From contig CAITNS010000077.1 in the NCBI GenBank assembly GCA_903893815.1, positions 1 through 37,855 of the forward strand: a stretch of DNA of 37,855 nt, given 5' to 3'. Below are positions 1-37,855 of the stretch, one piece after another. The translations under genes were made by a program, and so were the position numbers. The DNA comes from an uncultured Bacteroidota bacterium (GTDB taxonomy: Bacteria; Bacteroidota; Bacteroidia; B-17B0; Aurantibacillaceae). The notes beneath the pieces were generated by a model. The model saw only the letters and a program-made list of their open reading frames with translations, made no database searches and was not told the origin of the DNA. Every line of letters begins with the position of its first letter. Position 1 is the first letter of the stretch.

Positions 1-10
1 ACTAATTAGT

Positions 11-709
11 ATGGCAGTATATAAATTTAAATTATTTATAGAAGATAACGAAGACATTTATCGAGAAATAGAAATCCTATCTGGACAAACCTTCGAGGAC
101 TTTCATAATGCTATACAAGATGCTTACAAGTTTGATAAAAAACATGCGGCAGCTTTTTTTGTTAGCGATGATTACTGGAGAAAAGATCAAGAAATTACAT
201 TACGAGAAGAAGATTTACCATTAGATGCCGATGAAGTTCGAAAGGGAGTTTCTCCTAAAAATCTAATGTCAAAAACAAAAATTGCTAAATACATTGATAG
301 TCCGCGTCAGCGTTTCATGTATGTATTTGACCCCGCTGTAAAATGGGCATTTTGTATTGAGTTAATGAAAATTTTACCCGACAATCCAAAAGGGACTTAC
401 CCTGCTTGCGTAAAATCAATTGGTAATCCACCAAAACAATACAAGCAAGCACAAATGGCAAAAGGTGAATTAACTGCTGATCAACAGATGGCAACGATGT
501 TAAATGATCCAGAAATTGCAGATGAAAGCGAGATTTATAAAGAAATCAAAAACGAAACCATTGGAATTGATGAAGGCGACTTAAATCATTTGGAAGGTGA
601 AGAAGGAGAAGATGTTAGTGAAGAGGAAGATGGATTTGAAGGAGAAGACGATTTGGATAATGAAGATGATCATGAAATTCCAGAAGGTTACGGGCATGAT
701 GAAGATTAA
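11..709 (+). CDS. pRiA4b ORF-3-like (IS1096 TnpR-like) domain protein, acidic C-terminus
   Basis: A 232-residue cytoplasmic protein with no signal peptide. Residues 1-140 resemble the plasmid pRiA4b ORF-3 / IS1096 TnpR-like family: a YKFKLFIED-type first strand, a DFHNAIQDAY helix, then a FVSDDYW strand and a conserved FDPAVKWAFCIELMKI segment. Despite the family name, Bacteroidota homologues are normally chromosomal housekeeping-like proteins of unknown role. The last ~50 residues are almost entirely acidic (EGEEGEDVSEEEDGFEGEDD type) and probably disordered. The ATG at 11 is the first in the frame and follows a TAG, so the gene appears complete. It lies 81 bp before GAPDH on the same strand. 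There is no sign of a mobile element around it. Function unknown; family assignment is from recalled motifs. Confidence 0.7.
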   Translation: MAVYKFKLFIEDNEDIYREIEILSGQTFEDFHNAIQDAYKFDKKHAAAFFVSDDYWRKDQEITLREEDLPLDADEVRKGVSPKNLMSKTKIAKYIDSPRQRFMYVFDPAVKWAFCIELMKILPDNPKGTYPACVKSIGNPPKQYKQAQMAKGELTADQQMATMLNDPEIADESEIYKEIKNETIGIDEGDLNHLEGEEGEDVSEEEDGFEGEDDLDNEDDHEIPEGYGHDED

Positions 710-790
710 TAAATAAGTTGTTGGTTTTAGGATAAAAGTTATTAGAAAAAAAACAACAACAACAAACAAATAACAAAACACAAATAAACT

Positions 791-2254
791 ATGCAAACCA
801 AAGAAACAGCAAATGCAGCTTACCAAACGCAACTAAACGATTGGATTGTTCAAGAGAAAGCAGCGATTGAATTAATTGGAACTATTGGAAAATTATGGTT
901 CGAAAAATCTATTGAATTAATTTTATTCAGAAATCAATTAGTAGATAGAAGTGTAAGTCAAATGATGAACTTACATTTATATGCTAAAAATATTGTCAAA
1001 AAAACAATCTCTGTAAATGATACATTAGCAATTGCAACTGCTATTAACAATGCAGATGTTTGTCCGTCTAGAATTGATATTGGAAAATTAGCATTTGAGT
1101 TCCAACAAGAAATTGCAAACTTCAAATCTGTGGATGAGTTTATTGCAAATAAATTAAAAGATTTAATTGGTGCAAAAACAACTATTACTCCTAAAGACGT
1201 TATATTATATGGTTTCGGACGTATTGGTCGTTTAGCAGCTCGTGAGTTAATATCTCAAGCAGGTAAAGGTGAGCAGTTACGTTTACGTGCTATTGTTACT
1301 CGTGGTAGCAGTGATGATGATATTATTAAACGTGCTGATTTATTACGTACTGATTCTGTTCATGGTGTTTTTCCTGGAACTGTTATTGAAGATTTAGCAA
1401 ATAAAGCCTTAATCATTAACGGCCATACGGTTCATATGATTGATGCAAAAAATCCTGAAGATGTAGATTATACAGCTTATGGTATTGATAATGCATTAGT
1501 AATTGACAACACAGGTGTTTTTAGAGATGATGTAGAATTAAGTCGTCACTTAAAAGCAAAAGGTGTAAGTAAAGTATTATTAACTGCTCCAGCAAAAGGG
1601 AATGTACCAAACGTTGTTCACGGTATTAACCATGAAACAGTTGATGTTAAAAACGGACAAATTTTCTCTGCGGCTTCTTGCACTACAAATGCGATTATGC
1701 CAATCCTTTATGTAATTGATAAAGAATTAGGAATTCAAAAAGGACATATCGAAACAGTTCACTCATATACGAATGACCAAAACTTATTGGACAACTACCA
1801 CAAAAAATACCGTCGTGGACGTTCAGCAGCATTAAATATGGTTATTACCGAAACAGGTGCGGAGAGTGCTTTGAAAAAAGTATTACCTCATTTAGCAGGT
1901 AAATTTACTGCTAACTCAGTTCGTGTACCAACACCAAACGTATCGTTAGCTATTTTAAATTTAAACATCAATAAAGAAGTAACTCGTGATGAGGTAAATG
2001 AAATCATTCGTAATTATGCTTTAAACGGTTCTTTAGTAGAGCAAATTCAATATGCTTTCAGTAACGAATTAGTATCATCAGATGTCATTGGAAATCCTTG
2101 CCCTTCAGTTTTTGATAGTAACGCTACTATTATCTCTCCAGATAAAAAGAGCATTGTATTGTATGTATGGTATGATAACGAATATGGTTATACTCGTCAA
2201 GTAATTCGTTTCAGTAAACATATTGCTGAAGTAAGAAGAGCTACTTATTACTAG
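791..2254 (+). CDS. gap: Glyceraldehyde-3-phosphate dehydrogenase, long Bacteroidota form
   Basis: NAD(P)-dependent GAPDH converting glyceraldehyde 3-phosphate to 1,3-bisphosphoglycerate in glycolysis or gluconeogenesis. The Rossmann glycine motif GFGRIGR is at about residues 139-145. The catalytic cysteine is in AASCTTN (Cys297), and the HSYTNDQ histidine motif and the C-terminal WYDNEYGYT segment are present. At 487 residues it is ~150 longer than ordinary GAPDH (about 335). The extra ~130 residues form an N-terminal helical extension, which I recall as typical of one GAPDH type in this phylum. The leader before the ATG is purine/CAA-rich with no Shine-Dalgarno sequence, as is normal for Bacteroidota. 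A convergent terminator follows at 2283. Whether this copy serves the glycolytic or gluconeogenic direction cannot be read from the sequence. Confidence 0.93.
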   Translation: MQTKETANAAYQTQLNDWIVQEKAAIELIGTIGKLWFEKSIELILFRNQLVDRSVSQMMNLHLYAKNIVKKTISVNDTLAIATAINNADVCPSRIDIGKLAFEFQQEIANFKSVDEFIANKLKDLIGAKTTITPKDVILYGFGRIGRLAARELISQAGKGEQLRLRAIVTRGSSDDDIIKRADLLRTDSVHGVFPGTVIEDLANKALIINGHTVHMIDAKNPEDVDYTAYGIDNALVIDNTGVFRDDVELSRHLKAKGVSKVLLTAPAKGNVPNVVHGINHETVDVKNGQIFSAASCTTNAIMPILYVIDKELGIQKGHIETVHSYTNDQNLLDNYHKKYRRGRSAALNMVITETGAESALKKVLPHLAGKFTANSVRVPTPNVSLAILNLNINKEVTRDEVNEIIRNYALNGSLVEQIQYAFSNELVSSDVIGNPCPSVFDSNATIISPDKKSIVLYVWYDNEYGYTRQVIRFSKHIAEVRRATYY

Positions 2255-2282
2255 TCTTCTAAGCTACTTCAATATAGACCAT

Positions 2283-2317
2283 AAAAAAACCTTGTTATAA
2301 ATAACAAGTTTTTTTAT
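2283..2317. terminator. Bidirectional terminator between gap and the OmpA-family gene
   Basis: An A-run, an inverted repeat CTTGTTAT/ATAACAAG with a 2-nt centre, and then a run of seven T. It lies between the convergent ends of gap (+) and the OmpA-family gene (-), and reads as an intrinsic terminator on both strands. Confidence 0.8.
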
Positions 2318-2331
2318 GTATTAAATGAAAA

Positions 2332-4593
2332 TCACTTCACAATCTTCATCTCTACCCTGCGGTTTTGCTGCATCCCTTTTACATCAGACAAATCATTTGG
2401 AACTATTGGGGCAGTTTCCCCATAACCTTTAGCTACGAGTTTTGCTTTATCAATGCCTTTTTTAACAATAGCATTTACAACGGCTTGTGATCGTTCTTGA
2501 GATAATTTCATATTAGCCTCATCATTTCCTTTACTATCTGTATGTCCCGATACTTCAATCACTAATTCAGGATACTCTTTCATCAATTTAACTAATTCAT
2601 TAATTTCTATCTCAGACTCTTTACTAAGAATTGATTGATTAGACTGGAAGAAAATATTATTTAAGACTATTTTAGATCCAACTTCTACTTTATCTAAAAT
2701 CACATCTTTTTGCAAGGTAGAGAATTCGGCTACTTTAGGAATATTAATATTTTCGGAATGAAACAAATAGTCTTTTGCCTCATAAGAGATATTATAGTTT
2801 TGTCCCCGATTTACAATAAAGTAATAAGAACCCGAATCGGACGTTGTAAAGAAGGTTTCTAATAACTGCCCCGTTAAATTATCTTTTATATTAATAGTTG
2901 CACCTGGTATAGATTTACCTTCTTTGTTTCTCACCACTCCTTTTACACCCATCGTACCCAAAGTTTTACTTTCAAGGTTAACCATTTGTAACATAAATTC
3001 ATTACTCAATTCTTGATACGAAGAGTTTGGTGGAATAATAATAGATACTGATAAAGGCTGATAACCATCTGCCTCGAAACTAATATTATATGTCTTCCCT
3101 TCTAATCCTGGCGCTAAAATCATCACGTATCTACCGGTTAATCCGTTTGGCTTAATATCTTGCACCAAACGATTAGTTCCTTCTTCGGTTACAATAATTT
3201 TTACATTAGAAGGCATTTTACTAGTGCCATTAAAAGTTAGTATTCCTTTTAATAAAGTTAATGGTTCAGCTATCGAACGCTCAAAATCAATTCTGTAAAT
3301 ATCTTTATCTCCAAAATTTCCTTTTCTGATAGATGAAAAATATCCACGTTTACCATCGGGAGATTGAGAGTAAAAAATATCATCATCAGGAGTATTAATT
3401 GGCGCTCTTAAATTTTCTGGTTCGCTCCATTTACCATCTGCATTTTTAGTGCTTTTAAAAATATCAAAGCCACCCATATTTTTATGTCCTCTCGAACTAA
3501 AAAACAGAGTTACTCCATCTGGGTGAATAAAAGGAGCTTCTTCATCATAAGGCGTATTAATGGTTGGACCTAAATTTGTTGGTAAACTCCATACTCCATT
3601 TGGTAATTTTACGCTACTCCAAATATCTTGCCCGCCATAACTACCTTCTTTTCTATCGCTTGTAAAATAAAACGTATTTCCATCCACCGAAATAGAAGCA
3701 TTTGTTTCGAATGCAGGTGAATTAATATTACCAATGATAGGAGTTAAACCAGTCCATGTATCTCCATCAAATGTGCTGTAAAAAATATCTCCACCATTTA
3801 CATCTTTAGACACAAATAAAGTTTGGCCATCGGGAGAAATACCAATATTTGATTCATTGGCCGAGGTATTAATATTAGGTCCGATTGATTTTGCAAGACT
3901 CCAAGTGCCATCTTTCTTTTTATGACTCACATATATATCTTCCATATACTTACCTTCATCAGTTACTTTGTCGCCACCAGTGCTACCAGTTCTTCGTGAT
4001 GAAAAAATAAGTGTTGTTTCGTCTGCAGAAATTACAGGACTATAATCAGGGTATAGAGAATTTATACTATCACCCAAACTCACAATCACCACTTTTGATG
4101 AGTCTTTTGTAAACTCTTGAGCATTAGTATTGATTAATAATTGTCTATCTAAATCAGCTGTTAATTTGGTGTTTTTACCACCAACAATATCTTTAAACTT
4201 TTTAAAATTAAAGTAAGAGGCAATAAAATTATAGTCTAATCGATAGGCTTCTCCTAAATAGTAATAGGCAAACTCTGATGCTTTTTTTTGTGTCACATCT
4301 TCTTCTAAATAATCGTGAGTTGTATTTTGGACTGCTTTTTCGAGATGATAAACGGCTTTGTATTTTTCGGTTCCAGAATTTAAATAACAGATTCCTAATT
4401 TATAATGGATATTAGCAGAAGACGAATCTATAAGATATGCTTCTTTAAAATTAACCAAGGCTAATGAGTAGTTTTTCTCTATGATTAAATGATTTCCTTC
4501 AGTAAACTTTTCGCGGTAGGAAGGTTTACGGCCCTGAGATAGTAGAACACTACTAACTATTGTACATAGAAAAAATAAAATTAGTTTCTTCAT
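2332..4593 (-). CDS. OmpA-family envelope protein with TPR, PD40 propeller and carboxypeptidase-regulatory domains (PorE-like architecture)
   Basis: A 753-residue secreted protein that should anchor outer-membrane machinery to peptidoglycan. Order of parts: signal peptide (MKKLILFFLCTIVSS..., residues 1-20), TPR-like helices (~25-130), PD40/WD40-like beta-propeller with repeated FSSRR/FFSSRG/FTSDR motifs (~180-430), one or two carboxypeptidase-regulatory-like beta domains (~450-630), and an OmpA C-terminal peptidoglycan-binding domain (~645-753, with GHTDSKGN and the NRRVEMKIVK end). This is the architecture of PorE (P. gingivalis PG1058), a T9SS-associated protein. Many Bacteroidota carry several paralogues of this design, so orthology to PorE is not established. 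I chose the ATG at 4593 over an upstream in-frame TTG at 4599 because it starts a textbook signal peptide. It is divergent from the gene at 4816. Confidence 0.85.
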   Translation of the reverse strand: MKKLILFFLCTIVSSVLLSQGRKPSYREKFTEGNHLIIEKNYSLALVNFKEAYLIDSSSANIHYKLGICYLNSGTEKYKAVYHLEKAVQNTTHDYLEEDVTQKKASEFAYYYLGEAYRLDYNFIASYFNFKKFKDIVGGKNTKLTADLDRQLLINTNAQEFTKDSSKVVIVSLGDSINSLYPDYSPVISADETTLIFSSRRTGSTGGDKVTDEGKYMEDIYVSHKKKDGTWSLAKSIGPNINTSANESNIGISPDGQTLFVSKDVNGGDIFYSTFDGDTWTGLTPIIGNINSPAFETNASISVDGNTFYFTSDRKEGSYGGQDIWSSVKLPNGVWSLPTNLGPTINTPYDEEAPFIHPDGVTLFFSSRGHKNMGGFDIFKSTKNADGKWSEPENLRAPINTPDDDIFYSQSPDGKRGYFSSIRKGNFGDKDIYRIDFERSIAEPLTLLKGILTFNGTSKMPSNVKIIVTEEGTNRLVQDIKPNGLTGRYVMILAPGLEGKTYNISFEADGYQPLSVSIIIPPNSSYQELSNEFMLQMVNLESKTLGTMGVKGVVRNKEGKSIPGATINIKDNLTGQLLETFFTTSDSGSYYFIVNRGQNYNISYEAKDYLFHSENINIPKVAEFSTLQKDVILDKVEVGSKIVLNNIFFQSNQSILSKESEIEINELVKLMKEYPELVIEVSGHTDSKGNDEANMKLSQERSQAVVNAIVKKGIDKAKLVAKGYGETAPIVPNDLSDVKGMQQNRRVEMKIVK

Positions 4594-4619
4594 AAACAAA
4601 TTTAAACAACTCAGTAAAT

Positions 4620-4627
4620 CAAATTTA
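4620..4627 (-). promoter_or_regulatory. Candidate -7 element for the OmpA-family gene
   Basis: The minus strand reads TAAATTTG, matching the Bacteroidota -7 consensus TAnnTTTG, 26 nt upstream of the ATG at 4593. I do not see a clear TTG -33 partner at the expected spacing, so this is only suggestive. Confidence 0.4.
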
Positions 4628-4800
4628 ATAGTTTTTATTATATACTCATAATTTATGTATATATTGTAAACAACTGATATTGAGTATTTTAAAATAATAA
4701 ATTAAAGTAACGCATCTTATAAGGAAACCTAATGCATCGCAAAGCCATTAAGTTTTAGTTAAATATTAACCTTGATACATAAACATAAAATAAGTTTATT

Positions 4801-4808
4801 TATATTTG
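4801..4808 (+). promoter_or_regulatory. Candidate -7 element for the PorV/PorQ-like gene
   Basis: TATATTTG matches TAnnTTTG 7 nt before the ATG at 4816, which would give a very short or nearly leaderless transcript. An imperfect dyad GTTAA-ATA-TTAAC lies upstream at 4758-4770. No well-spaced -33 TTG is obvious. Confidence 0.4.
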
Positions 4809-4815
4809 AATTAAG

Positions 4816-5673
4816 ATGAAGTCATTTTTAATATTACTAATAATTACGCCAATTTGTTTACTATCTTCAAATGGCGAAGGACCTATTGGTGCCCGCTCTT
4901 CGGCCTTAGGTCATGCCTCTTCAACTTTATTTGATGTTTGGAGTGCACGCAATAACCAAGGAAGTTTAGCTTTTGTTAGAAAAACAGAAGTTGGTGCTTT
5001 CTACGAAAACCGTTTTTTTGTAAAGGAATTGAATCAATCGGGATTTGCCGTAGCTGCTCCCATTAAAAAAGGAACTTTTGGGTTAAGCTATTCTTCGATG
5101 GGTTATAACCTTTACCGCGAATCGCAAGCAACTTTAAGTTACGGTATGAAACTTAGCGAAAATGTGGCCGTGGGAGTTGGGATTGATTATATGAATACTC
5201 GAATTGCTGATATTTATGGGCAAGCACATGCTGTAAGTGGTTCTATTGGGTTAACCGCTAAAATTTTACCGCAAATGACCATTGCCACTCATATTTATAA
5301 TCCTTTTAGAGCTAAAATTACTGACTATAATAACGAGAAAATTCCAACCATTTTTAAATTTGGAGCTCAATACGTTTTTTCTAAAAAAGTATTTATTGTG
5401 GCTGAAGCCGAAAAAACATCCGCCCAAAAAATAAATATCAAAGGCGGAATCGAATACAATCCTTCTTCATTAATTTATTTACGTGTTGGTGGTTCATCCT
5501 ACCCTACTCAAGCAGCTTTTGGCTTAGGTGTAAATTATAATGGTTTAAAAATAGATGTAAGTTCTGCTTATCATAATGTATTAGGTTTTTCTCCGCAAAT
5601 TGGTTTAAGCTATGCCTTTGGTAAGGACAAAACAAAAAAATTAAATACAACCGAAGAAGCCGAAAAACTTTAA
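4816..5673 (+). CDS. PorV/PorQ-like outer-membrane beta-barrel protein
   Basis: A 285-residue protein with an N-terminal signal sequence (MKSFLILLIITPICLLSS) followed by the GEGPIGARSSALGHASSTLFD segment. That GARxxALG-type opening is typical of FadL-fold PorV/PorQ family proteins in Bacteroidota. The rest alternates short amphipathic strands (YSSMGYNL, VGVGIDYMN, FGLGVNYNG, IGLSYAFGKD) consistent with an outer-membrane barrel. PorV and PorQ work with the T9SS attachment complex, but the family is large, and this copy sits beside a barrel protein with helix-hairpin-helix motifs rather than beside Por genes. The downstream gene begins in the same reading frame 3 nt after the TAA, so the two are almost certainly co-transcribed and translationally coupled. 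Confidence 0.7.
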   Translation: MKSFLILLIITPICLLSSNGEGPIGARSSALGHASSTLFDVWSARNNQGSLAFVRKTEVGAFYENRFFVKELNQSGFAVAAPIKKGTFGLSYSSMGYNLYRESQATLSYGMKLSENVAVGVGIDYMNTRIADIYGQAHAVSGSIGLTAKILPQMTIATHIYNPFRAKITDYNNEKIPTIFKFGAQYVFSKKVFIVAEAEKTSAQKINIKGGIEYNPSSLIYLRVGGSSYPTQAAFGLGVNYNGLKIDVSSAYHNVLGFSPQIGLSYAFGKDKTKKLNTTEEAEKL

Positions 5674-5676
5674 TCT

Positions 5677-7854
5677 ATCAAATTAACCGCTTACATATTT
5701 ATTTGCTTGCTATTGTGCCTTGGCATTACAACATCCTATGCTCAAAACGATAGTATTAATAACAAAAATAATGAGCAGGTTGATGAAAGTCTTAATCAAA
5801 ATATTGAAATACTTTCCGAACAATTGCAAGCCGAAGATGGCGATTTATCAAGCTTAACCGATAATTGGGTATATTATAAAAAACATCCTATTAATTTAAA
5901 CAGAGCCAAACGCGAAGAACTGGAAGAGCTACAACTGCTAAACGACATTCAAATTAATAGCTTAATGAAGCATCTTGCTAAAAATGGCAATTTGATTAAT
6001 ATTTATGAGTTACAAAGTGTAGATGGTTTTGATTTAGCAAGCATCAAAAAAATATTACCATTTGTTTACGTAAGCGATAATTTTAATTCGGCACACTTTA
6101 GTGCTAAAGAAATGTTTAAGGATGGCAAGCATGAATTTGTAACTCGTTACCAGCGAATTCTTGAACCGCAATTAGGTTACGGTGTGAATGATAGTTTAAG
6201 AAATGCAAAACCAAATGGTTATTACCTAGGTAGCGCAGATAGAATATTTGCACGATATACATTTCAATACAATAACAATGTATCCTTTGCCATTGCTGGA
6301 GAAAAAGATGCTGGTGAAGAATTTAAAATTGGCGGAAATAAAATTGATAGCATTCCATTAAACGATGGCACCAATCAAAAACGAGCTGAATACAGACAAA
6401 CAAAAGGCTTTGATTTTTATACAGGACATGTTGCTATTAGAAACATTAAGTTCGTAAAGACATTAGTGATTGGTGATTATCAAGCAACTTTTGGTCAGGG
6501 TTTAACTTTGTGGCAAGGATTTGCCTTTGGTAAATCTGCATCTCCAATGGGTATTAAACGATACGGCGTTGGCATTAAACCATACCGCTCTTTTGATGAA
6601 AATCGTTTTTTTAGAGGCGTTGCGGGTACTTTTAAATTGAAACGTTTTGAAATAACAGGCTTAGCATCTTACAAAAAAATTGATGCTAATGCTACCATTG
6701 CCGATACTTTAGATAACGGAGAAATTGACGTAGTTGGCGTTAGCAGTTTAGAAATTAGTGGCTTGCATAACACCAACTCTTTAATGCAAGATAAAGGCTC
6801 TATTAATCGAACTATTTTTGGAGGTAACGTGGCTTATAATCACAGAAGTTTGCACATTGGTGCCACAGTGCAAAACATGAATTTAAGTGCGGAGTTAATT
6901 AAAACACCTTCGCTTTATAATCAATTTGATTTTCAAGGTAAAAGCAATTTTGTAGGAGGTTTAGATTACAACTATGTGTTTAGAAACGCCAACTTTTTTG
7001 GAGAATACTCGATGAGTGCCAATGGAGGAAAAGCATTTTGCCAAGGATTAATTTTAGCACTCGACCCAAAACTAACCTTTATTGCACACTACCGTAATTT
7101 TGAAAAGAACTTTCAAAATCTTTACGGTAATGCCATTTCAGAAAACACCTTACCTCAAAATGAAAAAAGTATTTATATAGGTATGGAAGCCAAATTATTT
7201 AAATCCTTAACGTTTTCGGTATACCTAGATCAATATAAGTTTGGATGGTTGCAATCTAGCAAAAGTGCTCCTTCTATTGGAAGAGATATTTTTACACAGT
7301 TAAACTATACACCAACTAAAAAAATTGATATGTATTTCAGATTTCGTCACCGCACCAAATATGAAAACAGTACCATTGATAATGCCTATGATTATTTAGT
7401 GCCTTACGCTCAATATAACTATCGTTATAATTTATCAGTACAGATTTCTCCTGACATTAAACTTAAATCTCGTATCGAATATACACAGGTAGATCATGCG
7501 CAACAAGCCAATGAAGAAGGTGTGGCTTTTGCTCAAGATTTGATTTATAAAAAAATGAAGTTCCCTTTTACATTTACCTTGCGTTATGCCATCTTTGACA
7601 CTAAAAGTTTTGATAGCCGTGTGTATGTTTACGAAAACGATGTGCTTTACGGTTATTCAGTTCCTGCTTTGTATTATAAAGGACAAAGAGCCTACTTTAT
7701 AGTAAATTGGGACATTACACGCAACTTTGAAATCTGGGTTCGTGTGGCGCAAACCCTTTATGATAATCAAAAGGTTCAATCTGTTGGTAGTTTAAACCAA
7801 ATTGATAGTAATCATAAAACAGAATTAAAGCTCCAAGCTAGGTTTAAGTTTTAA
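5677..7854 (+). CDS. Secreted helix-hairpin-helix / outer-membrane beta-barrel protein, apparent non-AUG start
   Basis: About 725 residues. From the ATC at 5677 the frame reads IKLTAYIFICLLLCLGITTSYAQ, a full signal peptide whose only fault is the lack of an ATG. The first canonical-type start in the frame is a TTG at 5707, which would cut off the charged n-region and half of the hydrophobic core. Residues ~63-125 carry ComEA-like helix-hairpin-helix motifs (INLNRAKREELEELQLL, then NLINIYELQSVDGF). The remaining ~580 residues look like an outer-membrane barrel with many aromatic-ended strands, closing with LQARFKF. This is a known but uncharacterised Bacteroidota protein type. The HhH fold usually binds DNA non-specifically, so a role in DNA contact at the outer membrane is possible, but that is inference. 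It is coupled to the upstream barrel gene. Confidence 0.75.
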   Translation: MKLTAYIFICLLLCLGITTSYAQNDSINNKNNEQVDESLNQNIEILSEQLQAEDGDLSSLTDNWVYYKKHPINLNRAKREELEELQLLNDIQINSLMKHLAKNGNLINIYELQSVDGFDLASIKKILPFVYVSDNFNSAHFSAKEMFKDGKHEFVTRYQRILEPQLGYGVNDSLRNAKPNGYYLGSADRIFARYTFQYNNNVSFAIAGEKDAGEEFKIGGNKIDSIPLNDGTNQKRAEYRQTKGFDFYTGHVAIRNIKFVKTLVIGDYQATFGQGLTLWQGFAFGKSASPMGIKRYGVGIKPYRSFDENRFFRGVAGTFKLKRFEITGLASYKKIDANATIADTLDNGEIDVVGVSSLEISGLHNTNSLMQDKGSINRTIFGGNVAYNHRSLHIGATVQNMNLSAELIKTPSLYNQFDFQGKSNFVGGLDYNYVFRNANFFGEYSMSANGGKAFCQGLILALDPKLTFIAHYRNFEKNFQNLYGNAISENTLPQNEKSIYIGMEAKLFKSLTFSVYLDQYKFGWLQSSKSAPSIGRDIFTQLNYTPTKKIDMYFRFRHRTKYENSTIDNAYDYLVPYAQYNYRYNLSVQISPDIKLKSRIEYTQVDHAQQANEEGVAFAQDLIYKKMKFPFTFTLRYAIFDTKSFDSRVYVYENDVLYGYSVPALYYKGQRAYFIVNWDITRNFEIWVRVAQTLYDNQKVQSVGSLNQIDSNHKTELKLQARFKF

Positions 7855-7931
7855 TTTATCTGACTTTTTTGCAACCTTATTGGTAATTAGCTCGTATAAA
7901 TCGAAGTTGGTTAAACAAAAAATAAGACTAT

Positions 7932-8396
7932 ATGCAAACAACATTACTTAGAGTTCTTTCCATTTTTTTATTTGTAATATTGACTATGAGCGCCAAAGCT
8001 CAGATAAAAGTTATTGAAATTAATGCCTCTGCATTAGTAGAAGACAAAGCCGTTGGTGAATACACCATCCTTATTTACAGCGACGGAAATTTAAAAGATT
8101 CGGTTTTTAGTAAAAAATCAAAAGCCGTCACTCTATCTCTAGAAAGCGGAAAATTGTATTCCATCGTCTTCAAAAAAGCAACTTACAATAATAAATTAGT
8201 CATTGTTGACACTCAAATACCTTCTGGCTTAAGAGAATTAGTAGAAGAACCTTTTGAGTTACAAATTGAACTAGCTAAATTTTCAGAGACTTTAAAACTA
8301 AATTTAGCAGATTATCCAGTGGCAATACTAACCATTAACAAAAAGGAGAAATCCTTAATGGCTAGTGAAAATTATTATAAGCTGACGCATAATTAG
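7932..8396 (+). CDS. Small secreted protein of unknown function
   Basis: 154 residues with a clear signal peptide (MQTTLLRVLSIFLFVILTMSAKAQ, cleavage after AKA-Q). The mature part begins IKVIEINASALVEDKAVGEYTILIYSDGNLKDS, a pattern that resembles beta-sandwich domains of the carboxypeptidase-regulatory type seen in Bacteroidota envelope proteins. It then ends with short strands and a Lys-rich tail. No membrane segment, lipobox or catalytic motif is seen. It lies 77 bp after the HhH/barrel gene on the same strand and may belong to that transcript. I do not recognise the family. Confidence 0.65.
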   Translation: MQTTLLRVLSIFLFVILTMSAKAQIKVIEINASALVEDKAVGEYTILIYSDGNLKDSVFSKKSKAVTLSLESGKLYSIVFKKATYNNKLVIVDTQIPSGLRELVEEPFELQIELAKFSETLKLNLADYPVAILTINKKEKSLMASENYYKLTHN

Positions 8397-8410
8397 GGGA
8401 CAAACTCCAA

Positions 8411-8432
8411 TTCGACTTCGCTCAGTGTGACA
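8411..8432. repeat. REP-like intergenic repeat fragment
   Basis: The stretch containing CGACTTCGCTCAGTGTGACA is richer in GC than its surroundings and matches, from memory, a dispersed intergenic sequence common in Bacteroidota chromosomes (its complement contains CACTGAGCGAAGTCG). Only one arm is present here. It sits between two co-directional genes. Confidence 0.5.
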
Positions 8433-8506
8433 GCTCGAACCGATAATTTTCCAGACAAACTCTATTTTTTTCACATAATTTAATAGTTAAACTAAGCTTT
8501 GATAGC

Positions 8507-8514
8507 TACATTTG
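8507..8514 (+). promoter_or_regulatory. Candidate -7 element for the bacilliredoxin gene
   Basis: TACATTTG is an exact match to TAnnTTTG, 39 nt upstream of the ATG at 8554. No TTG at the ideal -33 distance is present, so the call rests on the -7 element alone. Confidence 0.5.
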
Positions 8515-8553
8515 TTGCCTACTAACCAATTACTCATTTAAAATTTTAAAGAT

Positions 8554-8964
8554 ATGTATCCAGAAGCACTAGTAACACCAATGAAAGCAGAATTAACTGC
8601 TGTTGGTTTCGAAGATTTAAGAACTCCTGATAGCGTTGAAAGCGCATTAAAAACAGAAGGAACTGTATTAATGGTGGTTAACTCCGTTTGTGGCTGTGCT
8701 GCAGGAGCTTGCCGCCCAGGCGTTAAACTAAGTTTAGATAATGACAAAAAACCGTCCAAATTAACTACTGTTTTTGCAGGATTTGATGGAGAGGCTGTTA
8801 ACCAAGCTCGTCAACATTTTGCTCCGTATCCACCTTCATCTCCAGCAATTGCCTTGTTTAAGAATGGTGAATTAGTTCATTTTGTTGAGCGTCACAATAT
8901 TGAAGGTAGAACTGCTGCCATGATTGCAGAACACTTAAAAATGGTTTACGACGAGTTTTGCTAA
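8554..8964 (+). CDS. Bacilliredoxin, BrxA/BrxB (YphP/YqiW) family
   Basis: A 136-residue cytoplasmic protein, the usual length for this thioredoxin-fold family. The diagnostic CGC motif is in NSVCGCAAGACRPG (residues ~47-60). The N-terminal MYPEALVTPMKAELTAVGFEDLRTP and the FAPYPPSSPAIALFKNGELVHFVERHNIEGR segment are also typical. Bacillus BrxA/BrxB remove bacillithiol from S-bacillithiolated proteins. Family members also occur in Bacteroidota, where some species make bacillithiol, so a de-bacillithiolation or protein-disulfide reductase role is likely by homology. It appears to be a single-gene transcript, with a -7 element upstream and a strong terminator at 9008. Confidence 0.9.
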   Translation: MYPEALVTPMKAELTAVGFEDLRTPDSVESALKTEGTVLMVVNSVCGCAAGACRPGVKLSLDNDKKPSKLTTVFAGFDGEAVNQARQHFAPYPPSSPAIALFKNGELVHFVERHNIEGRTAAMIAEHLKMVYDEFC

Positions 8965-9007
8965 ACTCTAATTGCAAACAATTGATTTTTAAAAAGTCCT
9001 GAAAAAA

Positions 9008-9034
9008 TAAAAGCCTCCTCGTGAGGCTTTTTTT
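9008..9034 (+). terminator. Intrinsic terminator after the bacilliredoxin gene
   Basis: The stem AAAAGCCTC/GAGGCTTTT has a 5-nt loop (CTCGT) and is followed by a T-run. It is GC-rich against the AT-rich background and lies 11 nt before the murB start codon. Confidence 0.88.
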
Positions 9035-9045
9035 AATTTTAAGCT

Positions 9046-10062
9046 ATGACTATTTCGGCAAATATTTCTCTTAAACCATATAACACCTTCGGTATTGATG
9101 CTGAGGCAAAATTCTTTACTTCTATTCAATCCATTCAAAACATTCAAGAATTATTAAAGAGTGATGAATACAAAACCAATGAGCATTTAATTTTAGGAGG
9201 AGGAAGTAATTTATTACTCACCAAAAATGTAGATGCTTTGGTTATTAAAAATGATTTGAAAGGTATAGAGATTGTTAAAGAAACAACAGATTCAGTTTTT
9301 GTAAAATGTGCGGCTGGCGAAGTTTGGCACGAGTTTGTGATGTGGAGCATAAACCATAATTATGGAGGATTAGAAAATTTATCTTTAATACCTGGCTGCA
9401 CAGGCGCTAGTCCCATGCAAAACATTGGTGCTTATGGTGTAGAAATTAAAGACACCTTTTATGAATTAGAAGTCATTCACACACAAACAGGAGAACAAAA
9501 AACATTCTCAAAATCAGAATGTGAATTTGGTTATAGAGAAAGTGTTTTTAAACGAAAATTCAAAAATCAATTCATCATTACATCCGTAACGTTTCAGTTA
9601 TCTAAAGCGCCAACCTTTCATATCGAATATGGCGCTATCAAACAAGAGTTAGATGCGATGAAGGTTTCTGATTTAAGCCTTAAAGCAATCTCTCAAGCTG
9701 TTATTAATATCAGAAGTAGCAAATTGCCTAATCCTAAAGAAATTGGAAACGCGGGCAGTTTCTTTAAAAATCCCGAAGTAGCGGCAAGTGTTTATGAACA
9801 ATTGAAACATGAATTTCCAAATCTAGTGGCTTATCCCTTAGACAATTCAAATTACAAATTAGCAGCAGGTTGGCTTATTGAACAAAGTGGCTTAAAAGGC
9901 TATCGTGTTGGCGATGCAGCTGTGCATAAATTGCAAGCCTTAGTGTTAGTTAATTACGGTAATGCAACAGGCAATGAGATTTATGATTTATCCACTCACG
10001 TGTTACAAACCGTAAAAGCTAAGTTTGGTGTGGATTTGGAAAGAGAAGTGAATATTATTTAA
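9046..10062 (+). CDS. murB: UDP-N-acetylmuramate dehydrogenase (UDP-N-acetylenolpyruvoylglucosamine reductase)
   Basis: A 338-residue FAD enzyme reducing UDP-GlcNAc-enolpyruvate to UDP-MurNAc with NADPH, the second committed step of peptidoglycan synthesis in the cytoplasm. Motifs seen: NTFGIDA near the N-terminus, the FAD-binding GGGSNLLL (~51-58), GCTGASPMQNIGAYGVE (~117-133), GYRESVFK, and the catalytic-serine segment NAGSFFKNP. The C-terminal AAGWLIEQSGLKGYRVGDAAVH is the MurB C-domain. Length and the tyrosine-loop region (GYRES) fit a type I MurB. The ATG directly follows the upstream terminator, so its promoter must lie within or before that hairpin, or it depends on read-through. It converges with rplS. 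Confidence 0.95.
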   Translation: MTISANISLKPYNTFGIDAEAKFFTSIQSIQNIQELLKSDEYKTNEHLILGGGSNLLLTKNVDALVIKNDLKGIEIVKETTDSVFVKCAAGEVWHEFVMWSINHNYGGLENLSLIPGCTGASPMQNIGAYGVEIKDTFYELEVIHTQTGEQKTFSKSECEFGYRESVFKRKFKNQFIITSVTFQLSKAPTFHIEYGAIKQELDAMKVSDLSLKAISQAVINIRSSKLPNPKEIGNAGSFFKNPEVAASVYEQLKHEFPNLVAYPLDNSNYKLAAGWLIEQSGLKGYRVGDAAVHKLQALVLVNYGNATGNEIYDLSTHVLQTVKAKFGVDLEREVNII

Positions 10063-10104
10063 AAGGGTAATTTAGCATAGAGCAGCTAACCTATAACTCC
10101 ATAA

Positions 10105-10139
10105 AAAAACCCTCTCAACTTTATATTGAGAGGGTTTTT
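10105..10139. terminator. Bidirectional terminator between murB and rplS
   Basis: A near-perfect 14-bp inverted repeat AAAAACCCTCTCAA/TTGAGAGGGTTTTT with a 7-nt loop lies between convergent genes. A- and T-tracts on both flanks make it work on either strand. Confidence 0.9.
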
Positions 10140-10155
10140 AAAAATATATGATTTA

Positions 10156-10527
10156 TTATTTTGCCACTTTAGTGCTTTTTTGGATTTTCTCGCGGATACG
10201 AGCTGCTTTACCAGTACGAGTACGTAAATAGTAAATTTTAGCACGACGAACAATACCTTGTTTGTTTAATTCTATTTTATCAATAAACGGAGATGATACT
10301 GGGAAGATACGCTCTACACCTACTCCATTTGAAATTTTACGAACTGTGAAAGATGCCGTTGCTGGCTCGTTTTTGCGTTGAATAACAACACCAGAAAACT
10401 GCTGAATACGCTCTTTATCACCCTCTTTAATTTTGTAGTGAACTGTAATAGTATCACCAGCTTTAAACTTTGGATGAGCAACCTCTGCTGCTAATTGTTT
10501 TTTTACGTAATCTAATAATAAACTCAT
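10156..10527 (-). CDS. rplS: 50S ribosomal protein L19
   Basis: A 123-residue ribosomal protein at the 30S-50S interface. Recognised by [32 protein letters not shown], the [24 protein letters not shown] core and [21 protein letters not shown] near the C-terminus. It is transcribed alone here, away from rpsP/rimM/trmD, which is usual in Bacteroidota. The promoter is the best in the window (10601-10630), leaving a leader of roughly 65 nt containing a hairpin. The convergent terminator at 10105 ends the transcript. Confidence 0.96.
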
Positions 10528-10594
10528 TGTTTCTTATTTAAAATATTTATCATTTTTGGCATTCGCTGCACCGTGCAACCAGAGGCTAAAAAGT
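10528..10594 (-). promoter_or_regulatory. Candidate structured leader of rplS
   Basis: Counting from the promoter at 10601-10630, the transcript has a leader of about 65 nt. It contains a stem GTTGC/GCAGC with loop ACGGT, enclosed by TGG/CCA, and is markedly more GC-rich than its flanks. Ribosomal-protein leaders are a common autoregulatory device. I cannot confirm that this one matches a described family. Confidence 0.4.
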
Positions 10595-10600
10595 GGAGTG

Positions 10601-10630
10601 CAAATATAGAACATTATTGTGTATTGTCAA
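10601..10630 (-). promoter_or_regulatory. Consensus Bacteroidota promoter of rplS
   Basis: The minus strand reads TTG (10630-10628), 19 nt spacer, TATATTTG (10608-10601). This is the textbook TTG-N19-TAnnTTTG arrangement of Bacteroidota housekeeping promoters. The start site should be about 10594. Confidence 0.8.
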
Positions 10631-10675
10631 AAATTAATTCACGAACCATAAACAATCTATCTTTCTGAAAAACAA

Positions 10676-11152
10676 CTATTTAACACTATCTGTTTTAAAA
10701 TCTTTTAAATGATTGTCGTTAATTTGATATACATCATCTACATCATCATCGTCTTCTTTCAACTCATAATTGGGTTCTTTATCCAAATTAACATTTATAA
10801 TAATTGGCGGAGGCGTTGTATTAAAGATCCAAACAGCGCCATTTCGGTAGTAATAACCTTGTCTCCAATTATCCCAATAAAAATTGTGAAGTGGGAAATA
10901 TACCCAACGGCGATGATAGCCATAATTTGGGCGCCAGTGCGGGTGATACACTACTATTTTAGCTGGACGGTATTTGCTCTTTACAATAACTCTATTGCCT
11001 CGAGGATGATTTTTAACCACTACTTTTGTTCCTCTGTTGTTTTTGGCATTACCATGTCCATTTCCTTTACCGTGGCCTTGACCGCCTTTTTGAGAAAAAG
11101 CACTATTTGTTCCTATCAATAGGATACATAACATAAAAATAACTGATTTCAT
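10676..11152 (-). CDS. Secreted His/Tyr/Trp-rich basic protein of unknown function
   Basis: 158 residues. Signal peptide MKSVIFMLCILLIGTNSAFSQ, then a Gly/His/Asn/Lys stretch (KGGQGHGKGNGHGNAKNN), a basic HPRGNRVIVKSKYRP strand, and a core with many aromatic and His residues (VYHPHWRPNYGYHRRWVYFP, YWDNWRQGYYYRNG). It ends with an acidic run (EDDDDVDD). The composition resembles RcnB-like/DUF6515-type small periplasmic proteins of Bacteroidota. The His-rich opening could bind metal, but no defined site is seen. Its start codon overlaps the edge of the tandem hairpin repeats at 11146-11515, which fill its upstream region, so expression is probably affected by them. An open frame on the opposite strand here is only its shadow. 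Confidence 0.7.
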   Translation of the reverse strand: MKSVIFMLCILLIGTNSAFSQKGGQGHGKGNGHGNAKNNRGTKVVVKNHPRGNRVIVKSKYRPAKIVVYHPHWRPNYGYHRRWVYFPLHNFYWDNWRQGYYYRNGAVWIFNTTPPPIIINVNLDKEPNYELKEDDDDVDDVYQINDNHLKDFKTDSVK

Positions 11153-11515
11153 ATGTAGATATTTATTGTTTTTTTAGTTGTCATATGGTTTAGCCAGTTT
11201 ATCTTCATTTGTGTTTGTGTTTTAGCAAACATGGCTATTTCATATGTAGATATTATTTTTTTTAGTTGTCATATGGTTTAGCCAGTTTATCTTCATTTGT
11301 GTTTGTGTTTTAGCAAACATGGCTATTTCATATGTAGATATTTATTGTTTTTTTAATTGTCATATGGTATACGCCATGTATCTTCCTTTGTGCTTGTGCG
11401 TTTCGGCAGATGGCTATTTCATAAGTTGATATTTAATTTGGTTAATGGACTTATGGTATAGCCAGTTTAGTTTATCTTAATTTGCATTTAGGTAAACATG
11501 GCTATTTCATAAGTA
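11146..11515. repeat. Four tandem 88-91 bp repeats, each an imperfect hairpin
   Basis: The element ATTTCATA(T/A)G recurs at 11146, 11237, 11325, 11416 and 11504, giving periods of 91, 88, 91 and 88 bp. Each unit contains an inverted repeat: left arm CATATGGTTTAGCCAGTTT, then a ~25 nt GT-rich loop, then right arm AAACATGGCTATTTCATATG. The hairpins span about 11182-11246, 11270-11334, 11361-11425 and 11449-11515. Copies 1 and 2 are almost identical, while 3 and 4 have diverged. In copy 4 the outer arms are ACTTATG and CATAAGT, changed together so pairing is kept. The array occupies nearly all the 411 bp between the thioesterase stop (11564) and the start of the gene at 11152. Confidence 0.9.
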
Positions 11516-11563
11516 AAAAAAATTAAAGGATTTGAATGTTGGACTCAAAGATGACTCTAAAGT

Positions 11564-11992
11564 TTAATCTTCTGTTGAATTTAACCAATTTTGGGATGTA
11601 CGATAAACCGTACCTTTAAATAAAGCCACTACTTTTAAATCGGAACTCTTCGTGATTTTGACAGTATAAATTCCAATTTTATTAGAACATTTTTCTTCAA
11701 AAGCTTCGGCTATAATCACATCATTTTCTTTCAACGATTCTGTGTGAGAAATAGATGTTTCGATAGATACGGATTTCTGTCCATGAGAATTAGAGGCAAA
11801 TGCTAAAGCGCTATCTGCTAAGGAAAAGGTAATTCCTCCGTGAGCAATTCCAAATCCATTTAGCATGTCTTTACGAATCGTCATTTGAAGTTTGCAGGAT
11901 CCTTCTTTCACCTCCAAAATTTCAATACCTAGCCATTGACTAAAAAAGTCGCTGGCCATCATCAAATCAACTATTTTTTTGGGTGCAGACAT
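11564..11992 (-). CDS. PaaI-like hotdog-fold acyl-CoA thioesterase
   Basis: 142 residues from the ATG at 11992, which overlaps the upstream TAA as TAATG. I prefer this coupled start to the more upstream ATG at 12010, which would overlap the neighbour by 19 nt. The protein shows the hotdog thioesterase signature LNGFGIAHGGITFSLADSALAFASNSHG, with the conserved HGG and acidic D in the helix, as in PaaI and related enzymes that hydrolyse (hydroxy)phenylacetyl- or other acyl-CoAs. No paa catabolic genes are nearby, so its substrate is open. It is the second gene of a two-gene unit with the cobalamin adenosyltransferase. Confidence 0.82.
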   Translation of the reverse strand: MSAPKKIVDLMMASDFFSQWLGIEILEVKEGSCKLQMTIRKDMLNGFGIAHGGITFSLADSALAFASNSHGQKSVSIETSISHTESLKENDVIIAEAFEEKCSNKIGIYTVKITKSSDLKVVALFKGTVYRTSQNWLNSTED

Positions 11993-12546
11993 TATACACG
12001 AGGTTTCCAAGGCGTTTCTGCAGCCTTTAAATCTTGAGTAAATTTGCGAGATAATACAAACAGGTAATCCGATAAACGATTTAAGTATTTATAAATTAAT
12101 TCGTTTACAGGTTGTTCTTCATTTAAACGCAACACACAACGTTCTGCTCTGCGGCAAACACATCTAGCTAAATGGCAAAACGAAATGGTTGTATGCCCAC
12201 CAGGAAGCACAAAAAACTTCATTTCTGGTAAGTGTTCATTCATGGCATCAATTTCTTTTTCTAATAACTCAATATCAGCATCCGAAATTTGAGGCAACAC
12301 CATTTTATTTTTTTCGGGATCAGCAGCTAAAAGAGAACCAATGGTAAATAATCTATCTTGAACTTCAATTAAAATCGTTTTGGAATGTTCATCAATTTCT
12401 TGGTCACGCACCAAACCAATATTAGAATTTAATTCATCTACTGTTCCGTAAGCTTCAATTCTAATGTCAAATTTAGGAATACGTGTTCCACCAATTAAAG
12501 ACGTTTGTCCTTTATCTCCTGTTTTAGTATAGATTTTAATAGCCAA
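11992..12546 (-). CDS. Cob(I)alamin adenosyltransferase, PduO type
   Basis: 184 residues. The PduO/ACA family transfers the adenosyl group of ATP to Co(I) of corrinoids, making coenzyme B12. Signature residues: the N-terminal ATP-binding loop TKTGDKGQTSLIGGTR (~6-21), the VDELNSNIGLVRD helix, the FVLPGGHT segment, and RCVCRRAERCVLRL plus YLNRLSDYLFVLSRK in the C-terminal helical bundle. The length is normal. It starts 6 nt after the TonB receptor gene ends and is coupled by TAATG to the downstream thioesterase, so TonB receptor, adenosyltransferase and thioesterase probably form one transcript. That grouping would fit corrinoid uptake and activation, but the receptor's substrate cannot be read from the sequence. 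Confidence 0.93.
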   Translation of the reverse strand: MAIKIYTKTGDKGQTSLIGGTRIPKFDIRIEAYGTVDELNSNIGLVRDQEIDEHSKTILIEVQDRLFTIGSLLAADPEKNKMVLPQISDADIELLEKEIDAMNEHLPEMKFFVLPGGHTTISFCHLARCVCRRAERCVLRLNEEQPVNELIYKYLNRLSDYLFVLSRKFTQDLKAAETPWKPRV

Positions 12547-12552
12547 GATGAA

Positions 12553-14898
12553 TTAAAATTTAAAGCTGATATTAACGTTAGGTAAAATTGGCAACTGATT
12601 AACGCGTTTATTTTTTACACGATCAAAATAGAAAATATTTTCGCGGTTATAAACGTTAGTCGCACCAACATTTACTTCTAATTTAGTTTTCTCGCTGATA
12701 TTATATAACCATTTTAAACTTACATCCATACGGTGGTAATCAGGTAAACGACGAGAGTTAAAATCGCCTGGCATGTAGCCTAAATTAGCATTTGCTGTTG
12801 AATAATCGTAATTGAAGTTGTTTCCAAAATCAACTTGTGGGTAGTAACCTTGTGTAGGTGTAAAAGGAAAACCAGAACCATAGTTCCAACGAATACTTAA
12901 ATCTAAATTACGTTTTTTACCAAAAGTATAGGTTCCAACTAAATTCACATTATGTCTTCTATCAAACACTGGAGCGTATTCAAAAACATCGCCACTAGCT
13001 GTATTTCCAGTATAACGCTTATTAAACGTCAAAGAATAAACTGCCCAAAAGTAAAAATGTTTTTTCTCATATTTAGCAGTAAAATCTAAACCAGTTGCTT
13101 CACCCTGCTCCATGATAAAGTCTTTTTTATTAGCATCCAATTTGTCTGCATTTTCAGGAGTATCATCAAACAATTTATCTCTGTTTACACTAGCCATTTG
13201 AGTAAAATATTTTTGATACCCTTCGATTTGAATTTCTAAATTTTTCAATACGTCAATTTCAAATCCACCAACTAAGTGACGAGATTTTTGAATAACACCT
13301 TTCGTATTAACGGTGTTATTATTTTTGTCTTTGTAAGTAGTTGGTAAATTTTCTGGTCCGTTAATAAATCCATAAAATAAATTCACAACATCTCTATCAG
13401 AACTTGCACTCATTAAGCTCTGGCTATATAAACCGCCAGCAAATTTCATGCGGATTTTTTTAGTAAAATTAAATTTACCTTGTAAACGTGGTTCAGGAGA
13501 TAAGTTTGCAAAAGACGCGTAGTATTGAACTCTGAAACTAGGTTCTAATACTATCCATTTCTTTTTATCTAACCATCTAAATTTCATATGTGCGCCAAGC
13601 TCTAATGAGTTTTTCGCATAATTAATAACTGCTAAGTTTGGATTTTGTAGAGTATAACTAGTGTTAGTTCCTACTAATTCAAAACCATATTTTAATTCAT
13701 TGCGACCAAAGTATTTTAAGAAATTAAAACCTCCATTAAAACCACCAACCGAACTTGATTTTTTATCGGTTTCGGTAGCACCTTCGTAATTAATTTTGTA
13801 TTGAGAATAAGCAAAATTACCTTCAATTAGTAACGAAGAACTTTGAGGAATTAAGATAAAATTAGTTCCACCACCAAAGGATGTCCAGTTGAATTTTGCT
13901 AAATCTTTGTATACTACTTTATCATTAAAGTTATATCCAAATAAATTTACTTTACTACCATTATTTCCATTAATGGAAACTTTACCATATAAATCTGTAT
14001 AATAAAAAGGCAAACCATCATCGTTATTTTTATTAGCGTAAGGATATAAGGTTTTGGATGTTTGAGGTAAATACGATGTTTTACCAGATAATAAGAAAGA
14101 TGAACTTCCTTTACCATCTTCTTTTAATTTTTTTAATGGACCTTCTAAGGTTAATTTTGCTCCAAATGTAGAAGCTGAAACTTTTCCTGATAAATGTTTT
14201 TTGTTACCATCGCGTGTTGTAATATCCATAATTGAAGAAGTTCTTCCACCGTATTCAGCACCGAAACCTGCACTATATACATCAGCACTTCTCATAATAT
14301 CATTATCAAACACCGAAAATAAACCAATTGAGTGAAAAGGATTGTAAATTACCATACCATCTAGTAATACTTTATTTTGAATTGGTAAACCACCTCTAAT
14401 ATATAACTGACCACCTTGATCACCTGTAAATACAACACCTGGTAATACTTGTAAATATTGAGCTAAATCGGGTTCACCAACACTTGGTAATTTATTAATA
14501 GCCACTGGATCGATTTTTTGAACGGCAACATTTGGTGTTTCAATTTTCTCCATTTGTTCAGCAGTTACATCAACTGTATTTAAGATAACTCCACCTTTTG
14601 TAGAAAAGAATTTTTTAGTTACCAATTCGCCAGCTTTAATAGTAATATTTTCTGAAATGGTATCAAATTCAAGGTTAGTAACCATTAACACGTAAGTACC
14701 TTGGGTTACTTTATTGATGGAGAAAAACCCGTTCATATCAGAAGATGCCCCAGTTGTAGTACCTTTTAAATAAACGTTAGAAAAAGCTACTGGCTCACCA
14801 TTATCTTTATTGTAAACAAAACCTCTGATAGTAGCACTTTGAGAGAAGCCAAGAACAGTTAATAATAAAAAACAAAATGTATAAAATGTACGTGTCAT
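12553..14898 (-). CDS. TonB-dependent outer-membrane receptor with N-terminal carboxypeptidase-regulatory domain
   Basis: 781 residues. Signal peptide MTRTFYTFCFLLLTVLGFSQ, a carboxypeptidase-D regulatory-like domain (SATIRGFVYNKDNGEPVAFSNVYLKGTTTGASSD..., ~20-110), a TonB plug (LPSVGEPDLAQYLQVLPGV ... YIRGGLPIQNKVLLDGMVIYNP, ~130-190), and a ~580-residue 22-strand-type barrel ending in NVNISFKF. It takes up a large ligand using TonB energy. No SusD partner is next to it, so it is unlikely to be a polysaccharide-utilisation receptor. The 6-nt spacing to the cobalamin adenosyltransferase makes a corrinoid or related cofactor ligand a reasonable guess, no more. The 145 bp upstream holds a -7 element and the TPR operon terminator. 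Confidence 0.9.
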   Translation of the reverse strand: MTRTFYTFCFLLLTVLGFSQSATIRGFVYNKDNGEPVAFSNVYLKGTTTGASSDMNGFFSINKVTQGTYVLMVTNLEFDTISENITIKAGELVTKKFFSTKGGVILNTVDVTAEQMEKIETPNVAVQKIDPVAINKLPSVGEPDLAQYLQVLPGVVFTGDQGGQLYIRGGLPIQNKVLLDGMVIYNPFHSIGLFSVFDNDIMRSADVYSAGFGAEYGGRTSSIMDITTRDGNKKHLSGKVSASTFGAKLTLEGPLKKLKEDGKGSSSFLLSGKTSYLPQTSKTLYPYANKNNDDGLPFYYTDLYGKVSINGNNGSKVNLFGYNFNDKVVYKDLAKFNWTSFGGGTNFILIPQSSSLLIEGNFAYSQYKINYEGATETDKKSSSVGGFNGGFNFLKYFGRNELKYGFELVGTNTSYTLQNPNLAVINYAKNSLELGAHMKFRWLDKKKWIVLEPSFRVQYYASFANLSPEPRLQGKFNFTKKIRMKFAGGLYSQSLMSASSDRDVVNLFYGFINGPENLPTTYKDKNNNTVNTKGVIQKSRHLVGGFEIDVLKNLEIQIEGYQKYFTQMASVNRDKLFDDTPENADKLDANKKDFIMEQGEATGLDFTAKYEKKHFYFWAVYSLTFNKRYTGNTASGDVFEYAPVFDRRHNVNLVGTYTFGKKRNLDLSIRWNYGSGFPFTPTQGYYPQVDFGNNFNYDYSTANANLGYMPGDFNSRRLPDYHRMDVSLKWLYNISEKTKLEVNVGATNVYNRENIFYFDRVKNKRVNQLPILPNVNISFKF

Positions 14899-14918
14899 AT
14901 TTTAATTTTAGGGGAAAG

Positions 14919-14926
14919 CAAATTTA
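14919..14926 (-). promoter_or_regulatory. Candidate -7 element for the TonB receptor gene
   Basis: The minus strand reads TAAATTTG, matching TAnnTTTG, 20 nt before the ATG at 14898. No clear -33 TTG at the standard spacing. Confidence 0.45.
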
Positions 14927-14994
14927 CCAAAATATGTGATTTAAAAAAGGTATTTTTTTGGTTGAAAACAGGATTGTTATGGGCGGTAAAAAGC

Positions 14995-15023
14995 AAAAAA
15001 GGTCATCCAAATTGGATGACCTT
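14995..15023 (-). terminator. Intrinsic terminator of the TPR gene pair
   Basis: The inverted repeat AAGGTCATCC/GGATGACCTT with a short AAATT centre is followed on the minus strand by a T-run. It lies 21 nt after the stop of the TPR gene at 15044. Confidence 0.87.
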
Positions 15024-15043
15024 CAAAATACTAATTCAATAAA

Positions 15044-16375
15044 CTATTTTTTCATTCTCTCACTCATTTCTTTTCCTTTAGCCTCGTTACCTGTTTTATA
15101 GTAAAGCGTTCTTAAGGCTGAGATACAGGTTTTATCGTCTGGTTTAATAGACAAGGCTTGTTCTAAATAAGGAATTGCTTTTTTGTAGCTATCCATACTT
15201 TTAGCCTCATAGCCTTTTTGATTCTTTGCCAAATCGGCAATGGTAGCTTTTTCCATCGCTTTAGCATAAATAGTGTTACCGTAGTTATTATATAAAGCTC
15301 CTAAATTGTATAAAGTGTTAAAATAACCATCTTGACTTGCTGGTTTTAAATCAACCGCTTTTTGATAATGTTCGGCTGCTTTAGTCACTAAATTTTCATA
15401 ATCAGCAGGCTTAATAGTATCTTTCCCTGATTTCCCTTTAGGATTTGCTAAATTATCATATACGTTACCAATTACATATTGCAAAACAGCATTATTTGGT
15501 TCTTTAGCAATAGCAGTTTGTAAATTAGCTAGTGCTTTTGCTTGCTCTCCTTTTTGTAAAAACAACTCAGTTTCTTTATTCATTAAATACACGTCATTTG
15601 GAAACTGTGTACGACCAATTTTTAAATACTCTAATGCCGCAGCTGTATCGTTTTGAGATAATTTTAAATCATAAATTGTTTGATAATTATAAGGCGAAGC
15701 AATGTTTTCGTCAATCATCTTTTTATTATAATCAAACATTTTGGTGGTGTTTTTTGCTTTTTGAGCACACACACATGCGTTATAGAAATTAGATGTATCT
15801 TTTTTTCCAGTCATAAAGGTGTTTGAAATAGCTAATGATTCGAAGAAATCAGCTGCTTCGTCAAACTTTTTTACTTTGTATTTTCCAGTAGCTAAGTTTG
15901 CAGAGTAAACTTGCAACTGACTCATAGAGGTAAATAATTTTCCATCTTCTTCTGAGTCGGTTTCTCCTTTGGAAATCTTCTCAAACTTTTTTAAATCTAA
16001 TTCTTTGATTTTGTTTAGGCTTTTACTTGCCTCATCAAATTCAGAAGTTGCTACATTGCCATAAGCAGTTTGCAATCTTTCGTTTTTATCAGCAATGCTC
16101 GTTAGTTTTTTCTCTTCTTCCTTTAAGGAATTACTAAATAAATTAATGTAAATTCTAAATCTGTAAGCATAAGTTTTTACCTGATTTTTTGTTTCTTCAT
16201 TAGCGGTTGCTAAATCAATGCTTTCCTTCGCTTTTAGCAAGTACGAAACATCTGGGTTATCATTTAAAGTCGATTCATAATCACTTAACGATCTCCAAGC
16301 GCCTTGCACTTTGCTTTTTTGAGAAAAAACAGAAAATGGTAAAACAATAAGAAGTGCAATATTTAAAATTTTCAT
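15044..16375 (-). CDS. Secreted TPR-repeat protein
   Basis: 443 residues with a signal peptide (MKILNIALLIVLPFSVFSQ). The body is all-helical with several tetratricopeptide-type repeats, clearest in the second half (ALEYLKIGRTQFPNDVYL, ALANLQTAIAKEPNNAVLQYVIGNVYDNLA, AEHYQKAVDLKPASQDGYFNTLYNLGALYNNYG, AIPYLEQALSIKPDD). TPRs mediate protein-protein contacts, and the signal peptide places it in the periplasm or envelope. It lies 24 bp behind another secreted TPR protein of the same organisation. The two share the repeat order and the KGKLMF/IGRTQF-type segment and look like diverged tandem paralogues. No enzymatic motif. Partners unknown. Confidence 0.85.
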   Translation of the reverse strand: MKILNIALLIVLPFSVFSQKSKVQGAWRSLSDYESTLNDNPDVSYLLKAKESIDLATANEETKNQVKTYAYRFRIYINLFSNSLKEEEKKLTSIADKNERLQTAYGNVATSEFDEASKSLNKIKELDLKKFEKISKGETDSEEDGKLFTSMSQLQVYSANLATGKYKVKKFDEAADFFESLAISNTFMTGKKDTSNFYNACVCAQKAKNTTKMFDYNKKMIDENIASPYNYQTIYDLKLSQNDTAAALEYLKIGRTQFPNDVYLMNKETELFLQKGEQAKALANLQTAIAKEPNNAVLQYVIGNVYDNLANPKGKSGKDTIKPADYENLVTKAAEHYQKAVDLKPASQDGYFNTLYNLGALYNNYGNTIYAKAMEKATIADLAKNQKGYEAKSMDSYKKAIPYLEQALSIKPDDKTCISALRTLYYKTGNEAKGKEMSERMKK

Positions 16376-16399
16376 TGAGATTTATTTAGTGGTAAAAAA

Positions 16400-17551
16400 C
16401 TATTTGTATTTATCTGCTTTTTCTGTTTCGCCTAATCTTAAAAACAATTTACGTAATTGTTGTTTAGTTGCTTTATCAGGAGATACTTCATAAGATTTCT
16501 CAAAATTAACAACTGCTTTTTTAAAATACTCATTAGCTTTTGTTTCGTATTCTTTAGCTTTAGCTGTTTCTTTTGGAGGCAAGGAACCTAGCTTATCATT
16601 CCATTCGTTAGCAGTATTAAAATACATAACACCTAAGTTATAGTTTGCAATTTCATAATCAGGTTTAATTTCTAATGCTTTTAAATATTCAGCTTCTGCT
16701 TTATCTTTATCGTTCGTTTTTTGATATAAGTTAGCTAAGATAGCGTGTAAAACTTCATTATCAGGAGATAACTCGATGGCAGCCGTTAATTTATCCTTTA
16801 ACTCATTGGTTTTATTACGTGCTAAATAAATATTGATTTCTTGGTTAATTAAGTCCATGTTATCTTCAAACATTAACTTTCCTTTTCCAATATAATCTAA
16901 TGCTTTAGTTGTATCTCTATCAATTAAAGACAATTTAACCATATCGGTGTAAATCTTAACGTCTTTATACTTAATGTCGATTAACTTATCAGCATACTCT
17001 TTTGTTTTTTCTTTGTTTGCTGCATATTTATACATATCAAACTTGTAGTACATTAATTTTTCTTTAGTAATGTTAGCACGCTTCATCCCTTGATCAAAAT
17101 CATAAGGCAAAGCGCTTTCAATTAAATCATAACATTTTAAAGCTTTGTCGTACTCTTTAGCTTGCACATACATATTGGCTTTATTGCTGGTAGCAGCAAC
17201 TGCTTGTACAATTAATCCTTTTACATCATCTTTATAAGCGTTATTATCTTTATCAAGCTTTAAGCATTTAACATAACTTTCTAAGGCTTTTTCTTCAGCT
17301 TCAGCATCTAAAGCTCTTACAGCTGCGTCTTTAGAAAAGTAAATTTCTTGATAAATTTGCCCTCTATATTTCCATAATTTAGGATTATTTACTGTTGTTT
17401 CGTGAACGGAAGCTGCATCTGCTGCAATTTTAGCTTTATCAAATTCCTTATTTCTTAAGTAATTACTAGCATTTTGAACTTGATTACTTTGAGCCATTAC
17501 TACTGTAGCCGAAGCTATTAATATCGAAGTTATCGTTTTTTTAATGATCAT
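16400..17551 (-). CDS. Secreted TPR-repeat protein, paralogue of the next gene
   Basis: 383 residues. Signal peptide MIIKKTITSILIASATVVMAQ, then TPR-like helices throughout: NASNYLRNKEFDKAKIAADAA near the N-terminus, AKEYDKALKCYDLIESALPYD, then the canonical pair LTAAIELSPDNEVLHAILANLYQKTNDKDKAEAEYLKALEIKPDYEIANYNLGVMYFNTA. It is the first gene of a two-gene operon with the 443-residue TPR protein (24-bp gap, shared terminator at 14995). Upstream is a 297-bp gap containing a large hairpin element and the terminator of the M16 gene. Probably a scaffold in the periplasm; exact role unknown. Confidence 0.85.
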   Translation of the reverse strand: MIIKKTITSILIASATVVMAQSNQVQNASNYLRNKEFDKAKIAADAASVHETTVNNPKLWKYRGQIYQEIYFSKDAAVRALDAEAEEKALESYVKCLKLDKDNNAYKDDVKGLIVQAVAATSNKANMYVQAKEYDKALKCYDLIESALPYDFDQGMKRANITKEKLMYYKFDMYKYAANKEKTKEYADKLIDIKYKDVKIYTDMVKLSLIDRDTTKALDYIGKGKLMFEDNMDLINQEINIYLARNKTNELKDKLTAAIELSPDNEVLHAILANLYQKTNDKDKAEAEYLKALEIKPDYEIANYNLGVMYFNTANEWNDKLGSLPPKETAKAKEYETKANEYFKKAVVNFEKSYEVSPDKATKQQLRKLFLRLGETEKADKYK

Positions 17552-17628
17552 TCTTTTAATTTTAGGTGGTTAAATCTGGGAACTTGTTTAAAATTTATCT
17601 AATCATATAGTTATGTGTCTTTTTGGCT

Positions 17629-17681
17629 GCAAATTCGTTAAATTTTTCGAGATAGTAGCTAACTATCTCTACAAAATTTGC
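17629..17681. repeat. Strong intergenic hairpin element
   Basis: Nested inverted repeats: outer arms GCAAATT/AAATTTGC, inner arms GAGATAGT/ACTATCTC around a 5-nt loop. Total ~53 bp, in the gap between the M16 gene and the TPR operon, about 80-130 nt upstream of the TPR start codon. There is no T-run next to it, so it is not a simple terminator. I judge it a dispersed REP-like element or a regulatory hairpin. Confidence 0.65.
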
Positions 17682-17751
17682 CTCTTTTCGCTCAAAAATA
17701 CCCAATAACAATTATCATAACATAAATTTAAACAAGCTCTTACTATTTTAT

Positions 17752-17791
17752 TAAAAAAAACACCAAGCTTATTAAGCTTAGTGTTTTTTTA
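17752..17791 (-). terminator. Intrinsic terminator after the M16 peptidase gene
   Basis: AAAACAC-C-AAGCTT, loop ATT, AAGCTT-A-GTGTTTT, with A- and T-tracts on both sides. It lies 58 nt after the M16 stop codon on the minus strand. Confidence 0.82.
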
Positions 17792-17848
17792 TGTTTGTTA
17801 TATATTCATGTACATTACTAAGACGCAAATATTGTACAATTACACATA

Positions 17849-20716
17849 TTAATCAACTGAAATCTTCTTTAATTTAACTTTATTTAATACTTCCTTGTTT
17901 TTAACATCTTTTGAAGCTTTATCTAAAGCTGCCTCAATGTATGCTTTATCACCAACAACAACAGTTGTTAATTTATTGATATCAAAGTATTTTTTAATTT
18001 GATCGTTTACTTCATCTTTTGTAATATTTTTCAAGATTTTGTTTTGCTCAACAGTAAAGTTTTTATCTAAATTGTATCTCACAATGTTTGATAAGAAAGA
18101 TGCTTTTTGATATGGCGCTTCATATTTTAAAGCTTCTTCGTTTAATAAAGAACTCTTTGTAAATTCTAATTCTTTATCAGTGATACCATTTGTTTGGTAG
18201 TTAGTAAACTCTTTAATAATCTCTGCTAAAGCCAAAGCTGTTGCTGGACGTTTTACTGAAGAAGAAATAGCAAATGTTCCTGTGTATTTTCCTCCAGAGA
18301 AACCCGAACGGATACCGTAAGTATAACCTTTATCTTCACGTAAATTTAAGTTTAAGCGGCTATTAAATGCTCCACCAAAAACAAAGTTTGCAATTCTGTT
18401 TTTATAGTAATCTCCAGTTGCATCAAATTTTAAAGAAGGGTAACCCATAGTAATTACTGATGATGGAGCTCCAAATTTATTGTAGATAAAGAATTGAGGC
18501 TCAGTAGATGGAGCTGGTTCAACAATTGGTTGCATTTTAACTTCTTTAGCTGCCCATTTTGATAAGAAACCTAATTTTGCTAAAATATCTTTTTCTTCCA
18601 CATCACCAACTACTACGATGCTTGTTACAGAAGGAGAATAAAAATTATTGTAATAATCTTTTACATCTTGTAATTGAACATTTTCAATTGTTTTAATAGA
18701 AGGTTCTTGACCCATTACCGTGTTACCATATAAAGCAAAGTTAAATGCTCTGCTCCCCATTGCATTAGCACTTGTTTCATCATTTTTAACGCTTTCTTTA
18801 TATTGTTTTTTAGCTAATTTAAAGTCTTCGGCATTAAAACCAGGATTCAATAATTTCTCTTCCAATAATTTTAAAGTCGCATCTAAATTTTTCTTCAAAG
18901 AATTAATTTGAATAGATGTAGCCGCTTTGCTTGCATTAAAACTAATAGAGCTTCCTAATTTCTCTAACTCAGCGCTAATTTGCTCAGTAGTGTAATTTTT
19001 AGTTCCTTCATTTAACATGCTTGCAGTTAATTCAGCAACGCCTAATTTTTTTAATTGATCAGCTGTTAATACTAAGCTACCACCATCCATTGTCATTACA
19101 ATAGCAACTTCTGGAGATTCCGTATTTTTTGTACCAATAATACTAATACCATTTGGTAATTTAGAAGTAAAATACTCAGGAATAGTTACTGTTTTTGCAG
19201 GCCCTGGTGCTGGTCTTTGCTCTCTTTTAAAATTATCCGTTACTGCTTGAGGAGTTAATCCTTTGTATTCTGCAGGCGTTTCAAATTTCATATTTGCATA
19301 AGGATTGATACTTTTTACAGAATCTTTTTGATTCATAATAGGATACGTATTTAATACAGCAGCACCTGCTCCTTTAATATATTTAGTAAATACACGTGTG
19401 ATATCTTCAATAGTTACTTTATTATATCTTTCAAATTCGTCAGATATTGTTGAACCTTTGCCTGTTAAGCGTTCCCATTCAGAAATTAATCCAGCTTTAT
19501 CTTCAATAGTAGATAAGTAACCATACATACCAGACTCAATTTCAGCTTTTGCTCTTTGTAAACCGTCAGCTGTAATTCCTGAATTACCAAACTCATCAAT
19601 GGTTGATTTTACTTTAGCATCAATATCAGAAAACAATTTTTCTAAATTGAAATCTTCTGGTGGGTAAGCAAAAATTTGAATAGAGAACTCTCCTCCCAAT
19701 TCTTTAGAACCATGACCTACTGAAGCTTGTACTGCTATTTCAGGTTTTGATTTTACAAAGTTTTTGTAGAAAATAGAGTTATTACCATTACCCATCATCA
19801 TTCCTAAAAGATCTAAAGCTGGTTCATCTCTATTATATCGGGGAACTGTTGGATATACTCTTAAATTTAATGGAAAATAAGTTCTGTCTTTATAAGCCGT
19901 ATATTTATCAGTAGCTAAAGTTACTGGTGCAACGCGCATTTTTTTAACATCTGGGCAAGGTTTAATTCCTCCAAAATATTTTTCAATCATTTTTAATGCT
20001 TCAGGAGAACTGAAATCACCAGAAATAGTTAAAATAGCATTGTTTGGACCATACCAACGTAAAAAGAAGTTTTTCACGTCTTCTAAATTAGCTCTGTTCA
20101 AATCATCTACGTAACCAATTACTGGCCAGCTATATGGATGTCCCTCTGGATATAAAGCCTTGTTGATTTCCTCAACAAACGCCATCGCATAAGGTTGGTT
20201 TTCTACATTTTGTGACTTTTCGTTTTTAACGGCATCACGTTGATTTTCGAACTTTTTAGTTGTTAACGAATCTAACAAGAAACCCATACGGTCAGCTTCT
20301 AACCATAAAGCCATTTCTAAATTATTAGAAGGAACTGTTTCAAAATAAACCGTTCTATCTTCTGTAGTATTACCGTTCATGTTACCACCAGCAGTAGATA
20401 CAATTTTGAAATGCTCTTCATCTGCTACGTGTTTTGACCCTTGAAACATCATATGCTCAAAAAAGTGAGCAAAACCTGATTTTCCTAAGCTCTCACGGTT
20501 TGAGCCTACTTTATAAGTTACTAAAACATGAACTGCTGGATCGGAATGATCTTCGTTCAATAAGATAGTTAAACCATTAGGTAATTTCCATTTTTCGTAA
20601 GGAATCACCACTTTTCCTTCTTTTGCTTCAATTTTTTCTACCAATGTAGGCTGAGCAATTAAAGATACTAAGCTGAAAAAGCTTAATGCTCCTGTTATGA
20701 TTGTTTTTTTGTTCAT
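17849..20716 (-). CDS. Two-lobed M16 family zinc metallopeptidase
   Basis: 955 residues with a signal peptide (MNKKTIITGALSFFSLVSLIAQ), so periplasmic or envelope-located. The first M16 lobe carries the inverted zinc motif HxxEH as His84-Phe-Phe-Glu87-His88 in GFAHFFEHMMFQGS. The downstream glutamate is likely in the LTTKKFENQRDAVKNEKSQNVEN region. A second M16 lobe starts at about residue 510 (FTSKLPNGISIIGTKN) and has lost the zinc motif, as is usual for the inactive half, but keeps the NLREDKGYTYGIRSGF segment. The length fits the double-domain insulinase-like proteases that Bacteroidota export. It follows gyrA on the same strand after 55 bp and has its own -7 element. Confidence 0.92.
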   Translation of the reverse strand: MNKKTIITGALSFFSLVSLIAQPTLVEKIEAKEGKVVIPYEKWKLPNGLTILLNEDHSDPAVHVLVTYKVGSNRESLGKSGFAHFFEHMMFQGSKHVADEEHFKIVSTAGGNMNGNTTEDRTVYFETVPSNNLEMALWLEADRMGFLLDSLTTKKFENQRDAVKNEKSQNVENQPYAMAFVEEINKALYPEGHPYSWPVIGYVDDLNRANLEDVKNFFLRWYGPNNAILTISGDFSSPEALKMIEKYFGGIKPCPDVKKMRVAPVTLATDKYTAYKDRTYFPLNLRVYPTVPRYNRDEPALDLLGMMMGNGNNSIFYKNFVKSKPEIAVQASVGHGSKELGGEFSIQIFAYPPEDFNLEKLFSDIDAKVKSTIDEFGNSGITADGLQRAKAEIESGMYGYLSTIEDKAGLISEWERLTGKGSTISDEFERYNKVTIEDITRVFTKYIKGAGAAVLNTYPIMNQKDSVKSINPYANMKFETPAEYKGLTPQAVTDNFKREQRPAPGPAKTVTIPEYFTSKLPNGISIIGTKNTESPEVAIVMTMDGGSLVLTADQLKKLGVAELTASMLNEGTKNYTTEQISAELEKLGSSISFNASKAATSIQINSLKKNLDATLKLLEEKLLNPGFNAEDFKLAKKQYKESVKNDETSANAMGSRAFNFALYGNTVMGQEPSIKTIENVQLQDVKDYYNNFYSPSVTSIVVVGDVEEKDILAKLGFLSKWAAKEVKMQPIVEPAPSTEPQFFIYNKFGAPSSVITMGYPSLKFDATGDYYKNRIANFVFGGAFNSRLNLNLREDKGYTYGIRSGFSGGKYTGTFAISSSVKRPATALALAEIIKEFTNYQTNGITDKELEFTKSSLLNEEALKYEAPYQKASFLSNIVRYNLDKNFTVEQNKILKNITKDEVNDQIKKYFDINKLTTVVVGDKAYIEAALDKASKDVKNKEVLNKVKLKKISVD

Positions 20717-20732
20717 GTTATGATTATTTGTT

Positions 20733-20740
20733 CAAATATA
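20733..20740 (-). promoter_or_regulatory. Candidate -7 element for the M16 peptidase gene
   Basis: The minus strand reads TATATTTG, an exact TAnnTTTG match, 16 nt before the ATG at 20716 and within the short gap after gyrA. The -33 region is not clear. Confidence 0.5.
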
Positions 20741-20771
20741 GTGGTTTAGTGTTTGCTTTTTTGTCCGTCCA

Positions 20772-23330
20772 TTAAACGATATCGTCCGTTGGTGTAGTAT
20801 TTGACTCCTCAGATACGTTATCAGGAGGTGTTACGTCACCTGTTGGAACTTCCGGAGTTATTTCTCCTTCAACCGTCGCTTCTACATCTTCTTCATGATC
20901 TACTTTTGTCACGGCTGCAATGCTATCGCTATCCTGGATGTTGATTAAACGCACGCCTTGGGTTGCACGACCCATGACACGTAAATCAGATACATTCATA
21001 CGAATGGCAATACCGTTCTTCGTAATAATCATTAAGTCGTTAGCATCCGTTACCGATTTAATACCAACTAAGTTTCCTGTTTTCTCAGTAATGTTTATTG
21101 TTTTTACACCTTTACCACCACGATTAGTGATACGGTATTCTTCAATATCCGAACGTTTACCATATCCTTTTTCAGAAACCACTAATACGTTGGCTTGCAT
21201 ATCATCAATGCAAATCATACCAACAACTTCGTTATTTCCTCCTTCTTCATCATTTAAATCAATACCAATTACACCAGATGCATTACGACCCATAGGACGA
21301 ACTTTTGCCTCAGGGAAACGACAAACCTTACCTAATTTAGTAGCAATCATAATTTCGTTGTTGCCATTAGTTAAAGCTGCTTCTAATAAAACATCTCCTT
21401 CACGAATGGTAATCGCATTAATACCATTTGCACGTGGACGAGAATAAGCTTCTACAGATGTTTTTTTAATGATACCATCTTTAGTACATAAAATGATGAA
21501 GTTATTTTGGATGTACTCTTCGTCTTGTAAATTTTTAATATTGATGAATGCTTTAATTTTATCATCTGGTGCAATGCTAATTAAATTTTGAATTGCTCGT
21601 CCTTTACTATTTTTAGCGCCTTCTGGCACTTCGTATGCACGTATCCAGAAACACTGTCCTTTTTCGCTAAACAATAATATATAATTATGTGTAGATGCAA
21701 TAAACATGTGTTCTACAAAATCTTCATCACGTGTTGCTGTTCCCTTACTACCTCTTCCTCCTCTATTTTGAGACCGGTACTCTGCTAAGTTTGTACGTTT
21801 CATGTATCCTAAATGAGAAATAGTAATTACTACATCTTCATCAGCAATCATATCTTCAATTTTCAAATCATCACCAGCGTAAACGATATCTGTGCGACGT
21901 TCGTCGCCATATTTTTCACCAATTTCAACTAATTCTTCTCTGATAATTTTGTAACGCAATTTTTCGTCTCCTAAAATTTCTTTGAAGTAAGCAATGCTCT
22001 TCATTAACTCCTCGTACTCAGCATTTAATTTATCAACCTCTAGTCCGGTTAATGTTCTTAAACGCATATCTAAAATAGCACGTGCTTGTATTTCAGATAA
22101 TGAGAAACGAACAATTAATTCGTCTTTTGCAGCATCAGGACTTTCGCTTTCACGAATAATTTTAATAACCTCTTCAATATTTTTTTGAGCAATTAATAAA
22201 CCTTCTAAAATGTGTGCACGTTTTTCGGCTTGCATTAAATCAAACTTTGTACGACGAACAACCACATCATGCCTATGTTCCACAAAATAATGAATCATAT
22301 CTTTTAGATTCAACATCTCAGGACGACCTTTTACTAATACAACGTTATTAATTGAAAATGAAGTTTGTAGCGCAGAGTATTTGTATAGATTATTTAATAC
22401 AACATTTGAAATAGCATCACTTCTTAATTCATAAACAATACGCATCCCTTCACGGTTACTCTCGTCACGAATTTCGGTAATTCCTTCAATTTTCTTTTCG
22501 TTACATAATTCCCACTGACGTTTAATCATTTCTGCCTTGTTAATTTGATAAGGAATTTCAGTAACAATAATACGTTCGCGGTTATTTACAGGTTCAATAC
22601 TTGCTTTGGCTCTCATTACTACTCTACCGCGACCTGTGCGGAAAGCATCTTTTACACCTTCGTGACCATAAATTGTTCCTCCTGTTGGAAAATCAGGTGC
22701 TTTAATATGTTTCATTAATTCATCGATTTCAATATTATTGTCATCGATGTATGCTAAAATACCATTAACAACTTCTGTTAAATTATGAGGTGCCATATTT
22801 GTGGCCATACCAACTGCAATACCAGAAGCTCCATTCATTAATAACGTTGGGATACGAGTTGGCATTACAGTAGGCTCTGTCAAAGAGTCATCAAAGTTTG
22901 GACGGAAATCAACTGTATCTTTTTCAATATCAGCAATTATTTCCTCAGTAATTTTACGAAAACGAGCCTCCGTATAACGCATCGCAGCCGGTGGATCACC
23001 ATCTACTGAACCATAGTTTCCTTGTCCGTCAACTAACATATAACGTAAGCTCCATTCTTGTGCCATGCGAACCATTGTATCGTATACAGAAGTATCACCA
23101 TGCGGATGGTACTTTCCTAAAACCTCACCAACAATACGAGCCGATTTTTTATAAGGACGATTGTGCATCACACCTAAATCTAACATTCCATATAATACAC
23201 GACGATGCACTGGCTTTAAACCATCTCTAACATCAGGTAACGCACGACTTACAATAACCGACATCGAATAATCGATGTAAGCTGTTTTCATTTCCTGTTC
23301 AATATTAATTGGAATAATTTTCTCGCTCAT
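20772..23330 (-). CDS. gyrA: DNA gyrase subunit A
   Basis: 852 residues, catalytic subunit of gyrase. The active-site tyrosine is Tyr119 in [10 protein letters not shown]. The quinolone-determining region reads [16 protein letters not shown], with Thr80 where E. coli has Ser83 and Asp84 for Asp87. The C-terminal domain has beta-pinwheel blades and a GyrA-box-like [10 protein letters not shown], which separates it from ParC. The last ~45 residues are acidic and low-complexity ([18 protein letters not shown]...), as in other Bacteroidota GyrA. The N-terminal [26 protein letters not shown] is canonical, supporting this start. It is divergent from clpC across a 321-bp gap. The Thr80 variant is natural in many lineages and is not evidence of acquired resistance. 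Confidence 0.97.
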
Positions 23331-23651
23331 AGTTCTTTCTCTTTATTATTAAATTATTATATTCTTTTTAATGCAACTATTGATTTTTGTGATCGTATAA
23401 GTTATTACTAAACATTTCCGCAATCAAGAAAATTTGTCAGTAAAATTTACTTCTTAAATGACTCGAATTTTCCTACTAAAAAACATTTAATAGGCCTTGA
23501 AAATAGGTATTAAATGAGTATTTTAGTTGTATAGTTATTAACACTTTCAATGTTAAAAAAAAGACCGTCAAAAACACACAAAACTGACATTATCGGTTAC
23601 TTTTGATTGTGGCATTAATTATGTTTATAACCAACAAAGAACTATAAATTT
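23331..23651. promoter_or_regulatory. Divergent gyrA-clpC intergenic region
   Basis: 321 bp without a gene. It must hold both promoters. On the clpC side TATGTTTA (about 23621-23628) resembles TAnnTTTG, with TTTTGATTG upstream, but the spacing is short. A dyad TTAACA-CTTTCAA-TGTTAA lies at 23538-23556 and could be an operator. On the gyrA side no convincing consensus promoter is seen. No small ORF, tRNA or terminator is evident. Confidence 0.4.
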
Positions 23652-26186
23652 ATGGAAGCAAAATTTTCACAGCGCGTAAAAGACGTGATAACGTTTAGCC
23701 GAGAAGAAGCCTTAAGACTAGGGCACGATTACATTGGGATTGAACATTTGATGCTTGGCATGATTCGCGATGGCGAAGGAGTTGGCATTAAATTATTAAA
23801 AAACCTTGCAATTAATATTCAAGATTTAAGAAAGCAAATTGAACAAAGCTTACCTATATCTTTAAGAAAAGTAAACAATTTAGCTAATATTCCTTTAGTA
23901 AAGCAAGCCGAAAAAACATTGAAATTAACTTACTTAGAAGCAAAAGTGTTTAAAGCTCCTCAAATTGGAACAGAACATTTGTTGATGTGTATTTTAAAAG
24001 ATAATGATAATGTGGTTTCAAAAACTTTAGGAAAGTTTGGCGTAGACTATAACGCAGTAAAAATGGAACTAGAAGGGTACATGGAAAACCCACACAAAAT
24101 TGAAAACTCAACCGCTGGCGATGATGATGAAAATGAAGAATCATTTGGATCAGGCGGAGCTGGTGCATCAAAAAAACCAGGCGAATCAAAATCAAAAACA
24201 CCTGTTTTAGATAACTTTGGTAGAGACTTAACTAAAATGGCTGAAGACGGAAAATTAGATCCTGTTGTAGGTCGTGAAAAAGAAATTGAGCGAGTATCTC
24301 AAATTTTATCTCGTCGTAAAAAGAACAACCCCATTTTAATTGGTGAACCAGGCGTGGGTAAATCAGCTATTGCCGAAGGTTTAGCATTACGTATTGTTCA
24401 ACGCAAAGTGTCTCGTGTATTATTTGGTAAACGCGTTGTTACTTTAGATTTAGCATCTTTAGTAGCGGGTACAAAATACCGTGGACAATTTGAAGAACGT
24501 ATGAAAGCAGTAATGAACGAGTTAGAAAAAAATCCAGATGTGATTTTATTCATTGACGAAATTCATACGATTATTGGTGCAGGCGGTGCTAGCGGAAGCA
24601 TGGATGCTAGCAACATGTTTAAACCAGCTTTAGCGCGCGGAGAAATACAATGTATTGGTGCAACGACTTTAGATGAATTCCGTCAGCATATCGAAAAAGA
24701 TGGAGCTTTAGAGCGTCGTTTCCAAAAAGTAATTATTGAACCTGCAACTCAGGATGAATCTTTACAAATTTTATCAAACATTAAATCAAAATATGAAGAT
24801 CATCATAATGTAACTTACACACCAGAAGCTATTAAAGCTTGTGTAACGTTAACTGCTCGCTATATAACTGACAGACATTTACCTGACAAAGCAATTGATG
24901 CTTTAGATGAGGCTGGATCTCGTGTTCATATTACTAACATTACGGTACCTGAAAATGTATTGGAGTTAGAGAAAAAAATGGAGGACATTAAAGAACTAAA
25001 AAATCAAGTTGTTCGTTCTCAAAAATATGAAGAGGCTGCTAAATTGCGTGATACCGAAAAACAGTTACAAGCACAGTTAGATGCTGCTAAAAAAGCATGG
25101 GAAGAAGAAACAAAAATGAACCGTGTAACTGTTACAGAAGATAACGTTGCCGAAGTTGTTTCGATGATGAGTGGAGTGCCAGTGCAACGTATTTCTCAAA
25201 ATGAAGGTGAGAAATTAGTGAAAATGGTAGAACAATTACAAGGTAAAGTAATTGGGCAAGATGAAGCTTTGAAAAAAGTAGTAAAAGCTATTCAACGTAA
25301 TCGTGCTGGATTAAAAGATCCTAATAAACCAATTGGTTCATTCATCTTCTTAGGGCCTACAGGTGTTGGTAAAACACAATTAGCCAAAATTTTAGCGAAA
25401 CATTTATTTGATAATGATGAAGCTTTAATTAGAATTGACATGAGTGAGTACATGGAAAAATTTGCCGTGACTCGTTTAATTGGAGCGCCTCCGGGATATG
25501 TTGGTTATGAAGAAGGTGGACAGTTAACTGAAAAAGTACGTCGTCGCCCCTACTCTGTTGTGTTATTAGATGAGATTGAAAAAGCACATCCAGATGTATT
25601 TAATATGTTATTACAAGTGCTAGATGACGGGCAATTAACAGATAGCTTAGGTCGTAAGATTGATTTCAAAAACACGATTATCATCATGACCTCTAATATT
25701 GGTGCTCGCCAATTGAAAGAATTTGGACAAGGTGTAGGTTTTGGAACACAAACAAGACAAGAAAATGTAGAAGAAAGTAATAAAGGTGTTGTTGAAAATG
25801 CTTTGAAAAAAGCGTTTGCTCCTGAGTTCTTAAATCGTATTGATGATGTGGTGATGTTTAACTCTTTAGATAAAGAAAACATTCATAAAATTATTGATAT
25901 TGAATTAAACGGATTATTTGGCCGTGTAAACAACCTTGGTTATACTATCAAAATTACGGAAGCTGCTAAAGACTTTATCGTGGATAAGGGTTATGATGTT
26001 CAATACGGTGCTCGTCCTTTAAAACGTGCAATCCAAAAGTATTTAGAGGATCCAATGGCAGAGGAAATTATCCAAAGCAATTTATCGGAAGGTGATCAAA
26101 TTGAAATTGACTATGATACTGAGAAAAAAGAAATCACAGTAAAAACAATTAAACCAAAAGGTAAAAAGAAAAAAGAAGATAGTTAA
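23652..26186 (+). CDS. clpC: ATP-dependent Clp protease ATP-binding subunit ClpC
   Basis: 844-residue HSP100/AAA+ unfoldase that feeds substrates to ClpP. The N-terminal Clp repeat domain opens with [38 protein letters not shown]. The first AAA module has Walker [11 protein letters not shown] (~230) and Walker [14 protein letters not shown]-type coiled segment with [19 protein letters not shown] separates the modules and distinguishes ClpC from ClpA/ClpB. The second module has Walker [11 protein letters not shown] (~567) and [13 protein letters not shown]2-small domain follows with [15 protein letters not shown]. The last residues are a Lys-rich tail ([11 protein letters not shown]). A remnant of an MCE-family gene begins one nucleotide after its stop codon, in another frame. 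Confidence 0.96.
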
Positions 26187-26187
26187 G

Positions 26188-26628
26188 ATAAAAAGCCCTG
26201 CCGAAAATGTAAAAGAGGCTATTGTTAATATTAAAGTAACTGGCGAGCGCACCGCTATTATCACAGGCGATTTAAGCAGAATTGTACGCCATGTAAAAGA
26301 AGGTAAAGGAACTATTGGTGCTTTAATAGCTGATACGACATTTGCCGTAAAATTAAATCAAAGTATTATTAATATTAAATTGATTACGGATTCATTAGCT
26401 TTAGTGACTGGTGATTTGCATTACATTACCAACAAAGTTAAAAAAGGAGAAGGCGCCATTGGAACCGTTTTAATGGATACAACATTCGTAAACAACTTAA
26501 ATGAATCTATGAAAAATGTAAGAAGCGGCACCAAAAACTTTGACGAAGATATGCAAGCTTTAAAGCATAATATTTTATTGAGAAATTATTTCAAGAAAAA
26601 AGGAAAAAAGGAAAAAGAGAAAAAGTAA
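26188..26628 (+). pseudogene. 5'-truncated MCE/MlaD-family gene remnant abutting clpC
   Basis: An open frame runs from just inside the clpC tail (frame clear after 26142) to TAA at 26628. It encodes about 146 residues with two matching blocks, EGKGTIGALIADTTF and KGEGAIGTVLMDTTF, plus LLRNYFKKKGKKEKEKK at the end. These GxGxIGxLLxDTT repeats and the LLRNYFKK tail are what I recall from C-termini of Bacteroidota MlaD/MCE lipid-transport proteins. The N-terminal membrane anchor and MCE domain are missing. There is no ATG or GTG at the front: the first codon after the clpC stop is ATA (26188), and the first usual-type start is a TTG at 26380. Either a gene lost its 5' part when fused next to clpC, or a short protein is made from a non-standard start. 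A bidirectional terminator follows at 26654. Confidence 0.6.
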
Positions 26629-26653
26629 TTACTTCTCAAATTTAACATGAAAC

Positions 26654-26684
26654 AAAAAAGCCATTCACATTGTGAATGGCTTTT
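26654..26684. terminator. Bidirectional terminator between the clpC unit and the ferredoxin gene
   Basis: AAAAGCCATTCAC/GTGAATGGCTTTT is a near-perfect stem with a 3-nt centre and flanking A- and T-runs, placed between convergent transcripts. Confidence 0.88.
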
Positions 26685-26703
26685 AAAATATAATTAAGCA
26701 TGC

Positions 26704-27054
26704 TTATAAATGCATACTGTCTTTCTTCGCTAAAAGCACATCTTCTGTTTCCACGTGATCGTCATCCTTAATACAACAATCCACAGGGCAAACAGCCGCA
26801 CATTGAGGTTCGTCGTGAAAACCAGCACACTCTGTACACTTATCCGTAGCAATGTAATACACATCCATACTGTAAGGTGTTAAAGGAGCATCAGCATCAG
26901 CCGTAATTCCTGTATTCTTTCCAGTAAATTCTCCTTTTACTTTTGTACCATCAGCAAAACGCCATTCAGCGCCGCCTTCATATATGGCATTATTTGGACA
27001 CTCAGGTTCGCAAGCTCCGCAATTAATGCACTCATCTGTAATTTTAATAGCCAT
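26704..27054 (-). CDS. 4Fe-4S dicluster ferredoxin
   Basis: 116 residues. The first cluster motif [12 protein letters not shown] is at residues ~9-20. The second cluster ligands are in [22 protein letters not shown] (~74-95). Between them is a ~50-residue insertion ([19 protein letters not shown]...) that is characteristic of the Bacteroidota form of this ferredoxin, longer than the 55-residue clostridial type. The tail is [19 protein letters not shown]. It is a cytoplasmic low-potential electron carrier with unspecified partners. It is divergent from the LuxC-like reductase gene (56-bp gap), which is a neighbour arrangement I recall as common in the phylum. Confidence 0.93.
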
Positions 27055-27090
27055 TTTTTCGTTAGTTTTGTATTCTGTAATTTAAGACTG

Positions 27091-27098
27091 CAAATATA
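27091..27098 (-). promoter_or_regulatory. Candidate -7 element for the ferredoxin gene
   Basis: The minus strand reads TATATTTG, an exact TAnnTTTG match, 36 nt before the ferredoxin ATG. The -33 region would fall inside the first codons of the divergent reductase gene, where a TTG occurs at 27125-27123, about 24 nt away rather than 19. Confidence 0.5.
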
Positions 27099-27110
27099 AG
27101 ATTAATTTTT

Positions 27111-28157
27111 ATGACCTTAAAACAACGAGAACAAGCTTTTGTTCAATTAGGCTTGTTTATAAACCGACATTTTGCTAACCAATGGCTCCCAAAAGAGGAG
27201 CGTTTTCATAACGACCTTCAAAAACTGACAGAAATAGCCTATGCTTACAACGGTTGGTTTACTCCCGAAAGCATTACCAAAGCTTTAAATGGCATTTCAT
27301 TAATGTTGGACGAAAAAAGTTTAAATGAGTTTACTAAAACCATTAATGAACCAGCGAATCCTAAAACAGTTGCCGTTATTATGGCTGGCAATATCCCAGC
27401 TGTTGGCTTTCACGACTTAATGTGTGTGTTATTAAGCGGGCACAATGTTTTAATTAAAGTATCGAGCGACGATCCTGCCCTAATTCCATTTTTAACAGGT
27501 ATGGTTATTTATTACGAGCAAGCATTTGCACCAAAAATCAATTTCTCGGAAGGAAAACTCATTAATTTTAACGCCGTAATTGCTACTGGTAGCGATAATA
27601 CCGCCAAACATTTTGAATACTATTTTGGCAAATACCCAAATATTATTCGCAAAAATAGAAGCTCCATTGCTGTTTTAAGCGGAAAAGAAAGCAAAGAAGA
27701 ATTAGCAGAGCTTGGTAAAGACATTTTTTACTATTATGGCCTTGGTTGCCGTAATGTGGGTAAAGTGTACGTGCCCGAAGGTTATAAATTTGATGGGCTA
27801 TTTGAAGCTATTTATGACTTTAAATACGTATTGGACAACAAAAAGTACAATAACAACTACGAGTACAACCGAGCTATTTACTTATTAGACTTAATTCCTT
27901 TTTTAGACAATAACTTTTTAATGATCAAAGATAGTGAAGCACTACACGCTCCTACTTCGGTATTATTTCACGAAAGTTATACTAATCAAGAACAACTTGT
28001 TGAAAAGATAGCACCATTGCTTCCAAATATACAATGTATTGTATCTAACTTTGAAATTAAGGGAATTCAAACCGTTGCATTAGGTCAGAGTCAGGAACCA
28101 ACTATTTTTGATTTTGCGGATAATGTGAACACCTTGTATTTTTTAAATAGTATTTAA
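27111..28157 (+). CDS. LuxC-like acyl-CoA reductase
   Basis: 348 residues, assigned to the acyl-CoA reductase (LuxC, PF05893) family, which reduces acyl-CoA or acyl-enzyme thioesters to aldehydes with NAD(P)H. Seen: the MAGNIPAVGFHDLMCVLLSGHNVLIKVSSDDPALIPFL nucleotide-binding segment (~92-128), IRKNRSSIAVLSG, and the likely catalytic cysteine in YYGLGCRNVGKVYVPEGY (~207-224). It is a little shorter than LuxC (~480) but normal for the Bacteroidota subfamily. No luciferase or fatty-acid reductase partners are near, so light production is not implied. The next gene begins 17 bp later, suggesting an operon of reductase, mini T9SS protein and ABC ATPase. Confidence 0.85.
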   Translation: MTLKQREQAFVQLGLFINRHFANQWLPKEERFHNDLQKLTEIAYAYNGWFTPESITKALNGISLMLDEKSLNEFTKTINEPANPKTVAVIMAGNIPAVGFHDLMCVLLSGHNVLIKVSSDDPALIPFLTGMVIYYEQAFAPKINFSEGKLINFNAVIATGSDNTAKHFEYYFGKYPNIIRKNRSSIAVLSGKESKEELAELGKDIFYYYGLGCRNVGKVYVPEGYKFDGLFEAIYDFKYVLDNKKYNNNYEYNRAIYLLDLIPFLDNNFLMIKDSEALHAPTSVLFHESYTNQEQLVEKIAPLLPNIQCIVSNFEIKGIQTVALGQSQEPTIFDFADNVNTLYFLNSI

Positions 28158-28174
28158 TTTTGTAAATTAGTTAA

Positions 28175-28567
28175 GTGAAATCATTCAAACACATTATACT
28201 AGTAGCATGTTTTGCATTAAGTTTAAATCAAGCTAAATCGCAGATTGTGATGTTTGACACCAATGATTCCATTTCAAATATTATTTTACCAAATGTGTTC
28301 ACTCCAAACTTTGATAGCATTAATGATGTTTTTAGACCTTATTTGGATGAAATTAAAGAAGTGAATTTTAGCATTTATAACCGTTATGGTAATTTAATTT
28401 TCGAAACCTCTCGTGTAACTGGATTTTGGGACGGAAGAACCACTAGCGGAGAACCTTGCACAGATGGCACTTATTTTTGCGTTTTAAATGCTACTGGTAT
28501 TGAAGGCAAAAAGTATAAAGAAAAAACTTTCGTACAATTGTTTACTAACGGATTCTATAAAAAATAA
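28175..28567 (+). CDS. Minimal T9SS type-B (CHU_C / gliding-motility C-terminal) domain protein
   Basis: 130 residues starting at GTG. It has a signal peptide (MKSFKHIILVACFALSLNQAKSQ) and only about 20 residues before the domain LPNVFTPNFDSINDVFRP..., IYNRYGNLIFETSR, FWDGRTTSGEPCTDGTYFCVLNATG, YKEKTFVQLFTN. This is the ~90-residue CHU_C/TIGR04131 type, normally the C-terminal sorting signal of large T9SS cargo proteins. Here it is nearly the whole protein, so there is no obvious passenger. It could be a small surface protein in its own right or a shrunken cargo. It sits 17 bp after the acyl-CoA reductase and runs directly into the ABC ATPase. Confidence 0.85.
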   Translation: MKSFKHIILVACFALSLNQAKSQIVMFDTNDSISNIILPNVFTPNFDSINDVFRPYLDEIKEVNFSIYNRYGNLIFETSRVTGFWDGRTTSGEPCTDGTYFCVLNATGIEGKKYKEKTFVQLFTNGFYKK

Positions 28568-28568
28568 G

Positions 28569-29552
28569 ATTATTTTATCAGTTAATAAAATATCCTTCAA
28601 TTATCCCAATTCTACCCAATTTAAAGGCATTAACTCTGTTTCTTTAAAAGCAGAGCCAGGTAAAATTTTAGCCATCATTGGCAAAAGTGGTAGCGGAAAA
28701 ACTACTCTTTTGAAATGTATTTATGGTTTAGAGGATTTACAAGAAGGGAAAATTACCATTGATAACAAATTAGTCTTGGGTCCTGCATATAATTTAATTC
28801 CTGGTCACCAAGACATGCGCTTCGTGAGTCAGGACTTTTATGTATTAGATAACCATACGGTTGAAGAAAACATTAAAGATAAATTAGCAGGCTACACCGA
28901 TGAGTACAAACAAAAACGCGCGAATCAACTATTACGTTTATTGGATTTAACTCCATATAAAAGCCTTAAAGCCATTACGTTATCATCAGGACAAAAACAA
29001 CGTGTAGCTATTGCACGTTCATTGGCTGAGTTTCCAAAAGTATTATTGTTAGACGAACCTTTTAGTAATTTAGATTTGCCATTGCGTGATAAAATCTTCA
29101 CCTACATTCGTCAGCAAATAAAAAAAGAAAACGCTGCAGTTATTTTAGTAACACATCAACCTGAAGAAGCTTTGCGTTACGCGGATGAAACAGCCGTGAT
29201 GGAAAATGGAAAATTAATTCAGCATGATGCTACCTTTACCGTTTACTATCAACCAAAAACAAAAAATGTAGCGGCTTTAATGGGACGTTATTTTATTATG
29301 GAACAAGATGACTTAATTTCTTCTAAAGTCAAATTGTCTAAAAACCAAACTTATATTCGTCCTAACCAACTACAAATTGTAGAAACGAAAGCACAATCGC
29401 ACATTCAAGTAACAGTAACCAACGTGTTTTTTAATGGTTATGGCTTTGAATATTTTGCCGAAACCAAACAAGGCAATTCCGTTTACTTTTATTCAAAAGA
29501 TAACACCATACAAATAGACGATGCTGTTTATTTGAAAGTGAAGTGGTATTAA
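28569..29552 (+). CDS. ABC transporter ATP-binding protein, PotA/CysA-like with C-terminal regulatory domain; apparent non-AUG start
   Basis: About 327 residues if started at the ATT right behind the previous stop. Homology-like sequence begins at ILSVNKISFNYPNSTQFKGINSVSLK. The ATPase motifs are complete: Walker A GKSGSGKTT, Q-loop FVSQDF, signature LSSGQKQRVAIARSL, Walker B VLLLDEPF, switch VTHQPEEAL. The ~100-residue C-terminal part (IRPNQLQIVETKA..., VTNVFFNGYGFEYFAE) resembles the TOBE domain of importer ATPases. The only upstream canonical start in the frame is an ATG at 28488, deep inside the CHU_C gene and giving an unconvincing 27-residue Lys-rich extension. No permease or binding protein is adjacent, so substrate and partners are unknown. 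Confidence 0.85.
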   Translation: MILSVNKISFNYPNSTQFKGINSVSLKAEPGKILAIIGKSGSGKTTLLKCIYGLEDLQEGKITIDNKLVLGPAYNLIPGHQDMRFVSQDFYVLDNHTVEENIKDKLAGYTDEYKQKRANQLLRLLDLTPYKSLKAITLSSGQKQRVAIARSLAEFPKVLLLDEPFSNLDLPLRDKIFTYIRQQIKKENAAVILVTHQPEEALRYADETAVMENGKLIQHDATFTVYYQPKTKNVAALMGRYFIMEQDDLISSKVKLSKNQTYIRPNQLQIVETKAQSHIQVTVTNVFFNGYGFEYFAETKQGNSVYFYSKDNTIQIDDAVYLKVKWY

Positions 29553-29570
29553 AAGTTTTTCTTTAAGAAA

Positions 29571-29610
29571 TTAAGGGCGTGCCCCTCCAAAAGACATTCG
29601 CCCAAATTAA
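29571..29610. repeat. GC-rich inverted repeat between convergent genes
   Basis: Arms TTAAGGGCG and CGCCCAAATTAA enclose CCCCTCC-type sequence. The stretch is far more GC-rich than the flanks and touches the stop codon of the gene at 29607. GGGCGTGCCCCTC-type sequences recur between genes in many Bacteroidota genomes as far as I recall, so it may be a dispersed repeat. It may also act as a weak terminator between the convergent genes. Confidence 0.5.
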
Positions 29611-30770
29611 TAAAAATCTTGGGTTTCAATTAAATCCTGAACTTCACTAGGACTTACATTTTTTATTCTTTTCTCCCTTGCAGGAACTTGGTTATTACCT
29701 GTATTAATATTGTTTCCAATATCTGTAGAATTTAAATCTAAAGCATTGTACATATTGTAATTATTGTAGGTTGATTTTACTTTACCAAACTTAAACACCA
29801 ATCCAAAATTTACAAACAACGAACCATTAATTTTTTCCTTATAAAAATAGTTTAGTTTTTGCTTATTCGTTTTATTAAAGGTTTCTGAATAAAAACTGAT
29901 GTAGTTTTGAGTTGTGAATCCACTGCTTAAATAAAAACTAAAAAAACGACTAGGTAGTATATCAATTCGAGCACCTCCCAAAAATTCATATCTACCAAAA
30001 TTTAAACTCTTATCATTATTCAGGTAGTAAATAGAATCGGAATTAGCAAAAGAATACATGCCACCTTGCGGCTTTGTATATAAACTTGTTCGCACATACT
30101 TTCCTATTGGTACATTAAAACTAATGCTTCTTGGAAATTGCACACTTAAATTCACACCATCCATTTTACCCACTCTAATACCTACATAAGGCAAGTTTAA
30201 ACGATTACCAAATGTAAATGAACGTGCGTAACCCAATCTAAAACTAAAATATTTATTAACGGTGAAATTATAAATCAAAGCAGAAGCGATGTGTATTCTT
30301 CTGGTATAAGCATATCCTCTATCTTGCGTTACAAAAGGAGCAAACTCAGCATACAAAACAGTTCGTCTTCCAAAATTATAAATGGCTCTAACACCTAAAG
30401 AGGTTCTACTTAATTTATGATCATTTACTACGCCAGAAAACTTAGGTGTTACTGCCGAATATCCTCCAGTTAACAGTAAATGAAAGTTAGAGATAACTGT
30501 GGAATCCTTGTTATAATAGTCTTTTGTAAACAAAGGAGTGTTAAACCCTAATACAAATTGCCTAACCTGATATGTCTTTAATTTTTTGCCAACAAAATTA
30601 ACATCACTTAAATCGCGTTTACCTGTTCCGTAAAAATCGGTATATACTAATGTGTTAAAATAATGTTTAGCTTGTTTTTTTACTTTTAGACTATCGTTTT
30701 TAAATGCTAAAAGCTTTGTGCTAAATAACACAAAGCCAATCAAAAGATATAACACCTTTGCTAATTGCAT
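29607..30770 (-). CDS. Outer-membrane barrel protein of the ECF-sigma operon
   Basis: 387 residues. Signal peptide MQLAKVLYLLIGFVLFSTKLLAF, then alternating beta strands with aromatic ends (FHLLLTGGYSAV, TSLGVRAIYNF, ALIYNFTVNKYFSFRLGYARSF, FLGGARIDILPSRFFSFYLSSGF, GSLFVNFGLVFKFGK) typical of a Bacteroidota outer-membrane barrel. The ~70-residue tail (NNYNMYNALDLNSTDIGNN...) is Asn-rich and probably flexible. It is the last gene of a four-gene unit, overlapping the previous gene by one base (TAATG). The conserved order sigma, membrane protein, small periplasmic protein, outer-membrane protein suggests an envelope-stress or surface-signal response. No ligand is evident. Confidence 0.75.
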   Translation of the reverse strand: MQLAKVLYLLIGFVLFSTKLLAFKNDSLKVKKQAKHYFNTLVYTDFYGTGKRDLSDVNFVGKKLKTYQVRQFVLGFNTPLFTKDYYNKDSTVISNFHLLLTGGYSAVTPKFSGVVNDHKLSRTSLGVRAIYNFGRRTVLYAEFAPFVTQDRGYAYTRRIHIASALIYNFTVNKYFSFRLGYARSFTFGNRLNLPYVGIRVGKMDGVNLSVQFPRSISFNVPIGKYVRTSLYTKPQGGMYSFANSDSIYYLNNDKSLNFGRYEFLGGARIDILPSRFFSFYLSSGFTTQNYISFYSETFNKTNKQKLNYFYKEKINGSLFVNFGLVFKFGKVKSTYNNYNMYNALDLNSTDIGNNINTGNNQVPAREKRIKNVSPSEVQDLIETQDFY

Positions 30771-31213
30771 TATTCAGAAGAATTACCTTTTATGTTTTTA
30801 ATTAATTCCTTTTTAAAATCTTCTTCTGCTCTTCTAATCAGAGCAATTTTTTTGATTGGTAAAACTTTTTTAAATTTCTCGTAATATTCTTTCGATAACT
30901 CGTATTCTTTTTGCTTCAACGTTAATTCAGCAACCAAATAAGCTTCTGCTTCTTTATCTGACACGGTGCTATAATCCACATCTCTAATAAATTGCTGACG
31001 AAATGATTTTTTAAAATTATCCGCTTTATCATTATACTCGTTATACAAAGGCCAAAATAATTGCGATTCCTGATTCGTTAACGCCACTTTAGAAGTAATA
31101 AAAGTTACACGCAAAGCATCAATTTTATCGCGTTTACTTCCAGGTTGCGCCATTGCCGACAGTGTAATGATGCAAAACACACATATAAATATATATTTAG
31201 TTACCTGTTTCAT
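30770..31213 (-). CDS. Small periplasmic helical protein, 'sensor of ECF-type sigma factor' family (Spy/CpxP-like)
   Basis: 147 residues with a signal peptide (MKQVTKYIFICVFCIITLSAMAQ). The mature part is helical and charged: RDKIDALRVTFITSKVALTNQESQLFWPLYNEYNDKADNFKKSFRQQ ... ELTLKQKEYELSKEYYEKFKKVLPIKKIALIRRAEEDFKKEL. The LTxxEaxxFWPLYNEY motif and the final KVLPxxKIxxLxxAExxF are typical of Bacteroidota proteins usually named sensor of ECF-type sigma factor, and their layout recalls Spy/CpxP chaperone-like regulators. It overlaps both neighbours by 1 nt (TAATG), so the operon is tightly coupled. Role as a periplasmic stress sensor is by family and context. Confidence 0.82.
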   Translation of the reverse strand: MKQVTKYIFICVFCIITLSAMAQPGSKRDKIDALRVTFITSKVALTNQESQLFWPLYNEYNDKADNFKKSFRQQFIRDVDYSTVSDKEAEAYLVAELTLKQKEYELSKEYYEKFKKVLPIKKIALIRRAEEDFKKELIKNIKGNSSE

Positions 31214-32031
31214 TATAATTCATCTAATAAATCGTCTTCACTAATACTATCAACATGCAATTGATCTGTTGATGTTGTCTCTTTTTTTGAATTTAATTGT
31301 TGATTTAATGTATTGACGTCAACCAAATCCATTAATTGCTCTTCATCAAAATTAGAAATCACTTTGTTGTTGTTTAAAATCTCTTGTCTTTCTAAACACG
31401 CTAATGTTTTACAATCTCCCATTTCTAGTGGTTTTTCGGAAGATTGATATAAATAAAGTGATAATGAAATAATAAAAACAATACTAAACGCAAAAGCCAT
31501 TTTTTTACCAAAAATAAAGTCCAATACAGAATCAAAAACAGATGTTTTAGTTTCTTTACCTGAATAAATTTTATTTTTTACACGCTCTGCAATACTTTCA
31601 AAATATGCATCAGAAGCAATAAATGGATTTATTTTATCAAGAGCGTAAAGTGTTTTATATTCTTTCAACTCTTCAGCTAATTCTACTTTATAATTAATGG
31701 TAGATTGCAAATGAGTTGTATATTCCGCCTCCAACTCAGCAGGAAAAAAAGGTTTAATGCTCTGCAATTGAGTATAAGCCGAAAGTTCCGCTTTAGCTTC
31801 TAATTTATTTTCTGCTATAGCAAAGTAATCAGCAGGAGTTGTAAATAAATTGTTTTTTGGAATGGAAGACAGAATAGGAAATTGATTTAATTCTTCTTGC
31901 GACTCTAATTTTTTCCTTAATTTATCTTCAAACGACGTAAAATAATCAGATGGTAAACCAAAAGAATGCTTATCGTTATGATTTAACGGCAAGTTTGGGT
32001 CATCATTTAAATTATAGTCGTTGTTTTCCAT
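31213..32031 (-). CDS. Membrane-anchored anti-sigma-like protein with internal repeats
   Basis: 272 residues with a single transmembrane helix at about 178-196 (MAFAFSIVFIISLSLYLYQ). The ~175-residue cytoplasmic part contains about four copies of a ~40-residue unit centred on F-x-(P/A)-x-x-YF (FGLPSDYFTSFEDKL; FTTPADYFAIAENKL; FFPAELEAEYTTHL; FIASDAYFESIAERV), each followed by a charged helix. The C-terminal ~76 residues would be periplasmic and acidic. Its position right after the ECF sigma gene (33-bp gap) and its topology argue that it holds the sigma factor at the membrane, although it lacks a recognisable zinc anti-sigma (ZAS) motif. The small periplasmic protein downstream could act on its outer domain. 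Confidence 0.7.
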   Translation of the reverse strand: MENNDYNLNDDPNLPLNHNDKHSFGLPSDYFTSFEDKLRKKLESQEELNQFPILSSIPKNNLFTTPADYFAIAENKLEAKAELSAYTQLQSIKPFFPAELEAEYTTHLQSTINYKVELAEELKEYKTLYALDKINPFIASDAYFESIAERVKNKIYSGKETKTSVFDSVLDFIFGKKMAFAFSIVFIISLSLYLYQSSEKPLEMGDCKTLACLERQEILNNNKVISNFDEEQLMDLVDVNTLNQQLNSKKETTSTDQLHVDSISEDDLLDEL

Positions 32032-32064
32032 TTGTACTGTTTGACCGTATTTTTCTAAAAAGGT

Positions 32065-32613
32065 TTAATTGGTTACTAAAAATTCTTCTACTTTCTTTGC
32101 AGCAATGTGATAAGACGCTTTTAAAGCTCCCACAGACGTTTCTAGTACTTCCGACATCTGTTCGTAAGGCATTTCTTCATAATAACGCATATTAAACACA
32201 ATGCGTTGTTTTTCAGGCAAGGTTAAAATAGCTTGTTGTAATTTCAATTGAATTTCGTTACCACTAAAAAAAGTGTCACTTTCTAATGATTTAGACAATT
32301 GATATTCAATAGGATGAATAGAAGTTGTATTAGCTCTAGCTTTTTGCTTTAAAAAGGTTAACGATTCGTTTGTAGCAATACGGTATAGCCAAGTAAATAG
32401 CTGAGATTCTTCTTTAAAGCCCACTAAGCCTTTCCAAACTTTAATAAAGGTATTTTGAAGCACATCATCTGTATCATCGTGACTAATCAAAATTTTACGG
32501 ATATGCCAGTATAATTTTTGTTGATATTTTTGAATGAGATGATGCAGCGCCATATTTCGCGATGATTCTTCGCGGTATAAGGCTAATATTTCTTCATCTG
32601 AGTAATGCTGCAT
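32065..32613 (-). CDS. RNA polymerase ECF sigma factor
   Basis: 182 residues. Sigma region 2: LIQKYQQKLYWHIRKILISHDDTDDVLQNTFIKVWKGL...FTWLYRIATNESLTFLKQK (~25-95), with the core-binding DDxxQxxFxKVW motif. Region 4: LTLPEKQRIVFNMRYYEEMPYEQMSEVLETSVGALKASYHIAAKKVEEFL (~128-180), a helix-turn-helix for the -35 element. The length and absence of regions 1 and 3 place it in group 4 (ECF). It heads a four-gene unit with an anti-sigma-like membrane protein, a small periplasmic protein and an outer-membrane protein. A perfect dyad at 32687-32701 lies 74 nt upstream of the start codon and may be its control site. Confidence 0.93.
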   Translation of the reverse strand: MQHYSDEEILALYREESSRNMALHHLIQKYQQKLYWHIRKILISHDDTDDVLQNTFIKVWKGLVGFKEESQLFTWLYRIATNESLTFLKQKARANTTSIHPIEYQLSKSLESDTFFSGNEIQLKLQQAILTLPEKQRIVFNMRYYEEMPYEQMSEVLETSVGALKASYHIAAKKVEEFLVTN

Positions 32614-32686
32614 GCGATATTAGACACCAAGATAATAAAAAGGTTTAATCTAGAATAAATAATATTTAATTCATAAATATATAAAT

Positions 32687-32701
32687 GCTACAAAATGTAG
32701 C
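32687..32701. promoter_or_regulatory. Perfect dyad upstream of the ECF sigma operon
   Basis: GCTACA-AAA-TGTAGC is a perfect 6+3+6 inverted repeat in an otherwise featureless AT-rich gap. It could be an operator or a small RNA hairpin. The rest of the gap (32614-32967, 354 bp) shows only the minus-strand terminator at its right end and no gene. Confidence 0.45.
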
Positions 32702-32885
32702 TATCTATTTATATAACTACTAAATAACATGAAAAGTTATTCTTAATTGTACTCCCCTATTTTTATCATTTACTCAGATGTGTAAACCGCAAGTAATAAA
32801 ACAACTGAAAAGATTTTTATTTCAATAAAGTATTTTCAAGTGCTATATTATTTTAAATTATGTACTATTCAATTTCAAAATATCC

Positions 32886-32925
32886 ATAAAAAAAAGCCTG
32901 CAACAAATTAAGTTACAGACTTTTT
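32886..32925 (-). terminator. Intrinsic terminator after the TIR-like gene
   Basis: The minus-strand RNA folds as AAAAAGUCUGUAAC / GUUGCAGGCUUUUU, all pairs formed if two G-U wobbles are allowed, and ends in a U-run. On the plus strand the same positions are mismatched, so the minus strand is the functional one. It lies 43 nt after the stop of the gene at 32968. Confidence 0.8.
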
Positions 32926-32967
32926 AAACTAAACACAAACAATTATTTTTTATGCATTAAAATGAAC

Positions 32968-33513
32968 TTAATTATCAAAATTTATTTCATCTGTTTTTTC
33001 AGAAAATCCATGGCTATTTTGATAAAAGTCATTAATATCACTCACAATACTCATCAATAGAGAATTGTTATCTTTAAATGTTGGAATGCCATTATTAATT
33101 TCATAAGTGCTAATAAAGTAGCCTTGCAAATCACTTGGTAAATCTTTTAGCAACTCATCAGTTCCAACTTTTTCTTTAATAATATAAACTGAAAGATTTT
33201 GCTTTTTAGAAACATATATTGCAATTCCAAGCTCCAAAAAAACATTAGCAGTTAATTTAGAAATATCAACAATAACCACATTTGCAGTTTCAATGCGTTT
33301 TATAATACTATCTAGCATTGTTTTGCCCGCCGATGCGCGTAACCTTTTATAAACAACATCAAATTTTACATCTATTTTTTTATTGTTTTTATTATCAAAA
33401 CGGTTTTGCAAACTATTTGTAATAAACTTGATAGCTAATTCCGAATTGGTTGTTTTTTCTTTATTGTCTATATCTGGCCACTTATAGGCAGCAGCAATTG
33501 TAAATTGACTCAT
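32968..33513 (-). CDS. TIR-like / nucleoside 2-deoxyribosyltransferase-like domain protein
   Basis: 181 residues, cytoplasmic. Residues 69-101 (SIIKRIETANVVIVDISKLTANVFLELGIAIYV) match the pattern 'I..adivIaDiSglNpNVxyELGiA' shared by nucleoside 2-deoxyribosyltransferases and related TIR-like domains. Asn90 and Glu94 are at the positions expected for the conserved N and catalytic E. The N-terminal FTIAAAYKWPDIDNKE strand also fits that fold. Proteins with this fold cut N-glycosidic bonds in nucleosides or NAD and appear often in defence systems. The substrate cannot be inferred here. The downstream terminator is its own, while the gene upstream encodes a four-helix membrane protein 106 bp away. 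Alternative: a stand-alone metabolic deoxyribosyltransferase. Confidence 0.6.
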   Translation of the reverse strand: MSQFTIAAAYKWPDIDNKEKTTNSELAIKFITNSLQNRFDNKNNKKIDVKFDVVYKRLRASAGKTMLDSIIKRIETANVVIVDISKLTANVFLELGIAIYVSKKQNLSVYIIKEKVGTDELLKDLPSDLQGYFISTYEINNGIPTFKDNNSLLMSIVSDINDFYQNSHGFSEKTDEINFDN

Positions 33514-33619
33514 TGTATTATAGTTTTATAATTTTAAATAGTTTTAGATTGTCGATTTTGGTAATTTATCAATATCGCACTTATAACTCATAATATAAGT
33601 TAGTTCCAAAATATTTCGT

Positions 33620-34177
33620 TTATTTTTTACCAAATGCCAAATCTAATTTATTGGCAATTTTTTCAGTCAAAAAAATTCGCCTAAATAAAATAATAATTGT
33701 AATTAATAAAAACAAAGACAATAAAGCAACCCATCCATTATTACTAACATTAAAAAGTATATTTAATATTAAAACTGTAGATATATAAGTAATTCCCGAA
33801 AGCAATATAATACCTAAAACTTTAGTAGTTAAACTGTTTTTTTTCATTAGTCTAAATGAAAAATAAAAAATTACTGCACCAAAACACATTACTACAATTC
33901 CATAACCTTTTGTATATCTATTATCAAGTAAACCCATTGACCAAAATACATCCCAAAAAGCTATGAAATATAGTAAATAACCGAAAATATGTGTTTTTTT
34001 ATTTGATTTTTCATTATCAGTATTTGCTTGTGTTAAAAAGCCAGAAATATAAACATCGCATTCTTCTTTTGAAACATTAACTTCTTCTGCTTTTTTATAA
34101 ATCAGTTTTCTATTTTCTATATCTACCTTGCCAGATAAGCAGGACATTTGTATTAATTCTTTAAGTTCAGTATTCAT
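33620..34177 (-). CDS. Four-helix membrane protein with small N-terminal cytoplasmic domain, unknown function
   Basis: 185 residues. The first ~50 residues (MNTELKELIQMSCLSGKVDIENRKLIYKKAEEVNVSKEECDVYISG) form a compact helical unit that looks like the short TerB/SHOCT-like modules seen in front of membrane segments in Bacteroidota proteins. This resemblance is weak. Four hydrophobic helices follow at about 62-83, 91-111, 120-142 and 149-169, then a basic tail (EKIANKLDLAFGKK). No catalytic motif. A 55-nt leader element (34202-34256) shared with two neighbouring genes lies 24 nt upstream of the start. It may be transcribed with the TIR-like gene downstream. Confidence 0.65.
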   Translation of the reverse strand: MNTELKELIQMSCLSGKVDIENRKLIYKKAEEVNVSKEECDVYISGFLTQANTDNEKSNKKTHIFGYLLYFIAFWDVFWSMGLLDNRYTKGYGIVVMCFGAVIFYFSFRLMKKNSLTTKVLGIILLSGITYISTVLILNILFNVSNNGWVALLSLFLLITIIILFRRIFLTEKIANKLDLAFGKK

Positions 34178-34201
34178 TTCAGTATTTAATTTTAATTACC
34201 C

Positions 34202-34256
34202 TACTCATAAGGCTTTTCGGTTAAGCCCCGTTTTTTTGGTGGTTTCTGGACTCCAC
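34202..34256 (-). repeat. Leader element copy C (shared 55-58 nt repeat)
   Basis: On the minus strand it starts GTGGAGTCCAGAAACCACC and ends CCTTATGAGTA, 24 nt before the start of the four-helix gene. It shares with copies A and B the GTG(G/A)AG start, the AGAAA block, a seven-A run, the GGG/GAAAA block and the terminal GAGTA. Stem GTGG/CCAC and a second stem GGCTT/AAGCC can form. Confidence 0.7.
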
Positions 34257-34293
34257 ATTTTTTTAAAAAACTACATATTTATTGCAATTAATT

Positions 34294-34545
34294 TTATAGA
34301 GCACAACTTTTTGAGCAATAGTGTGAAGGGAAAGACTCAATTTCAGAACCAGAAACGCTCATCACTTCTCCACCTCTATCCTTTATATACCCGCCACCAT
34401 TGAATCCCTTGCTGCAATTACCGCAAGTATGCTGATATGAAGCTTGAGAACCATAACTACTTGAACTTTTAGATCCACAACTATTTAAAGTTACAGAAGC
34501 AAATATTATTGCTCCGAAAATTATTATTGCTTTTTTCATTTTCAT
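34294..34545 (-). CDS. Small lipoprotein with CxxC...CxxxC motif
   Basis: 83 residues from the ATG at 34545 (or 81 from 34539). The signal MKMKKAIIIFGAIIFASVTLNSC ends in a lipobox LNS-C, so it should be lipid-anchored. The mature part is Ser/Gly-rich and then HTCGNCSKGFNGGGYIKDRGGEV...SHYCSKSCAL, two cysteine pairs that resemble a small treble-clef/zinc-ribbon motif I recall in other short Bacteroidota proteins. The frame is open further upstream to a GTG at 34614, through leader copy A. I reject that longer form because it would bury the signal peptide behind 23 basic residues. Function unknown. Confidence 0.7.
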   Translation of the reverse strand: MKMKKAIIIFGAIIFASVTLNSCGSKSSSSYGSQASYQHTCGNCSKGFNGGGYIKDRGGEVMSVSGSEIESFPSHYCSKSCAL

Positions 34546-34556
34546 GTATTTAGTTT

Positions 34557-34614
34557 TACTCTTATGGATTTTCAAGTTACTCCCAGTTTTTTTGAATGGT
34601 TTTCTTGTCTCCAC
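34557..34614 (-). repeat. Leader element copy A (shared 55-58 nt repeat)
   Basis: On the minus strand it begins GTGGAGACAAGAAAACCATT and ends TCCATAAGAGTA, 11 nt before the lipoprotein ATG at 34545. It is gap-free over 58 nt against copy B, with 13 substitutions. Similarity extends ~12 nt further upstream (ATTAAAC..CAAAA). Confidence 0.75.
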
Positions 34615-34625
34615 TTTTGAAGTTT

Positions 34626-34708
34626 AATCCTACAAAGTGCTTTTCAGCAACCAGCAAAGTTTTCCTTGATATTGCAGGGTTATTTTATTAATTTAATGTT
34701 GTAGGATT
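34626..34708 (-). other. Long-range 10-bp inverted repeat between two lipoprotein genes
   Basis: AATCCTACAA (34626-34635) and TTGTAGGATT (34699-34708) are perfectly complementary across a 63-nt loop. The element starts 4 nt after the stop codon of the gene ending at 34712 and runs up to leader copy A. No T-run follows. It may be part of the leader structure or a decayed terminator. Confidence 0.5.
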
Positions 34709-34711
34709 TTA

Positions 34712-35352
34712 TTATTCGTTTAATAAGGCTTTATTTCTTTTTATATCTTTTAAAAAATCAACAGTACTTATTTTAGAATAATTTTCTCCTATCACAACAA
34801 AGTTTTCATTGTACTTTTCAAAAGAGTAAGGATCTAAATAATCTAATTCAGGAATTACATCATTAAACTTTAATTGCTTCCCTAATTCAAGTTTATTATT
34901 TATTAGTTTCGCTTCAGGAAAAAAAACAGTATAAGTTTTCCATTTATTATTACCTGATTGAGACAGAGGATCGAACCAATGAAATTTTAATTGAACAATA
35001 GGCACGTTGTTTTCAAGCATAACTTTAAAATCTTTAATATATATGATCCGGATTTTTCAAAAGCAATTTCAAAATCATTTTTTAAAGTGTTATCTAAATT
35101 GGTTATTCTTTTTTTATTTATTTCATTATTTAATAAAAACGAAAAAATACAATCAAAAACAAAAGGTGGATTCATTCGATTACCATTTTCGTACTCATCT
35201 GTTTTAGTTATTGCTTTATATGCCCTTTTTAATATTTCTTTTTCATTTTTTTTTAATACCGTATCATCAATTTTATTATAACTTCTGCCGCAGCCTATAA
35301 AAAGTAAATAAGAAATAAATACTGGCGCTAAAATTTTTACCGTTTTTTTCAT
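34712..35352 (-). pseudogene. Lipoprotein gene broken by a frameshift in a short TA repeat
   Basis: Two overlapping frames join into one sensible protein. The first (from ATG 35352) starts with MKKTVKILAPVFISYLLFIGCG, a lipoprotein signal, and runs to about residue 104 (FEIAFEKSGSY). It then degenerates to ILKILKLCLKTTCLLFN and stops. The second frame reads IKDFKVMLENNVPIVQLKFHWFDPLSQSG... to the stop at 34712. Removing two bases from the ATATATAT tract at 35037-35044 joins them into ~212 residues without interruption. As sequenced the gene is disrupted, or the tract has a two-base error. The mature part has no motif I recognise. It is preceded by leader copy B. Confidence 0.72.
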
Positions 35353-35376
35353 TTATTTAATGTATATATATTTACT

Positions 35377-35434
35377 TACTCTTTTGGATTTTCAGTTTGC
35401 TCCCTATTTTTTTAAGTGATTTCCTTGCCTTCAC
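35377..35434 (-). repeat. Leader element copy B (shared 55-58 nt repeat)
   Basis: On the minus strand it begins GTGAAGGCAAGGAAATCACT and ends TCCAAAAGAGTA, 24 nt before the ATG of the frameshifted lipoprotein. The first stem is AAGTGA/TCACTT with an 11-nt loop. In copies A and C the corresponding bases are GTGG/CCA(T/C), so the fourth stem pair is A-T here and G-C there. Confidence 0.75.
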
Positions 35435-35515
35435 TTTTGTGTTTAATTTTTCTTTTATTATATGTTTTGACAAATAAATGGAACATTTGTAATTGAATAC
35501 AATATCAGGAAATCA

Positions 35516-35701
35516 CTATTTACATTTTGAAATTTCTCTATTCATTTCTTCTGATGTCATACTATTACCCAGTTTATCACATTCCTTTTTATGCGAACCA
35601 TCATCTTTCAAACAATCGCAAATAGTTACTTTTGATCCACAATTTGAAAACATTGTTATAACAACGGTTGCCAAAATAATTTTGTAAATTTTCTTTTTCA
35701 T
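35516..35701 (-). CDS. Small Cys-rich lipoprotein
   Basis: 61 residues from the ATG at 35701. The frame extends 9 codons further upstream, but MKKKIYKIILATVVITMFSNC is the natural lipoprotein signal and the extension adds nothing to it. The mature part CGSKVTICDCLKDDGSHKKECDKLGNSMTSEEMNREISKCK has five further cysteines or cysteine-like positions in a CxC...C...C layout, with an SEEM...E helix. I recall similar very short lipoproteins in Bacteroidota, all of unknown function. The GGTTTC direct repeats at 35760-35787 stand 59-86 nt upstream, matching those before the gene at 37107. Confidence 0.68.
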   Translation of the reverse strand: MKKKIYKIILATVVITMFSNCGSKVTICDCLKDDGSHKKECDKLGNSMTSEEMNREISKCK

Positions 35702-35759
35702 AATTTGTTTTTTTAAAATTAATATCAAAACAAATTACAGAAGTTTATGCAAATAAATA

Positions 35760-35787
35760 GGTTTCGTATCGGTTTCAAATTGGTTTC
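35760..35787 (-). promoter_or_regulatory. Three GGTTTC direct repeats at 11-bp spacing
   Basis: GGTTTC occurs at 35760, 35771 and 35782, exactly one helical turn apart (GAAACC on the minus strand), upstream of the small lipoprotein gene. Regular 11-bp direct repeats are the usual arrangement for tandem binding of OmpR/PhoB-type winged-helix regulators. The same set is found at 37230-37257. Confidence 0.65.
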
Positions 35788-35826
35788 ATTGTAGTTTACA
35801 ATTTGATAGCCAGATGTTTAAGTAAA

Positions 35827-37107
35827 TTATAGTCTGGTTATTTTATAAGAAAATTGTCGTTTGTCGATTTGATCTTTAACTCTGACAATAAATCCGGGAT
35901 GGTTTTTCTCTATTTTATTAAGTAATCTGTGTCGTTTTAATTTTTTGCTATCGGGCTCTAAGTGAGATATAGCAAGCAGTTCATCAAGTTCTTCGGTGCT
36001 AACATGTAATTTGCCACAATTTAATATAGCTTTATACAAATCACTTTTTAGTTCTTCTGCTGGTATATCATCTGTTTCAAGCTTCTGAGTAGTTTCAGAA
36101 TCAACTATCTCATTAAGTATAGCAATGCTTTTTTTACGTTTTTTATAATAATACGCCATCATGGGTATGCTGCCAAGTATAACAAAAGCAAGCAACCAGG
36201 CTGTATATGATAAAGATTCTGTTGGCTTTAAAATTGGTAATAGTTGCAGTTGCTTGGCATTGGCACTATTTTTTTTCCAAATGATATCAAGGTTTAACCT
36301 AACAACAAACGTATCAATAAGTGAACTTCCTCCATTAGTTTTTATTAAAATAGTATTATCATTAATTGATTTCAAATAGTCAATATCGTTAAACCCATAA
36401 TCCTCATTTCTTATTACTACATATTTAAATTCAGTAGGTTTAAATATTAAAGACTGAAACATCCCATATTGAAAACAGTAGTCATTTGTATATAATGAAA
36501 CCCCATAAACACGAGCAGAACTATCAGGTTGCACATAGCATTCCCAAGTCATGGTTTTTAAATTAAGTTTATAACCTAATGTATCTTTTAAGCTAGGAGA
36601 TGTAGCATTTCCTCCCTTTATATTATTTATACTATAAACGTGATCATTTATTTTAAAACACAACCCAGCTATAAAAGGTGGCACGTTGCCGTTAGTAGGA
36701 CTATATGTCCATTCTTTTATTTGAGGATTAAAGTATTCTAAATTATTGTTTGTGGTAAAAAAGCCATAACCGCCCAACGCATAGAGCGCATCTTGGTAGC
36801 TAAAAATAAATCGTCTAAAATTACCGCCATGCCAAACGCAGCAGTCAAGTCTTTTAGCAGAATCACTCTCTAGTTTAAATACATAATGAAAACCAATTGG
36901 ATTAAAAAAAGTATCTTTTCCAACAGCACAAAACGAACCTTTACCTACCTCTAGTTTTATGGTTTTATCTACCTCACCATACTGATTATGAATGGTTTGT
37001 CGTATAGCAGTTTCTTGCTTAGAAGTTAATTTTTGTGCTTTTGTTACATTAATAAACCCGTTTGTAATAAGAAAAATAATAGTACATTTTTTAAAAAAGG
37101 CAGTCAT
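35827..37107 (-). CDS. Membrane-spanning sensor-like protein with kelch-like outer part and cytoplasmic tail
   Basis: 426 residues. Signal peptide MTAFFKKCTIIFLITNGFINVTKAQ. The ~270-residue exported part has kelch/propeller-like strands (FSYQDALYALGGYGFFTTNNNLEYFNPQIKEWTY; FIAGLCFKINDHVYSINN). One transmembrane helix lies at about 300-320, then a basic KKRKK stop-transfer and a ~100-residue cytoplasmic tail. The tail ends DELLAISHLEPDSKKLKRHRLLNKIEKNHPGFIVRVKDQIDKRQFSYKI, which has the feel of a winged-helix-like module that recurs at the C-terminus of Bacteroidota membrane sensors (recalled, not verified). The GGTTTC triple repeat lies 123-150 nt upstream. Likely a transmembrane signalling protein; ligand and output unknown. 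Confidence 0.6.
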   Translation of the reverse strand: MTAFFKKCTIIFLITNGFINVTKAQKLTSKQETAIRQTIHNQYGEVDKTIKLEVGKGSFCAVGKDTFFNPIGFHYVFKLESDSAKRLDCCVWHGGNFRRFIFSYQDALYALGGYGFFTTNNNLEYFNPQIKEWTYSPTNGNVPPFIAGLCFKINDHVYSINNIKGGNATSPSLKDTLGYKLNLKTMTWECYVQPDSSARVYGVSLYTNDYCFQYGMFQSLIFKPTEFKYVVIRNEDYGFNDIDYLKSINDNTILIKTNGGSSLIDTFVVRLNLDIIWKKNSANAKQLQLLPILKPTESLSYTAWLLAFVILGSIPMMAYYYKKRKKSIAILNEIVDSETTQKLETDDIPAEELKSDLYKAILNCGKLHVSTEELDELLAISHLEPDSKKLKRHRLLNKIEKNHPGFIVRVKDQIDKRQFSYKITRL

Positions 37108-37720
37108 ATTATATTAGTTAAGTAGTGTTATGCAATTTATTTCAACATATTTTGAGGGCCTTGTTGTTGATTTTAAAATTATCAATTAAAACAAAATAAA
37201 TCACTTAAAAATATCTATTAAGATTTTTAGGTTGCATATTGGTTTCATATTGGTTTCCTTTTAAAATTAAATCTGATTAACAATTACTTATGGAATTTAG
37301 TTATAATTATTTTTTTCAATTTGAAATTATTTTCTTACATCATTGTAATTTTTTCTAAAATAATACCTTATTAAAAAACAATTTAAGGAGTTGTTTTTTT
37401 TGAGTTTTGAAATAAATTTTGATTTCAAAATCCTATAATATTAATCAAAAAAAATTGACAGTAAGGATACAAGACTACTTCCATTTTTAATTCAAAGCTA
37501 CTTTTTATAAATCTATTTTTAATTAATAATAGATTTCTAATTGCTTCGTTTTTAAATTGAAGCAAAAGATCACGAGGTCATTAATTCAGCTATAATTTTG
37601 ATGAAGAGTCAAATAAAATGGATAAAGGTAAGCTGATCAAAAAAAAGCAAATCAAATAGATTAAAAAAGAGGTCGGTAAAATTTATTAGGAAAAATGATT
37701 AAATAAAACCCATATAAAAC
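37108..37720. other. 613-bp AT-rich gap without a gene
   Basis: Very AT-rich with frequent stops in all frames. The only structure seen is the 11-bp direct-repeat set at 37230-37257. No tRNA, small RNA or mobile element is recognised before the rRNA operon terminator. Confidence 0.6.
37230..37257 (-). promoter_or_regulatory. Second set of 11-bp-spaced GGTTTC repeats
   Basis: GGTTGC at 37230, GGTTTC at 37241 and 37252, exact 11-bp spacing, upstream of the sensor-like gene at 37107. Spacer sequences (ATATT, ATATT) are AT-rich as in the first set. Confidence 0.65.
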
Positions 37721-37754
37721 AAAAAACCCCCACTAAATAAATAGAGGGGGTTTT
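37721..37754 (-). terminator. Terminator of the rRNA operon
   Basis: AAAACCCCC (37723-37731) pairs with GGGGGTTTT (37746-37754). The minus strand ends in a T-run of six. It lies about 10 nt beyond the 3' end of the 5S rRNA, as expected for the end of an rrn operon. Confidence 0.9.
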
Positions 37755-37764
37755 ATTGTAAAAT

Positions 37765-37855
<91 letters not shown>

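Follow-up and report, generated by a model that had tools for sequence, protein, structure and literature searches.

The repeat that precedes three neighbouring genes on the minus strand of the window (the whole 37,855-nt stretch of DNA analysed here) is DUF805 RNA, Rfam family RF03081, and comparison of aligned elements shows a predicted fold in which two stems, P1 and P3, are accompanied by two pseudoknots, PK-A and PK-B. DUF805 RNA is probably a portable leader that stands before many small genes of the FCB group, mostly encoding exported or membrane proteins, and controls their translation in cis. To the known family the analysis adds a model with two pseudoknots, the finding that elements lie at a tightly kept distance from a start that has no Shine-Dalgarno sequence, the wide range of led genes and evidence against three candidate partners.

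Three members of a known RNA family in the window

All three repeats matched RF03081, for which the gathering score is 51.1 bits. Copies 1 and 2 reached that score and copy 3 fell short of it by 0.7 bits with an E-value of 4e-7. An Rfam search of the whole window gave E-values of 1.8e-13 (copy 1) and 8.4e-9 (copy 2), and a search of 7.9 kb gave 3.7e-14, 1.8e-9 and 4e-7 for copies 1, 2 and 3, respectively; the similarity of the three repeats is far above chance. Because the copies match RF03081, an already catalogued candidate cis-regulatory RNA (Rfam clan CL00115), the repeat observation is real, and the three are new members of a known orphan RNA family. Weinberg et al., in 2017, are said to have given the original description of the family. 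A full-text search for 'DUF805' in one library of papers yielded none whose title or opening of the abstract concerned an RNA motif; within that library no function for RF03081 was found, and it appears to be an orphan RNA. The elements and the genes they lead are as follows.

34194..34261, minus strand: DUF805 RNA copy 1 (RF03081 80.3 bits; R1 model 82.3 bits), leading the gene at 34177-33620
34549..34619, minus strand: DUF805 RNA copy 2 (RF03081 60.4 bits), leading a lipoprotein-like gene with its start at 34545 or 34539
35368..35439, minus strand: DUF805 RNA copy 3 (RF03081 50.4 bits; R1 model 62.7 bits), leading a split gene with its start at 35352
34178..34200, minus strand: spacer between the copy-1 tail GAGTAG and ATG, 23 nt
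33620..34177, minus strand: gene led by copy 1, 185 aa, no Pfam family over the cut-off
34294..34545, minus strand: gene led by copy 2, 83 aa, lipoprotein-like and cysteine-rich
34712..35352, minus strand: gene led by copy 3, lipoprotein-like, with a frame change that leaves the overlapping pieces 35352-34987 and 35020-34712

The original prediction, made from the letters of this stretch, had described three minus-strand copies with a first stem that varies while its pairing is kept. The copies are present where it placed them, with the full extents given above, and the three stem variants GUGG/CCAC, GUGG/CCAU (with one G-U) and GUGA/UCAC were all seen in P1. Absent from it were the membership in an Rfam family, the eight further matches in the same genome and the two pseudoknots.

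The 185-aa product of the gene led by copy 1 is likely an integral membrane protein. The 83-aa product of the copy-2 gene carries CxxC and CxxxC pairs and has a sub-threshold match to zf-FCS (E 0.0044). The split of the copy-3 gene is a frameshift or an assembly error, and both of its pieces were without a Pfam match at E up to 1; none of the three led genes had a Pfam family over the cut-off. BLASTP among the three led proteins found no mutual similarity at E 1e-3, in agreement with the claim that these genes share no sequence. The distance from the tail (GAGUAG or GAGUAA) to the ATG is 23 nt in copy 1 (ATG at 34177) and also in copy 3 (35352), and 10 or 16 nt in copy 2, depending on which of the two possible starts is taken. 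At 34626-34708, between the copy-3 gene and copy 2, the sequences AATCCTACAA ... TTGTAGGATT form an inverted repeat that encloses further partial repeats and looks like either a terminator or a degenerate hairpin of attC type.

Stems and pseudoknots of the leader

The structure line printed by the Rfam search holds only P1 (positions 6-9/20-23) and P3 (35-37/49-51), both of which are kept through compensatory change. RNAalifold, applied to 64 elements together with their start regions, likewise returned P1 and P3 only and found no conserved pairing of the element with the spacer or the start. In a mutual-information scan of the best 110 of 128 aligned elements, the top five places were taken by every pair of P1 (four in all) and by the one P3 pair that varies, and the next four by the Watson-Crick pairs 13-34, 43-61, 14-33 and 42-62. 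These four make up two pseudoknots of two covarying pairs each: PK-A, in which P1 loop positions 13-14 pair with 33-34, the bases before P3, and PK-B, in which P3 loop positions 42-43 pair with positions 61-62 of the tail GAGUAGG. A45 and U59, both nearly invariant, may lengthen PK-B. Conserved unpaired bases are found at AAA 29-31, AAA 46-48 and GAGUA 56-60, and the element thus has an aptamer-like conserved fold with conserved unpaired bases, as a riboswitch would. Our model agrees with RF03081 in P1, P3 and the cis-regulatory type, and differs from it in that PK-A and PK-B, found here, are missing from the Rfam structure line and that the window's genome has no match to a DUF805 protein gene.

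Among the 128 aligned elements PK-A read CC/GG in 60, CU/AG in nine, UC/GA in seven, CA/UG in two and AC/GU in one, mismatched combinations also occurring, and PK-B read CC/GG in 64, CU/AG in 19, CU/GG in 16, UU/AA in four and AC/GU in two. Copy 1 of the window has P1 GUGG/CCAC, PK-A CC/GG, P3 GGC/GCC and PK-B CC/GG. Copy 2 keeps both pseudoknots with changed letters (PK-A CA/UG, PK-B UU/AA), and copy 3 keeps PK-B (CU/AG) and one of the two pairs of PK-A (CA/AG).

The full model of 11 pairs was compared with shuffled alignments, which leave the relatedness among elements in place. Over 127 distinct elements 95.0% of cells were paired, against 83.3% in shuffles, and 155 cells carried double changes, against 37.7; neither value was reached in any of 500 shuffles. 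Double-change cells numbered 23 against 4.9 for PK-A alone and 35 against 11.1 for PK-B alone, and for either pseudoknot taken alone the cells paired, the double-change cells and the covariation score were each matched in 0/500 shuffles. By the count of pairs in which a double change occurs, a weak measure for a two-pair helix, the pseudoknots did not beat the shuffles (PK-A 421/500, PK-B 324/500). We then had a second set of 45 further elements (44 distinct), 42 of them from genomes outside the discovery set and three (L319, L320, L275) new elements from genomes already sampled. Here 96.3% of PK-A cells and 97.7% of PK-B cells were paired (81.4% and 88.7% in shuffles), double-change cells among the 44 distinct elements numbered seven against 0.9 and 13 against 3.9, respectively, and for both pseudoknots the cells paired, the double-change cells and the covariation score again stood at 0/500; since nearly all of these elements come from one family and were aligned to the model of the first set, the second set is not fully independent. 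The pairs with a double change stood at 79/500 (PK-A) and 305/500 (PK-B) in this set, and further pair types of PK-B at 28/500 for the 127 elements and 53/500 for the 44. Both pseudoknots are fully paired in 113 of the 171 distinct elements. The covarying pairs of PK-A and PK-B supply exact compensatory mutations.

A different pairing, P2, of positions 32-34 with 42-44, would exclude both pseudoknots. Considered as a pseudoknot in its own right, P2 looked good on 36 sequences, became marginal on 64 (cells paired 14/500) and was unsupported on the 127 elements (84.2% against 83.6% in shuffles, 147/500). On the 44 further elements it reached 89.8% against 86.4% (1/500), with a covariation score at 0/500 and double-change cells at 18/500. 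Of the 171 elements, 117 retain both inner pairs of P2. P2 may be a competing fold or second state.

Ten elements are 93-118 nt long (L171, L175, L253, L257, L267, L268, L269, L275, L309 and L310) and contain apparent insertions of ~25 nt or more, possibly an extra hairpin; in L175 the Rfam alignment puts the insertion inside the P3 loop. The arrays at L169 and L170 (genomes G020 and G035) have a different first hairpin, ACUG...CAGU, with the 3' domain unchanged, and these elements look like a sub-family with a swapped 5' hairpin. By our own reading of the proteins and the Pfam tally, in which members are not named individually, the genes at L169 and L170 are PixA-, DUF1842- and phosphatidylserine-decarboxylase-like. 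At L212 a PixA-like and a DUF1842-like gene lie ~2 kb apart, each with its own leader.

Placement, led genes and distribution

We compiled 231 distinct elements, of which 223 had room for a check of the start codon. Behind 212 of the 223, an ATG reading frame of 40 codons or more began within 60 nt after the tail, compared with 19.3% at random positions in the same loci, and the tail-to-ATG spacing was 15-30 nt in 202 of the 223 (mode 20-21 nt; random positions 5.5%); because 117 pattern hits in this set had been picked by an exact consensus pattern, it is biased to typical elements. On the opposite side of the element an ATG frame began within 60 nt in only 16 of 216 cases. A later set of elements gave the same picture, with 41 of 43 preceding an ATG frame. 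The original prediction had made its reading depend on copies not lying at random relative to starts, and they do not. Upstream of the element, no promoter-like motif at a fixed distance was found in 112 pattern hits.

Within the spacer, A is enriched at -3, -6 and -11 to -13 (204 elements). These positions are close to the positive determinants of initiation in F. johnsoniae, placed at -3, -6, -12 and -13 in excerpts of PMC6847099, which also report lower pairing from -20 to +20. Taken together, the A enrichment and these determinants suggest that the element stops at the border of the unstructured initiation region; the 3' strand of PK-B reaches to ~20 nt before the AUG, the edge of that region. 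The element and its spacer make a leader of ~80 nt or more, which is long relative to the median 5' UTR of 24 nt given for Flavobacterium psychrophilum in the excerpted text of PMC9723704.

The led genes are highly diverse. BLASTP sorted 215 led proteins into 130 clusters, 95 of them singletons, and these genes would gain a common regulatory context once the signal is found. A Pfam scan of 214 led proteins, tallied from the 25 commonest families in each half, had among its matches DUF805 (19), a secretion tail domain (13), TM2 (12), SCO4226-like proteins (10), PixA (at least five) and aquaporin-type MIP (three). A signal- or membrane-like hydrophobic stretch was present in 153 of 211 distinct led proteins and in 284 of 618 neighbouring frames (Fisher p 2e-11), by a crude hydropathy measure and with unverified frames among the neighbours. 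The led genes are enriched for predicted exported or membrane proteins. No constant downstream protein family was found among them, and they have no common pathway; for genes under a metabolite riboswitch this would be unusual. In 58 element-bearing genomes (E up to 1e-6) at least five of the 21 DUF805 genes over the cut-off lay behind a listed element. The name "DUF805" describes an association of the family and not a requirement of its members, and for the window's genome it is misleading.

Array neighbours are likewise mostly unrelated, the exceptions being a duplicated DUF805-type pair (L086) and a 41% match over 70 residues (L171). In an array on contig C43 of the window's genome, the similarity within two pairs of units is confined to the leader and the first 31-40 residues, the signal peptides, which suggests that a leader can move together with a signal peptide. 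Segmental duplication that includes coding sequence had been named as an explanation that would undo the original prediction; the window genes share no such sequence, and the two C43 pairs show it over those first residues.

The window's genome has 11 RF03081 matches at E up to 0.001, six of them over the gathering score; the eight beyond the window copies include four over that score. Four elements form the same-strand array at C43:68553-72065, and the fourth of these (L165:13997-14058) is without the 3' domain, apparently through decay. With the window's own genome counted each time, matches were found in 33 of 60 genomes of relatives (E up to 0.001), in 46 of 87 at the level of the order (E up to 1e-5) and in 58 of 395 in a sample of the phylum (E up to 1e-6), the larger searches having stricter filters that lose weak matches. 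Among 14 named control genomes Bacteroides ihuae alone had a match. A scan of a species-wide genome collection with the consensus pattern returned at least 116 stretches. By our own reading of 80 listed titles, a few of which are contigs from one genome, 68 are Bacteroidota and seven Ignavibacteria, with one each from Chlorobiota, Kapaibacterium, Cloacimonadota, an unclassified bacterium and Parcubacteria, the last represented by a contig of 3.8 kb, possibly a binning error. DUF805 RNA is thus patchy across the FCB group and occurs in many families.

Homogenisation of leaders within a genome was not supported on average. In a sample of 107 elements from 45 genomes of the window's family, leaders of non-homologous genes had an identity of 0.613 within genomes (169 pairs) against 0.633 between genomes (4686 pairs), and a within-genome value as high as this arose in 1909 of 2000 permutations. 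The nearest-neighbour leader came from the same genome in 14 of 78 cases, against 3.7 expected. Together these results point to some local duplication without general homogenisation.

Proposed mode of action and alternative readings

Each copy would serve as the 5' leader of an mRNA and act in cis on the translation of the next gene. A terminator hairpin would hardly fit into the spacer of ~20 nt, so that any control is most simply placed at translation. The fold model leaves the start codon free, which speaks against this reading. Formation or opening of PK-B, which abuts the unstructured initiation region used by Bacteroidota ribosomes in place of a Shine-Dalgarno sequence, would alter 30S loading, and the state would be set by a small molecule, an ion or a widely conserved protein held on the conserved unpaired bases; alternatively, a factor bound to PK-B itself might change how readily the 30S subunit reaches the initiation region. 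Because the element occurs in many FCB families and before mostly unrelated genes, its partner should be near-universal: a common metabolite, an ion or the ribosome. In its boldest form, which we offer tentatively, this would make DUF805 RNA a horizontally portable translational switch that answers one general FCB-wide signal and stands before genes for small exported and membrane proteins of over 100 unrelated families. Its double pseudoknot would close, with the final strand, immediately outside an initiation site free of a Shine-Dalgarno sequence. Such a switch would be a mode of control specific to bacteria that gave up Shine-Dalgarno recognition. Bacteroidota mostly lack Shine-Dalgarno sites (PMC6847099, in the same excerpts), and control of translation by a leader is of wider interest there.

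The original prediction had called the element a transferable 5' control region, riboswitch-like or else an insertion hot-spot boundary. Much of the former description holds, given the tight position before starts, the 130 clusters among 215 genes, the patchy spread and the structure-preserving changes; the part that concerns a ligand or switch is putative.

Partners were sought by gene content in 57 element-bearing genomes, the window's own genome being left out. Allowing that a missing match may mean an assembly gap, GGDEF was present in 19 of the 57 and had no match in 38, DAC was present in 29 and had no match in 28, and Hfq had a match in none, which is evidence against c-di-GMP, c-di-AMP and Hfq as obligatory partners; such a role is unlikely for all three. 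RRM_1 was present in 48 of the 57. That frequency would suit a conserved RNA-binding protein (an RRM or ribosomal protein, for example) that binds this leader as a repressor or activator of translation, but the RRM_1 match is missing in nine of the carriers and Hfq in every one, no constant family of downstream neighbours accompanies the element, and we consider this reading rather improbable. It is also conceivable that the leader contains no switch and constitutively recruits ribosomes or stabilises the mRNA, as a ready-made 5' UTR for captured genes in hosts that do not use Shine-Dalgarno sequences. Mostly unrelated genes, a patchy FCB distribution, a site just upstream of the initiation region and the lack of any tested ligand-synthesis or Hfq family common to all carriers fit such a leader. 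Against it, the strongly conserved unpaired bases and the two pseudoknots look like a specific binding fold, and when eight conserved segments were compared with the 16S and 23S rRNA of one relative, complementarity showed no excess in 15 of 16 comparisons; on balance we think a constitutive leader unlikely. The A-run segment AAAAAACG does match 16S rRNA, and as good a match arose in seven of 200 shuffles of 16S; we read it as a chance effect of low complexity.

Translational riboswitches with a small H-type pseudoknot in a short leader include the preQ1 classes, SAM-II and SAM-V. DUF805 RNA resembles them in being a short leader with an H-type pseudoknot made from a hairpin loop and a 3' tail near the start. 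SAM-V is described as an H-type pseudoknot that controls translation (PMC6061858). DUF805 RNA differs in that its tail strand stops near -20, before the initiation region is reached, and holds no recognised ribosome-binding site, in that its genes have no common pathway and in that a role for a ligand is only putative.

In integrons, each small cassette gene comes with one copy of a repeated element of ~60-70 nt, attC. Arrays of DUF805 RNA are similar in form, with mostly unrelated small genes and one element of about that length for each, and if the repeat were a DNA recombination site of gene cassettes its RNA-like features would be incidental. The tandem arrays and the variable locus between the 5S rRNA gene and the sigma operon speak for this; a count over 116 whole loci of attC-like pairs with matching arms (eight against four in one shuffle) is too small to weigh. 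In contrast to attC, DUF805 RNA has a fixed position before a start codon and RNA-type covariation, with compensatory changes that include the pseudoknots. Canonical attC-like pairs (RYYYAAC / GTTRRRY) stood upstream of three of 117 elements, against 2.45 in shuffles, and the integron integrase TIGR02249 had no match over the cut-off in the window's genome (10 below). Searches of limited sensitivity also found no viral contig with the exact consensus pattern and nothing by blastn with copy 1 in plasmid and phage collections. The DNA-element reading is disfavoured, and we regard it as very improbable.

The variable locus itself was followed in eight fetched flanks from relatives, with one genome per species. 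The sigma-factor operon that adjoins the window array lies within ~140 nt of the 5S rRNA gene in G016 and G017, whereas the gap between them is 5.1 kb in the window and is filled by ~5.0 kb of other genes in G008 and ~2.4 kb in G005; in the stretches fetched for the other four flanks a 5S gene was not found. None of the eight flanks had a DUF805 element at E up to 1, and homologues of the window genes that were tested (E up to 1e-3) were limited to the sigma gene and the gene next to it. Since the contents of the gap differ between relatives, gene content at this place turns over between species. The suggestion of an insertion hot-spot boundary is only half right: the stretch between the 5S rRNA gene and the sigma operon does vary between species, but canonical attC cores are not enriched upstream of elements, and a variable locus alone does not establish the element as a marker of insertion ends.

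A partial 5S rRNA gene occupies 37762-37855 on the minus strand, at the end of the contig, which probably breaks at an rRNA operon; in G016, G017 and G005 a 23S gene adjoins the corresponding 5S gene. Adjoining the array in the window is a gene at 32968-33513 (minus strand), for which tblastn in the fetched loci gave no match outside its own genome. Its product matches the CAP12/Pycsar TIR domain below the threshold (E 0.0027) and is possibly a defence-related protein.
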